Assembly (NCBI GenBank): GCA_947631155.1
Contig: CANRKG010000001.1
Span: forward strand, 38,783-102,782
Reading direction: 5' to 3'
Origin: an uncultured Bacilli bacterium
Lineage (GTDB): Bacteria > Bacillota_I > Bacilli_A > RF39 > UBA660
Length of the DNA stretch: 64,000 bases
Shown: positions 1 through 64,000 of the stretch, piece by piece
Numbering within the stretch: position 1 is the first letter of the stretch
How the letters are laid out: each line of letters starts with the position of its first letter
Translations under genes and position numbers: made by a program
The notes under the pieces: model-generated
Database searches by the model: none
The model's input: the letters and a program-made list of their open reading frames with translations, nothing else
Told to the model about the DNA's origin: nothing

Positions 1-81
1 TTACTAGGAGAAGTAATAGGAGAAGAATATAGTGATGAAATTTTAGATCATTTATTTGCCAATTTTTGTGTTGGTAAATAA
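1..81 (+). CDS. mnmE: tRNA modification GTPase MnmE, C-terminal fragment (truncated by window edge)
   Basis: Frame 1 reads LLGEVIGEEYSDEILDHLFANFCVGK*; FCxGK C-terminus typical of MnmE; directly upstream of mnmG. Confidence 0.9.
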   Translation, partial: LLGEVIGEEYSDEILDHLFANFCVGK

Positions 82-146
82 TAATAAAAAAATATCACTA
101 AAGAAAAAAAAGGTAAAAAAAGCCAGAAAAAGAGGAAGGAATTTAT

Positions 147-2027
147 ATGGAGTATGAAGTTATTGTAGTTGGAGGAGGCCATGCTGGTTGTGAAGCAGCC
201 CTTGCTACATCTAGAAAAGGTCACAAAACTCTTTTAATAACAGGAAATATAAAAAATATTGCTGATATGCCTTGTAATCCATCAATAGGAGGACCTGCTA
301 AAGGAATAGTTGTCCGAGAAATAGATGCTTTAGGTGGAGAAATGGGAAAAAATGCCGATAAAGCAGCTCTTCAAGTTAAAATGTTAAATACTAAAAAAGG
401 TCCAGCAGTTCAAGCTTTACGTGCTCAAGAAGATAAAAATATCTATCCAAAGGAAATGTTGAAAACATTATATAAACAAGAAAATTTAGAAATAAAAGAA
501 TCAATAGTAGAACACTTAATAGTAGAAGATAATAAAATAAAAGGTGTAATATTAGAAAATAATGAAAAAATAGAATCAGATACTGTAATTTTAACAACTG
601 GAACATATTTAAAAGCTAATATTTTAGTTGGTTCATCTAAAACACCAGGAGGTCCTCATGGAGAAAAAGAATCTAAATTTTTGTCTAATGATTTAAAAGA
701 ACTAGGTTTTAATATTTTAAGGTTAAAAACAGGTACACCGCCTAGAATAGATAAAAATAGTATTGATTATGAAAAAATTTCTGTAGAATCAGGAGATAAT
801 TGTGAATTAACATTCTCTTTTAATAATAAAGCTTATTATGACTATAAAAACCAAATACCTTGCTATTTAACTTATACTAATGAAAATACACATCAAATTA
901 TAAAAGATCATTTACATGAATCTAGTATGTATGGTGGTTATGTAGAAGGCATTGGCCCTAGATATTGTCCATCAATTGAAGATAAAGTAGTCAGATTTTC
1001 AGATAAAGAACGTCATCAATTATTTTTAGAACCAGAAAGTAATGTGTTTGAAGATGAAAATTATGGAAATACTATTTATATTCAAGGTTTTTCAACAAGT
1101 ATGCCAGAAAATGTCCAAGAAGAAATGGTTCATAGTTTAAAAGGGTTAGAACATGCTAAATTTATTAAATATGCTTATGCTATAGAATATGATGCAATTG
1201 ATTCAAAACAATTAAAACAAAGTTTAGAAACAAAGTTAGTTGAAGGTTTATATACAGCCGGACAAATTAATGGTACTAGTGGTTATGAAGAAGCCGCAGG
1301 GCAAGGCTTAATCGCTGGTATAAATGCTTCCTTAAAATTAGAAGGAAAGGAACCTTTAATTTTAAAAAGAAATGAAGCATATATTGGAGTTTTAATTGAT
1401 GATTTAGTTACTAAAGGTGTTAAAGATCCATATCGTTTATTAACTTCACGTGCTGAATATCGTCTTTTACTTCGTCATGATAATGCTGATATAAGACTTA
1501 AAGATTATGGCTATCAAGTTGGCTTAATTTCTTCAGAAGATTATCAAAAATTTAATTTCAAAAAACAACAAATCGAAGAAGTTTATAAAATCTTAAAAGA
1601 GACTAGAATTACTCCAAAGGAAGATATAAATCAATATTTAGAAAGTATTGGAAGTAGTAAATTAAAAGATGGAATTAATTTATATGATTTATTAAAACGA
1701 CCAGAAATAAAAATTGATAATATTAAAAAATTTATTGATTTAAATTATGATAAAGAAGTCTTAGAACAAGTAGAAATTAATATTAGATATGAAGGATATA
1801 TTGCTAAAGCTAATAAAGATGCAGAAAAGATGTTAAGTTTAGAAACAAAAAAAATTCCTGAAGATATTGATTATGACAAAATTCCTAATATAGCAAGTGA
1901 AGCCAAACAAAAATTAAGTGAAATAAGACCAACATCATTAGGACAAGCATCACGTATTAGTGGTGTAAATCCCGCTGACATTTCAATATTAATGGTTTAT
2001 TTAAAAAGAAGGTCAAACTATGAATAA
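147..2027 (+). CDS. mnmG: tRNA uridine-5-carboxymethylaminomethyl synthesis enzyme MnmG (GidA)
   Basis: [18 protein letters not shown] motif, full-length 626 aa. Confidence 0.98.
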
Positions 2028-2655
2028 AGAAGAATTTATAGCCGAAGTACAAAAATTAGGAATAACCTTAACAAAAGAACAATTAGAGCAATTAGAAAAC
2101 TTTTATGAAATATTAATTGAAGAAAATAAAAAGATTAATTTAACTAGAATAACAGATAAAAAAGATGTTTATTTAAAACATTTCTATGATAGTTTAACAA
2201 TTGTAAAAGAAATAAATCTAAATAATATAGAAACATTATGTGATGTAGGAAGTGGCGCTGGTTTTCCGGGCATTGTTTTAAAAATAGTTTATCCTAATTT
2301 AAAGATAACATTGCTTGATTCTTTATTAAAAAGAGTAAAGTATTTAAATGATACTATAAAAAAATTAAATTTAAAAAATATAGTAGCAATTCACACTAGA
2401 AGTGAAGATTATCAAGAAAAATTTGATTTAGTAACTGCACGAGCTGTAGCTAATTTATCAAAACTTTTAGGATTTACAATGCATTTAGTCAAAAAAGAAG
2501 GCTTAATGATTGCTATGAAAGCTAATATTGATGAAGAAATTAAAAATATAAATAATGATCTAAAAAAATATAATTGTAAGATCCTAAAAATTAATAAATT
2601 CACGCTTCCAAAAGAAAATAGTAATAGAGCTTTGATAACAATAAAAAATATTTAG
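2020..2655 (+). CDS. rsmG: 16S rRNA (guanine527-N7)-methyltransferase RsmG (GidB)
   Basis: [16 protein letters not shown] motif; overlaps mnmG by 8 nt. Confidence 0.96.
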
Positions 2656-2745
2656 TATGTACTTAATAATAATTTTGTGAGACTAAATATTTTTTTTTTA
2701 ATTAATAATTTAAAATAAAATATATATATTTATTTTTGTTGTCTA

Positions 2746-2773
2746 TTGAAAAAATTCTAAATCATGATATAAT
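2746..2773 (+). promoter_or_regulatory. putative sigma-A promoter for noc (TTGAAA-16-TATAAT)
   Basis: TTGAAA at 2746-2751, TATAAT at 2768-2773. Confidence 0.5.
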
Positions 2774-2812
2774 TTATAATAGAATAGAAGAATAAAAAGA
2801 GAGGTATAGGTT

Positions 2813-4294
2813 ATGCAGCGTGACGAAGAAGTAGTATATCTATACTTGGATGATATTATTCCAAATCGATTTCAACCAAGAGAAATATTTGATGAAAGAC
2901 CTCTAAAAGAATTAGCTGTTTCCATAAAGGAACATGGAGTAATACAACCAATTATAGTCAGAAAAGTTAATGATAAATATGAAATAATAGCTGGTGAACG
3001 TAGATATAAAGCTTCTGCTTTAGCTGGATTAACAAAAATACCTGCTATTATTAGAGATTTAGATGATAAAGAATCTTCTAAAGTAGCATTACTTGAAAAT
3101 TTACAAAGACGAGATTTAAATCCAATTGAGGAAGCAAAGACATATCAAAAAATATTAGAATTAGATGAAATGACTCAAGAAGATTTAGCCAAGACAATGG
3201 GTAAAAGTCAATCTTCAGTTGCTAATAAATTACGACTTTTATCATTACCTGAAGAAATACAAAAAGCTTTAATGGATGAGAAAATTTCAGAAAGACATGC
3301 ACGAGCTTTATTAAATATAAAAGATTCCAATCAACAGCAACAATTATTACAAGAAATAATAGATCAAAAAATGACAGTAAGACAATTAGAAGATAAAATT
3401 AAGGAGGGTCAACAACCTCAAATGAATTCAATCAGTGATGCTAGTCCAATGCAACCATCGTTAGAAAAAGAAAACAATGGACCAATGATTGTACCAGGAC
3501 AGGAAAATTATATATCAAATCAACCTTTAATGCCTAGTTTTTTGAATAATCAAGAAGAAACTAAAAGTGAACCAATTTTAATAACCCCATCAGGTGAAGA
3601 CTTAATTAAGAAAAAAGAAGAAGAAACACCACCAGAGCCAGCATTAGAAGATAATTCTGATAATAATCAAAAATTCATTAACTTTGGAGAAATTAATGAT
3701 GACGACGACGATGATGAAGGAGAAGAACCATTATTATCTAATAATATTTCTTTTGGGAATGCACCAGAAACTACATCATCAAACCCAATTCCAAATCCAA
3801 TTAGTTTAGAAGCGATGAAAGAAAATACGAGTAGTGTTTTACCTCCTCCAGAGTCTAATTCTAATGCTAATTTGGATAGTCTCCTTCAAATTAATAATCC
3901 AATAATCCAAAATAATAATAATTCCGATGGAAATGATTTTAAATTTTTCTCATCAGCTCAAGAAGCTATAAATGAGAGTGAAAAAGAAGACACAAAAACA
4001 ACAGAAGATTATTTTAAAGCTCCAGACTTAATTAATGTTGATATTCCTGGAGAAGTTGTAACTCCTCCACCAAATAACGTTAGTTTAAGTCAAGCAAATT
4101 ATGATTTGATGAATCAGGGTGCTCCAATGCAAACTATTCAGTTTGGAGATAATGGAGACAATAATAAAGTTCAAAATTCAATTGATTCATTGAAAGATAT
4201 GATTAAACAAATAGAAGGTAATGGAGTTAAAATAGAATATGATGAAATGAACTTAGAAAAATCTTATCAAATGATTATTAAAATTGAGAAGTAA
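2813..4294 (+). CDS. noc: Noc/ParB-family nucleoid occlusion protein with long acidic C-terminal extension
   Basis: ParB N-terminal plus HTH region (PNRFQPRE, AGERRYKA, LLENLQRRDLNPIEEA); synteny rsmG-noc-parA-parB; extra ~290 aa low-complexity tail. Confidence 0.85.
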   Translation: MQRDEEVVYLYLDDIIPNRFQPREIFDERPLKELAVSIKEHGVIQPIIVRKVNDKYEIIAGERRYKASALAGLTKIPAIIRDLDDKESSKVALLENLQRRDLNPIEEAKTYQKILELDEMTQEDLAKTMGKSQSSVANKLRLLSLPEEIQKALMDEKISERHARALLNIKDSNQQQQLLQEIIDQKMTVRQLEDKIKEGQQPQMNSISDASPMQPSLEKENNGPMIVPGQENYISNQPLMPSFLNNQEETKSEPILITPSGEDLIKKKEEETPPEPALEDNSDNNQKFINFGEINDDDDDDEGEEPLLSNNISFGNAPETTSSNPIPNPISLEAMKENTSSVLPPPESNSNANLDSLLQINNPIIQNNNNSDGNDFKFFSSAQEAINESEKEDTKTTEDYFKAPDLINVDIPGEVVTPPPNNVSLSQANYDLMNQGAPMQTIQFGDNGDNNKVQNSIDSLKDMIKQIEGNGVKIEYDEMNLEKSYQMIIKIEK

Positions 4295-4303
4295 AAATTA
4301 AAT

Positions 4304-4328
4304 AGTAGATAAAAATCTACTTTTTTTT
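4304..4328 (+). terminator. rho-independent terminator after noc
   Basis: AGTAGAT-aaaa-ATCTACT followed by T-run. Confidence 0.75.
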
Positions 4329-4397
4329 CACAAAAACATTTCAAAAGAATGAGATATTTGATACAATATAGTAAGTAAAAAAGGAGTAGTGATATAT

Positions 4398-5183
4398 ATG
4401 GGAAAGATAATTTCTTTAGTAAATCAAAAAGGTGGCGTAGGTAAAACAACAACAAGCATTAATCTTTCTGCTTCACTTGCTGCTTTAGGCAAAAAAGTTT
4501 TATTAGTTGATTTAGATCCTCAAGGAAATACAACAACAGGTGTAGGAATAAATAAGGGAGATATTGAAAGAAGTATTTATGATGTTTTAATTGGAAAGTG
4601 TGAAATTGAGCAATCTATCATAAAAACAAAATATAAAAATTTATATGTAATTCCAGCAACAATTAATTTGGCTGGTCTTGATATAGAATTACTAGAAAAA
4701 AGTCAAAATGAACCAGGGTTTTCAAAAGGTGCTCAATTAAAAGGACATATTGAAAAAATAAAAGATAATTTTGATTTTATTATTATTGATTGTCCACCAT
4801 CCCTAGGATTAATAACAACCAATGCTTTAACAGCATCAAATTCAGTAATAATTCCAGTTCAATGTGAATTTTTTGCCTTAGAAGGAATTATGCAATTACT
4901 AAATACAATTATGTTAGCTCAAAAGTCATTAAATCCTAACTTAGATATAGAAGGTGTTTTATTAACTATGTTAGATTCTAGAACGAATTTAGGTTTTGAA
5001 GTAGTAGATGATATTAGGAAATTCTTTAAAGAAAGAGTTTATAATACAATTATTCCAAGATTGATTCGTTTAACAGAAGCTCCATCCCATGGAGAACCAA
5101 TCATAGCATATGATCCTAAAAGTCGTGGTTCAGAAGCTTATATAAATTTAGCAAAGGAAGTGATTGAAAGAAATGGAAACTAA
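4398..5183 (+). CDS. soj: ParA/Soj chromosome partitioning ATPase
   Basis: MGKIISLVNQKGGVGKTTTSINL deviant Walker A. Confidence 0.96.
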   Translation: MGKIISLVNQKGGVGKTTTSINLSASLAALGKKVLLVDLDPQGNTTTGVGINKGDIERSIYDVLIGKCEIEQSIIKTKYKNLYVIPATINLAGLDIELLEKSQNEPGFSKGAQLKGHIEKIKDNFDFIIIDCPPSLGLITTNALTASNSVIIPVQCEFFALEGIMQLLNTIMLAQKSLNPNLDIEGVLLTMLDSRTNLGFEVVDDIRKFFKERVYNTIIPRLIRLTEAPSHGEPIIAYDPKSRGSEAYINLAKEVIERNGN

Positions 5184-6069
5184 TAATGGTATTAAAAGAA
5201 GAGCTTTGGGAAAAGGTTTAGAAGAATTATTTTATAACGAGCCATTAGATTACAATAAGATAGAAGAAAAAATAATTACTTCAACACCAAAAGAAGCAAT
5301 AACAATGGTTTCTTTGGATGAATTAAGAAGCAATCCATATCAGCCTCGTCAAAACTTTGATCAAACCGCATTAAATGAATTAGCTATGTCTATAAAAGAA
5401 CATGGTGTTTTTCAACCAATCATTATAAAAAAGAGTATCAAAGGCTATGAAATAATAGCAGGTGAAAGAAGAGTAAAAGCTTCAAAAATTGCTGGTTTAA
5501 AGGAAATTCCAGCTATCATTAGAGATTTCAGTGATAGTGAAATGATGGAAATAGCACTTTTAGAAAATTTACAAAGAGAAAATTTAAATTCTATCGAAGA
5601 AGCTGTTGCTTATAAAAAGTTGCTAGAGAGTTTAAATATTACTCAAGAAAAGTTAGCAGAACGTTTAGGTAAAAGTAGAAGCCATATAACTAATATGTTA
5701 GGTCTATTGAGTTTACCAGCCTCAATTCAAACAATGATTAGTGAGAAAAAAATCTCAATGGGACATGCTCGATTATTAAGTAAATTGCAAGATGAAAAAA
5801 AGATTGTTGAATTATCAAAAAGAATAATTGATGAAGGTCTTAGTGTCAGACAATTAGAAGAATTATCTTCTAATAATCAAGAATATGAAAGAAAAAATAA
5901 AATAATAAGACATCATCAAGAAAAAAATAATGAGTTTCAATATTTAGAAGAAGATTTAAAAGAAAAATTGGGAACTAAAGTAAAAATAAAAGCTAATAAA
6001 TTAGAAATAACTTTTACTAATAGTAATGATTTAAATCGATTATTGGAAATAATGAATTTAGATAAATAA
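5173..6069 (+). CDS. parB: ParB/Spo0J chromosome partitioning protein
   Basis: ALGKGLEELF N-terminus, NPYQPRQNF, AGERRVKA; overlaps soj. Confidence 0.95.
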   Translation: METNNGIKRRALGKGLEELFYNEPLDYNKIEEKIITSTPKEAITMVSLDELRSNPYQPRQNFDQTALNELAMSIKEHGVFQPIIIKKSIKGYEIIAGERRVKASKIAGLKEIPAIIRDFSDSEMMEIALLENLQRENLNSIEEAVAYKKLLESLNITQEKLAERLGKSRSHITNMLGLLSLPASIQTMISEKKISMGHARLLSKLQDEKKIVELSKRIIDEGLSVRQLEELSSNNQEYERKNKIIRHHQEKNNEFQYLEEDLKEKLGTKVKIKANKLEITFTNSNDLNRLLEIMNLDK

Positions 6070-6082
6070 TGAGGTGTTTTAG

Positions 6083-6898
6083 ATGATTTCTTTCGATAAG
6101 TTTTCAATAGATTTAAAAATTATAATAATGCCTTTTATATATATATTATTAGGTTTTATTATCTATCAAATAATAATAAAGATAATGAATAATGCTGAGA
6201 AAAAAAGTAATATTCAGAAGAAACATCATCAAAAAAGAGTAAGAACTATAAATATTTTAATTCAGAATATTATAAAGTATATTATAGTAACTTTTGTATT
6301 AGTTGCTATATTGGCTAATTTTGGAGTTAATGTTAAATCCATTTTAGCAGGAATTGGTATAACAGCAGCGATTATAGGTTTAGCCTTTCAAGACATTGCT
6401 AAAGATTTTTTAGCAGGAATTTCTATAATATTAGAAGATCAATTTGAAATAGGTGATACTATTGAGATAAATGATTTTGTAGGTGAAGTAGTTTCTTTTG
6501 GTTTAAGAACAACAAGAATAAAAAATTATAAAGGAGCAACTAAGATTATAGCAAATCATACTATAACTGAAGTCATTAATTATAATCTATACAATAGTCT
6601 TGCTGTTATTGACGTTTCTGTTAGCTATGAAGAAGACTTAGATAAGGTAGAAAAAACTATAAATAAATTATCTGAAACAATTAAAGAAAAAATACCCAAA
6701 GCCAAAGGAAATATTAAAATATTAGGTGTTCAAGATTTAGAAGATTCTGGGGTTGTCTATAAGATAGCCTTAGAAGTTGCTTCTGCTGAACATTTTACAG
6801 CTGAAAGAATATTAAGAAAAGAAGTAAAAAAAGCCTTAGATAAAGCTAAAATCAAGATACCATATCAACAAATAGAGGTGCATAATGGAAACAGATAA
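6083..6898 (+). CDS. mscS: Small-conductance mechanosensitive channel (MscS family)
   Basis: TM segments then GITAAIIGLAFQDIAKDFLAGISIILEDQFEIGD. Confidence 0.93.
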   Translation: MISFDKFSIDLKIIIMPFIYILLGFIIYQIIIKIMNNAEKKSNIQKKHHQKRVRTINILIQNIIKYIIVTFVLVAILANFGVNVKSILAGIGITAAIIGLAFQDIAKDFLAGISIILEDQFEIGDTIEINDFVGEVVSFGLRTTRIKNYKGATKIIANHTITEVINYNLYNSLAVIDVSVSYEEDLDKVEKTINKLSETIKEKIPKAKGNIKILGVQDLEDSGVVYKIALEVASAEHFTAERILRKEVKKALDKAKIKIPYQQIEVHNGNR

Positions 6899-7088
6899 AA
6901 TCAATTATAAATTAGGTTCTAAAGTTATTATGAAAAAACAACATCCTTGTGGAGCCAATGAATGGGAAATCATTCGTTTAGGAGCAGATATAAAAATAAA
7001 ATGTTTAAATTGTAATAGAACTTTATTTATGCCAAGAATTGAATTTAATAAAAAATTAAAAAAGATTATAAATGAGGAAGGAAATTAA
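6885..7088 (+). CDS. DUF951 family protein (YyzM-like)
   Basis: KKQHPCGANEWEIIRLGADIKIKCLNCNRTLFMPR; syntenic position. Confidence 0.88.
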   Translation: METDKINYKLGSKVIMKKQHPCGANEWEIIRLGADIKIKCLNCNRTLFMPRIEFNKKLKKIINEEGN

Positions 7089-7089
7089 T

Positions 7090-8685
7090 ATGAGAGAAAA
7101 AAAACGATTAAGGCTCAAGAAATTTTATTTTCATCCAATTACAATATTTATTGTTTTAAGTGTTATTGTTGTATTATTAAGTGCTATATTATCTAAATTT
7201 GAAATGCAAGCAACATATAGTACTATTAATACAAATACTAATGAATTAGAAACAGAAATTGTAGCTGTGGAGAACTTATTAAGTTTTGATGGTATGAAAT
7301 TTATTATTAGTAATGCTACTACAAACTTTATAAGTTTTGCCCCATTAGGGACATTGTTAATAGCGTTGATTGGACTATGCATTGCTGAAGCTACAGGCTT
7401 TATTGAAGTTTTTTCAAAAAAGTATTTAAGAAAACTAACAAGAACTCAACTAACTTTTATTGTATTATTAATTGCGACAATATCTTCACTTATAAATGAA
7501 ATTGGTTATGCCATTTTAATTCCATTAGTAGCTGTATTATATTCATCAATCGGAAGAAATCCTTTGACCGGTATAGTAACAGCCTTTTGTGGAGTAGCTT
7601 TTGGTTATGGAGTATCCATATTTGTAGGCTCTATGGAAATTGCCTTAATGGACACTACTAAAGCTGCAGCAGCTTTAATAGACCAAAATATTCATATAAG
7701 TTTAACTTGTAATTTATTCTTTATTATTGCTGCTTCATTAATATTAACTATAGTAGGAACTATTATAATAGAAAAGATTATAAGTCCTAGACTTGGTAAA
7801 TTTAAGGAAAAAGAAAGTATATCTAAAACAGAAGAACTAAGAATTATAGATTTAGAAGAAGAAGAACAACACAAAATAGAAAGAGAAAAATTAGAGAAAA
7901 GAGGCTTACGCTTTGCTTTAATTACAGCAATTGTAGTAATAATAATATTTATTTATATGGTAATTCCAAATTTACCAAATTCAGGAATGCTTTTAGATAT
8001 GAAAGAAGTAACATATTTAGATCAAATTTTTGGTAAAAATTCATATTTCCAGGATGGATTTACTTATATGATTTCATTATTCTTTATATTTGTGGGAATC
8101 GCTTATGGAATTGGAGCAAAAACAATTACAAATGATAGGGATATTTTAGAGAAAGCCGGAACGTATTTTTCTAAAATTGGAAATATTGCTGTGTTACTAT
8201 TTGTTGCTGCTCAATTTATATCAATTTTTAAGAAAACAAATATAGGAATAGTAGTAACTGCTTGGCTTGCTAGATTAATAGAATATCTTAGTTTTAGTGG
8301 AATTCCTTTAATTGTTTTAACTCTTATTATTATAGCTATATCTAATTTAGTTTTAACTACACCAAGTGCTAAATGGACTATCTTTGCCCCAATTGTAGTA
8401 CCAATGTTCATGCAATCTAATATTTCTGCCCAATTTGCTCAAATAGTAATTAGAGTTGCAGATTCCATGACTAATGGAATTACTCCATTATTAGCTTGTT
8501 TTGTAATCTATATAGGATATCTAAATATCTATAACTTTGATAAAAATAAACCAATAACTATTACACGTGCAATTAAATTAGTTACTCCTTACTGTGGAAT
8601 AATTTGTATAACCTGGATATTATTAGTAATTGGTTGGTATCTAATTGGATTACCAATTGGACCAGGAGTATATCCAACTATTTAA
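7090..8685 (+). CDS. AbgT-family transporter (p-aminobenzoyl-glutamate transporter-like)
   Basis: ~13 TM segments, SAKWTIFAPIVVPMFM motif; start chosen at ATG 7090 rather than track 7072. Confidence 0.85.
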   Translation: MREKKRLRLKKFYFHPITIFIVLSVIVVLLSAILSKFEMQATYSTINTNTNELETEIVAVENLLSFDGMKFIISNATTNFISFAPLGTLLIALIGLCIAEATGFIEVFSKKYLRKLTRTQLTFIVLLIATISSLINEIGYAILIPLVAVLYSSIGRNPLTGIVTAFCGVAFGYGVSIFVGSMEIALMDTTKAAAALIDQNIHISLTCNLFFIIAASLILTIVGTIIIEKIISPRLGKFKEKESISKTEELRIIDLEEEEQHKIEREKLEKRGLRFALITAIVVIIIFIYMVIPNLPNSGMLLDMKEVTYLDQIFGKNSYFQDGFTYMISLFFIFVGIAYGIGAKTITNDRDILEKAGTYFSKIGNIAVLLFVAAQFISIFKKTNIGIVVTAWLARLIEYLSFSGIPLIVLTLIIIAISNLVLTTPSAKWTIFAPIVVPMFMQSNISAQFAQIVIRVADSMTNGITPLLACFVIYIGYLNIYNFDKNKPITITRAIKLVTPYCGIICITWILLVIGWYLIGLPIGPGVYPTI

Positions 8686-8704
8686 CACCAATAAGGTGTT
8701 TTTC
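8684..8704 (+). terminator. rho-independent terminator
   Basis: AACACC-aataa-GGTGTT followed by T-rich stretch. Confidence 0.65.
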
Positions 8705-8768
8705 TTTACAAACCATATAAAAAGTTATATACTAAACACTAATATTAATTAAAGGAGAAGTGATTATA

Positions 8769-9776
8769 ATGGATAATCTACAAATAGAAATCTTAAGAAA
8801 CACCCTTATAGAAAAATTAAAAGAATTAAGAGATATGACTATTGAAAGGAATTTGATACATCATCAAACAACACCACAACAAAAATATGTATCATTTGAC
8901 GATCCACAGTTATTAAAAAAACTGGTTTTTAGAGAGATAAACGGTTCTTATACATTTGCTCTTCCAAAAGACTTATGGAAATTGATAGATTTTACAAATG
9001 TATCATTTGATGATGTTTTGGTAAGTGATATAGATTTTACAGGAAGTAAGGGTGTAAAACTAAATATACAAAAAATAAAATACAGAAGTTTAAGGAATGC
9101 AAAGTTATCAGGTGTAGAAATAATTGGTCAATTTAGTTATGTAGATGTTGTAGGTACAGATTTTACAGGATGTATTAGTAAACTTCGATTAAATCCACAA
9201 CTCATAAGAGGTAAAGATTTAACACACACTAAATTAAGTGGTATTGAAATAGAAGGTTCATTTAAAGATGTTAAAGTTATTGAAACAGATTTTACCGGAA
9301 GTAAAGGAGCGGTCATAAATCCTCAAATGGTAGCAGGCAAAAGGTTATATTATACAACATTAACAGATGCAGAAATAATAGGCCCATTATTTGATGTTGA
9401 TGTAAGAAGAGCAAATTTTACCGGAAGTAAAGGAGCAGTTATAAATCCACAAACAGTAAACGAAAAAAGTTTAACAGGAACGATATTAAAAGATGTAGAA
9501 ATAAAAGGTTCATTCGATGGTGTAGATATTGAAGGAGCAAACTTCACAGGAAGTAAAGGAGTTCAAATAAATCCACAAACAGTAAAAGAAAAAAATTTAA
9601 CAGCAACAATATTAAAAGATGCAGAAATAATAGGCTCATTAAAAGGTGTAGATATTAGTAATACAAATTTTATAGGAGCTATAATGACAGCTGAAAATGA
9701 ATATAATTATGCCAAAGAAGAAATAAATAAAAGTTTCCAAAAAGTAATGAAAAATAATAAAGTATATAATAACTAA
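8769..9776 (+). CDS. 42-aa repeat protein, pentapeptide-repeat-like (copy 1)
   Basis: Tandem (D/N)FTGSKGAxINPQxVxxKxLxxTxLxxxEIxGSFxxVxVxxx units; ATG at 8769 with AAAGGAGAAGTG RBS. Confidence 0.8.
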   Translation: MDNLQIEILRNTLIEKLKELRDMTIERNLIHHQTTPQQKYVSFDDPQLLKKLVFREINGSYTFALPKDLWKLIDFTNVSFDDVLVSDIDFTGSKGVKLNIQKIKYRSLRNAKLSGVEIIGQFSYVDVVGTDFTGCISKLRLNPQLIRGKDLTHTKLSGIEIEGSFKDVKVIETDFTGSKGAVINPQMVAGKRLYYTTLTDAEIIGPLFDVDVRRANFTGSKGAVINPQTVNEKSLTGTILKDVEIKGSFDGVDIEGANFTGSKGVQINPQTVKEKNLTATILKDAEIIGSLKGVDISNTNFIGAIMTAENEYNYAKEEINKSFQKVMKNNKVYNN

Positions 9777-9802
9777 AGGTAAAGAAAAAACTTACCTTTT
9801 TT
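9775..9802 (+). terminator. rho-independent terminator
   Basis: AAAGGTAA-N9-TTACCTTT followed by T-run. Confidence 0.7.
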
Positions 9803-9886
9803 TGATATTGATATCATAAAACATATATATTATAATAAAAAAGAAAAATTAAAATTATAATCTAAATTTGGAAAAGAGGAAATATT

Positions 9887-10987
9887 ATGAGTTTAACAGC
9901 CGGAATAGTTGGGTTACCTAATGTCGGAAAATCAACTTTATTTAATGCTATTACGAATCAAAAAATATTAGCTGAAAATTATCCTTTTGCTACTATAGAA
10001 CCAAATGTGGGAATTGTTACTGTACCAGATGAGAGAATGGATAAATTAAAAGCTATGTATAATCCAGAAAGATTTATACCAACAGCTTATGAATTTACTG
10101 ATATAGCAGGATTAGTTAAAGGAGCTAGTAAAGGAGAAGGTCTTGGTAATAAATTTTTATCACATATTAGAGAAGTAGATGCCATAGTAGAAGTAGTAAG
10201 ATGTTTTGATAATGGCAAAATCATTCATGTTGAAGGAAATATTGATCCAATTCGTGATATAGAAACCATTAACTTAGAATTATCAATTGCTGATTTAGAT
10301 ATTATTAATAATCGATTAGAAAAAGTAAAAAAGAAGGCTAGAACTACTAAAGATAAAGACTCTTTATTAGAAGTAGAAGCTTTAGAAAAAGCCAAAAAAG
10401 CTTTAGAAACAAATGTGGCTCTAAGACAAGTGGATTTCAGTAAAGAAGAAAAAAACATCCTTAAATCTTATAGTTTTTTAACTATTAAACCAATAATTTA
10501 TTTAGCAAATATTGATGAACAAGAATTAGGACAACCAGATAATGAATACGTTAAATTAGTTAAAGAATATGCAACACGTGAAAAGGCACAAGTAGTAAGT
10601 TTATGTGCTAAAACCGAAGAAGATTTAAGCGAATTAGATGATAGTGATAAACAAGAAATGTTAGAAGCCTTAGGTTTAGAAAGTTCAGGATTAGATAAAT
10701 TAATTAAAGCAACATATGATATTTTAGGTTTAGCTACATACTTTACTGTAGGAAAAGATGAGGTAAGAGCATGGACATTTAAAAAAGGAATGAATGCCAA
10801 AGAGTGTGCTGGAATAATTCACACGGATTTTGAAAAAGGATTCATTAGAGCAGAAGTGATTTCATATGAAGACTTAATAGAATGTGGAAGTGAATTAAAA
10901 GTAAAAGAAGCCGGTAAAGCTAGACTTGAAGGTAAAGATTATTTAATGCAAGATGGAGATATTTGTCATTTTAGATTTAATGTTTAA
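9887..10987 (+). CDS. ychF: Redox-regulated ATPase / ribosome-binding YchF (Obg family)
   Basis: [19 protein letters not shown]; full length 366 aa. Confidence 0.97.
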
Positions 10988-11002
10988 ATTTAGGTGGTTC
11001 AA

Positions 11003-11509
11003 ATGAAAGTAAAAGAATTATTATTAGAAAAAAGAAAAAAATTATTAACATATGCTCTAGCAACAGGAATTGGTATAACAACTTTATCAGGGTGTGTAAA
11101 TAAACCAGAGTATACTATTAATCAAAACGGAAGTATCCAAATAGAAGGAAATATAGATTATGATTTCTTAAAAGATTGTGAATTTATGATTCTAAATTTT
11201 CAAGATGAAAAACAATCTATATACATAACTTATAGTAGTATTGATATTGACTTTCTTCATCGTAGCGAACCAGTATCAGATTTATTAACAGGACAAATAT
11301 TATTTAGCGATTTTAATTCTCTTGAAAAAGACTTATCAAAATTAGGAATTACCTCTTATGAAATGTGTTCAGTAAATAAATATTTACTTGAAAACCAAAA
11401 GCAAAAAAGTTTTTATACCAAAGAAGATCTTACAAGCTATTTAAATGATTTTACTAATAAATATAATCAAAATAGTCAAAATAATTCTAAAAAGCTAGTT
11501 AAAGAATAA
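11003..11509 (+). CDS. Putative lipoprotein of unknown function
   Basis: Signal peptide with lipobox TLSGC; no recognised domain. Confidence 0.6.
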   Translation: MKVKELLLEKRKKLLTYALATGIGITTLSGCVNKPEYTINQNGSIQIEGNIDYDFLKDCEFMILNFQDEKQSIYITYSSIDIDFLHRSEPVSDLLTGQILFSDFNSLEKDLSKLGITSYEMCSVNKYLLENQKQKSFYTKEDLTSYLNDFTNKYNQNSQNNSKKLVKE

Positions 11510-11514
11510 AATAT

Positions 11515-11543
11515 TTTACAAAAATAAATAAATTTGTTATAAT
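11515..11543 (+). promoter_or_regulatory. Sigma-A promoter of rpsF-ssb-rpsR operon (TTTACA-17-TATAAT)
   Basis: TTTACA 11515-11520, TATAAT 11538-11543, 17-bp spacer. Confidence 0.75.
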
Positions 11544-11549
11544 ACATTC

Positions 11550-11593
11550 GAGTATTAAGAAATACTCCTTACTCATAAATTTTTAATATGAGT
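11550..11593 (+). promoter_or_regulatory. Structured 5' leader of rpsF (two hairpins), candidate r-protein autoregulatory leader
   Basis: GAGTATT-aaga-AATACTC (11550-11567) and ACTCATA...TATGAGT (11571-11593) between promoter and rpsF RBS. Confidence 0.45.
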
Positions 11594-11615
11594 CATTAGT
11601 CCAAAAGGAGGTGTG

Positions 11616-11906
11616 ATGATGAACAAATATGAAATAATGTTTATCGTAAAACCAGATATGGAGGAAGCAGATATCAAGAAAATTGCTGAATCTATGAAAA
11701 AGGTTTTAACAGATAAGAAAGCAAAAATAGTAGAAGAACAAGCTATGGGTCAAAAAGAACTTGCTTATGAAATGAAAAAATGTAAAGTAGGATATTATTT
11801 CTTACTAGTAGTAGAAGCTTCTCCAGAAGCTATTGCTGAATTTAACCGTGTCGTTGGAATCAACGAAAATTTACTTCGTCATTTAGTTGTTAAAGTAGAA
11901 AATTAA
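11616..11906 (+). CDS. rpsF: 30S ribosomal protein S6
   Basis: MNKYEIMFIVKPDMEE; AGGAGGTG RBS. Confidence 0.97.
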   Translation: MMNKYEIMFIVKPDMEEADIKKIAESMKKVLTDKKAKIVEEQAMGQKELAYEMKKCKVGYYFLLVVEASPEAIAEFNRVVGINENLLRHLVVKVEN

Positions 11907-11924
11907 TAAAGAGAGGTATTTATC

Positions 11925-12404
11925 ATGAATAAAGTATTTTTAATAGGAAGATTAACAAGAGATCCAGAGTTAAGATACACAGGAAGTAATACAGCTGTGG
12001 CATCTTTCACACTTGCTGTAAATAGAAATTTTACAAATCAAGCAGGTGAAAGAGAAGCAGATTTTATAAATATTGTTGTATGGAGAAAACAAGCAGAAAA
12101 TGTTAAAAACTATTTATCACAAGGTAGTCAGGTTGCTGTAGATGGACGAATTCAAACTCGTTCTTATGATGATAATGAAGGAAATAAAAGATATGTAACT
12201 GAAGTTGTCGCTGACAATGTAGAATTTTTAGGTTCCAAAAATTCTAATATATCTAATCAAAATTCTACACCATCAGGAAATCAAGAACCAACTCCATATG
12301 ATTTTAGTAAAGAACCAGAAAATAAAGGAACAGATATCGAAAGTAATCCTTTCGCTGATTTTGGATCAAATATAGAAATAAGTGATGATGAATTACCATT
12401 TTAA
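11925..12404 (+). CDS. ssb: Single-stranded DNA-binding protein
   Basis: OB fold MNKVFLIGRLTRDPELRYT and acidic DDELPF tail. Confidence 0.97.
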   Translation: MNKVFLIGRLTRDPELRYTGSNTAVASFTLAVNRNFTNQAGEREADFINIVVWRKQAENVKNYLSQGSQVAVDGRIQTRSYDDNEGNKRYVTEVVADNVEFLGSKNSNISNQNSTPSGNQEPTPYDFSKEPENKGTDIESNPFADFGSNIEISDDELPF

Positions 12405-12418
12405 GAAGGAGGATTAAT

Positions 12419-12640
12419 ATGGCAGAATTTTATCGTAAAAAGAAAAAAGTATGTATGATGTGTACATATACCGATAAACCAGTTGATTATAAAAAAGTAG
12501 AGACTTTAAAAAGATATACTAATGAAAAAGGCAAAATATTACCAAGACGTGTTACTGGAAATTGCGCTAGACATCAAAGATATATTGCTCAACAAATAAA
12601 AAGAGCTCGTGCTATTGGTTTATTACCATATACTAAATAA
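12419..12640 (+). CDS. rpsR: 30S ribosomal protein S18
   Basis: RYTNEKGKILPRRVTGNCARHQR. Confidence 0.97.
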   Translation: MAEFYRKKKKVCMMCTYTDKPVDYKKVETLKRYTNEKGKILPRRVTGNCARHQRYIAQQIKRARAIGLLPYTK

Positions 12641-12651
12641 TTTAATACTAG

Positions 12652-12682
12652 AATAAGACTGATAAAGAGAGTCTTATTTTTT
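12652..12682 (+). terminator. rho-independent terminator of rpsF-ssb-rpsR
   Basis: AATAAGACT-N9-AGTCTTATT then T-run. Confidence 0.8.
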
Positions 12683-12783
12683 TATTATAGTTTTCAAATA
12701 CAAGAGTTAGTTTTTATCGACAAAGCTAATAAAATATTATATAATTATAGTAGTTGATTAAATTTAGGAGGTGTCATCTAAGT

Positions 12784-13773
12784 ATGGTAATAATTGATAA
12801 TAAGAAGACAATAAATAAATACTTTAGAAAGGCTAATAATATATTTATTATGGCTCATAAAGATTTAGATTTGGATGCTTTAGGTAGTTCTGTTGGAATG
12901 TATATCATTTTAAAACAAAAACGTAAAAATTGTTTTCTTGTAATTGATGATAATGAACATGAATTAGGAGTAGAAAAGATATTAAAAGAATTAGATGGTT
13001 GTGTTTCTATTATCAAAAGTGATGATATTCCAAACAATTTAAATAAAAAGAACAAGAAAAATTTATTATTAATACTTGATACAAATAAAAAAGAATTATT
13101 ACAAAATAGTAATGTTTTAAAATTATTCACAAGAAAAATGATTTTTGATCATCACGGAATTGGCAAGTCTACCATAAAAGATGCTTTTTTAGTTCAAGAT
13201 GATAATGTATCCAGTACATGTGAAATGGTTTCTAATTTAGTAGAAGCATATGATATAGAACTTGATCCTTACTATGCAACAATTTTATTATCAGGAATTG
13301 TATTAGATACTAACAACTTTACTTTAAAAACAACAGCCGATACTTATTATGCAGCTTATTTTTTAGCTTCTTTAGGTGCTTCTGCTAAAAAAGTTCAATA
13401 TTTATTAAAACAAGATTTATTGGAATATACAGAAAGAGAAAAACTTTTAACAAAAATAGATATAATAGATAAAAAAATTGCTATTTCTAAAGCAGCTAAT
13501 ACAACCATATATCGTAGAGAAGATATTGCAAAAGTTGCTGATACCTTACTATTTTTTAATGATATTGAAGCCTCATTTGTTATTGCTAAAATAGACAAGA
13601 ATGTAGTTGGTATAAGTGCCAGAAGTTTAGGTAATTACAACATCACCAAAATTTTAGATAATTTAGGCGGTGGTGGGGACGATTACAATGGTGCTGTCAC
13701 TTTTGAAAATAAAACAATTAAGCAAGTAGAAGAATTACTAAAAACAGAAATAAAAAAACAAGAGGGGGAATAA
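12784..13773 (+). CDS. DHH/DHHA1 phosphoesterase (GdpP-like, without N-terminal TM/PAS/GGDEF part)
   Basis: [21 protein letters not shown] and C-terminal [10 protein letters not shown]; precedes rplI as gdpP does in Bacilli. Confidence 0.82.
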
Positions 13774-13774
13774 A

Positions 13775-14215
13775 ATGCAAGTTATATTTATAAAAGATCT
13801 TAAAAAGCAAGGAAAAAAGGGCGAAATTAAAAATGTAAAAGACGGATATGCTCAAAATTACTTAATCAAAAATGGATATGCTATACCAGTAACTGAAAAA
13901 AATTTAAATGCACTAAAACAAGAAAAACTAAAAGAAGAAAAGCTTAATCAACAAAATGAAGCCAAAGCCGAAAAATTAAAACAGAAATTAGAAAAAGAAA
14001 CATTAGAATTTAAGGTAAAAACAGGAACAGACGATCGTGTCTTTGGTAGTATTAGTCCAAAACAAATAAAAGAAGCTTTATTAAATAAAGGATATGATAT
14101 TGATAAAAAACAAATTGAATTAAAAGAAAATATTTCATCTTTAGGTTATCATTCAGTTAAAATAAATTTATATTCTTCCATTGTAGCTGAAATAAAAATT
14201 CATGTAGTAAAATAG
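13775..14215 (+). CDS. rplI: 50S ribosomal protein L9
   Basis: [31 protein letters not shown]. Confidence 0.97.
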
Positions 14216-14225
14216 AGGTGATAAT

Positions 14226-15587
14226 ATGGCGTTAAAGTCATTACCGAATAATTTAGAAGCAGAGCAATCTGTTTTAGGTGCTTGTTTCTTATCTAAATAT
14301 GCATTACAAAAGGCCTGTGAACATTTAACAGAGGACTCTTTTTATAATGAGAAAAATGCCAAAATTTTTTCTAGTCTAAGTTCACTTATGGATCAAAAAA
14401 TTCCAATTGATTTAACAACGGTTACCAGTGATTTAAAAAAGAAAAATATTTTGAGTGAAGTCGGAGGAGTAGAATATCTAACTGAAATATTAAATTTTGT
14501 TCCAACAGCAACAAATATAGATTATTATATAAAAAATGTAGAAGAAGCTGCAGTATTAAGAAATTTAATTGAAACAGCTACACAAATAGCTAGTGAAGGC
14601 TACGAGTCAACAGAGAGTATAAATGAAATTTTAGATGATGCAGAAAAGAAAATCTTAAATATAGTTAAGAATAGAAAATCAAGTGAATTTCGTTCTATTA
14701 GAGAAGTTTTAACCAAAGCTGAAAATGATTTGGAAAGATTATCACAATCAAAAGGAGAAATCACAGGTTTAGCAACAGGATGGTATGATTTTGATAAATT
14801 AACGGCAGGTCTTCATGAAAATGAATTTATTATAATAGCGGCTCGTCCGGCAATGGGAAAAACGGCTTTTGCATTAAACTTAGCAACACATATAGCAATG
14901 AATAATGATAAATCAGTAGCTTTATTTAATCTAGAAATGGGCGCAGAGCAATTAGCTATGAGAATATTGTCATCTCTTGGGCAAATCGATGGTTATAAAT
15001 TAAGAACAGGTAATCTGTTAAATAATGATTGGAAACGTATAAATGAAGCTACTAGTCAATTAGCTGATACTAATTTATTTATCGATGATACACCAGGAAT
15101 TACTATTGGTGAAATTAGGGCAAAATGTAGACGTTTAGCTAGTAGTGAAAAGGGCTTAGGAATAATAATAATTGATTATTTACAATTAATTTCAGGTGGC
15201 AAAAATTATGGTGCAAATAGACAACAAGAAGTATCAGATATTTCAAGAAGTTTAAAAACTTTAGCTATGGAACTACACGTTCCTGTAATAGCTTTAGCTC
15301 AACTTTCTCGTGGAGTAGAAGCTAGAGAAGATAAAAGACCAATTATGAGTGATTTACGTGAATCAGGTTCAATTGAACAGGATGCTGATATTGTCTCTTT
15401 CTTATATAGAGATGATTATTATAATAAAGAAGCTAGACGCGAAGATGATATAAGTATAAGTGAATTAATTATTGGTAAGCATCGTAATGGACCTACAGCC
15501 ACAATTGAATTACTTTTTAAGAAAAATACTTCTACGTTCGTAAGTCTAAAAAAAGAACATAAGGGAGCTGAAGACAATGAACATTAA
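14226..15587 (+). CDS. dnaB: Replicative DNA helicase
   Basis: LPNNLEAEQSVLGA, ARPAMGKTAFALN Walker A. Confidence 0.97.
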   Translation: MALKSLPNNLEAEQSVLGACFLSKYALQKACEHLTEDSFYNEKNAKIFSSLSSLMDQKIPIDLTTVTSDLKKKNILSEVGGVEYLTEILNFVPTATNIDYYIKNVEEAAVLRNLIETATQIASEGYESTESINEILDDAEKKILNIVKNRKSSEFRSIREVLTKAENDLERLSQSKGEITGLATGWYDFDKLTAGLHENEFIIIAARPAMGKTAFALNLATHIAMNNDKSVALFNLEMGAEQLAMRILSSLGQIDGYKLRTGNLLNNDWKRINEATSQLADTNLFIDDTPGITIGEIRAKCRRLASSEKGLGIIIIDYLQLISGGKNYGANRQQEVSDISRSLKTLAMELHVPVIALAQLSRGVEAREDKRPIMSDLRESGSIEQDADIVSFLYRDDYYNKEARREDDISISELIIGKHRNGPTATIELLFKKNTSTFVSLKKEHKGAEDNEH

Positions 15588-17073
15588 AATAGTGATTTAT
15601 ACGATAATATCACTAATAATAAGTTTTCTTTTAGTAACTTTTGATTTTACTAATTTATCTAAAGAGCCTAAACAAGTCTATAGAGTTTATTTAAAAGGAA
15701 AATCTTTAGGATTAATATCATCAAAAAAGGATTTGGAAGAATATATTGATAAAAAACAACAATCAATTAAGGAAAAATATAAGGTCGATAATGTTTATGT
15801 TCCAGACGAATTGGATATAGTCAAAGAAGTAACCTTTGCTAACAACATTTTAACAACAAAAAAAATATATCAAAAAATACAAAATATGGAATCATTTACT
15901 ATTGATGGTTATGAAGTTACTATAAAAGGAATAACTAAACAAAATAACGAAGGTAAAAAAATAAAGCAACCGACAAAAAATATTTATATGTTAGATGATA
16001 AGGTATTTAAAGAGGCTGTAAAAAAGACAGTGCAAGCTTTTATCACTAAAGAAAAATATGAAGTTTATAAAAATGATGAACAAGAAGAAATTAAAGACAC
16101 AGGAACTATTATAGAAAATTTATATATAAAAAATAAAATAAGTATTAAGAAGAAGAGAATACCCGTAGATCAAAAAATATATTTATCATCAGAAGAATTA
16201 ACTAAATTTTTATTGTTTGGTACAACTAAAGATCAAGAAAAATATATCGTAAAAAGTGGAGATACTATAGAAGAAATAGCTTTTAATAATAAAATGTCAA
16301 CCGAAGAAATTTTGGTAGCTAATACTAATTTCAAAGACAAAAATAGTTTATTGTATGCAGGACAAGCAATAACAATAGGAATATTACAACCTCAATTTGA
16401 TTTAGTAGAAGAAGATCATTCTGTTTCTGATGTTGAAGTTAATTATGAAACGGAAACAAAATACGATAATTCAAAATATGTTGGTTACACCATGGTCGAA
16501 CAATCTGGTATTAAAGGTAAAAATAGAGTTACACAAAAAATTCAAAAAGTAAATGGTGAAACCATGACGATAGTTACAGTTAAAACAGAAGAACTTTCTA
16601 AAGCTGTAAAAGAAATTGTTGTTAAAGGTGGAAAACAAAGCTCCTATGAATCTTACTATGGAAGTGGTTATGGAGCAGCAGTTGCAACTAAAGGTGAATG
16701 GGGATGGCCAGCAACCTGTAGTACTATTTCCTCTCCATTTGGATATCGATGGGGAGTATTGCATGATGGAACAGATATAGCAGGCTGTGGTTATGGTTCA
16801 AATATTTTTGCAGCTCAAGCTGGTACTGTCGAAACAGTATCTTATAATGAGATTAATGGTAAATATATTATTATCAATCATCATAACGGTTATTATAGTT
16901 ATTATGGACATTTATCATCACAAAGTGTTAAAGTTGGTCAAACTGTTAGTAAAGGTCAAGTAATAGGAACTATGGGAAAAACAGGATTTGCAACAGGAGT
17001 GCATGTACATTTTGCTATTTGGAGTGGTTTCCCTTATAGAGGAAAAGTGTTAAATGCAATGAATTTTTATTAA
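15577..17073 (+). CDS. Cell-wall M23 metallopeptidase with LysM and G5-like regions
   Basis: LysM YIVKSGDTIEEIAFNNKMSTEEIL; active-site HDGTD and HVHF. Confidence 0.9.
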   Translation: MNIKIVIYTIISLIISFLLVTFDFTNLSKEPKQVYRVYLKGKSLGLISSKKDLEEYIDKKQQSIKEKYKVDNVYVPDELDIVKEVTFANNILTTKKIYQKIQNMESFTIDGYEVTIKGITKQNNEGKKIKQPTKNIYMLDDKVFKEAVKKTVQAFITKEKYEVYKNDEQEEIKDTGTIIENLYIKNKISIKKKRIPVDQKIYLSSEELTKFLLFGTTKDQEKYIVKSGDTIEEIAFNNKMSTEEILVANTNFKDKNSLLYAGQAITIGILQPQFDLVEEDHSVSDVEVNYETETKYDNSKYVGYTMVEQSGIKGKNRVTQKIQKVNGETMTIVTVKTEELSKAVKEIVVKGGKQSSYESYYGSGYGAAVATKGEWGWPATCSTISSPFGYRWGVLHDGTDIAGCGYGSNIFAAQAGTVETVSYNEINGKYIIINHHNGYYSYYGHLSSQSVKVGQTVSKGQVIGTMGKTGFATGVHVHFAIWSGFPYRGKVLNAMNFY

Positions 17074-17074
17074 G

Positions 17075-17830
17075 ATGAAAGTAAAAGTTTTAGCTAGTGG
17101 TTCCAAGGGTAATGTATCATTAATAATGTGTGATGCCACTAAATTATTAATTGATTTGGGATTATCTTGTGCACAGGTTGAGAAACATCTTGAATTAAAT
17201 AATTTATCCTACGATGATATTACAGGTTTACTAATTAGCCATAGTCATACAGATCATATTAAAGGTTTGGCAACATTTATAAAAAAGACAGATATTAAAA
17301 TATATATACCCAAGGCGATGTATAAAGAATTAGAAAATATAGTTCCTATTAATAGATGCGTTTTTATAGAAGATGAATTTTCAATAAATGACGTAAATAT
17401 TGAACTTATTCACACATCCCATGATACGGATGTTTCAGTAGGTTATATTATAGAATATAAAGGAAAAACGCTAGTTCATGTCACAGATACAGGATATATT
17501 AATCGTAAGTATATTAAAAAGATGATAAATAAAAATGCTTATGTAATAGAAAGTAATCATGATGAAACGATGTTAATGGACGGACCATATCCAAGATTTT
17601 TGAAGGAAAGAGTAATTAGTGATAGAGGGCATCTTTCCAATAAAACTACAGCAGGTTATTTAAAAAAAGTAACTACAGAAAATACAAAATATGTTATTTT
17701 AGCCCATTTAAGTGAAAAAAACAATACAAAAGAATTAGCTTATAACGAGGTCAGCCAAGCTCTTTTAGATAAGCCTATTAAGTTATTAATAGCAGAGCAA
17801 GATCACGAATCTGATTTAATTGAGGTTTAA
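17075..17830 (+). CDS. MBL-fold metallohydrolase (YycJ/WalJ-like)
   Basis: LASGSKGN, SHSHTDHIKG; followed by rlmH as in Bacilli. Confidence 0.88.
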   Translation: MKVKVLASGSKGNVSLIMCDATKLLIDLGLSCAQVEKHLELNNLSYDDITGLLISHSHTDHIKGLATFIKKTDIKIYIPKAMYKELENIVPINRCVFIEDEFSINDVNIELIHTSHDTDVSVGYIIEYKGKTLVHVTDTGYINRKYIKKMINKNAYVIESNHDETMLMDGPYPRFLKERVISDRGHLSNKTTAGYLKKVTTENTKYVILAHLSEKNNTKELAYNEVSQALLDKPIKLLIAEQDHESDLIEV

Positions 17831-17831
17831 T

Positions 17832-18287
17832 ATGATAAAGATAATTTGTGTAGGAAAAATAAAAGAAAAATTCTTAGTTGAAGCAATAGAAGAATATAAA
17901 AAAAGATTAAGTAAATATACAAAGTTAGAAATCATAGAAATTGCTGATGAAAATTTTTCTGATATTGATAAAAGCAAAGAAAAAGAAAGAGAAAATATAG
18001 AAAAGCATATTAATGAAAAAGATTATTTAATAACATTAGAAATTGAAGGCGAAGAAGTATCTTCAGAGCAATTAGCCAAAAAGATGGATCAAACTTTATT
18101 AATAAATAGTAATATTGACTTTATAATAGGTGGAAGTTATGGCTTATCAGAGCAAATAAAAAGAAAAGCAAATTATCATTTGTCTTTTTCAAAGCTTACT
18201 TTTCCACATCAATTATTTAGAGTTTTATTATTAGAACAAATATATAGAGCTTTTAAAATTAATAATAATGAAAGCTATCATAAATAG
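17832..18287 (+). CDS. rlmH: 23S rRNA (pseudouridine1915-N3)-methyltransferase
   Basis: FIIGGSYGLSEQIKRKANYHLSFSKLTFPHQL. Confidence 0.95.
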   Translation: MIKIICVGKIKEKFLVEAIEEYKKRLSKYTKLEIIEIADENFSDIDKSKEKERENIEKHINEKDYLITLEIEGEEVSSEQLAKKMDQTLLINSNIDFIIGGSYGLSEQIKRKANYHLSFSKLTFPHQLFRVLLLEQIYRAFKINNNESYHK

Positions 18288-18296
18288 GAGGTTTTT

Positions 18297-18959
18297 ATGA
18301 TTGGAAATGATTGGGACATTTTATTAAAAGACGAATACAAAAAAGAATATTTTCAAAAGTTAATTTCATTTATTAATAAAGCATATGAAGAAAAAACAAT
18401 TTATCCTAAGAAAAGTGAAATTTTTAGCGCCTTTAGATTTACAAGTTATAAAGATACAAAAGTTGTAATATTAGGACAAGATCCTTATCATGGTGAAAAC
18501 CAAGCAGAAGGCTTGTCTTTTTCTGTTAAAAATTGTGTTAGAAAACCACCATCTTTACAAAATATATTTAAAGAATTGGAAGCAGATTTAAATATTCCTT
18601 ATCCAAAAAACAATTCATTAATACCATGGGCTAAGGAAGGAGTTCTACTTTTAAACACCGTTTTAACAGTAGAAGAAAAAAAACCAGCCTCTCATAAGGA
18701 ACAAGGTTGGGAGATCTTTACAGATGAAGTAATTAAAATTTTAAATAAAAAGCAAACGCCAATAGTTTTCATACTATGGGGTAGTTTTGCTAGAAGTAAG
18801 AAAAAATATATAACAAATAATATACATTATATTATAGAATCTGCTCATCCATCACCATTTTCGGCATATAATGGATTCTTTGGAAGCAAACCTTTTTCAA
18901 AAACAAATAAATTTTTAAAAGAAAAGGGTTTAAAAGAAATTGATTGGCAAGTAGAATAA
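18297..18959 (+). CDS. ung: Uracil-DNA glycosylase
   Basis: GQDPYHGENQAEGLSFSV; HPSPFSA. Confidence 0.97.
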   Translation: MIGNDWDILLKDEYKKEYFQKLISFINKAYEEKTIYPKKSEIFSAFRFTSYKDTKVVILGQDPYHGENQAEGLSFSVKNCVRKPPSLQNIFKELEADLNIPYPKNNSLIPWAKEGVLLLNTVLTVEEKKPASHKEQGWEIFTDEVIKILNKKQTPIVFILWGSFARSKKKYITNNIHYIIESAHPSPFSAYNGFFGSKPFSKTNKFLKEKGLKEIDWQVE

Positions 18960-18980
18960 TATCATTTTGTACAATTAGGA

Positions 18981-19017
18981 AAAGAAAAATACAGAATGTT
19001 CATTCTGTATTTTCTTT
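18981..19017. terminator. Bidirectional terminator between convergent ung and LemA-like gene, overlapping the 3' end of the latter
   Basis: AAAGAAAAATACAGAATG-tt-CATTCTGTATTTTCTTT with A-run and T-run flanks. Confidence 0.8.
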
Positions 19018-19560
19018 GTTCTCATCTTTTAATATTTCAAATATTTCATGCTTTTCATGTAAATAAAATTCTTTTTGTTTGTATCTAAAAATCAACCTAA
19101 TAATATTTGAAGGAAAGGACATAATCAATTTATTATAGTCAACAACAGTATCATTATAAAATTTAATTGAAGCAATAAGATCCTCTTCGTTATTATTTAT
19201 CTCTTTAAGAACTTCAGTAAGTGGTTTGCTTTTGGTTAATTTTTCGTTTTCATCGATTACTTGAAATAAATCAATATAAGCTTTATCTAAAGCATCATTT
19301 TGTTCAAAATGATTCATCTCTGCAATCTCAAGTTTATCAAATTCTTCTAGGATATTTTTCTTTTTTAAAGCTTTTCTAATAATAGGACAACAACGTTTTA
19401 GTAAATCATATTTTTTATTAAGAAATATATCAGCATTATTTTCAGCCTCATCAATTTTTATAATAGCGAATTGAAATTTGTTATAATAAATAACGATAAT
19501 TAAAAGAATAAAAGCAACAAAAGTTATGGAACCTACGATAGCATAAAACACAAAAACCAT
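19000..19560 (-). CDS. LemA family protein
   Basis: Single N-terminal TM and YNDTVVDYNKLIMSFPSNIIRLIF signature. Confidence 0.8.
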   Translation of the reverse strand: MVFVFYAIVGSITFVAFILLIIVIYYNKFQFAIIKIDEAENNADIFLNKKYDLLKRCCPIIRKALKKKNILEEFDKLEIAEMNHFEQNDALDKAYIDLFQVIDENEKLTKSKPLTEVLKEINNNEEDLIASIKFYNDTVVDYNKLIMSFPSNIIRLIFRYKQKEFYLHEKHEIFEILKDENKENTE

Positions 19561-19673
19561 CTCCTAATCTTATATTATTATAACAAAATTAAATATTTCA
19601 TACAATAGATTTTATTAATATAAGCTTTCCTTGATTAACCAATTTTGTTATAATAACAAAGGAGAGTGAAAAA

Positions 19674-20237
19674 ATGAAAGTAAAATTAGGTGTTTCAAAT
19701 AAACATGTTCATTTGACTGAAATAGATTTTAAAACTTTATTTGGAAATGATGCAGTTCTTACTATTGATAAAGAACTGGTTCAACCAAAGCAATTTGCTT
19801 CAACATTGACTGTTACTATTAAAACAGAAAAAGCATTTTTTGATAATGTTAGAGTATTAGGACCAATTAGAGATTACACACAAGTAGAAATATCCAAAAC
19901 AGATGCCTATAAATTAGGTTTAAATCCGCCTATTAGAGATTCTGGAGATATAGCTAACGCTGAAGAAATACAAATAGTAGGTCCTAACGGTTCAATCACA
20001 AGAAAATGTGCTATCATAGCTACAAGACATATTCATCTAACAAAGGACATGCAAAAAGAATATGGTTTAGAAAATATTCAAGAAGTAAGTGTTGAATATA
20101 CAGGAGAAAAAGGTGTAATCTTTAAAAATGTAAAATTAAAAGTTCAAGATGAAGCAGCCTTTGAATTACATTTAGATACAGATGATGCCAATGGTTCTTT
20201 ATTAAAAACAGGAGATTATTTAACAATTATTAAGTAG
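19674..20237 (+). CDS. pduL: Phosphate propanoyltransferase, PduL family
   Basis: LGVSNKHVHLTE and IIATRHIHLT metal-binding histidines. Confidence 0.9.
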   Translation: MKVKLGVSNKHVHLTEIDFKTLFGNDAVLTIDKELVQPKQFASTLTVTIKTEKAFFDNVRVLGPIRDYTQVEISKTDAYKLGLNPPIRDSGDIANAEEIQIVGPNGSITRKCAIIATRHIHLTKDMQKEYGLENIQEVSVEYTGEKGVIFKNVKLKVQDEAAFELHLDTDDANGSLLKTGDYLTIIK

Positions 20238-22194
20238 CTGTACTTTCTTTAAATATTTCATCAAAAACTAAATCAGCATTAGATGGCTCTGTACCTTTAA
20301 TAAAGTACATTGGTTTTTTTTTGCTATCACTATCTGTTGCTGGTTTTCCAGAAATAGGCTCAACTAATACTGTTGAAATATTTTCAGGGACTTCATACCA
20401 ACTATCTTCTTTATCTTTAAAATAGCCTTCCATAGAATTTAACCAAATATTCTGTGAATATTTATATTCACTAGGTTTCAAGGGAGTATTATCATCATAC
20501 CCTACCCAGACAGCTGTCAATAATTTTGAATTAAAACCAATATTCCAGTTATCTGTTTCTGTCGTTCCTGTTTTTAGAGCGTATTTGTGAGTAATTTTAG
20601 GAGCAATACCTATAGCAGTAGGATAGTTATAATCGATATAATCTTTATCATAAGTAGCTGTTAACATATTATTCAAAATAAAGCATAAGCTCTTATTTAA
20701 TACAACCTTTTTAGGATTTTTATATTCATATAAAACATTACCTTCTTTATCTTCTACCTTTTTTATTAAATGAGGTGTAACCTGATACCCTAAATTAGCA
20801 AAAGAAGAATAGCCGCCAGCCATTTCAAGTAAACCAATTTCATTAGTTCCCAAAGGTAGTGATGGGATTTTTTCTAATTTTGAAGTAATTCCCACTCTTC
20901 TAGCAATATTAATTAAAGCATCTTCACCTAGAAATAAATGAGTCTTAACAGCGTAAATATTTTCAGAATATGCAATCGCTGTAGCCATAGAAATAGGTTT
21001 ATTACCATAAGTGTCGTTATAATTATTAGGTGTATAAGATTGATTATTAGAAAAGTTAAAAGTTGTTTTTTCACTAGTAAAAGAAGTAGAAGAAGTAAAG
21101 CCGTTTTCTAAAGCAGCATAGTAAAGATAGGGCTTCATTGTAGAGCCTACTTGTCTTTTAGAATCAATAGCGCGGTTATAAGAAGATTCATTATAATTTT
21201 TACCACCAATTAAGGCTAAAATTGCCCCGTTTTTAGGATTCATCATAACTGATGCTACTTGTACTGTTGAAGTTGTTGGAATAGTGTCTTTGATTGAATT
21301 TTCCAAAATAGTTTGGGCATTTAAATCCAAAGTAGTATATATTTTTAGGCCTTTTGTATCTATTAATGATCGAGGAATTGAATCAATTTTTTCTAGTTCC
21401 TTCATAACAGCATCATGATAATACATGACAGTTGATAATTCTTGTTCATCTTTTTTTCCTACTAAGTTTAATTCTTCATTATATGCTTTTTCTTTTTCTT
21501 CTTCAGTAATAATATTATTTTGAACTAAAGCTGATAATACTAAATTTTGTCTTTTCTTAGCTGTTTCAAAATCAACTAAAGGTGAATAATTAGAAGGAGA
21601 TTTAGGAATTCCCGTTATCATAGAAGCTTCAGCTAATGAAAGATCTTGTGCTGATTTGTTAAAATAAAATTGTGCTGCATTTTCAATTCCATACATCCCA
21701 TGACCATAATTTATAGTGTTTAAGTATCCTTCTAATATCTCATCCTTACTATAATCATTTTCTATTCTTATGGTATACCACATTTCTTCCCATTTTCTTT
21801 TCCAAGTTTTATCAAAATCTAAAAATAGATTTTTAGCATATTGTTGAGTAATAGTAGAAGCTCCTTGAGTGGTTTTTCCTTGAGAAATATTAATCATACT
21901 AGCTTTAGCAATTCTTAAATAATCAAAACCATTATGTTGATAAAAATGTTTGTCTTCAGTATAAATAGTAGCGTCTTTTACATATTGGGAAATATTTTTT
22001 AAAGAAACCCATTGTTTACTTTCATTTCCTTGAAAGAATAATTTTTTATTGCTATCGTATAATAATATATTATTAGCATCACCAATTTCTAAAGTTGGAG
22101 TAGATTTTAAATAGATAAATAAGCCACCTCTAAATATCAAATATATACCAATCACTAAAAGTAGAAGTTTCCCAAAACTTTTAAAAAATTTCAT
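20230..22194 (-). CDS. Class A penicillin-binding protein (transglycosylase/transpeptidase)
   Basis: TEDKHFYQHNGFD, QGASTITQQYAKNL, RQVGSTMKPYLY, ALKTGTTETDNW; start at MKFFKSF with AAATCTCCTCC (RBS complement) upstream. Confidence 0.95.
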   Translation of the reverse strand: MKFFKSFGKLLLLVIGIYLIFRGGLFIYLKSTPTLEIGDANNILLYDSNKKLFFQGNESKQWVSLKNISQYVKDATIYTEDKHFYQHNGFDYLRIAKASMINISQGKTTQGASTITQQYAKNLFLDFDKTWKRKWEEMWYTIRIENDYSKDEILEGYLNTINYGHGMYGIENAAQFYFNKSAQDLSLAEASMITGIPKSPSNYSPLVDFETAKKRQNLVLSALVQNNIITEEEKEKAYNEELNLVGKKDEQELSTVMYYHDAVMKELEKIDSIPRSLIDTKGLKIYTTLDLNAQTILENSIKDTIPTTSTVQVASVMMNPKNGAILALIGGKNYNESSYNRAIDSKRQVGSTMKPYLYYAALENGFTSSTSFTSEKTTFNFSNNQSYTPNNYNDTYGNKPISMATAIAYSENIYAVKTHLFLGEDALINIARRVGITSKLEKIPSLPLGTNEIGLLEMAGGYSSFANLGYQVTPHLIKKVEDKEGNVLYEYKNPKKVVLNKSLCFILNNMLTATYDKDYIDYNYPTAIGIAPKITHKYALKTGTTETDNWNIGFNSKLLTAVWVGYDDNTPLKPSEYKYSQNIWLNSMEGYFKDKEDSWYEVPENISTVLVEPISGKPATDSDSKKKPMYFIKGTEPSNADLVFDEIFKESTAT

Positions 22195-22333
22195 TAAATC
22201 TCCTCCTTCTAAATTTAGTATGAAAATTTTAAAATTAAAATATGTATACAATTTTTAAAAAGAAGTGGTAAATATTTGTCATAATTAGATTATTATGATA
22301 TAATTTGTGCATAAATTTTTAAGGAGAAAACCC

Positions 22334-22672
22334 ATGAAAAAACAAGCATTAATTACCCTTATTAAAAAAGATAATCAGGTGAAAGAAACAGTCATAATAG
22401 AAATAAAAGAAGAAAAATTAAACTATATTGAAAAAAGTAATACTGAAGTTTTGTTTGACGTAAAAAAACAGTTACTAATTAGAGATAATAAAGAGTTATA
22501 TATGGAATTTGATTTTAAGAATAATAAAGCTAATATATATATCAAAGATTTAAAGGCTAATACAGAGTTATTATTAAAAACAGAAAAAATAAATATAACT
22601 AATAATAAGATTGTGATACAATATACAATGGAAAACGAAGACTACTTGTATCAAATAGAGATGGAGGATTAA
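22334..22672 (+). CDS. DUF1934 / YwiB-like beta-barrel protein
   Basis: Small beta-rich protein directly upstream of argS, as ywiB in B. subtilis. Confidence 0.65.
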   Translation: MKKQALITLIKKDNQVKETVIIEIKEEKLNYIEKSNTEVLFDVKKQLLIRDNKELYMEFDFKNNKANIYIKDLKANTELLLKTEKINITNNKIVIQYTMENEDYLYQIEMED

Positions 22673-22673
22673 T

Positions 22674-24407
22674 ATGAGTATTATAAAGGATATAGAAACA
22701 GATATAAAAAATGTAATTGAAAAACTAGGTTATCAAGTAGAGACCTTTACTTTAAAGATTTCCGATAGACCAGATTTAGGTGATTATCAAATTAATGATT
22801 GTATGACATTAGCTAAAATTTATCATAAAAATCCTAGAGAAATTGCCGATACAATAAAAAAAGAATTAGATAAAGATACAAGATTAACCAATATTAATAT
22901 AGCAGGTCCAGGTTTTATCAATATTACTTTGTCTGATGAATTTTTAATTGATTCGATGAATAAAATTTTTGATAATATTGATAATAATATTGATAAAGTA
23001 GAATCAAAAAAGATAATTTTAGATTATGGGGGAGCAAATGCTGCGAAAGCTTTACATGTTGGGCATATGCGAAGTGCCAATATTGGAGAGGCTATAAAAA
23101 GATTAGCTAGTCTATTAGGAAATGATGTACTGGGAGATGTACATTTAGGAGATTTAGGACGTCAAGCAGGCATGGTTATTTCGGAATTGAAAAGAGAACA
23201 ACCGCAATTATCATGGTTTGATTCAAATTATCAAGGTGAATATCCTTCATTAAACATAACTAACGAAGATTTAGGTCGATTATATCCTAAAGCATCTCTT
23301 GCCGCTAAAGATGATGAAAAAAGAATGGAAGAGGTGCGTCAAATTACCGCAGCAATTGATAAGGGAGATAAAGCCCTAACTGATTTATGGACAAAAATAG
23401 TTAATATTTCTAGTCAAGGTATTAAAAAGACCTATAATAGACTTAATTGTAGTTTTGAATTATGGGAAGGAGAAATGGATGCTTGTAAATATAAAGATAA
23501 CGTATTAGATATTTTTAAAGATTACCTTTATGAATCACAAGGAGCCTTAGTAATAGATGTTCAAGAAGAAACAGATAAGAAGGAAATGTCACCTTTAATT
23601 GTTATAAAAAGTGATGGAGCTACAATTTACGCTACTAGGGATTTAGGCACAATCTATTCAAGAATGGAACGTTTTTCGCCAGATGAAATATGGTATTTTA
23701 CTGATGAACGTCAATCTCTATATTTTGAACAAATATTTAGAGCGTCATATAAAACAGGATTAGTTCCTAAAGAAACAATATTAGGTCATTATAGTTTTGG
23801 TACCATGAATGGTCCAGATGGTAAACCATTTAAAACCAGAGATGGTGGCGTTATGGAACTAGAAAAACTTATCGAGTTAGTTAAAAAAGAAGTTATAAAA
23901 AGAATAAGAGAAGATATAGTCGGAGATGAAAGAGAAAAAATCGCTGAAGATTTAACTATAGCAACTTTGAAATATGCTGATTTATTACCATTTAGAGGTA
24001 CTGATTATATCTTTGATATTCAAAAATTTTCAGAATTAGAAGGAAAGACAGGTCCATATTTATTATATTCGACAATTAGAATGAAATCTTTACTAGCAAA
24101 AGCCAAAGACCTAAATCAAGAACACTTTACAATTGTTTCTGATTCTGTTACTAGAGATGTTATTTTAACAATTTTAAAATTACCTGTAATTTTAACAAAA
24201 TCATATGAAATTAAATCCCTTAATGAAATTGCTGAATATTTATATACTCTTACTAATAAATATAATAAATTTTATTCAGAAAATAAAATTTTAATTGAAA
24301 AAGATTCTACTATTCGCGAATCTTGGTTAGTCTTAACTAATATAGTATATAGAACTAATTTATTATTATTAGACACTTTAGGTATAAAAGTACCAGAAAA
24401 AATGTAA
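22674..24407 (+). CDS. argS: Arginyl-tRNA synthetase
   Basis: DYGGANAAKALHVGHMRSANIGEAI. Confidence 0.97.
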   Translation: MSIIKDIETDIKNVIEKLGYQVETFTLKISDRPDLGDYQINDCMTLAKIYHKNPREIADTIKKELDKDTRLTNINIAGPGFINITLSDEFLIDSMNKIFDNIDNNIDKVESKKIILDYGGANAAKALHVGHMRSANIGEAIKRLASLLGNDVLGDVHLGDLGRQAGMVISELKREQPQLSWFDSNYQGEYPSLNITNEDLGRLYPKASLAAKDDEKRMEEVRQITAAIDKGDKALTDLWTKIVNISSQGIKKTYNRLNCSFELWEGEMDACKYKDNVLDIFKDYLYESQGALVIDVQEETDKKEMSPLIVIKSDGATIYATRDLGTIYSRMERFSPDEIWYFTDERQSLYFEQIFRASYKTGLVPKETILGHYSFGTMNGPDGKPFKTRDGGVMELEKLIELVKKEVIKRIREDIVGDEREKIAEDLTIATLKYADLLPFRGTDYIFDIQKFSELEGKTGPYLLYSTIRMKSLLAKAKDLNQEHFTIVSDSVTRDVILTILKLPVILTKSYEIKSLNEIAEYLYTLTNKYNKFYSENKILIEKDSTIRESWLVLTNIVYRTNLLLLDTLGIKVPEKM

Positions 24408-24515
24408 AAGGTATTGTAATTAGTAAAAATATATGTTATAAGTTTATTTGTATTTGGAATTGATTATCCAAAATATATATTTATGCATATAATGCTTTTA
24501 TCAAGGAGGATTATC

Positions 24516-24953
24516 ATGGATATTAAAAAAATGCCAAAAGAAGAGCTTGAATTACTATCTAATAAAGATATAACATATCATTTGTTAAAAAATAGTAAAA
24601 AATCAATAAATACAGGGGATTTATTTAAAGAAATCATTAAATTGTTAGAGTTACCACAGTCATCATTTGAATCTAAGATTGGTGATTATTATACTTCTTT
24701 AGCTACTGATAAAAGATTTATTTTATTAGATGATGGTACTTGGGATTTAAGAAGTAGACATACTTCTGACAAAGTCGCTAAAATCATTGAAAATGATGAA
24801 GAAGATGAAGAAGAATTACCAAAAGAAGAAATAACAGAAGAAATAGAAGAAGATAGTTATGATGATACAGATGATGACATATATGATGATAAAGAAGAAG
24901 ATTTAAAAGATTTAATAGTAATAGATGAAGACGAACTAGAACTAGAAGAATAA
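24516..24953 (+). CDS. rpoE: DNA-directed RNA polymerase delta subunit
   Basis: N-terminal HARE-HTH-like domain with D/E-rich tail; argS-rpoE synteny. Confidence 0.85.
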   Translation: MDIKKMPKEELELLSNKDITYHLLKNSKKSINTGDLFKEIIKLLELPQSSFESKIGDYYTSLATDKRFILLDDGTWDLRSRHTSDKVAKIIENDEEDEEELPKEEITEEIEEDSYDDTDDDIYDDKEEDLKDLIVIDEDELELEE

Positions 24954-24966
24954 TTCTAGTTTTTAT
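24940..24966 (+). terminator. Terminator overlapping rpoE stop
   Basis: AACTAGAA-gaataa-TTCTAGTT then T-run. Confidence 0.7.
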
Positions 24967-25013
24967 ATTATAAATATGTTATACTATCAATGATTATGGG
25001 AAAGGAAGATTAG

Positions 25014-26078
25014 ATGATTGAACGTTTAGAAACAACCTTACAAAGATATCAGGAAATTGAACAGGCTTTAACAACTCCAGAAGTTTTAAGTGATCTTAAT
25101 AAAACTAAAGAATTATCAAAAGAAATGGCTAATCTGGAAGAATTAGTAACATGTTACAAAAAGTATAAGAAAGTTCTTGAAGACATAAAAGATGTTACAG
25201 AAATGCTTAAGGATCCAGAACTAGGAGAAATAGCTAAAGAAGATTTAAAAAGATATCAAGAAGAAAAACAAAATATAGAACAAGAGTTAGAATTATTACT
25301 GATACCTAAAGATCCAAATGATGGTAAAAACGTTGTTATAGAAATAAGAGGCGCTGCGGGTGGTGATGAAGCTAATATTTTTGCTGGAGATTTATTTAGA
25401 ATGTATACCCGTTATGCTGAAAAGTGTGGCTTTAGCTATAATGTTTATAATGCTATTGAAGGAACTGCAGGGGGTTATAGTCAAATTGAATTTATAATAA
25501 AAGGTAGTAATGTGTACTCTAAATTGAAATATGAAAGTGGTTCTCATAGAGTACAGCGAGTGCCTGTAACAGAGTCTAATGGCAGATTGCAAACATCTAC
25601 AGCGACAGTTTTAGTAATGCCAGAAGTAGATGATGATGTTGACATTGTTATAAATCCAGGCGATTTAAGAATAGATATTTATAGATCAAGTGGTTGTGGT
25701 GGACAAGGAGTTAATACAACAGATTCGGCAGTAAGAATTACACATTTACCAACTAATACAGTAGTAACTTGCCAAAATGAAAGAAGTCAAATTCAAAATA
25801 AAGAACAAGCTATGAAAGTACTTAAAGCACGTCTTTATGAACAAAAAATTCAACAACAAGAAGAAGAACAAGGTGTGGAAAGAAGAAGTAAAATTGGTAC
25901 AGGAGATCGTGCAGAAAAAATAAGAACATATAATTACCCTCAAAATAGAGTTACTGATCATCGAATTGGCTTTACTACCAAGCAATTAGATAGAGTTATG
26001 GACGGAGATTTAGATGATATTATAAATGCCTTAATCTCTGAAGATCAAAAAAGAAAAATGGAAGAAACAAATGAGTAA
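25014..26078 (+). CDS. prfA: Peptide chain release factor 1
   Basis: GGQGVNTTDSAVRITHLP; full length; downstream prmC. Confidence 0.96.
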   Translation: MIERLETTLQRYQEIEQALTTPEVLSDLNKTKELSKEMANLEELVTCYKKYKKVLEDIKDVTEMLKDPELGEIAKEDLKRYQEEKQNIEQELELLLIPKDPNDGKNVVIEIRGAAGGDEANIFAGDLFRMYTRYAEKCGFSYNVYNAIEGTAGGYSQIEFIIKGSNVYSKLKYESGSHRVQRVPVTESNGRLQTSTATVLVMPEVDDDVDIVINPGDLRIDIYRSSGCGGQGVNTTDSAVRITHLPTNTVVTCQNERSQIQNKEQAMKVLKARLYEQKIQQQEEEQGVERRSKIGTGDRAEKIRTYNYPQNRVTDHRIGFTTKQLDRVMDGDLDDIINALISEDQKRKMEETNE

Positions 26079-26334
26079 TAAAATAACAACAATAAGAACC
26101 GATTTAATTTGTCCACAATGTTATAATATAACTACTATTCAAAGAATAAAGGGTCGAAAAAACTCAAATCTGCATAAAAAGAAATTATACTGTTATATTT
26201 GTAAAGAAGAAGTTAACCAGATTGAAGTAAATGACATTGATTTTCTTCTTAAGAAATTAGAGTTTTTAGATCAAAGAACCAGTAAGCAAGAGCAAATGTA
26301 TTATTTAGTAAAAAGAGCTAAGAGGAGAAAGTAA
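26071..26334 (+). CDS. Small zinc-ribbon protein of unknown function
   Basis: CPQC...CYIC pair; overlaps prfA by 8 nt and abuts prmC. Confidence 0.7.
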   Translation: MSNKITTIRTDLICPQCYNITTIQRIKGRKNSNLHKKKLYCYICKEEVNQIEVNDIDFLLKKLEFLDQRTSKQEQMYYLVKRAKRRK

Positions 26335-26335
26335 T

Positions 26336-27160
26336 ATGACTATTGAAGCCTTAATTACTTATGGTAAACAGTATTGTCACTCTGATCATGTTAAATTGTT
26401 ATTAGCAGACTTATTAGAGAAAAATGTATTAGAATTATTAACATGTTTAGATGAAGTAGTACCAGATACTTTAGTTACAATCTATAAAAAAGAAATAGAA
26501 GCTTTAAAAATGGGTAAACCGCTTCAATATGTTATAGGAAATATTAACTTTTATGGTAATAGATTTATAATTAATGAAGATGTCTTAATTCCACGTTTTG
26601 AAACAGAAGAATTAGTTGAAAACACAATTAAATATATTCAAGAAAAGTTTACTAGTAATATTAAAATCTTAGATATTGGCTGTGGTAGTGGTATTATTGG
26701 TTTAACTTTAAAACAAAAATTTCCTTCAGCTCAAGTTGACTTAGTAGATATCAGTTCTAAAGCAATAAATATAGCTAAACAAAATGCTAAAGCTTTAAAT
26801 CTAGAGGTAAATTTTATAGAAAGTGACGTCTTTCAAAATGTTAAAGATAAATACGATGTAATTATAAGCAATCCACCATATATAAAAACAAATGAAGAAA
26901 TAGAAGCAATTGTCAAAGATAATGAACCACATTTAGCTTTATATGGAGGAGAAGATGGCTTAGATGTTTATAAAAAAATATTCAGTAATATTTCAGATTA
27001 TTTAAATAATAAATTTTTAATAGCCTTAGAAATAGGATGTACTCAAAAAAATGATATAATTGCTTTAGCCAATACATATTTAGCAAATATCAAAATAGAA
27101 GCCAAAAAAGATTTATCTGAAAAAGATAGAATGATTTTTATTTATAAAGATAATGAATAA
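26336..27160 (+). CDS. prmC: Release factor glutamine methyltransferase
   Basis: LDIGCGSGIIGLTL and NPPYI. Confidence 0.96.
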   Translation: MTIEALITYGKQYCHSDHVKLLLADLLEKNVLELLTCLDEVVPDTLVTIYKKEIEALKMGKPLQYVIGNINFYGNRFIINEDVLIPRFETEELVENTIKYIQEKFTSNIKILDIGCGSGIIGLTLKQKFPSAQVDLVDISSKAINIAKQNAKALNLEVNFIESDVFQNVKDKYDVIISNPPYIKTNEEIEAIVKDNEPHLALYGGEDGLDVYKKIFSNISDYLNNKFLIALEIGCTQKNDIIALANTYLANIKIEAKKDLSEKDRMIFIYKDNE

Positions 27161-27205
27161 AAAATTAACAAATAAACCACTATCTATATGAAAGGTGGTT
27201 TTAAT

Positions 27206-27739
27206 TTGAAAAATATTTTGATAACAATAGGTTGTTTACTAATAATTTTTTGTATAAGTAATAACAGTAATAATAGTAAAATAATAATACCAAAGGAATC
27301 TATTAGATTTAGGGTTATAGCTAATAGTAATCAAGAGAAAGACCAAGAAAACAAGCTAAAAATAGCGACCAATTTAGAAAAAAATATTATGTCATTATTA
27401 AAAGATACTAATAGTTTAGAATCTACTAGGATGACTTTAAAAGGTAATATTAATAACTTTAAAACTAATATTGATAAAACTATGCAGGAAAATAACATAG
27501 ATGAAAGTTATACCATAGATTATGGTAACCACTATTTTCCAGAAAAGAGTTATAAAGGAGTTCAATATAAGGCGGGTAATTATGAATCTTTAGTAGTCAC
27601 ATTAGGTAATGGAAAGGGTGAGAATTTCTGGTGTGTTTTATTTCCACCATTATGCTTATTAGAAGCAGAAGAAACAGATAAAGATGAAGTAGAGTATACG
27701 TCTTTTATAAAAGAAGTTATAGATAAGTATTTTTCATAA
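27206..27739 (+). CDS. spoIIR: Stage II sporulation protein R
   Basis: IRFRVIANSNQEKDQENKLKIA; GENFWCVLFPPLCLLE; TTG start (27206) behind GGTGG RBS favoured over ATG 27188. Confidence 0.9.
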   Translation: MKNILITIGCLLIIFCISNNSNNSKIIIPKESIRFRVIANSNQEKDQENKLKIATNLEKNIMSLLKDTNSLESTRMTLKGNINNFKTNIDKTMQENNIDESYTIDYGNHYFPEKSYKGVQYKAGNYESLVVTLGNGKGENFWCVLFPPLCLLEAEETDKDEVEYTSFIKEVIDKYFS

Positions 27740-27770
27740 ACTAATATAATAAAATATAGAAGGTGATATA

Positions 27771-28304
27771 ATGTCTTCTATTTTTTATTATATGTTTATG
27801 GCAGTAGGATTAAGTATGGATTCCTTTTCTTTAGCAATTGTTTATGGTGCCAATGATTTTCCTAGAAAAAAAATATTACTACTTTCTATAATCGTTGGAA
27901 TATATCACTTTGTAATGCCTAATTTAAGTGGTTTCTTAGGAGGACTATTCTTAACTAATTTGAGTAAATATAGTAACTTTATCGCGGGAATAGTCTTTGC
28001 AATATTAGGAGTAGAAATGATAATTTCTTTTAAAGATGAGGATAATAAATATCAGTTAGATAAGTTTTTAGAACTACTATTATTTGGACTAGCAGTTAGT
28101 ATAGATAGTTTTACTGTCGGTTTGGCTTTATCATTAGAAAAGGCAAATTTAATTATAGCTGGTTTAATTTTTTCGATAGTTAGTGCTATTTTTACATTAT
28201 TAGGATTATTATTAGGAAAGTTTTTAAGTGAAAAGACAGGGAAATTTTCAAAAATTATTGGGATAATTATTCTATTTTTATTAGCTATTAATTCGTTTTT
28301 TTAA
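27771..28304 (+). CDS. MntP/YtaF-family membrane protein
   Basis: Internal repeat VGLSMDSFSLAIVYG / LAVSIDSFTVGLAL. Confidence 0.8.
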   Translation: MSSIFYYMFMAVGLSMDSFSLAIVYGANDFPRKKILLLSIIVGIYHFVMPNLSGFLGGLFLTNLSKYSNFIAGIVFAILGVEMIISFKDEDNKYQLDKFLELLLFGLAVSIDSFTVGLALSLEKANLIIAGLIFSIVSAIFTLLGLLLGKFLSEKTGKFSKIIGIIILFLLAINSFF

Positions 28305-28372
28305 TTAAAAGAAGACTTGCTAGTATCTTTTTATTTTTAATTTAATATGATATACTAATGCCAGGTGATAAC

Positions 28373-29770
28373 ATGAAACTATATAATACTTTAACCAAAC
28401 AAATAGAAGAATTTATTCCTTTTGAAGAAAAAAAGGTAAAAATGTATACATGTGGACCAACGGTTTATCATTACGCTCATATAGGCAATTTAAGAACTTA
28501 CATTTTTGAAGATATCTTAGAAAAAGGATTAAGCTATTTAGGATATGAAGTTATTAGAGCTATGAATATAACAGATGTAGGTCATTTAACAAGTGATAGT
28601 GATACTGGTGAAGATAAAATGATTAAAGGAGCAAAAAGAGAAGGAAAAACAGTTTATGAAATAGCAGATTTTTATACAAATGCTTTCTTAAGTGATATGA
28701 AAGATTTAAATCTTAAGATTCCTAAAATTATAGAAAAAGCCAGTGCTCATATTGATACCTATATAAAAATGATTCAAAAAATGTTAGATGAAGATTATGC
28801 TTATATTTCTAATGGAAATGTATATTTTGATATTAGTAAGGCGAATGATTATTATAAGTTATCAGGAAAAAACAAAGACGATTTACTTATAGGAGTCAGG
28901 GATACAGTAGATGAAGATAAAGCTAAAAGAAATCCAGCAGATTTTGTTTTATGGTTTACCTTATCTAAATTTGAAAACCAAGTAATGAAATGGGATTCAC
29001 CATGGGGAGTAGGATATCCTGGCTGGCATATTGAATGTTCTGGTATATCATATTTGACTTTAGGCGAATATTTAGATATTCATTGTGGTGGTGTTGATAA
29101 TATCTTTCCACATCATACTAATGAGATTGCTCAAAGTGAGGCTTACCTAGGTCACAAATGGTGTAATTATTGGTGTCATGGAGCACATCTTAATGATCAA
29201 ACAGGAAAAATGTCCAAATCTAATGGCGAATTTTTAACAATTTCATTATTAAAAGAAAAAGGATATAGTCCCCTTGATTATAAATATTTTTGTCTTAATA
29301 GTCACTATAGAAATTCTCTCGTTTTTAGCTTTGAATCATTAGATACAGCTAAAATAGCTTATAGCAAATTAAAAAACAAAGTATTATCTTTAGAAAAAGA
29401 AGGAGAAATAGACGGTACTGCTATAAGTAAATATACTAAAAAATTTAAAGACGCTTTAGAAAATGATTTAAATACATCACTTATGCTTACAGTTATTTAT
29501 GATGTTTTAAAAGATGAGAATTTAAACGATGCAACAAAGTTTAAAATTATCAAAGATTTTGATAAAGTACTATCTTTAGATTTAACAAAGGAAGAAAAGA
29601 AAAGTATTTCAGCTGAGTTAGAGCAAGAGATTATAGAAAAAATAGAATTAAGGAAGAATGCTAAAAAGAATAAAGATTTTGCAACAGCCGATTCAATTAG
29701 AGATGAATTGCTTCAAAAAGGAATAAAATTAATAGATAGCAGAGAAGGGACAACCTACGAAATAGTTTAG
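28373..29770 (+). CDS. cysS: Cysteinyl-tRNA synthetase
   Basis: YTCGPTVYHYAHIGNLRTYIFEDIL; KMSKS. Confidence 0.97.
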   Translation: MKLYNTLTKQIEEFIPFEEKKVKMYTCGPTVYHYAHIGNLRTYIFEDILEKGLSYLGYEVIRAMNITDVGHLTSDSDTGEDKMIKGAKREGKTVYEIADFYTNAFLSDMKDLNLKIPKIIEKASAHIDTYIKMIQKMLDEDYAYISNGNVYFDISKANDYYKLSGKNKDDLLIGVRDTVDEDKAKRNPADFVLWFTLSKFENQVMKWDSPWGVGYPGWHIECSGISYLTLGEYLDIHCGGVDNIFPHHTNEIAQSEAYLGHKWCNYWCHGAHLNDQTGKMSKSNGEFLTISLLKEKGYSPLDYKYFCLNSHYRNSLVFSFESLDTAKIAYSKLKNKVLSLEKEGEIDGTAISKYTKKFKDALENDLNTSLMLTVIYDVLKDENLNDATKFKIIKDFDKVLSLDLTKEEKKSISAELEQEIIEKIELRKNAKKNKDFATADSIRDELLQKGIKLIDSREGTTYEIV

Positions 29771-29795
29771 AATTAGAAATTTGAAGTTTTAAGAT

Positions 29796-29876
29796 AAAAG
29801 TGTACACAAAAAATTGTACGCTTTTATTATGTTTCGAGTTAAGAACATAATAAAAGACCTAGTTATAGGTCAATTT
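29796..29876. terminator. Composite convergent terminator region
   Basis: AAAAGTGTAC...GTACGCTTTT; TTTTATTATGTT...AACATAATAAAA; GACCT-agttat-AGGTC flanked by A/T runs. Confidence 0.6.
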
Positions 29877-30917
29877 TTATTTTTTGTTTTTTTGAAATGT
29901 TTTAGCTATTTTTTCTTCTGTTTCTTTAATTATATCTTTATTTGGATCTATTATTTCTACATTTGTTAAATTAGCACCATATTCTTTTGCTTTTTTTGCT
30001 TTATCTAAATCCATTATTGCTCCTTTACTTCCTGTGAAGTCTGCACCCTCAACAATAACATTATCAAATGAACCATATATTTCTACGTTTGCTAGTTTTG
30101 TTCCACGTAAACTTTTATTCCATAATTGTTGTAGATTTATTTCTGCTCCTTCACTTCCTGTGAAATCTGCATATTCAACATTAACATAGTCAAAGGCATA
30201 AGAAGGCCTAGCGATTAATACATCCGTTAATTTTGTTCCACATAAACTTCTATTTTTTACTTCATATGGAACTATATTTGCTCCCCAACTTCCAGTAAAA
30301 TCTGCTTTTTGAACATCAACACCATCGAATGAACCTTTTATTCCCGCATCTGTTAATATTGTTCCATATAAACTTTTATTTTTTACTTTTTGAGGATCTA
30401 TTACTCCTCCCTTACTTCCAGTAAAATTTGTTTCTTGAACATCAACATCGTCGAACCTAGCTTGAGCACCCAAGAAACTTCTTAGTTCTACATTTGCTAA
30501 TTTGGCTCTAGCTAATGATTTACAAAATACTTCTTGTGGATCTATTATTGCTCCTTTGCTTCCCGTAAAGTCTGTTTCTATTACAGAAACACCATCGAAT
30601 GAACCTATTATTTCTACACCCATTAATTTTGTGCCGCGTAAACTTTTACCCCATATTGTTTGAGGATTTATTATTACTCCTTTACTTCCTGTGAAATCTA
30701 CTCTTCCAACATCAATATCATCAAATGATACATTACTTAAATCTAATAATTTCCATAAATTGTCTGGTAAAGCAAATTTTTTACCTTCAAAAAGTATTTT
30801 CTGTAATATTTCTTTATTTATATCTAGATTTATATGGTCTTTTCCTCCACTTTCTTTATACTCTCTTAATCCTTCAATTACTGAATCCCTTAATTCTTTT
30901 ATGCCTTTATTTTCCAT
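29877..30917 (-). CDS. 42-aa repeat protein, pentapeptide-repeat-like (copy 2)
   Basis: Six repeats plus FALPDNLWKLLDLSNVSFDD head shared with 8769-9776. Confidence 0.8.
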   Translation of the reverse strand: MENKGIKELRDSVIEGLREYKESGGKDHINLDINKEILQKILFEGKKFALPDNLWKLLDLSNVSFDDIDVGRVDFTGSKGVIINPQTIWGKSLRGTKLMGVEIIGSFDGVSVIETDFTGSKGAIIDPQEVFCKSLARAKLANVELRSFLGAQARFDDVDVQETNFTGSKGGVIDPQKVKNKSLYGTILTDAGIKGSFDGVDVQKADFTGSWGANIVPYEVKNRSLCGTKLTDVLIARPSYAFDYVNVEYADFTGSEGAEINLQQLWNKSLRGTKLANVEIYGSFDNVIVEGADFTGSKGAIMDLDKAKKAKEYGANLTNVEIIDPNKDIIKETEEKIAKTFQKNKK

Positions 30918-31053
30918 AAGTTTTTCCCCCTTTAAAAATTGTATCCATATTATAATAAAATTTAACACTAAACATATACTGGTTATATTATTATTTATTT
31001 TCTTTTTGTATTTATCTTTTAAAGCATCTTTATTTTTTATTAAGTATACTTTT

Positions 31054-31188
31054 TTATTTTGATAAATAGCCGCCTTCTTTAAATTGATTTGTCTTTTGAT
31101 TAGCTAGTCTAGACTGTATTACTTTAGGTGTATGAACTATCTGTTTTATTAGAAAGTCTACATATAGCTATTTTTCATTTTGTGACAT
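31054..31188 (-). pseudogene. Putative degenerate small ORF with in-frame TAG at codon 7
   Basis: Minus strand reads MSQNEK*LYVDFLIKQIVHTPKVIQSRLANQKTNQFKEGGYLSK*; A7G7 tract upstream. Confidence 0.35.
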
Positions 31189-31296
31189 CGAAATTTCCCC
31201 CCCTTTTTTTCATTTGATTGTTCATATTATATCTCAAATAGCTATATAAGTATAATACATATTTCTTATGTTGCTATAACTTTTAGTTATATCTAA

Positions 31297-32175
31297 TTAG
31301 TCTGTAATTAATTTTATAAATTTATCTAATACTAAATTTTGATTATTTGGATTATAGAACAATCCTAAATATTTTTCTCTTAAAGGTATATCAATATCTA
31401 GTTTAAATAATTTTCCATTTTCTAATTCTTCTTTTATACCTTCTTCATCTAACATACCGATACCAAAACCAGTTAATGTAAAATCTTTAATTAAGGTATT
31501 ACTTCCAAATTCCATTTCTGGATTTAATTTTATCTTATTCTTATAACAATATTCATCAATTCTATTTCTATTTATAGTACCTTTATCTAATAAAAGCAAT
31601 GGTAATTTTTCTAAATCTTTATTTAATAGTTTTTTATTTTTATAATTTATATACTTTTCATTTGCTGCAAAACAATTATGAAAACTAGTTAATTTAATAA
31701 ATTTACAATTCTCAGGTATTTCAGCAGGCATATGTGTAAATACTACATCTACTAATCCCAATTGATATTTTTTTATTAAATCCGTATTATCTGTTAATAA
31801 CTTAATCTTTATATTTGGATATTTATTATGGAAATCAATTATATGTGGCATTAAAAATTCATCCATGATTGCTCTACTTACCCCAATAGTTAATGTTCCT
31901 GATTGTATATTTAATCTTGATTTAACATCAGATTCAACTGATTCTATTAGTGTTAAAGCATTTTCAACTTTTTTATAAATTATATTTCCTATTTCAGTTA
32001 GTTTAACACCATTATTAGTTCTTTTAAAAAGTTGTATATTCATTTGATTTTCAAGAGTTTTTATTGATTTACTAACCGCTGGTTGACTTATCATCAATTC
32101 CTCTGCTGCTCGTGAAATATTTTTATTTTTAGCTACATAATAAAATACTTTATATAAATCAAGATTAATATTCAT
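31297..32175 (-). CDS. LysR-family transcriptional regulator
   Basis: N-terminal HTH KNISRAAEELMISQPAVSKSIKTLENQM and substrate-binding domain. Confidence 0.95.
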   Translation of the reverse strand: MNINLDLYKVFYYVAKNKNISRAAEELMISQPAVSKSIKTLENQMNIQLFKRTNNGVKLTEIGNIIYKKVENALTLIESVESDVKSRLNIQSGTLTIGVSRAIMDEFLMPHIIDFHNKYPNIKIKLLTDNTDLIKKYQLGLVDVVFTHMPAEIPENCKFIKLTSFHNCFAANEKYINYKNKKLLNKDLEKLPLLLLDKGTINRNRIDEYCYKNKIKLNPEMEFGSNTLIKDFTLTGFGIGMLDEEGIKEELENGKLFKLDIDIPLREKYLGLFYNPNNQNLVLDKFIKLITD

Positions 32176-32424
32176 ATCAATACCCTTCCTTTTACTACAT
32201 TCAAATATATATTTTATTTAATTTATTAGTAACATTATTGTATTAATTTGTAAAGAAAAAATTTTTATAAATAGTTGTTTTTTTTAATAAGGATTATAAC
32301 AACAAGAGCCTTTATTGAGAATTTAAAATAATAGTACAAATTACTTATCTTTTTACCCATAGATAAAATAAAAATTAAACCAAGAAAACATATCTTATGG
32401 TATACTAAAATTAGTGGTGATAAT

Positions 32425-32799
32425 ATGCAAGTAAAAGAAATTAATGTCTTAGTATTAGCTTATCTAGGAGATACAATATATGAAGATTATATTAGAAAAT
32501 ATTTAATAGCTAAAGGTCTAAATAATGTTGACAAACTACAGAAAGAAGCAGTTAAATATGTTAGTGCAAAAAGCCAAGCTCAATATTTAAAAGAGTTAAT
32601 AGATAATAATTATTTAACTGAAGAAGAAATTGATGTTGTTAAAAGAGCAAGAAACTGTAAGGTTAATTCACATCCTAAAAATTGTGATATTATAACATAT
32701 AAAAAAGCCACTGGTTTAGAGGCTTTAATTGGTTATTTAGAATTAAAAAAAGAAACAACAAGAATAAAACAAATAATGCAACAAATATTGGAGGTTTAA
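32425..32799 (+). CDS. mrnC: Mini-ribonuclease III
   Basis: AYLGDTIYEDYIRKYL; RARNCKVNSHPKN; ALIGYLEL; synteny. Confidence 0.93.
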   Translation: MQVKEINVLVLAYLGDTIYEDYIRKYLIAKGLNNVDKLQKEAVKYVSAKSQAQYLKELIDNNYLTEEEIDVVKRARNCKVNSHPKNCDIITYKKATGLEALIGYLELKKETTRIKQIMQQILEV

Positions 32800-32800
32800 G

Positions 32801-33496
32801 ATGTTAGTATATGGAAGAAATGTAGCCACAGAATTATTAAAACAATCGAAGAAGATTAAAAAAATATTTTTACAGGATAATTTTAATGATGAAAAAATAA
32901 ATTCTTTATTAGAAAAAGTAAAAATACAACCTAAAATTATGTCAAAAAAACAAATGGATAATTTGGCAGGTGGTGTTCATCAAGGTATAATACTAGATAT
33001 TGAGGACTACCAGTATAAAGATTTAGAAGACATGCTTTCTAAAAATCCAAATTTTATTGTAATATTAGATCATCTTGAAGATCCTCACAATTTTGGTGCT
33101 ATTATTAGAACTTGCGAAGCTGCTGGTGTAAATATGATAATAATCCCAAAAGATAGACAAGCTTTAGTAAACGCTACTGTTATGAAAACTAGTGCAGGAG
33201 CTTTATTAAACGTTAATATAGTTAAAGTAACAAATTTAGCTAATACAATAAAAAGATTAAAAAAAGAAGGTTTTTGGATTGTAGGAACAGATATGGAAGG
33301 AACAAAATATGATGAAATAGATTATGCAGAAAAAACTGCCATAATAATTGGTAATGAAGGATCAGGAATGAGCCAAATTGTCGCAAAAGCTTGTGATTTT
33401 ATTGCGACGATACCTCTTTATGGTCATGTTAATAGTTTAAATGCTTCTGTTTCCGCTGGAATTGTAATATATGAAGTAGTCCGACATAGAAAGTAG
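32801..33496 (+). CDS. rlmB: 23S rRNA (guanosine-2'-O)-methyltransferase RlmB
   Basis: SpoU motifs LDHLEDPHNFGAIIRTCEAAG and LNASVSAGIVIYE. Confidence 0.94.
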   Translation: MLVYGRNVATELLKQSKKIKKIFLQDNFNDEKINSLLEKVKIQPKIMSKKQMDNLAGGVHQGIILDIEDYQYKDLEDMLSKNPNFIVILDHLEDPHNFGAIIRTCEAAGVNMIIIPKDRQALVNATVMKTSAGALLNVNIVKVTNLANTIKRLKKEGFWIVGTDMEGTKYDEIDYAEKTAIIIGNEGSGMSQIVAKACDFIATIPLYGHVNSLNASVSAGIVIYEVVRHRK

Positions 33497-33504
33497 GTAA
33501 TATT

Positions 33505-34122
33505 TTGGACTATAAAAAAATAAATGACTATGAGCAACTATATTTAATTAGCGAAAAAGATGATAATTCTATGGCCGTAATATATGAAAAATATAAGCCG
33601 ATTGTCTCTGCAATTGCAAAAAAATATTATTCAAAAACGAATTATCATTGTGGTGATTTAGACGATTTTATACAAGAAGGATATATTGGGTTAGATAGAG
33701 CTATTAAATCGTTTAAAGAAGGACAAAACGTATTGTTTTATACATTTTCTTTAGTTTGTATTGAAAGACAAATAAAAGGGTTTTGTAGAAGTTGTTTTGC
33801 TTTAAAAAATGAAAATATGATTAATTCGATTTCCATAGAATACGAAATAGAAGATAATTTAAAATTGATGGATTTTATTCCTGATGAAACACCTTGTAAT
33901 AATCCGAATTATTATCTAGATGAAAAAATAGTTTTAGATAAATTAATTCAGTTTAAAAATAATTTACCCTTAAGACAAAGTCTCGTGTTTGAGCTTAGAT
34001 ATAATGGCTTTAAGTATAAAGAAATATCAGCTTTATTAGATATACCGATTAGTTCAGTTGATAATTGTTTACATATTTGTAGACAAAAATTTCAAAAACA
34101 ATTTGTATTTAGTAGCAATTAA
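33505..34122 (+). CDS. sigH: RNA polymerase sigma factor, SigH-like
   Basis: LDDFIQEGYIGLDRAIKSF (region 2), C-terminal HTH; TTG start; mrnC-rlmB-sigH synteny. Confidence 0.8.
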   Translation: MDYKKINDYEQLYLISEKDDNSMAVIYEKYKPIVSAIAKKYYSKTNYHCGDLDDFIQEGYIGLDRAIKSFKEGQNVLFYTFSLVCIERQIKGFCRSCFALKNENMINSISIEYEIEDNLKLMDFIPDETPCNNPNYYLDEKIVLDKLIQFKNNLPLRQSLVFELRYNGFKYKEISALLDIPISSVDNCLHICRQKFQKQFVFSSN

Positions 34123-34171
34123 TTTGTTTTTTTATTTTAATTGGTATAAAATTAAAATAGGTGAGTAGGAT

Positions 34172-34855
34172 ATGAGCATAAAACTATCAGATTGGTTAGA
34201 TAATAACCCTAGTAAAGAAAAAGTTCAAAAATTATTTTATAATATGTCTAAAACAATGCACTTTATACACACTAATGACTATTGTATTAAGAGTTTTAAC
34301 CCTAAGGAGATAGAAATTTTAAATGAACAAAATCTAAATCCTATTCAATATAATACTGTAATAAAAATACCAAAAGAATATAAACAAGAAATCATTAAAG
34401 AAGATATATATAATTTAGCTTTTATTCAAATTAGCATATATTCAAAAATTGATATAAATATCCTTAAACCAATCTTTTTAAAAGAAAATTTTAATTTATT
34501 TAGACAATATTTACCTGAAGAAGATGTTCCTTATTTACAAGGTGTAATTGAAAGAGGTAATACAAGTTATTATTATCAATATGTTAATGTTAATAATAAA
34601 CGCCAGATTGAAAAATTAGAAAATGATTTAAATTCAGAAGGAAATAATTTAGCACATTCAAATTCATATCAAAAAGCTAAATCAACTAGTATTGGGCGAG
34701 CAATGTCTAGTGATATCGATAGAGAGACTAAAAAGCTATATAGTGACTTAACAGATAAAAATCAAGCTGCTTTTATTAGCTGGGTGGTCTTCCCAATCTC
34801 TTTACTTATACTAATAATCATTATAATAGTTATTTTTAAAATTATAAGTTTATGA
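34172..34855 (+). CDS. Hypothetical protein, C-terminal TM anchor
   Basis: 227-aa ORF with RBS, C-terminal hydrophobic helix; no recognised domain. Confidence 0.65.
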   Translation: MSIKLSDWLDNNPSKEKVQKLFYNMSKTMHFIHTNDYCIKSFNPKEIEILNEQNLNPIQYNTVIKIPKEYKQEIIKEDIYNLAFIQISIYSKIDINILKPIFLKENFNLFRQYLPEEDVPYLQGVIERGNTSYYYQYVNVNNKRQIEKLENDLNSEGNNLAHSNSYQKAKSTSIGRAMSSDIDRETKKLYSDLTDKNQAAFISWVVFPISLLILIIIIIVIFKIISL

Positions 34856-34870
34856 TAGGAAGTAATATTT

Positions 34871-36628
34871 ATGAATAAAAAAGAGAGTTTATTAAAAAGA
34901 GTTTATAAAATGCTTAACAAACGCCAAAAAATTAATTTTCTAATCATAATTATTATTATGATAATATCAGCAATATTAAGCCAATTATTACCATTATCAA
35001 TTGGAAAATTAACCGACGATGTTTTAAATCAAGCAAATTTATCCTTTGTTAAAATAATTCCCTTTTTAATATTTATATTGATAGTAACAGTATCTAATGA
35101 GATTATAAAAGTAATCCGTCGAGTAATAGTTGAAGATACTTGTACTAGATGTGAAAAAGATGCTAGAACTAAAGCTATAAACTCATTATTACATGCTCCA
35201 CTACTTTATTTTAAATTAAATATGACTGGAAATATTCATGGTAGACTAAATCGCAGTTTAGAAGGAACCATAAGATTGTTAAAGCTTTTATTTATGGATT
35301 TTGCTCCCGCTATTTTTAGTGGTATTGCTGCGATTGTGGTTATATTTACTAAGTTGCCACTATTTTTATCTGTATTAATGTTATTTGTTATTCCTATAGG
35401 TATAATTATAATATTTAGACAAATATCAACGCAAAAAGGGATTAGAGTAGAATTAATGGAAGAAAAATCTTCTATGGATGGAACAATGGTGGAATTAATA
35501 AACGGTATTGAAGTAATAAGAGTTACAAACAATACAGGGGCTGAAGTGAATAGATTTGCTACTAAATCAGAGTATTTACGAAAAAAAGAAATGAAACATC
35601 ATAAATCTATGGCTTTTTATGATTGTTTAAAATTTATAAATGAAGCTTTATTTACAGTATTAGTAATAGGAATGTCTGCTTATCTAGCCGGAGAAGGAGT
35701 AATAAGTGTAGGTACAGTTTTAACAGCTTATTTATGTTTCACTCAGTTAACGACTCCTTTACGTGAATTACATAGAATCTTTGATGAATTATCAGAATCA
35801 ACTATTTTAGCTAAGGAATATTTTAATATTATAGATTTAGAAAAAGATTTTTCATATAAGCATATAAAAGCTGAAAAAAAAGGAAAAGAATATCCATTAA
35901 TTCATTTAGATAATGTTAATTTTTCATATAAAAATAGTGATAAAAAAGTAATAGATAATCTTAATTTAGATATAAAGCAAGGCGATTTTATAGGAATTGC
36001 AGGACCTTCGGGCTGTGGAAAATCTTCCTTAATAAGACTATTAACAAAATTAGAAAAAAATAATAGTGGACAAATAATTATTGACAATCTTGATATAAAT
36101 AGTTTATCGCGAAAAGATATAGCTAATATGATAGCCTTAGTACCACAAAGCCCCTTTTTAATCGCTGGGACAATTCGAGAAAATATTTGCTATGGCATGA
36201 ATCAACAAATAACAGATAAAGAACTAAAAGCTGCTGCTGCTAAAGCCTATATTGATGATTTTATTGAAAGTTTGCCAGATGGTTATAATACTATTCTTGC
36301 TGAAGGAGGAAATAATCTGTCTGGAGGACAAAGACAACGAATTGCCATTGCTAGAATTTTTTTAAGGAAACCTAAAATCTTAATCTTAGATGAAGCAACT
36401 TCTGCTTTAGATAATACATCTGAAAAATATATTCAAAAGCAAATTGAAAAATTTCAAATTGAAAATAAAATAACTATTATATCTATAGCTCATAGACTGA
36501 CTACTTTAGAAAATTGTGATACAATACTAGTATTTGATCAAGGAAAAATTATACAAAAAGGTCAATACAAGGAATTGATAGAAAATCCTGGAGTATTTCA
36601 AGATATGTATAATGGAAAAATAAAATAA
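34871..36628 (+). CDS. ABC transporter, fused permease/ATPase (exporter type)
   Basis: 6-TM domain; GPSGCGKSSLIRLL; LSGGQRQRIAIAR. Confidence 0.95.
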   Translation: MNKKESLLKRVYKMLNKRQKINFLIIIIIMIISAILSQLLPLSIGKLTDDVLNQANLSFVKIIPFLIFILIVTVSNEIIKVIRRVIVEDTCTRCEKDARTKAINSLLHAPLLYFKLNMTGNIHGRLNRSLEGTIRLLKLLFMDFAPAIFSGIAAIVVIFTKLPLFLSVLMLFVIPIGIIIIFRQISTQKGIRVELMEEKSSMDGTMVELINGIEVIRVTNNTGAEVNRFATKSEYLRKKEMKHHKSMAFYDCLKFINEALFTVLVIGMSAYLAGEGVISVGTVLTAYLCFTQLTTPLRELHRIFDELSESTILAKEYFNIIDLEKDFSYKHIKAEKKGKEYPLIHLDNVNFSYKNSDKKVIDNLNLDIKQGDFIGIAGPSGCGKSSLIRLLTKLEKNNSGQIIIDNLDINSLSRKDIANMIALVPQSPFLIAGTIRENICYGMNQQITDKELKAAAAKAYIDDFIESLPDGYNTILAEGGNNLSGGQRQRIAIARIFLRKPKILILDEATSALDNTSEKYIQKQIEKFQIENKITIISIAHRLTTLENCDTILVFDQGKIIQKGQYKELIENPGVFQDMYNGKIK

Positions 36629-36710
36629 ATTAAGTTGTAGATTTTAATGAATAAGTGAGACTAGTAATCGATAATAAAAAAATCAAATAGATTATTTTAA
36701 ATAATAATGA

Positions 36711-36743
36711 AAAGATATAGTATTCTAAACTATATCTTTTTTA
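36711..36743 (+). terminator. Terminator downstream of ABC transporter
   Basis: AAAGATATAGT-attctaa-ACTATATCTTT then T-rich. Confidence 0.75.
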
Positions 36744-36744
36744 T

Positions 36745-36835
36745 AAAAAAGGCATTTAGTAGTGTTAACTAAATGCCAATCTATATACAGGGGATTTTCA
36801 TTTACTAACATGAATGTTCCCCACTAATATAGTAT
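36745..36835 (-). ncRNA. Candidate minus-strand structured small RNA ending in a rho-independent terminator
   Basis: Minus strand: GGGGA...TCCCC hairpin, then GGCATTTAGT-N7-ACTAAATGCC followed by TTTTTT. Confidence 0.35.
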
Positions 36836-36934
36836 GTAATAAATAATAAAATATACACCTTTTTTTCTAAAGTTATTTATTAGAAAAATATAATTGTGTA
36901 TAATATTAATATATTATGAAAAGGAGCTTGAAAT

Positions 36935-38033
36935 ATGAACGAATCAGAAATAAAAAGAAAGCTAGTTGAATTTAATTTAGAAATAGATGATTTATGGAGG
37001 TCACTTTGACTGTTCTGAAAAGGAAAAACAAATAAATCTTTTAGAGCAAGAGATGAATAAAGTTAATTTTTGGAATAATAAAGAAGAAGCAGAAGAAACT
37101 ATTAGTAGACTTAATAATCTAAAAGAGATAGTTGAACCACTTACAAAAGTAAAAGAAACCATTACTAATAATTTAGAAATAATTTCTCTATTAGAAGAAG
37201 AACCAGATGCAGAGTTATTAGAAAATATAACTAATGATACCCAAGAGCTTGAAACAAAAATTGCTAACTTACAGTTACTATTATTATTAAATGGCAAATA
37301 TGATAGTGAAAATTGTATTGTTGAGATTCATCCTGGTGCTGGGGGAACAGAATCATGTGATTGGGCCTTAATGTTATATAGGATGTATACAAGATGGTGT
37401 GAAAGGAAAAACTATAAAATAGAAATTTTAGATTATCAAGATGGCGATGAAGCCGGTTTAAAAAGTGTTTCTTTCCTTGTTAAAGGTACTAACGCCTATG
37501 GTTATTTAAAAAATGAAAAAGGAATCCATCGACTAGTGCGACTATCTCCTTTTGATTCTAATAATAGAAGACATACATCTTTTGCTTCAATTGAAGTAAC
37601 TCCAGATATCAAAAAAGACATTGATATTATGATTGATGAAAAAGATTTAAAAATAGATGTTTATCGTTCAACAGGCGCAGGAGGACAAGGGGTTAATACA
37701 ACAGATTCAGCGGTAAGAATTACACATTTACCTTCAAAAATAGTTGTAACTTGTCAAAATGAAAGAAGTCAAATCCAAAATAAAGAACATGCTCTTCAGG
37801 TTTTGAAAACAAAGTTGTTATTATTAGAAGAAGACAAACAAGAAAAAGAAATAAATACGATTAAAGGTGAACAAAAAAATATCGATTTTGGTTCACAAAT
37901 TAGAAGTTATATTCTACATCCTTATTCATTAGTTAAAGATCATAGAACAAATGTAGAAACTAGTAATGTAAATAAAGTATTAGATGGAGATATTGATTTA
38001 TTTATAGAAAGCAATTTAAAAAGGGGAATATAA
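36935..38033 (+). CDS. prfB: Peptide chain release factor 2, expressed through programmed +1 frameshift
   Basis: Zero frame MNESEIKRKLVEFNLEIDDLWRSL then TGA at 37007-37009; +1 frame continues DCSEKEKQ... AGGTCACTTTGAC slippery context. Confidence 0.95.
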
Positions 38034-38034
38034 T

Positions 38035-38916
38035 ATGCATTGGTTTAATAATGACAAATTACAATTAATAAAAGATAGAGTTGAAAATAAATATAAAGTA
38101 AAAAGATATATAAAATTTTGTATTGGATGTTTTTTAGTAGCCTTATCATTTAATTTATTTTTAGCACCTAACGATTTAGTTCCAGGAGGAGTTAGTGGTC
38201 TTTCTATTATTTTAAATCATGTATTTAATATTAATAAATCACTTGTTATTTTAATAGCATCACTCCTTTTACTTGTTCTTAGTTATATATATTTAGGCCA
38301 AGAAAAAACCCGAGGCTCAATTTTAGGAAGTCTTTTATTTCCTCTTTTTGTAGAAGCTACCTCTCATATAACGTCTTATATTAATATAGATACTTCACAA
38401 TTATTACTTTCAGCAATTTTTGGGGGATTATTATATGGTTTTGGAGCTGGAATTATTTTTAAGGCTGGATTTACTACTGGAGGAACAGATATTTTAAATC
38501 AAATAGTTTCAAAATATTTTAAAATTGGTTTAGGAAAAAGTATGTTACTATGTGATGGAACTATTGTTATTTTATCAGGAATTGTATTTGGACCCACTAA
38601 ACTTATGTATTCTATTATTATTTTATACTTAATTAGCTATATGTCAGATCGAGTTATATTAGGAATTTCTGATAGTAAAGCCTTTTATATTGTAACTGAT
38701 GAAGAATCAAAAATTAAGGATTATATTATGAAGTACTTAAATCATGGGGTAACTGTTTTTAATGCCAAAGGTGGTTATAAAAAAGAAAGAGAAACTGTCT
38801 TACTATGTGTTTTACCAACTAAAGAATATTATCGTTTAAAAGAAGGTATCAAAGAAATTGACCCTGAAGCATTCTTCGTTGTAACTGACGCATATGAAGT
38901 TTTTGGGGGTGAATAG
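38035..38916 (+). CDS. YitT family membrane protein (DUF2179 C-terminus), copy A
   Basis: NLFLAPNDLVPGGVSGLSII; C-terminal EIDPEAFFVVTDAYEVFGG. Confidence 0.9.
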   Translation: MHWFNNDKLQLIKDRVENKYKVKRYIKFCIGCFLVALSFNLFLAPNDLVPGGVSGLSIILNHVFNINKSLVILIASLLLLVLSYIYLGQEKTRGSILGSLLFPLFVEATSHITSYINIDTSQLLLSAIFGGLLYGFGAGIIFKAGFTTGGTDILNQIVSKYFKIGLGKSMLLCDGTIVILSGIVFGPTKLMYSIIILYLISYMSDRVILGISDSKAFYIVTDEESKIKDYIMKYLNHGVTVFNAKGGYKKERETVLLCVLPTKEYYRLKEGIKEIDPEAFFVVTDAYEVFGGE

Positions 38917-39786
38917 ATGGATAATTTAAGTAGTAATATTGGAAAAAAACTTAAACAAAAAGATTTATTAAAACGATATTTAATGTTAATAATAGCTTTA
39001 GCGATAGCGGCAGTGTTATTTAATCTTTTAATTGTTCCAACAAAAATAGTAACTGGTGGAGTGAATGGTATAGCACTTATTACTAATCATCTTTATAATT
39101 GGGATAATTCTTTTATAATATTAATTATTTCTGTAATTTTATTGTTACTAAGTTTTTTATTTCTAGGTGTGGAAAGAACATCAGGCAGTATTGTAGCAAC
39201 TTTTATTTATCCTTTATTTGTTAAACTCACTTCATATTTAGTAAATTATATTAATATAGATACTAGTGATTTAGTTTTAATATCTATATTTATTGGAGTT
39301 ATTGGAGGTTTTGCTAATGGAATTATGTATAAAACAGGATTTAGTAATGGTGGCTTACCGATAATTAATCAAATTCTCTATGAAAAGCTAAAGATACCAG
39401 TTAGTAAAAGTTCTTTTGTAATTAATGGAATAATTGTCTTTATTGGAGGTTTGTTTTTTGGTTGGACAATGGTAATGTATGCTCTTATTATTTTATTTAT
39501 CAACAGTTTTGTCTTAGATCGAGTCATGTTAGGAATTTCTAACAATAAGGCTTTTTATATTATTACTTCAGAGCCAGATACGGTTAGAAAATATATTATA
39601 GAACAACTTAATCATAGTGCAACCGTTTTTGATGTCAGGGGCGGTTTTTTAGAAAAAAAGAGAAAGGTTATTTTAACGGTAATCCCATCACGAGAATATT
39701 TTAAAATGTCTACGGGAATAAAAGAAATAGATCCTGATGTGTTTTTCTTAGCTTGTGATGCTTATCAAGTTCAAGGCGGAAAATAG
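38917..39786 (+). CDS. YitT family membrane protein (DUF2179 C-terminus), copy B
   Basis: NLLIVPTKIVTGGVNGIALI; EIDPDVFFLACDAYQVQGG. Confidence 0.9.
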   Translation: MDNLSSNIGKKLKQKDLLKRYLMLIIALAIAAVLFNLLIVPTKIVTGGVNGIALITNHLYNWDNSFIILIISVILLLLSFLFLGVERTSGSIVATFIYPLFVKLTSYLVNYINIDTSDLVLISIFIGVIGGFANGIMYKTGFSNGGLPIINQILYEKLKIPVSKSSFVINGIIVFIGGLFFGWTMVMYALIILFINSFVLDRVMLGISNNKAFYIITSEPDTVRKYIIEQLNHSATVFDVRGGFLEKKRKVILTVIPSREYFKMSTGIKEIDPDVFFLACDAYQVQGGK

Positions 39787-39887
39787 TATAAATAAAAATT
39801 GGATATAATTGGAGATAAATAAAATTAAATCTCCTTTTTTTATGTCGAAATTTGTGTTATACTGTTAGTATTAAGGTGGTTGATAAG

Positions 39888-40586
39888 ATGGACTTAATCA
39901 GATTAAAAAATGTAAAGAAACAATATAAGAACGGTGTTACCGCAATATATGATTTAAATTTATCAATAAAAAAAGGATCATTTGTTTTTGTTATAGGAGG
40001 CTCAGGAAGTGGAAAATCAACATTGATAAAAATGCTATATCGAGAAGAAAAGCCTACTAGTGGACAAATAGTTGTCGGTGGCGTTAATGTTGCTAAATTA
40101 AGAAATAAAAAAGTTTATAAATTACGTAGAAAGTTAGGAATAGTCTTTCAAGATTATAGATTGTTACCAAAACTTACAGTTTATGAAAATGTTGCTTTTG
40201 CAATGGAAGTAATTGGTGCTACTAAAAATGAAACTAGAATAAAGACACTAAAAGCACTAGAAATGGTAGGATTAAAAAATAAAGTTCATAATTATCCAGA
40301 TCAATTATCAGGAGGAGAACAACAAAGAGTAGCCATTGCTAGAGCTATTGTAAATGATCCTAAGCTATTATTGTGTGACGAACCAACTGGAAACTTAGAT
40401 CCTGAAATGAGTATGGATATAATGAGAGTTTTAGAAGATATCAATCAGAAAAAAGGTACAACTATATTAATGGTTACTCATGATAAAGTTATTGTTAATA
40501 AAATGAAAAAGCAAGTAATTACTTTAAAAGAGGGAAGACTTGTTAATAATAAAGAGAAAGGAACCTACGATGATGAAGATATTTAG
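39888..40586 (+). CDS. ftsE: Cell division ATP-binding protein FtsE
   Basis: GGSGSGKSTLIKMLYREEKPTSGQI; LSGGEQQRVAIARA. Confidence 0.95.
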   Translation: MDLIRLKNVKKQYKNGVTAIYDLNLSIKKGSFVFVIGGSGSGKSTLIKMLYREEKPTSGQIVVGGVNVAKLRNKKVYKLRRKLGIVFQDYRLLPKLTVYENVAFAMEVIGATKNETRIKTLKALEMVGLKNKVHNYPDQLSGGEQQRVAIARAIVNDPKLLLCDEPTGNLDPEMSMDIMRVLEDINQKKGTTILMVTHDKVIVNKMKKQVITLKEGRLVNNKEKGTYDDEDI

Positions 40587-41472
40587 AATGTTAAGTAGAA
40601 GTATCCGTGATGCTTTTAAAAGTGTATTTAGAAATTTTAGTTTATCATTAGCATCTATTTCATGTATTACAATAACTCTAATTATAGTTGTAGTTTCCAT
40701 TATAGCATCTTTGAATGTTGAGAACTTTACCAAAGAAATAGAAGGAGATTTAACAATTGTCGTTTTCTTAGATACAGATGCAACAAATGAAGATGTAGAA
40801 GATATAACGCAAAAAATAAAAAAACTAGATAATGTCGATTCTTATAAATTTCAAGGTAAAGAAGAAGTAAAAAAAGAAATGGCTAAAGAATCTGAAATAT
40901 TTGATTCTGTAATGTCAACTTGGACGGCAGATGATAATCCATTAAAAGATACTTTTCAAATTAAAGTTAAAGACATTAACCAAATTGGTAATACAGCAAA
41001 AACATTAAAGAAAATGCCTAAAGTTTCTATTGTTAGATATGGTGAAGGAATGGTTGAAAAATTAGTTAATGCCTTCTCTTCTATAGAAAAAGTAGCTTAT
41101 GGAGTAGTTATTGCTTTGATTATAGTAACAGTATTTTTAATTATTAATACTATCAAATTGACTATATTTTCAAGAAAAAGAGAAATTAGTATTATGCGTC
41201 TAGTAGGTGCTAGTAACTTTTCTATTAAGACACCATTTATAATTGAAGGAATGATTTTAGGTTTAATAGGATCTATTATACCAGTCTTATTAGCAACCTT
41301 TGGATATTTAGCTTTCTATAATCATTTTGATGGATATTTATTCACAAGATTAATCGAATTAATAAAGCCAGAACCATTTATTTATACAACGTCTCTAGCC
41401 ATCATCATAATTGGTATTATAGTAGGAATGATTGGTAGTGCTAGTGCAGTTAGAAAATATTTAAAAATATAA
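40570..41472 (+). CDS. ftsX: Cell division permease FtsX
   Basis: 4-TM FtsX fold, overlaps ftsE. Confidence 0.94.
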   Translation: MMKIFRMLSRSIRDAFKSVFRNFSLSLASISCITITLIIVVVSIIASLNVENFTKEIEGDLTIVVFLDTDATNEDVEDITQKIKKLDNVDSYKFQGKEEVKKEMAKESEIFDSVMSTWTADDNPLKDTFQIKVKDINQIGNTAKTLKKMPKVSIVRYGEGMVEKLVNAFSSIEKVAYGVVIALIIVTVFLIINTIKLTIFSRKREISIMRLVGASNFSIKTPFIIEGMILGLIGSIIPVLLATFGYLAFYNHFDGYLFTRLIELIKPEPFIYTTSLAIIIIGIIVGMIGSASAVRKYLKI

Positions 41473-41526
41473 TATCATAGTATAAAAACACCCTCCTAGT
41501 AAATAATATGACTGGGAGGATTTAAT

Positions 41527-41964
41527 ATGGAAGAAAAATTTGAATTAATAGAACAAATACATCATGATGCTGCTATGGGAAGCTATACAATTGAAAAATT
41601 ATTAGAAGATTTAAAAGAAAAAGATAATAAAATAAAAGGATATTTAGAAGATATATTAAAACAATATCAACAGTACCAAGAAGAAACAGAAAAAATTTTA
41701 GAACAGAATAACAAAGAAATTAGTAACCCTAGTTTAATGTCTAAGATGGGTTCAGCTATGGGAATTAATAAAGAAGTAAAAGAAGATAATAGTGATTCTG
41801 CAATTGCAGATATGATGATTAAAGGCGTTTCCACAGGATCTGTGGAAATAGAAAAAAAACTAAGTCAATACGAAAAAGCTTTGGATAAGGAACATAAAAA
41901 AATAGCTAAAGAATATTTAAAATTTCAAGAAAAGGCAATTAATCATTTAAAAGAATATTTATAA
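41527..41964 (+). CDS. Helical protein of unknown function
   Basis: 145-aa ORF with GGGAGG RBS; predicted all-alpha (inference). Confidence 0.65.
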   Translation: MEEKFELIEQIHHDAAMGSYTIEKLLEDLKEKDNKIKGYLEDILKQYQQYQEETEKILEQNNKEISNPSLMSKMGSAMGINKEVKEDNSDSAIADMMIKGVSTGSVEIEKKLSQYEKALDKEHKKIAKEYLKFQEKAINHLKEYL

Positions 41965-42069
41965 ACTAAGAAAATAATAAGTCTTAGTTTTTTTTTATTA
42001 TTGAAAAGATAAAAATATTAAGCCTTGCTAAAAAGTAATTTTTTTTATAGAATATAAATGGTGGTATAT

Positions 42070-43380
42070 ATGAAACTTGAAGAACATTTTGATTTTGAAA
42101 ATAATGATACTATTGTAGTAGGCTGTTCAACTGGACCAGATTCAATGGCGTTATTAGATATGCTGCTAAAGTTAAGAGAAAAATATGAATTACAATTAAT
42201 TTGTGCACATGTTAATCATAATATTAGAAAGCAAAGCGAAATAGAGGAAGCTTTTATAAAAGATTATTGTAATAAGCATAATATTATGTTAGAAAAAATG
42301 AAAATAGAAAAATATGGAGACGATAATTTTCATAATGAAGCAAGAAATATTAGATATCATTTTTTTGAGGATGTGGTTGCAAAATATAAGGCCAATTACT
42401 TAATGACGGCTCATCATGGAGATGATCTTATAGAAACAATTTTAATGAGAATAGTTAGAGGATCTAATTTACAGGGTTATAGTGGCTTTCATGAAATTGT
42501 TGATATGGGAACATATAAGATTGTAAGACCGTTAATCTATTATACAAAAGACGAATTAGAAGAATATAATCGAATTAACAATGTACCATATTTCATAGAT
42601 GATTCTAATGCAAAAATGAAATACACAAGAAATAGATATCGTAAAAATATTTTACCATTTTTAAAAGATGAAGAAGAAAATGTTCATTTGAAATTTTTAA
42701 AGTTTAGTAATAATTTAGAGCAAGCTTCTAAATATATAGAAAAAGAGCGAGACAATGCTTTGAATAAAGTTTTAGATGGAAATCAAATATCAATCGATAA
42801 ATTTCTTCAATTAGATAAGTATATTCAAAAAGAAATACTATATTATATATTAGAAGACTTTTATCAAGATGATTTGATGTTAGTTAATGATAAGCATATT
42901 GAGTTATTATTTTATTTAATCAATAGTAAACGAGCAAATATGGAGGTTAATTTACCTAATGAAATTATAGCTGTTAAAAGTTATGATAAATTCTATTTGA
43001 AAAGAGAAACTGAAGAAATTACAGAATATGAAATTGAATTTAATACATATGCTACTTTACCTAATAAACATTATATAGAAAAGATTGATGGTACTGATGA
43101 TTGTTCTAATAATATTTGTAGATTGTCTAGTGAAGATATTTGTTTACCAATCATAATTAGAACAAGAAAACTAGGTGATAAAATGTTTGTTAAAGGTCTT
43201 AATGGTAAGAAAAAAGTAAAAGATATTTTCATCGAAAATAAGATTAGTTTAGACAAAAGAGATACATGGCCAATTGTTGTAGATTCATTAGGAAATATTT
43301 TATGGATACCAGGTTTAAAAAAATCTAAATTTGATAAGCAAAAAAATGAAAAGTGTGATATAATAATGAAATACTGTTAG
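42070..43380 (+). CDS. tilS: tRNA(Ile)-lysidine synthetase
   Basis: PP-loop VVGCSTGPDSMALLDML; HVNHNIRKQSEIEE; precedes ftsH. Confidence 0.92.
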   Translation: MKLEEHFDFENNDTIVVGCSTGPDSMALLDMLLKLREKYELQLICAHVNHNIRKQSEIEEAFIKDYCNKHNIMLEKMKIEKYGDDNFHNEARNIRYHFFEDVVAKYKANYLMTAHHGDDLIETILMRIVRGSNLQGYSGFHEIVDMGTYKIVRPLIYYTKDELEEYNRINNVPYFIDDSNAKMKYTRNRYRKNILPFLKDEEENVHLKFLKFSNNLEQASKYIEKERDNALNKVLDGNQISIDKFLQLDKYIQKEILYYILEDFYQDDLMLVNDKHIELLFYLINSKRANMEVNLPNEIIAVKSYDKFYLKRETEEITEYEIEFNTYATLPNKHYIEKIDGTDDCSNNICRLSSEDICLPIIIRTRKLGDKMFVKGLNGKKKVKDIFIENKISLDKRDTWPIVVDSLGNILWIPGLKKSKFDKQKNEKCDIIMKYC

Positions 43381-43393
43381 AGGAGGCAAAAAA

Positions 43394-45376
43394 ATGAATA
43401 AAAATATTATAAATCAGAAAAATGTTAAAAAGGGATTATTACCATATCTTTTTATGTTTTTAATTATTATAGGTGTATTTTATGTATTCAATGTTATGAA
43501 TACGGATGTTAAAAATTTAACTTATAATGAGTTTATTGGTGAATTAAATGAAGGAAATATAAAGAACGTTACTATTACAACTAGGGATAGTGCTAAAACA
43601 TATGAAGTTACTGGTACATTAAGAAATGCTAAAAAGAATCAAACTTTCTTTGCAAGATTACCAATGAGTGAAGCAGTAATTGAAAAGATTGTAGACGGAT
43701 CTGAAAAACAAAACTTTAAATTAGAAACAAAAGCAGATCCTGATAGTTCGACTTTTTTAGTTATTCTTATTAATGTTTTACCATTCGTATTATTAGTTGC
43801 GTTTGCGTTCTTCTTTTTCAATCGTCAGTTAGCAGGTAATAAAAGTTCTATGGACTTTGGTAAAAGTAAAGCTCGTTTAAGTAGCGATAATAACAAAGTT
43901 ACATTTGAAGATGTGGCTGGCTTAAAAGAAGAAAAAGAAGAAGTAGCAGAATTAATTGACTTTTTGAAAAATCCTAAAAAATTCCAAAAATTAGGAGCTA
44001 GAATACCAAAAGGAGTCTTATTATTTGGTCCTCCAGGAACTGGAAAAACATTACTTGCTAGAGCTGTTGCTGGAGAAGCCAATGTTCCATTTTATTTTAT
44101 AAGTGGTTCAGATTTTGTTGAATTATTTGTTGGTGTTGGAGCAAGTCGTGTTAGAGATATGTTTCAACAAGCTAAAAGAAATGCCCCATGTCTAATTTTT
44201 ATTGATGAAATTGATGCTGTTGGACGACAAAGAGGAACAGGTTTAGGTGGAGGACATGATGAAAGAGAACAAACCTTAAACCAATTACTTACAGAAATGG
44301 ATGGTTTTGGTGAAAATGAAGGTATTATCATTATTGCCGCTACTAATAGACCAGATGTTTTAGATCCTGCACTTTTACGTCCAGGTAGATTTGATCGCCA
44401 AGTAACAGTTAATTTACCAGATGTTAAAGGTAGAGAAGAAATTTTAGGTGTACATTCAAAAAATAAAAAATTGGCAGAAGGAATAACCTTAAAAAATTTA
44501 GCTAAAAGAACACCAGGTTTTAGTGGCGCTGATTTAGAAAACTTATTAAATGAAGCAGCACTTTTAGCTGTTAGAAGAAATAAAGAAGTAATCACTATGA
44601 GTGAAATAGATGAAGCTACAGATAGAGTATTAATGGGTCCAGCTAAAACTTCACGTAAATATAGTGAAAACGATAGAAAATTAGTAGCATATCATGAAGC
44701 AGGTCATGCAGTTATTGGATTAAAATTAAGTAATGCTAGCGACGTTCAAAAAGTAACGATTATTCCACGTGGTACAGCAGGTGGATATAATATGATGGTT
44801 CCAAGTGAAGAAAAATTATGTTCAACAAAAACAGATTTGTTAGAGCAGATCACAGGTCTACTTGGAGGTCGTACAGCTGAAGAAATAACCTTTGGAGAAA
44901 TCACTACAGGAGCTCATAACGATTTTGAAAAAGCAACAAAAATAGCTCGTGCTATGGTTACAGAATATGGTATGAGTGACTTAGGTCCATTACAATTTGA
45001 ACAACAAGAAGGAAGTGTTTTCTTAGGTAGAGATTATAATAAAACTCAACATTTTTCAAATGAAGTAGCTAATGAAATTGATATGGAAATGAGAAAGATT
45101 ATTAATAACTGTCATAAGAAAGCCAAAGAAATTATCAATAAACACAAAGATTTACTAAAATTAATTGCAGAGACTTTATTAGAATATGAAACTTTAACAA
45201 AAGAGCAAATTGATTATTTAGTAGAAAATGGTAAAATGCCATCTGAAGATGAAGAAACAAGTTTAGAAAAAATGTCTTTAACTAAATTAAGAGAGATAGC
45301 TAAAGAAAAGAAAATAAAAAATTATTCAAAAATGAATAAGGCAGAGTTATTAAAAGAACTAGATAATCTAAAATAA
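43394..45376 (+). CDS. ftsH: ATP-dependent zinc metalloprotease FtsH with C-terminal Rho_N/SAP-like extension
   Basis: [19 protein letters not shown]; extra C-terminus [34 protein letters not shown]. Confidence 0.97.
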
Positions 45377-45388
45377 TCTAGTTTTTTC
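45357..45388 (+). terminator. Terminator overlapping ftsH stop
   Basis: AACTAGAT...ATCTAGTT then T-run. Confidence 0.7.
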
Positions 45389-45437
45389 TTGATATAATAA
45401 AAAGAATTGTTATAATATCAGTAGAAGGAGAGGTAGT

Positions 45438-45860
45438 ATGGAAAAAAATTTCAAAAAAGTAAAACAAAATGCCGAAGATTTTAAAAAATTTATTTCTAGA
45501 GGAAATGTTGTAGATATGGCAGTAGGTGTTATCGTTGGAGGTGCTTTTGGGAAAATAGTTACTAGTTTAGTAAATGATATGATAATGCCATTAATTGGAG
45601 TAGTTCTAGGAGGATTAGACTTTAGTAAATTAAATATTGTTATTGGAAATGCTAAAATTCAATATGGAACCTTTATACAAACTATAATTGATTTCTTAAT
45701 TATATCTTTTTGTATTTTCATGATGATAAAGTTATTTGAAAAATTTAAGAAAAAAGAAGAAGTCAAAGAAGAATCTGAAGAAGAAAAACAAGTTAGTGAT
45801 GAAGTTAAATTGTTAGAAGAAATTAGGGACTTATTAAAGAAAAATAAGCAAAAAAAATAG
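45438..45860 (+). CDS. mscL: Large-conductance mechanosensitive channel
   Basis: [37 protein letters not shown]. Confidence 0.97.
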
Positions 45861-45874
45861 GTATGTGATAAATT

Positions 45875-46864
45875 ATGGAATGGAAGATTGGAAATGTCAA
45901 AATAAAAAATCAAGTTGTTTTGGCTCCTATGGCTGGCATTTCAAATTCAGCATATAGACGAATTGCTAAGGAAATGGGTTGTGGTCTTATTTATGCTGAA
46001 ATGGTTAGTGATAAAGCTATTATGTATGAAAATGAAAAAACACTTAATATGCTTTATATGAAAGAAGAGGAAAGACCAATTTCTCAACAAATCTTTGGAT
46101 CAGATGTTGATAGCTTTGTAATCGCGGCTAAATATATTTATAAACATATGAAACCAGATATTATTGATATTAATATGGGCTGCCCTGTACCAAAAGTTGC
46201 GCTTAGAGCCCAAGCTGGTTCAGCCTTGCTTAAAGATCCAAAAAAAATATATAATATAGTAAAAGCAGTAGTAGATACAGTTCCAATTCCAGTTACAGTA
46301 AAGATAAGGAGTGGTTGGGATCAAAATCATATTAATGCTGTGGAAGTAGCCAAAGTAATTGAAAAAGCAGGAGCAAGTGCCATTTGTATACATCCTAGAA
46401 CAAGAAGTCAAGGATATAGTGGTAAAGCCGATTGGAGTATTATTAAAGCCGTAAAAGATGTAGTCACTATACCAGTTATTGGAAATGGGGATATTAAATC
46501 AGCTACAGATGCTAAACAAATGTTAGATGAAACTGGCTGTGATGCGATTATGATAGGCAGAGGAGTTTTGGGAAACCCATGGCTTTTAAAAGAGACAATT
46601 GCTTTCTTAGATGATAATAAAATTATTGAAAAACCAACCCCAAGCGATAAAATAGATATGTGTTTAAAACATATAAAATATTTACAAGAAATAAAATCTG
46701 ATAAAATTGTTAAATTAGAAATAAGAAGTCATATTAGTTGGTATTTTAAGGGATTACCAAAAGCAAATGAAATCAAAAATAAAGTGTATCAATGTTTGTC
46801 TATTCATGATATAATTCAGGTATTAAGTGATTATAAGGAGGAATTAAATTATGGCAAGGAGTAA
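45875..46864 (+). CDS. dusB: tRNA-dihydrouridine synthase
   Basis: APMAGISNSAYRRIAKEMG; NMGCPVPKV; GRGVLGNPW. Confidence 0.96.
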   Translation: MEWKIGNVKIKNQVVLAPMAGISNSAYRRIAKEMGCGLIYAEMVSDKAIMYENEKTLNMLYMKEEERPISQQIFGSDVDSFVIAAKYIYKHMKPDIIDINMGCPVPKVALRAQAGSALLKDPKKIYNIVKAVVDTVPIPVTVKIRSGWDQNHINAVEVAKVIEKAGASAICIHPRTRSQGYSGKADWSIIKAVKDVVTIPVIGNGDIKSATDAKQMLDETGCDAIMIGRGVLGNPWLLKETIAFLDDNKIIEKPTPSDKIDMCLKHIKYLQEIKSDKIVKLEIRSHISWYFKGLPKANEIKNKVYQCLSIHDIIQVLSDYKEELNYGKE

Positions 46865-47504
46865 GAAAGAATCCGAAGCAGAAATAGTAGAGAAAAAAGT
46901 CCCAGAAAAAATTTATGCAAAATTTTGGCAGAGATTATGTGCTTTTATTATTGATATGTTTTTAGTTAGTATGGTTGCATCTGTAATTACTCAACCTTTT
47001 ACTAATCAAGAAAATATACAAAAATTATCTGATGAAGCTAATACTACTATAAAAGAATATTATAAGAATAAAAAAATTGATACAGATACATATATTAATA
47101 GAACATCAGATATTAGCTATGATATGGCTAGAGAAACAGTATTATTATCTATAATTAATATTGCAATAGCCCTTGTATATTTTGTTATAGTACAGTTTAA
47201 AAATAATGGTCAAACTATAGGTAAAAAACTACTACATATAAGAGTAGTTAAGCAAGATAATAGTAATTTAACAATGAATGATATTTTATTTAGAGCTTTG
47301 TTAATAGATTCTATTTTATTTGATATGATTATATTATGTTTTACTGTTTTTTCTAACAAAGATGGTTATTTTTATGGCGTAGGAAGTATTATAATTATAC
47401 AATATCTTGTACTTTTTGTTAGTTGTATGATGATTTTATCTAAAAATAATAAACAAGGACTTCATGATATAATAGCTAAAACTGAAGTTATTAAAACAGA
47501 ATAG
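46851..47504 (+). CDS. RDD family membrane protein
   Basis: AKFWQRLCAFIIDMFLVSM; GQTIGKKLLHIRVV. Confidence 0.88.
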   Translation: MARSKKESEAEIVEKKVPEKIYAKFWQRLCAFIIDMFLVSMVASVITQPFTNQENIQKLSDEANTTIKEYYKNKKIDTDTYINRTSDISYDMARETVLLSIINIAIALVYFVIVQFKNNGQTIGKKLLHIRVVKQDNSNLTMNDILFRALLIDSILFDMIILCFTVFSNKDGYFYGVGSIIIIQYLVLFVSCMMILSKNNKQGLHDIIAKTEVIKTE

Positions 47505-47516
47505 AGGAGTGAATTT

Positions 47517-48983
47517 ATGAAAGAATTTAGTGAACAAGAATTAGTTAGAAGAGAAAAAGTAGATAAAATTAGAGATGTATGTAACCCTTATCCAGAAAGA
47601 TATGAAGTTACTCATGAAATTAAGGATGTTATAAATTTAGAAGATGGTACTAAAAATGTTCGTGTAGCAGGAAGAATTGTTTTTATGCGAAAAATGGGTA
47701 AAATGAGTTTTTTAACTATTAGAGATATAAAAGGAAAGATTCAATTATCCATAAAAATAGACATGGTCGGAGAAGAACAATATAAATTTTTCAAAGAAGC
47801 TTTTGATATTGGAGATTTTATAGGAGCTAGTGGGGAAGTATTTACTACACATACAGGTGAAAAAACAATACGAGTTGATGAATTTACATTTTTGGGAAAA
47901 GCCTTAAGACCTTTACCTGAAAAATTCCATGGATTAACTGATACTGAAATTAAATATCGTGAAAGATATGTTGATTTAATAATGAATGAAGAAACTCGAA
48001 AAGTATTTTTAGGTCGTAGTAAGTTATATGCTTTTATTCATAAATATTTAGGAGAGAATGGATTTTTACAAGTTGAAACTCCTATTTTGCAAACTGCTGT
48101 TTGTGGGGCATCAGCTCGTCCTTTCTATACACATCATAATGCTTTAGATATGGATTGTAATTTAAGAATTGCACCAGAAACATATTTAAAACAATGTATT
48201 GCGGCAGGATATGATAAGGTATATGAAATTGCTAAATGTTTTAGAAATGAAGGAATGGATACTGAGCATTTACAGGAATTTACGCAAGTAGAATGGTATG
48301 CTTCATATTGGAATTTTGAAGATAATATTAAATTTTATCAAGGTTTTGTTAGAGGTTTACTACAAGAATTAATTGGAAGTACTACTGTTGAATATCAGGG
48401 TCATGTTTTAGATTTTGGTGCTGAATGGAAAAGAATTAACTATGTTGAAGCATTAACTGAAAAATTTGGGTTTGATTTTCTATCTATTGAAGAACCAGAA
48501 GAACTAAAGAAAAAAATAGTTGAAAAGGGCTTATTTACTTATGACGAATTAGATGAATATAAATCATTAAGTCAAATAATTGATTTTTCTTATAAAAGGT
48601 TAATTAGAGTTGAAATAATTGAACCTACAATTATTTATAATTATCCCGCTGTTTTAATTCCTCTTGCTAGGAGAAACGATAAAAACAATAAGATTATAGA
48701 TGTTTTCCAAGTTTTAGCTAGTGGAACAGAATTATGTAAAGCATATAGTGAACTTGTTGATCCACAAATTCAAAGACAGGCTTTTGAAGAACAGTTAAAA
48801 GCTAAAGCTCAAGGGGATGATGAGACTATGGATATGGACGAAACATTCCTAGCAGCTATGGAGCAAGGAATGCCTCCAATTTCTGGATTAGGATTCGGTA
48901 TTGATCGTTTGTTAATGATTATATTTAATCAACCTTCTATAAGAGATGTAGTGTTATTTCCTTTGATGAAACCGCTTAGTTAA
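47517..48983 (+). CDS. lysS: Lysyl-tRNA synthetase (class II)
   Basis: RYVDLIMNEETRKVFLGRS; GLGFGIDRLLMI. Confidence 0.97.
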   Translation: MKEFSEQELVRREKVDKIRDVCNPYPERYEVTHEIKDVINLEDGTKNVRVAGRIVFMRKMGKMSFLTIRDIKGKIQLSIKIDMVGEEQYKFFKEAFDIGDFIGASGEVFTTHTGEKTIRVDEFTFLGKALRPLPEKFHGLTDTEIKYRERYVDLIMNEETRKVFLGRSKLYAFIHKYLGENGFLQVETPILQTAVCGASARPFYTHHNALDMDCNLRIAPETYLKQCIAAGYDKVYEIAKCFRNEGMDTEHLQEFTQVEWYASYWNFEDNIKFYQGFVRGLLQELIGSTTVEYQGHVLDFGAEWKRINYVEALTEKFGFDFLSIEEPEELKKKIVEKGLFTYDELDEYKSLSQIIDFSYKRLIRVEIIEPTIIYNYPAVLIPLARRNDKNNKIIDVFQVLASGTELCKAYSELVDPQIQRQAFEEQLKAKAQGDDETMDMDETFLAAMEQGMPPISGLGFGIDRLLMIIFNQPSIRDVVLFPLMKPLS

Positions 48984-49039
48984 GTTAGTGAAGATTAATA
49001 CTTCAGCAAATAAAAAGATTTTTAAGAAAATAAAAGAAG

Positions 49040-49067
49040 AAAAATAGGAAAAAACTCCTATTTTTTT
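49040..49067 (+). terminator. rho-independent terminator after lysS
   Basis: AAAAATAGGA-N6-TCCTATTTTTTT. Confidence 0.75.
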
Positions 49068-49146
49068 AGATGCTTATTTAGGAAAATCACATTAAAATAC
49101 TTGTATTCTTTAATGAAAGTAGTATAATTATGGTGGGAGGTATTTT

Positions 49147-50601
49147 ATGAAAAAACATAATACAGTAAAAATAGTTCTTGTAACAATGTTAGTATTTATG
49201 CTATTGTCTTGGATTTTACCAGCTGCATATTTCCAAGAGAGTTATATGGAACAAGGACGTGTACAAATGGGATTATTTGATTTATTTTCATATCCTACAA
49301 CAGCGATATCTTATTTTGGATATATAGCAATATTTGTTTTAGTTGTTGGTGGATTCTATGGAATCTTAAATAAAATCCCTGCTTATCGTATTCTACTTGA
49401 TAAGATTTCAAAAGCATTTAAGAAAAAAGGAAAGCTTGTAGTATCAATTATGATGGTATTATTAGCCGTAATTACTTCAATTTGTGGATTACAACTTGGA
49501 CTAGTAATGTTTTTCCCATTCTTAATAGCTATTATCTTATTAATGGGTTATGATAAATTAGTAGCAGCACTAACTGTTGTTGGATCTACAATGATAGGAA
49601 TTGCTGGAACAACTTTTGCTTATGCTAATACTAGTGTAGTTATATCTGCATTATCTATTAAAATTACTGCTAAGATGCTAGTAAAAGTTATTATATTAGT
49701 AGTAGGATTAGGACTTTTAATATTTAATACTATTAGACATATTAATAAAATTGAAGCAAGTTCTAAATCTAAAAAGAAAACAACAAAAGGAAAAACTGAA
49801 ACCAAAGATAGTCAAAATAGTCTTGCAGCTAAATTAGAAGATTTTGTCCCTGCAGCAACAAAATCTAAAGCAAGTGTTTGGCCATTAGTAGTAGTTCTTG
49901 CAGTAATGTTTGTTATTATGATTATGGCATTTATTTCATGGTCATCAGCATTCTCATTAAATATTTTTGATAAAGCAACAACAGCAGTAACAGACTTTAA
50001 GATATTTGGATTCCCATTATTTGCAAAATTATTAGGTAATGTAAATCCATTTGGTAATTGGACTTTAGTTGATTTAATTGCTACAATGGTTATTTTTACA
50101 GGAATACTAATGATAATCTATAAAATTAAATTTAATGATGGATTACAAGCATTTATTACAGGAGCTAAAAGAGCTTTAGAACCTGCAGTATTAGTAGTAT
50201 TAATTTATACTTGTCTTGTAATAGTAACATACCATCCATATCAATTAGTAATTTACAAAACATTATTTGGTTTAACTAAAGGATTCAATCTATTAACATC
50301 TATTCCTGTTGCTATTTTAGCAAGTGTATTCAATGCTGATCCATTATACGCTTTCCAAAGTGTATTACCTTATTTATCAAGTATTGTTACAAAGAAAGCA
50401 GTATACTCAACAATAGCAGTTGTTTATCAAGCTGTATATGGAATAACTATGTTAGCAGCTCCAACTAGTGTAATTCTTATGATGACTCTTTCTTATCTAG
50501 GAATTTCATATAAGGAATGGTTCAAAAATATTTGGAAATTACTATTAGAACTTTTTGTTGCTATGATTATAATATTTATTATATTAATAAGTGTAATTTA
50601 A
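49147..50601 (+). CDS. YfcC/ion-transporter-superfamily multi-TM protein
   Basis: ~11-12 TM segments, LPAAYFQ motif near N-terminus; family assignment by resemblance only. Confidence 0.65.
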   Translation: MKKHNTVKIVLVTMLVFMLLSWILPAAYFQESYMEQGRVQMGLFDLFSYPTTAISYFGYIAIFVLVVGGFYGILNKIPAYRILLDKISKAFKKKGKLVVSIMMVLLAVITSICGLQLGLVMFFPFLIAIILLMGYDKLVAALTVVGSTMIGIAGTTFAYANTSVVISALSIKITAKMLVKVIILVVGLGLLIFNTIRHINKIEASSKSKKKTTKGKTETKDSQNSLAAKLEDFVPAATKSKASVWPLVVVLAVMFVIMIMAFISWSSAFSLNIFDKATTAVTDFKIFGFPLFAKLLGNVNPFGNWTLVDLIATMVIFTGILMIIYKIKFNDGLQAFITGAKRALEPAVLVVLIYTCLVIVTYHPYQLVIYKTLFGLTKGFNLLTSIPVAILASVFNADPLYAFQSVLPYLSSIVTKKAVYSTIAVVYQAVYGITMLAAPTSVILMMTLSYLGISYKEWFKNIWKLLLELFVAMIIIFIILISVI

Positions 50602-50606
50602 TTTAT

Positions 50607-50635
50607 AAAATAGAGTATCTACTCTATTTTTTTTT
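50607..50635 (+). terminator. rho-independent terminator
   Basis: AAAATAGAGTA-tc-TACTCTATTTT plus T-run. Confidence 0.8.
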
Positions 50636-50718
50636 GCAATTCTTGTCATTTTTTTGGGAACATAATTTCTTGCAAAAGAATACATAATAAACATAAAATA
50701 ACTTTAGGAGGAGATAAT

Positions 50719-53022
50719 ATGTTTTCAAAATTTAGTGAAGAAGCACAAAAAATATTATTAAATGCAAAAAAAGAGATGAGTAACTTAAAACATCCCTATG
50801 TAGGTAGCGAACATTTACTTTTAGCTATTTTATATAATAAAGACTCAGAAGTAGCTATTAAATTAAATGATTATAATATAAATTATAATAACTTTAAAGA
50901 AGAGGTAATTAGAGTTATTGGAAAAGGAACATTAACTAATAATTGGTTTTTATATACCCCATTATTAAAAAGAATTATTGAAAGTGCAACCATAGAATGT
51001 AAAGATAATAAGGATAAAGAAGTAACACCATTACATCTTTTCTTAGCTCTTTTAGAAGAAGGCGATGGAGTTGCAATCCGTATTCTAATGGGAATGAATA
51101 TAGATGTTGATGCTTTATATGATGAATTTTCAAATAATTTAGTAGCAAAAAAAGGTAAAAATAAAAGAAAATTAATGATTGAAGAATACTCTATAGATTT
51201 AAATAAAAAATGTATTAATAATGAAATAGATCCTGTAGTAGGAAGAGATGAAGAAATTAATAATGTTATAGAGATATTATCACGTAGAAATAAAAATAAT
51301 CCCTTATTAATAGGAGAGGCAGGAGTAGGTAAAACTGCTATAGTAGAAGAATTAGCAAATAGAATAGTGATGGACTTAGTTCCTCCAAATTTAAAAAATA
51401 AAAGAATACTATCTGTAGCCATGGCATCTTTAGTAGCGGGAACTAAATATAGAGGTGAATTTGAAGAAAGAATTAACAAGTTATTAAAAGAAGTAGAAGA
51501 TAATGATGATATTATTTTATTTATAGATGAAATTCATACACTAGTAGGCGCAGGTGGAGCCGAGGGAGCTATTGATGCTTCTAATATTTTGAAACCAGCC
51601 TTAGCTAGAGGAAAAATAAAAGTAATTGGTGCTACTACCATAGAAGAGTATTCAAAATATTTAGAAAAAGATAAAGCTTTAGATAGACGTTTTCAAAAAG
51701 TAAAAGTAGTGGAGCCAGATACAATCAAAACAAAAGATATTTTAATAAAATTAAAACCATTATATGAAAGTTTTCACAATACAAAAATAAGCGAAGAAAT
51801 TATAGATTATATTATAGAAGTATCAGATAAGTATATTTATCATCGTAAATTTCCAGATAAAGCCATAGATATTTTGGATGAAGTATGTGCTCGAACAGTA
51901 TTATTAAAAGATACAAAGGCTGAGAAAATAGAAAGATTAAAACAACAGTTAAAACTAATTATAAAAAATAAAAAAGAAGCCATTGTTAAAGAGCAATTTG
52001 AAGAAGCTACCAAATTAAAAACAGAACAAAATAAACTAGAAACTAAAATAAATAATTTATGTCTTAAAGAAAATCAAACTAGTAATCCAAAAGTAATTAC
52101 TAAGAAGATGGTAATGGATGTTGTAACAGCTAAAACTACTATTCCTATTTTTGAGGATGAAAATGCAAATAAAAAAATAATCAATCTATCAACGCATTTA
52201 AAGAAGAAAATTAAAGGTCAAGATAAAGCTATAGATATAATATGTGATTTTACTAAGAAAAAACAATTAGGATTCATTGAAAGTAAAGTTCATTCATTTC
52301 TATTTGTAGGTAAAACAGGAATGGGTAAAACACAACTGGTAAAAGAATATGCAAAAGAATTATATGATAAAAATGGATTTATTAGAATTGATATGAGTGA
52401 ATATAAAGAAGCTCACTCAGTTAGTAAAATAATTGGCTCTCCACCAGGCTATGTTGGTTATGATGAAGATAATTACTTATTAGAAAAAATAAGAAATAAT
52501 CCTTATTGTGTTATCTTATTAGATGAAATTGAAAAAGCCAGTCAAGATGTTATAAAATTATTTTTACAAATATTAGATGAGGGTAGAATTAAAGATTCTA
52601 AGGGAGTAGAAGTAGCATTTGATCACACAATAATATTTATGACTTCCAACCTAGGATGTACTGGATATAGCATGGGCTTTAATGAAAATAAGACCAATTT
52701 AATAACAAGCAGTCTAAATGATTATTTTGGAGTAGAATTTATTAATCGAATAGATGATATAGTAATATTTGAAAACTTAACAGAGGATAATATTAGAAGT
52801 ATTATAAAAGAACGTTTAAAACTGTTAAAAGATTACTATGCTAAAAAGAAAATCACGTTATCTTTTAATAATAAACTTATTGATAAAATAATAAAAGAAG
52901 TAAATTATGATACATATGGGGCAAGAAGAGTAGAAAAAGTGATTGATAAAAATATTAATAATTATGTTATTAACAAAGTTTTGAATGGTGAAGAAAATAT
53001 AATTGTTAGTGAAACTATATAA
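50719..53022 (+). CDS. clpC: ClpC-type AAA+ ATPase (ClpA/ClpC family)
   Basis: Two AAA domains [15 protein letters not shown] and [16 protein letters not shown] domain repeats, UVR-like middle region. Confidence 0.92.
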
Positions 53023-53204
53023 TTAGCAAAAATAGAGAAATAACATCTCTTTTTTACTTGTGATAAATTAATATATTTCATGATTGTAATAGATTGACTA
53101 AATATGATAAATTATCTATAATGTAATGTAGTAGATATTAATGAAAGTGTAACTACTTTTTAAATTAGTAATAAAATAATATTGAATAGATTTGAGGTAA
53201 GAAA

Positions 53205-54458
53205 ATGAAGGTATTAGAAATAAAAGGAAAAAAGGAATTATCTGGTTCTATTAGGGTCAGTGGTGCAAAAAATGCCAGTGTGGCTTTAATTCCAGCTGCG
53301 ATATTAGCAGATGAAGAATCAACCATTTGTAATATCCCAGAAATTACTGATACAGATGCCTTATGTGAGATTTTAGAGTTTTTAGGAGTAGAAGTAAAAA
53401 GAGCTAGTGAAAGTATAGTTATAGATCCTAGTAATATGAAAAACCTAGAAATTAAAGATAATTATTGTAAAAAGTTAAGAGCTTCTTACTATTTTATGGG
53501 GGCACTTTTAGGTAAATATAAAAAGGTGACTATGTGTTTTCCTGGAGGTTGTTCAATAGGAAAAAGACCAATTAACTTACATTTAAAGGGATTTGAAGCT
53601 TTAGGAGCAACAATAACAAATAATGGTAATAAATATACAGTGGAAGCAGAAGAATTAAAGGGTGCAAATATTTATTTAGATATTGCTTCAGTTGGAGCAA
53701 CTATCAATATTATGTTAGCAGCAGTAAAAGCAGAGGGAACGACGATTATTGATAATGCAGCCAAAGAACCAGAAATTGTAAATATAGCAACATTTTTAAA
53801 TAGTATGGGAGCAAAAGTAACTGGAGCTGGAACTTCGACAATTAAAATAAGAGGAGTAAAAGAATTACATGGCTGTTTTCATGAAGCCATTCCTGACCGA
53901 ATTGAGGCTGGGACTTATATGATTATAGGTGCTTTATGTGGAAATCGCTTAAAAATAGATAATATTATCCCAAATCATGTTGAAGCTGTCATTTCAAAAT
54001 TACAAGAAATAGGTGTAGAAATAGAAATAGGAGCAGATTATGTAGTTGTAACTAAACCCCAAAAATTTAAAACTACAAATATTAAAACAAGTGTTTATCC
54101 AGGTTTTCCAACTGATTTGCAACAACCATTTACAGTATTGTTAACTCAAGCTGTAGGTAAAAGTAAAGTAGAGGAAACCATTTGGGAAAATAGATTTATG
54201 CATGTTGTATATTTAAATGATTTAGGGGCTGATGTTACTGTTAAAAATCAAACAGCAACAGTCTTAGGTCCAACACCATTAACTGGTACTCATGTTGTAG
54301 CAACAGATTTAAGAGCGGGAGCTGCTATGGTAACAGCGGGTTTAATTGCTGAAGGAACAACAATTATAACTAACATTGACCATATTTTAAGAGGATATGA
54401 AAATATAGTGGAAAAATTAATAAGTGTAGGTGCTAAAATTGAGAGTAAAGAAATATAA
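53205..54458 (+). CDS. murA: UDP-N-acetylglucosamine 1-carboxyvinyltransferase
   Basis: GGCSIGKRPINLHLKGFEALGA (catalytic Cys present); YPGFPTDLQQP. Confidence 0.96.
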   Translation: MKVLEIKGKKELSGSIRVSGAKNASVALIPAAILADEESTICNIPEITDTDALCEILEFLGVEVKRASESIVIDPSNMKNLEIKDNYCKKLRASYYFMGALLGKYKKVTMCFPGGCSIGKRPINLHLKGFEALGATITNNGNKYTVEAEELKGANIYLDIASVGATINIMLAAVKAEGTTIIDNAAKEPEIVNIATFLNSMGAKVTGAGTSTIKIRGVKELHGCFHEAIPDRIEAGTYMIIGALCGNRLKIDNIIPNHVEAVISKLQEIGVEIEIGADYVVVTKPQKFKTTNIKTSVYPGFPTDLQQPFTVLLTQAVGKSKVEETIWENRFMHVVYLNDLGADVTVKNQTATVLGPTPLTGTHVVATDLRAGAAMVTAGLIAEGTTIITNIDHILRGYENIVEKLISVGAKIESKEI

Positions 54459-54494
54459 TAATAAAAACTTTATTCTTTTTTTTTGGGAGGACCT

Positions 54495-55211
54495 ATGAAA
54501 TTTATTAAAAAAAATATGAAATTTATTGTTTTAATACTAACATGTCTATTGGTTTATGCAATTTATAATAACAATGATAATAAAAATATTTCATATGTTA
54601 ACTTAGGTGATGGTTTCGCGCAAGGTATTAATAGTTATGGTGGAAAAGGTTATGGTTATGGTGATTATTTAAAGGATTATTTAGAAAATAATAATAGGCT
54701 TTATAATTATTATAATAAATTTTCTTATGACGATATTAGTATTAATGATTTATATAAAGATATTCTCATTAATAAAAAAGATAAGGATAACGTTAATATA
54801 AAACAAGCTTTACGAGATTCAAATTTACTTACTTTATCAATAGGACTGAATGATTTAATTTACCAAATGAGTTTAAATCCGCAATTAACAGAATCTGTTC
54901 AAAATAATATTTTAAAAAAAATAGAAACAGATATGATAAATTTAGTAAATGAAATTCAAAAATATTATAAGTATGATATTTATTTAATTGGATATTATAA
55001 TTTTTATCCACAGAATTCTGTGGAAAATAAATTGTTAACGAGATTAAATTCTATTTATAGTGATATAGCAGATGAATATAATTTAAAATATATTGATATA
55101 GAAAACATTACTGAAAATAGAGAATATTTAGAAAATCCTAGTAGTTTTTATCCTAATTTGGAAGGATATAAGAAAATTTTTGAAAAAATTTTAGAAGAAA
55201 TAACATTATAA
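54495..55211 (+). CDS. Membrane-anchored SGNH/GDSL-hydrolase-like protein, probably catalytically inactive
   Basis: VNLGDGFAQG (block I with Ser to Gly), LSIGLNDL (block III), FYPNLEGYKKI (block V). Confidence 0.7.
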   Translation: MKFIKKNMKFIVLILTCLLVYAIYNNNDNKNISYVNLGDGFAQGINSYGGKGYGYGDYLKDYLENNNRLYNYYNKFSYDDISINDLYKDILINKKDKDNVNIKQALRDSNLLTLSIGLNDLIYQMSLNPQLTESVQNNILKKIETDMINLVNEIQKYYKYDIYLIGYYNFYPQNSVENKLLTRLNSIYSDIADEYNLKYIDIENITENREYLENPSSFYPNLEGYKKIFEKILEEITL

Positions 55212-55318
55212 AGTGAATATTTAAAATAAATACTTGAAATAAAAAAGAATAATTGATATAATAATAACGCATTGAATTTCTATGGCTTGAATTAGTCATG
55301 GTGGAAGGAGAGAAGAAT

Positions 55319-55540
55319 ATGAAAAAAGGAATTCATCCAGAATTTATGGATTGTACAGTAACTTGTGCATGTGGGGAAACTTTTACAGTTAAGTCAAATA
55401 AAGAAGCTATCTCTGTCGAAGTTTGTTCTAAATGTCATCCTTTTTATACAGGAAAACAAAGAGGAGTATCACGTGCAGGTAATGTAGATAAATTTAATAA
55501 AAAGTATGGATTTACTCAAGAAGAAACAGCAACTGAATAA
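55319..55540 (+). CDS. rpmE: 50S ribosomal protein L31
   Basis: [26 protein letters not shown]...[12 protein letters not shown] (zinc-type). Confidence 0.96.
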
Positions 55541-55550
55541 GTTGTTTTTT
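55530..55550 (+). terminator. Terminator overlapping rpmE stop
   Basis: CAACT-gaata-AGTTG then T6. Confidence 0.6.
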
Positions 55551-55596
55551 CTTAATACAAATAATTAAAAAACAATAATATTGGGGGAAAATAAAT

Positions 55597-56043
55597 ATGA
55601 GAGGATTAATACAGCAATTTAGTGATATTTCTGATTATCAAAACATTCAACAATATTATTGTGAAAATCTATCTACATATTATTTTCCTGGAGATTTAAC
55701 AGCTTTTTATTCTAATATTATGGAAAGACATACTACGCAAGATATTGTTTGTAGTATTTCAGGATCAGTTATAAAAAAAGGTAGTCTTTATATAGCTTAT
55801 AGACCATTAATAGAAAATTTACGAACAAGGCAAGCTTTTGTATTAAAAAAAACAATAAAATGTGAATCTATATATGGGAATTTTCTTCCTCAAAATATTA
55901 TGGAATTGGAAGAATTAAATCAAAAAGTATGTAATCATGAAAGAGAAGCTGGTATAGAATATGATAACTTATATCACTTTCAAAACGGTGAAATAATATT
56001 ACAGAAATTAAATAAAATAAAAAGGAGAAAAAATGAAAAATAA
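55597..56043 (+). CDS. Hypothetical protein
   Basis: 148-aa ORF preceded by GGGGGA RBS-like, overlaps rpiB start. Confidence 0.65.
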   Translation: MRGLIQQFSDISDYQNIQQYYCENLSTYYFPGDLTAFYSNIMERHTTQDIVCSISGSVIKKGSLYIAYRPLIENLRTRQAFVLKKTIKCESIYGNFLPQNIMELEELNQKVCNHEREAGIEYDNLYHFQNGEIILQKLNKIKRRKNEK

Positions 56044-56503
56044 AGTAGGAATTACGATTGCCATAGCAAGTGATCATCGAGGAGTAGAATATAAAAAAGA
56101 AATTATAGAATATTTAAAGGATGAAAATTATGACATAATTGATTGTAGCAAACAAAATACACCAACAGATGATTACCCTGATTTTGCTTTTGCAGTTTGC
56201 GAAAAAGTAGTTAATAAAGAAGCAGAAATAGGAATTTTAGTTTGTAGAACTGGTATAGGAATGTCTATTGCCGCTAATAAAGTTAAAGGTATTAGATGTG
56301 CAAAAATAAATTCAGTTGAAGATGCTATATTGAGTAGAAATGATAATGGCGCAAATGTTATGACATTTAATTATACAGAAGATATAAATGATATTAAAAA
56401 TTATATTAAAGCTTTTATAGAAGCAGAAGTAATAAATGATCCTAGACATCAAAGACGAGTAGATAAAATTACTAAGTATGAGGAAACACATTATGAAAGG
56501 TAA
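56033..56503 (+). CDS. rpiB: Ribose-5-phosphate isomerase B / RpiB-LacAB family
   Basis: IAIASDHRGVEYKKEI; LVCRTGIGMSIAANKVKGIRCA. Confidence 0.93.
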   Translation: MKNKVGITIAIASDHRGVEYKKEIIEYLKDENYDIIDCSKQNTPTDDYPDFAFAVCEKVVNKEAEIGILVCRTGIGMSIAANKVKGIRCAKINSVEDAILSRNDNGANVMTFNYTEDINDIKNYIKAFIEAEVINDPRHQRRVDKITKYEETHYER

Positions 56504-56690
56504 GTTTATCCTGTATATTTTTTCAACTATTTTTGTAATTTGGGCTATGGATTCAGTTGATATAAATAAAATTTTTAAAAAAAATAAAATCATTCAAGCT
56601 CAAATTTTATATTTCTTTTTAGGCATATCATTAATTTATTTAGTAACAAATTTCTTTTGGGATTTGTTTACATCATTAAAAATTTTTTAA
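56493..56690 (+). CDS. DUF1146 / YwzB-like small membrane protein
   Basis: ~65 aa two-TM protein upstream of spoIIQ; IFSTIFVIWAMDSVDINKIFKKN...QAQILYFFLGISLIYLVTNFFWDL. Confidence 0.75.
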   Translation: MKGKFILYIFSTIFVIWAMDSVDINKIFKKNKIIQAQILYFFLGISLIYLVTNFFWDLFTSLKIF

Positions 56691-56741
56691 ATTAAGTATA
56701 AAACCTCATTTTTGGTTCAAACTTTTAATGAGGTGAAAGAA

Positions 56742-57386
56742 ATGAGAACAAAAAGAAGATTAAAATCATATGTAATTTCATGTTTGTATGTTGTACTATT
56801 TTTAACAATTGCTGTAGGTGGCTTTATGATTAGTAGAAGTGTTAGCATGAAAAAAGATACTAATGTAGAAGAAGATAACTATACTTATGTATCAAGTATT
56901 ATTATGAACCAAGATGTTGCTGTTATTAATGAAACATCTAAAATGCTAAAACCTTATACTAATGAAAACGTAACAGTAGGTAAAAGTTTTTATGATTATA
57001 AAGCTGAAAGCAAACAACAAGAAAGTTCTATTACATACTATGATGGTAGTTATATTCAAAATTCAGGAATTGACTATGTATTACAAGATGTTTTTGATGT
57101 AGTTGCTGTATTAGATGGAACTGTCATTGATGTAAGACAAGATGATATTTTAGGAAATGTGGTAGAAATCAAACATAATAACGGATATGTTACTTCTTAC
57201 CAAAGTTTAAGTGAAGTTGCAGTAAAAAAAGATGATACAGTTACTCAAGGACAAATAATTGGTAAAAGTGGAACTAATAAGTTAGATAAAGATATGGGAA
57301 ATCATTTACATTTTGAACTTTATGCAAATGGTCAGGTAGCAGATCCAAATTTATATATTGATAAAGAAATAAAAACACAAGAATAG
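56742..57386 (+). CDS. spoIIQ: SpoIIQ-like stage II sporulation protein (degenerate M23 domain)
   Basis: GNVVEIKHNNGYVTSYQSLSEVAVKKDDTVTQGQIIGKSGTN; upstream of spoIIID and mreB. Confidence 0.85.
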   Translation: MRTKRRLKSYVISCLYVVLFLTIAVGGFMISRSVSMKKDTNVEEDNYTYVSSIIMNQDVAVINETSKMLKPYTNENVTVGKSFYDYKAESKQQESSITYYDGSYIQNSGIDYVLQDVFDVVAVLDGTVIDVRQDDILGNVVEIKHNNGYVTSYQSLSEVAVKKDDTVTQGQIIGKSGTNKLDKDMGNHLHFELYANGQVADPNLYIDKEIKTQE

Positions 57387-57457
57387 CAGGTAAATAAATG
57401 CTATTTTTTTCATAAATTCTAATTTATTCATTATACTTTATTATAAGGAATGATTAA

Positions 57458-57709
57458 ATGAAAGAATTAATAAAAAAAAGGGTTATAGAAGAAGCTAATA
57501 TAATAGTAAATACACATATGACTATTAGGGAGTTAACTAAGATTATGGGAGTTAGTAAAAGTACTATACATCATGATATGAAAGTTACATTAAAACTTGT
57601 TGATAGTGATTTATATAATAAGGTACAAGCTGTTTTTAATGAGCACATTAGATTGCGCCATTATCTAGGTGGATTATCTACTAAAAAAAAATATAAAAAA
57701 ATAATATAA
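57458..57709 (+). CDS. spoIIID: Sporulation transcriptional regulator SpoIIID
   Basis: RVIEEANIIVNTHMTIRELTKIMGVSKSTIHHDM. Confidence 0.96.
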   Translation: MKELIKKRVIEEANIIVNTHMTIRELTKIMGVSKSTIHHDMKVTLKLVDSDLYNKVQAVFNEHIRLRHYLGGLSTKKKYKKII

Positions 57710-57762
57710 AATTTGAAAAATATGGTAAAATATATAATGACTTATGAAAAGGACGTGATTTG

Positions 57763-58758
57763 ATGTTATCAAAAGATATAGGAATTGATTTAGGAACAGC
57801 TAATGTGCTAATCTATATAAAGGGTCAAGGCATTGTTTTAAATGAACCTAGTATCGTTGCTATAGATACAGAAAGTAAAAGAGTAATTGCAGTTGGTAAA
57901 GAAGCTAATGATATGTTAGGTAGAACACCTGGAAAAGTAAAAGCAATTCGTCCTATGAAAGATGGAGTAATTGCAGATTTTGAAGTTACAGAGATAATGT
58001 TAAATACTTTTATCAAAAAAATAAAAGGAAAATCATTTTTAACGAGACCTAAAATATTAATTTGCTGTCCTTCTAATATTACTCCTGTAGAGAAAAATGC
58101 TATTAAAGAAGCAGCAGAAAGAACAGGAGCTAGAAAAGTATATATTGAGGAAGAGCCCAAAGTAGCAGCAATAGGAGCTGGTATGGATATATCAAAGCCA
58201 AGTGCTAATATGGTAATTGATATTGGAGGAGGAACAACAGATATTGCTATTCTTTCTCTAAATGATATTGTTACCAGTGCATCTATTAGAGTTGCTGGTA
58301 ATGTCTTTGATCAGGATATTATTAAATATATTAGAGATAAGTATAAATTATTAATTGGTGAAAGAACAGCAGAAGATATAAAAATTAATTTTGCAAGTGT
58401 TTTTAAACCAGATAAAAAACAAACTATGGATGTTAAGGGAAGAAATCTTGTAACGGGTTTACCACATACTATTACGATTACTCAAGAAGAAACAGAAGAA
58501 GCGTTACATGAAAGTATATATAGAATTATAAAATCTACAACGAATGTTTTAGAACAAACACCTCCAGAATTATCAGGCGATATTGTTAGTAAAGGTGTTG
58601 TATTAACTGGTGGAGGGGCATTATTAAAAGGATTAACAGAATTATTAACCCAAGAATTAGAGGTTCCTGTTTTAATCGCAGAGAGTCCGTTAACTTGTGT
58701 CGTAGAAGGAACGGGTGTATTATTAGAAAGTCCACAACAATTAGAAGAAGACCAATAG
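57763..58758 (+). CDS. mbl: Rod-shape determining protein MreB/Mbl
   Basis: DIGIDLGTANVLIYIKGQGIVLNEPSIVAI; synteny spoIIID-mbl. Confidence 0.95.
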   Translation: MLSKDIGIDLGTANVLIYIKGQGIVLNEPSIVAIDTESKRVIAVGKEANDMLGRTPGKVKAIRPMKDGVIADFEVTEIMLNTFIKKIKGKSFLTRPKILICCPSNITPVEKNAIKEAAERTGARKVYIEEEPKVAAIGAGMDISKPSANMVIDIGGGTTDIAILSLNDIVTSASIRVAGNVFDQDIIKYIRDKYKLLIGERTAEDIKINFASVFKPDKKQTMDVKGRNLVTGLPHTITITQEETEEALHESIYRIIKSTTNVLEQTPPELSGDIVSKGVVLTGGGALLKGLTELLTQELEVPVLIAESPLTCVVEGTGVLLESPQQLEEDQ

Positions 58759-58772
58759 TATTGGTCTTTTTC
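58748..58772 (+). terminator. Terminator overlapping mbl stop
   Basis: AAGACCAAT-agt-ATTGGTCTT then T-run. Confidence 0.8.
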
Positions 58773-58851
58773 TTATAATTTACACATTATTAAAAATATG
58801 GTTTTATAACTTTCCAAAATTTGTTATAATGGTAAAGAAGAGAGGAATATT

Positions 58852-59940
58852 ATGAGAGAAGATGTATTATTTACATTGAAAATAGTAATGGTTACATTTT
58901 TATTTTCAGCCTTGATAATGCCCCTTATGAAAAAAATCGCAGTACATATAGGAGCAGTTGATGTTCCAAGAACAACAGAAGGTAATAGACATATCCATAA
59001 AAAAACAATGCCGAAATTGGGCGCTTTAGGAATTTATCTAGCATTTTTATTTGGATATATGTTATTTGGACAACAAAGCATTCAAATGAACTCAATTTTA
59101 ATAGGAAGTATAATTATTGTTTTAACAGGAATAATTGACGATATAAAAGATATTAGAGCTTATCAGAAAATGCTAGGACAATTGGCAGCTTCGGCAGTAA
59201 TTGTATTTTATGGAGGAATTTTACTAAATAATATAACAGCATTTGGTTTTTCTATAGATTTTGGTATCTGGGCATATCCATTAACAATGATATTTATTGT
59301 AGCTTGTTGTAATATAATTAACTTGATAGATGGTTTAGATGGGCTTAGTGGTGGAGTATGTAGTATTTTTTATTTAACTATTGGTATTATTGGTTTTTAT
59401 CAAGCTAGAAGTGGGAGTTTAGTTATGATTTTAACATTTATAATGTTAGGATCTACACTTGGTTTTTTACTACATAACTTTTATCCAGCTAAAATATTTG
59501 CTGGAGATTGTACTTCTTTTGAGGGCTTTATAATTGCTATAATAACTTTATTAGAGTTTAAAGGAGCGGCCTTAACTTCATTTTTCGTACCACTTTTAAT
59601 CTTAGGCATACCAATATTAGATACACTATTTGCTATTATAAGACGTTTATTAAAAGGACAACCACCTTTTCAAGCAGATAAGCAACATTTACATCATCAA
59701 TTATTAGGAATGAATTTTTCGCAAAGATCAACTGTCTTAATTATTTACGGTATGAATATCTTATTTGCTTCAGCTTCGATTTTATATACATTAAAGGATC
59801 CCTTATTAGGTAAAATATTATATATAATTATATTTGTAATAGTATTATGGTTCGTTTTTCATACTAGTATTATTTCAGATAAAAACCCTAAGTTAACGAA
59901 AAAATTAGAAAAAAAATTTAAATTAAAGAGAAAAAGGTAA
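58852..59940 (+). CDS. tagO: Undecaprenyl-phosphate GlcNAc-1-phosphate transferase (WecA/TagO/MraY family)
   Basis: DVPRTTEGNRHIHKKTMPKLGALGIY; NLIDGLDGLSGG; AGDC. Confidence 0.92.
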   Translation: MREDVLFTLKIVMVTFLFSALIMPLMKKIAVHIGAVDVPRTTEGNRHIHKKTMPKLGALGIYLAFLFGYMLFGQQSIQMNSILIGSIIIVLTGIIDDIKDIRAYQKMLGQLAASAVIVFYGGILLNNITAFGFSIDFGIWAYPLTMIFIVACCNIINLIDGLDGLSGGVCSIFYLTIGIIGFYQARSGSLVMILTFIMLGSTLGFLLHNFYPAKIFAGDCTSFEGFIIAIITLLEFKGAALTSFFVPLLILGIPILDTLFAIIRRLLKGQPPFQADKQHLHHQLLGMNFSQRSTVLIIYGMNILFASASILYTLKDPLLGKILYIIIFVIVLWFVFHTSIISDKNPKLTKKLEKKFKLKRKR

Positions 59941-59968
59941 CTAATTTTAGTTGCTTTTTTGTTTATTA

Positions 59969-59999
59969 TTGACAAAAAATTGGAATATTATGGTAAAAT
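59969..59999 (+). promoter_or_regulatory. Putative promoter of agrA-agrC (TTGACA-19-TAAAAT)
   Basis: TTGACA 59969-59974; TAAAAT 59994-59999. Confidence 0.4.
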
Positions 60000-60018
60000 T
60001 ACGCTAGTGGTGATATAC

Positions 60019-60750
60019 ATGATTAATTTCATAATAGGTGAAGATGAAAAGATTATCAGAAAGGAAACTAAAAATGTAATAATTAGTCTTATGATGAATT
60101 ATGATATTGATTATAAGATTTATGAGTTTGATAGTTATAATGATGATTTTGAATTATTAGTAAAATCAGACAATGGTTTTAAGATATATCTATTAGACAT
60201 AAAGACTAAAAATAGTTCAGGTATTGATGCAGCTAGGATGATTAGAGAAAAATATGACGATTGGAATTCTGTAATTATATTAATAACTTCATATTTGGAG
60301 TATAAATATGAAGCGTTATGTAGTCGCTTATTTTTATTAGATTATATAAATAAATTGGATAATTGTAATAAAAAATTAAAAGAAGATTTGGTTATTGCGA
60401 TGAAACATTATGATAAAAAGTATAACACCTTGGATTATGAATATAATCATACTTATTATAAAATTGAATATAGACAAATTATTTATATTGAAAAAGAACC
60501 TGAAAGCAAAAGATGTTTAATTAAAACCAATGAAGGAACACAAGTTATACCAGGAACTTTAAATGACGTTTATAAGAAATTAGATGATAGGTTTCTAAAA
60601 GTTCATAAAAGTATGATAGTTAATATAAATCAAATAAGAAGATACGAAATAAGAAATAATAAGATAACTTTTAAAAATGGTGATTATACCCATCTAATAT
60701 CAAGGAATATGAAAAAGGAGTTGATAAAACGTGTCAGCGATTGTAGTTAA
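60019..60750 (+). CDS. AgrA-like LytTR-family response regulator
   Basis: Receiver (LLDIKTKNSSGIDAARMI) plus LytTR domain (YKIEYRQIIYIEKEPESKRCLIKT...FLKVHKSMIVNINQI); ATG 60019 with GGTGATAT upstream. Confidence 0.9.
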   Translation: MINFIIGEDEKIIRKETKNVIISLMMNYDIDYKIYEFDSYNDDFELLVKSDNGFKIYLLDIKTKNSSGIDAARMIREKYDDWNSVIILITSYLEYKYEALCSRLFLLDYINKLDNCNKKLKEDLVIAMKHYDKKYNTLDYEYNHTYYKIEYRQIIYIEKEPESKRCLIKTNEGTQVIPGTLNDVYKKLDDRFLKVHKSMIVNINQIRRYEIRNNKITFKNGDYTHLISRNMKKELIKRVSDCS

Positions 60751-62044
60751 TTTTATTTCATCAGCTGTTTTATCTATATCGGGCTTATTTATTGTAAAGG
60801 GAATGAATAATTGTAAAAATAACATTTTTTCAATTAGAACTATAATATTAATGGGATGTTTAATAATATTGCCAATGATAATACATGATATTCAATATAC
60901 ATATTTGTACAGTATTATAGTTTATTTAATAACTATTTTAACATATAAGTATGCACTAAATATTAGTTTTCCTAAAACAATTATTTCTAGTGCAATGTTA
61001 ATGTTATTTGTATCATTATTGGATTCTGTTATAAGTGGTATTGTAGTTTATTTTTTGAGTTTTGAAGAAGCAAGAGAAAATATATTTATTTGTTTATCAT
61101 CTAGCATAATAATTTCTGCGGTTCTGCTTATAATATTTCAATTGAAAAATATAAGAAACAAGTTTTGCAAATTTATTTTAGAAATAGAAAATAAAAGGTT
61201 AACTCATTTTATAATTTTTTTTGTGCTAATAATAATAGGAATCTGTATTTTATTTTATATAATAAGTAACAATTTTCAGCTAAATACAATTTTTACAACT
61301 AGTTTTTTAATATTAATTATATTTTATATGCTAGTTATAATATTAATTGCAGAGAAAAATAATTATGATAAACTATCAGACGAATATGATGGATTACTAG
61401 ATTATGTAAAAGTTTTTGAAGATTGGATTGAAACAGAACAATTAAACAGACATGAATACAAAAATCAATTAGCTGTATTAAGATGTATGACTAAAGAAAA
61501 GAAAGTAAAAGAAAAAATAGATAGTATTATTAATAATAATATAAATATTGATAGTGCAATTATTTCGCAGTTAAAATATTTACCTAAAGGTGGTTTTAAA
61601 GGATTGCTATATTATAAGATAGTGGTAGCACGAAACCAAAAAGTTAATATAGATGTTGATGTTAGTATTGATGTAAATAAAAAATTGAATAAACTAGATA
61701 AAGATAAATTGGATATTATTTCTAAATTGTTGGGTATATATTGTGATAATGCAATAGAAGCGGCCAAAGAAACTAGAAAAAAGATAGTATTAATAGAAAT
61801 TTATGAATATAATGACGTAATTCATATAGTGATCAGCAATACATATAATAAGAAAAAGGACATAAGTAAAAGAAACGAGAAAGGTGTATCAACTAAAGGT
61901 GAGGGTAGAGGTAATGGATTATATTTTGCTGCTAAACTAATAAATAAAAATAAATGGATTGAAGAAAAGCAAGATATAGTAGATAATTTTTATATTCAAA
62001 AGATATCTATATTAAATGAAACGAAAAGACTAAATAACAAATAA
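60731..62044 (+). CDS. AgrC-like GHKL sensor histidine kinase
   Basis: N-terminal multi-TM; RHEYKNQLAVLR H-box; YCDNAIEAAKE; GEGRGNGLYFA; overlaps agrA. Confidence 0.9.
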   Translation: MSAIVVNFISSAVLSISGLFIVKGMNNCKNNIFSIRTIILMGCLIILPMIIHDIQYTYLYSIIVYLITILTYKYALNISFPKTIISSAMLMLFVSLLDSVISGIVVYFLSFEEARENIFICLSSSIIISAVLLIIFQLKNIRNKFCKFILEIENKRLTHFIIFFVLIIIGICILFYIISNNFQLNTIFTTSFLILIIFYMLVIILIAEKNNYDKLSDEYDGLLDYVKVFEDWIETEQLNRHEYKNQLAVLRCMTKEKKVKEKIDSIINNNINIDSAIISQLKYLPKGGFKGLLYYKIVVARNQKVNIDVDVSIDVNKKLNKLDKDKLDIISKLLGIYCDNAIEAAKETRKKIVLIEIYEYNDVIHIVISNTYNKKKDISKRNEKGVSTKGEGRGNGLYFAAKLINKNKWIEEKQDIVDNFYIQKISILNETKRLNNK

Positions 62045-62100
62045 AAAACACTAAATATAGTAAATAATATGAGGTGATTACTATAAATAGTGTTTTTTAT
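62041..62100. terminator. Large bidirectional terminator between convergent agrC and agrD
   Basis: ATAAAAAACACTA (62041-62053) / TAGTGTTTTTTAT (62088-62100), inner ATAGTAA / TTACTAT. Confidence 0.85.
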
Positions 62101-62222
62101 TAATCTTTAAACGTTGCTTTTGTTTTTGGTTCATCCATTAAAAACCAAAAGCAACCCATACTAGCAGCACCACTAGCTAATAAAGCTATAGCACTAATAA
62201 AAGCAGCAAGTCTTTTTTTCAA
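62100..62222 (-). CDS. agrD: AgrD-like autoinducing peptide precursor (40 aa, TTG start), not in ORF track
   Basis: MKKRLAAFISAIALLASGAASMGCFWFLMDEPKTKATFKD; GAGAGGGTG RBS; 48 nt downstream of agrB. Confidence 0.9.
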   Translation of the reverse strand: MKKRLAAFISAIALLASGAASMGCFWFLMDEPKTKATFKD

Positions 62223-62270
62223 AATTGTCACCCTCTCTATTCTTGAATTTATGAAAAAGTGTAAAACCAC

Positions 62271-62864
62271 TTAATCAACAGATTTATAATTGTTATAAGG
62301 TTGATTTAAAACTTTATATGTTAAAGGATTAACAAAAATACTTTCGATTATAATTGCTAAAAATAACAATGTACTTAGTGTATTATTATTAATTAATAGG
62401 GCAATTAATAAGTAAACAATTGATAAAAAAGTTGTCATAATTTTTCTAAATAATTTCTTTTTTGTTTTTGGAAATGGTCTTTTTTCAGTGTCTGCAGGTG
62501 CAAACAAGAATAGTATTATTGTACAAATTATCCCTATAGATAAAAACCACAGTTTACTTATTTGAATATTTAAGAAAGCAAGTGGAAAAATAACAAAACA
62601 AATAGTAGAGAAAATTAAACATTCACTACTTTTTTTAGCGTGAACTCCAAATCCAAAAAATCTTAAAAAATTAAATAAAAGTAAAAGTAATATTACTTCT
62701 TTACAAATACCTAAAATAATACTTAAAATTAAAATTACAATTACTTTTGAAATAGTTAAATAAAGGCCTTCTAAACCATATTGTAATTTATTAAGGTCTT
62801 CTTCAGAATAATTGTTGTATTTTGAAATAAATTCTAATGATAAATTTAATATTGCCTTCTTCAA
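62271..62864 (-). CDS. agrB: AgrB-like accessory gene regulator peptidase
   Basis: FGFGVHAKKSSEC catalytic His/Cys spacing, LFAPADTEKRPFPK; TTG start with TAGGAGGT RBS. Confidence 0.94.
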   Translation of the reverse strand: MKKAILNLSLEFISKYNNYSEEDLNKLQYGLEGLYLTISKVIVILILSIILGICKEVILLLLLFNFLRFFGFGVHAKKSSECLIFSTICFVIFPLAFLNIQISKLWFLSIGIICTIILFLFAPADTEKRPFPKTKKKLFRKIMTTFLSIVYLLIALLINNNTLSTLLFLAIIIESIFVNPLTYKVLNQPYNNYKSVD

Positions 62865-62945
62865 ATTAACCTCCTATTACTTAGGATATTATCACTAATG
62901 ACAGGAAAAATATGGAAAATATTCAAAATGTATCAAAATGCAGTT

Positions 62946-63011
62946 ATTATAAATATTTTGTCGGAATTTGTATAATTTTTAACATTTAAATCCTTTAAGA
63001 TAACATTTAAA
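62946..63011 (-). promoter_or_regulatory. Candidate AgrA-activated promoter of agrBD with direct repeats
   Basis: TATAAT -10 on minus strand (62946-62951), weak -35, TAACATTTAAA repeated at 62980-62990 and 63001-63011. Confidence 0.55.
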
Positions 63012-63106
63012 AGAAAACTTATTTGTATTAATAATAAATTGTTAAAATTGAATCACTCGCCTAAAATACTAGGAGAGAAAAAGAGTTAAGAAGGAGAGGT
63101 CTAATC

Positions 63107-63325
63107 ATGATTGGAAGAGTTAAATGGTTCAATAATGAAAAAGGGTATGGATTTATTGAATACAAAGAGGACGAAGATATTTTTGTTCATTATTCTGCAA
63201 TTGAATCTGATGGTTATAAAACTTTGTCAGAAGGTCAATATGTAGAATTTACTCTAGTAGAAACTAGCAAAGGCTATCAAGCTTTAAATGTCAAGTTAGT
63301 AAAAGAACCTGCAGTTACAAAATAA
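63107..63325 (+). CDS. csp: Cold-shock domain protein
   Basis: [32 protein letters not shown]. Confidence 0.96.
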
Positions 63326-63340
63326 GTGGTTCTTTTTATT
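63301..63340 (+). terminator. Terminator overlapping csp 3' end
   Basis: AAAAGAACC...GGTTCTTTT. Confidence 0.65.
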
Positions 63341-63374
63341 TTACTATGTTATAATAATAATAGGAGGTGATATT

Positions 63375-63899
63375 ATGGAAATAGTTATTAGAGGAGACAA
63401 AATAAAAATAACAGAATCAATGCGAAACTATATTGAAACCAAAATAAAGAAACTAGATAAATATCTAGAAAATAGTGATAGTATTCGTGCTAATGTTGTT
63501 TGTAAAGTTAAAAATCATAATCAAATTATAGAGATAACTATCCCATTAAAATCATTTATTTTAAGATCAGAAGAATCTCAAGAAGATTTTTACGCAGCTG
63601 TTGATAAAGCATTAGATAAGTTAGAAAGGCAAATAAGAAAAAACAAGACGAGACTTATGGCAAAAAATGTCAAGACTTATGATTTTTCATTTTCCGAAAT
63701 AGAAGATTATGACGATAATGAAGAAAAAGTTATAAAAAGAAAAAAAATAGAAGTAAAACCTATGGATGAAGAAGAAGCAATAATTCAAATGGAACTTCTA
63801 AATCATCAATTCTATATGTATAAAGATAGTAATACAGATTCATATTCTGTTGTATATAAAAGAAAAGATGGAGGATATGGAATAATAGAGTCTGAATAA
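63375..63899 (+). CDS. hpf: Ribosome hibernation promoting factor (long form)
   Basis: MEIVIRGDKIKITESMRNYIETKIKKLDKYL and C-terminal IIQMELLNHQFYMYKDSNTDSYSVVYKRKDGGYGIIE. Confidence 0.93.
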   Translation: MEIVIRGDKIKITESMRNYIETKIKKLDKYLENSDSIRANVVCKVKNHNQIIEITIPLKSFILRSEESQEDFYAAVDKALDKLERQIRKNKTRLMAKNVKTYDFSFSEIEDYDDNEEKVIKRKKIEVKPMDEEEAIIQMELLNHQFYMYKDSNTDSYSVVYKRKDGGYGIIESE

Positions 63900-64000
63900 A
63901 AACTCAACTCATAATAGTAAGAAGCTTAAATGAAAAATTAAATTTCAGAAAATAATATTATATATAATTTGTAAGACTAAATTGGTAAAAATAGTAAAAA

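Follow-up and report, generated by a model that had tools for sequence, protein, structure and literature searches.

The agr system is a model for peptide signaling, and nearly all knowledge of it comes from a few pathogens. In Listeria monocytogenes, the ring of the signal (CFMFV) is aromatic and hydrophobic, and the precursor continues with YEP after it. In Staphylococcus aureus, the site at which AgrB cuts AgrD lies between M32 and D33, residues D33 and E34 of AgrD are essential for this cleavage, and R70, G75, H77, and C84 are the catalytic residues of AgrB (PMC10196373). Five-residue rings are the commonest among autoinducing peptides (AIPs) (PMC12312760, PMC4916163), with that of Listeria among them (PMC4916163), and six-residue rings have been reported for Clostridium acetobutylicum (PMC12312760, PMC10301443, PMC4916163), whose AIP is [CVLVTL] and whose agrBD and agrCA genes form separate units (PMC12312760, PMC10301443). 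Signals closed by Ser are known from Enterococcus faecalis Fsr (GBAP) and from the AIP of Staphylococcus pseudintermedius (PMC12312760).

Here, agr appears as a syntenic locus in one family of small-genome uncultured Bacilli, and it was analyzed in a 64,000-nucleotide stretch of DNA from one of them, which as a whole is called the window below. Like S. aureus agrBDCA and its AgrD (TIGR04223, PF05931), the locus combines an AgrB with R, G, H, and C residues at equal spacing, an AgrD with a Cys nucleophile and Asp-Glu right after the ring, and AgrC and AgrA partners. It differs from S. aureus in that its ring is predicted to have six residues rather than five, its agrAC genes are convergent to agrBD rather than part of one operon, and csp-hpf occupy the place that divergent RNAIII has in that species. 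With C. acetobutylicum it shares separate agrBD and agrCA units and, by prediction, the ring size, in another organism group and with another ring sequence. Its ring begins C-F-x-F as in L. monocytogenes, but has six predicted residues instead of five, and MDEP stands where the Listeria precursor has YEP.

Results

An overlooked agrD gene downstream of agrB

As listed in Table 1, the window contains a short open reading frame starting 48 nt downstream of the end of agrB (62271), on the same strand. The earlier note had described a 40-residue, TTG-start frame missed by the annotation track and placed directly after agrB; it is present letter for letter, and its translation is exactly LKKRLAAFISAIALLASGAASMGCFWFLMDEPKTKATFKD followed by the stop codon. 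The open frame reaches upstream to a GTG at 62270 (56 aa), and this longer product was ruled out because relatives begin with ATG/MKKR at the position of the TTG. The sequence and the alignment show a hydrophobic/amphipathic leader, then Cys, a short core, and an acidic tail, the last of which deviates from the PKSLIK tail that is commoner in the host family. When the stretch downstream of agrB was shuffled on a dinucleotide basis, a frame with C-x5-[DE]E[PAES] arose in 2 of 20,000 shuffles. Judged by its sequence, the overlooked 40-codon frame is an agrD gene, encoding the predicted precursor of a cyclic quorum-sensing signal.

Table 1. Positions of the agr genes and associated features in the window
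Feature	Position	Strand	Evidence
agrA, LytTR response regulator	60019..60750	+	LytTR, 60.2 bits
agrC, sensor histidine kinase, convergent to agrBD	60731..62044	+	GHKL domain, 34.2 bits
Inverted repeat TAAAAAACACTA...TAGTGTTTTTTA between convergent agrC and agrD	62042..62099		seen in sequence
agrD, 40 codons, TTG start	62100..62222	-	sequence and profile of relatives
Asp30-Glu31, predicted AgrB recognition/cleavage side	62130..62135	-	[DE]E in 142/142; S. aureus D33/E34
Predicted six-residue macrocycle C24-F-W-F-L-M29	62136..62153	-	fixed Cys-x5-[DE]E spacing, 117/142 relatives; cut inferred from S. aureus M32/D33
Ribosome-binding site GAGGGTGA, 5 nt before TTG	62228..62235	-	sequence
agrB, 197 aa, membrane peptidase/cyclase	62271..62864	-	Pfam AgrB, 113.2 bits (cut-off 23)
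Promoter-like TATACA-17-TATAAT beside the tandem repeat	62946..62974	-	scan; 13 such sites versus 9.2 expected
Tandem repeat TAACATTTAAA-N10-TAACATTTAAA, 21-bp period, between agrB and csp	62980..63011		perfect repeat

An AgrD profile search, proposed in the earlier note, gave a divided answer. The window peptide scored 14.1 bits with TIGR04223, below the cut-off of 19, and had no match in the Pfam search, while the same TIGR04223 model matched 17 of 20 aligned relatives (best E value, 1.7e-9). We read the low score as a sensitivity limit of this 38-position model, not as an absent feature. A profile built from the relatives matched the window AgrD with an E value of 1.1e-17, the window peptide being itself a row of that profile; across the wider class it found nothing convincing outside the host family, with two weak matches at an E value of 0.006.

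Conservation of AgrD across the host family

Of the 295 host-family genomes sampled, 193 (about two-thirds) have AgrB; the window gene is the sole AgrB gene of its genome, and a congeneric genome, G007 (~96% complete), lacks AgrB. From the host family 134 agrB loci were collected, 4 of which reach a contig end within 121 nt. A small AgrD-type frame lies just downstream of agrB, on the same strand, at each of the 130 loci with enough DNA, and over these loci the agrB strand carried 116 occurrences of the strict motif C-x5-[DE]E[PAES], the opposite strand none. Adding 12 peptides from selected genera gave 142 AgrD peptides (140 distinct), with a common build of Cys (or Ser/Thr)-x5-[Asp/Glu]-Glu, followed mostly by Pro. 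Among the checks on its claim, the earlier note had named conservation of the Cys/DEPK region in relatives. Cys-x5-[DE]E is present in 117 of the 142 peptides, and [DE]E in all 142, an invariance that is partly by construction since [DE]E[PAEST] served as the search anchor. This anchor failed at no locus with enough DNA. Counted from it, position -6 is Cys in 117 peptides, Thr in 12, and Ser in 8, and the remaining 5 have Cys at -7.

Between position -6 and the anchor, each of the five residues is hydrophobic in 91 to 97% of relatives (94 to 97% for the last two ring positions, 0% for the D/E positions), and therefore the FWFLM of the window is typical. The ring had been singled out as unusually hydrophobic, a claim that finds no support: all five residues after the nucleophile are hydrophobic in 107 of the 142 relatives, which makes this the norm in the host family, and the CFMFV ring of Listeria is just as hydrophobic. 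Ring sequences differ among relatives, with over a hundred different rings, a variation that would be expected of species-specific signals.

AgrB residues and the predicted ring

Residues R68, G73, H75, and C82 of the window AgrB correspond, at equal spacing, to the catalytic R70, G75, H77, and C84 of S. aureus, and they are conserved in 133, 134, 134, and 134 of 134 relatives, respectively. Since S. aureus AgrB cuts before Asp-Glu and the same pair follows CFWFLM, the cut is expected before D30, leaving six residues. The choice between five and six ring residues, previously left open, thus tips toward six, and by this analogy the favored product would be a six-residue thiolactone [CFWFLM] rather than a Listeria-like [CFWFL].

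Spacing is different in a few relatives. The five Cys-x6-DEP AgrDs (L048, L104, L133, L134, and L138) form one AgrB clade (support, 98), whose sequences predict a seven-residue ring if the cut again falls before DE. In L027 and L028, two AgrDs that belong to a different family of the same class, the motif is Cys-x4-Tyr-Glu-Pro, a five-residue spacing.

Gene order around agrBD

An AgrC-type kinase and a LytTR AgrA adjoin agrBD in the window, convergent rather than codirectional. Against the NCBIfam models, agrC matched AgrC (NF046015) with an E value of 1.2e-16 and agrA matched AgrA (NF046049) with an E value of 1.1e-13, both under the staphylococcal equivalog cut-offs of these models. Genes for a cold-shock protein (csp) and a hibernation factor (hpf), named from their sequences, lie upstream of agrB and are divergent from it. 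Within the genus of the window genome, the genes follow the order wecA-agrA-agrC> <agrD-agrB csp-hpf>, and the core agrA-agrC> <agrB csp, usually with hpf, is kept across the host family wherever contigs reach. The genome of the window also has one gene for a CPBP-family protease, a candidate leader peptidase.

The inverted repeat between agrC and agrD is a candidate bidirectional terminator by its sequence; a terminator scan did not report it. The tandem repeat between agrB and csp, which resembles the S. aureus AgrA box, is a candidate AgrA (LytTR) box. It scored 22 of 22, shuffles of upstream regions reaching at most 19, and several close relatives have it in the corresponding location. In a family-wide search with one consensus, the distribution of matches equaled that of shuffles except in a few close relatives. 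Its only 0-mismatch match in the window and in the genome, including the regulon search, is the agrB/csp site, and three-mismatch matches in the genome are as frequent as with a reversed-pattern control, so no regulon is claimed. The promoter-like sequence beside it is a weak candidate for the agrBD promoter.

Serine and threonine in place of the ring cysteine

With the five-member Cys-x6 clade left aside, 20 AgrDs lack Cys at position -6. In every one of them the residue there is Ser or Thr, and none has either residue at position -5. The 12 Thr loci (L118, L128, L106, L165, L058, L166, L169, L170, L172, L175, L180, and L181) include one near-duplicate pair; the 8 Ser loci are L114, L139, L157, L159, L171, L173, L176, and L178. 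Four of the 20 (L058, L181, L176, and L178) are ambiguous, as a Cys lies directly beside the Ser/Thr position, and eight Thr loci from four genera (L106, L128, L165, L169, L170, L172, L175, and L180) have no ring Cys at all. In the AgrB tree the 20 cases fall into six separate groups (three with support of 99 to 100, one with 95, and two single loci), and two genera, g140 and g108, contain Ser as well as Thr loci. At the Thr and Ser loci, AgrB retains its catalytic His and Cys, agrA and csp-hpf are in place, and agrC is detectable in most.

Read most simply, these sequences point to a ring that Ser or Thr closes through an ester. E. faecalis Fsr and the S. pseudintermedius AIP, with their oxygen-linked rings, are precedents for the Ser-type relatives, but for Ser only, and Thr is also predicted here. 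No Thr-closed ring is listed in PMC12312760, and no report of a Thr-closed AIP was found in the searchable literature, which leaves out most subscription journals.

Discussion

Taken together, agrD, agrB, and the convergent agrA-agrC make up a complete agr circuit, and we consider it probable (about 0.8) that the frame is the agrD of such a circuit and gives rise to a six-residue thiolactone [CFWFLM]. Synteny, conservation, and the AgrB catalytic residues all lend good support to its identity as AgrD, put forward in the earlier note, as do the 17 of 20 relatives matching the AgrD model; the convergent agrA-agrC went unmentioned there, and the Ser/Thr variants of relatives were out of its view. 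By analogy with S. aureus, Cys82 of AgrB would cut between Met29 and Asp30 and keep the peptide as a thioester, which Cys24 would attack, closing the ring. Trimming of the leader would follow, perhaps close to Ser21 with a short tail (for instance, MG) remaining, and the signal would be exported and bound by AgrC. AgrA might raise agrBD transcription through the tandem box upstream of agrB. Such auto-activation is plausible, and control of csp-hpf from the other side of the box is only a possibility.

The AgrD assignment could be right and the ring still have five residues, CFWFL, if AgrB cut before Met29 as in Listeria. This would give the commonest ring size (PMC12312760, PMC4916163), and other sampled Bacilli do have Cys-x4-YEP (L027 and L028). 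However, the cut would fall one residue ahead of the acidic pair, unlike in S. aureus, 117 of the 142 relatives share the same spacing to [DE]E, and the Listeria-type Cys-x4-YEP, when counted back from the Glu-Pro step, itself corresponds to a six-residue ring here; we thus regard the smaller ring as unlikely.

Further from the six-residue signal stand two readings in which the product is no signal at all. Highly hydrophobic cyclic peptides can be membrane active, and an AgrB-processed peptide might be a secreted cyclic antimicrobial or other effector. This is highly improbable given that agrC and agrA homologues adjoin agrB in the window, as they do in almost every relative whose flanking DNA is long enough, and that the rings vary as expected for species-specific signals. 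A hydrophobic N-terminal leader followed by Cys would also suit a short lipoprotein or an unrelated membrane microprotein with a lipidated Cys, but 88% of relatives have Ser or Thr three residues before Cys (position -9), so that there is no lipobox, the ring is followed by a conserved [DE]E, Cys is replaced by Ser or Thr, and linkage to agrB is strict. A lipoprotein was rejected for its missing lipobox and the Ser/Thr variants, and this whole reading is the least credible of those weighed.

Because six-residue rings have already been reported, the window gene alone is not the new part; that would lie in the Cys/Ser/Thr swaps and the ring sizes of its relatives, which are predictions from sequence. 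On balance, we favor the view that several lineages make six-residue ester rings closed by Thr or Ser with an ordinary AgrB, after repeated swaps that occurred even within one genus, and that another lineage makes seven-residue rings. These natural swaps, with the AgrB catalytic residues unchanged, could serve as a probe of what decides AgrB's choice of nucleophile and ring size, and they also let one ask whether ester signals serve where thioesters are unstable.

Both in the window (63107-63899) and in relatives, csp and hpf share the intergenic region with the candidate AgrA box, and quorum control of ribosome hibernation through hpf is conceivable. Locus L030 is a second, different agrB within one genome (G017), and its AgrD has the form TTCVFMSILHQPKMP (Cys-x6-HQP).
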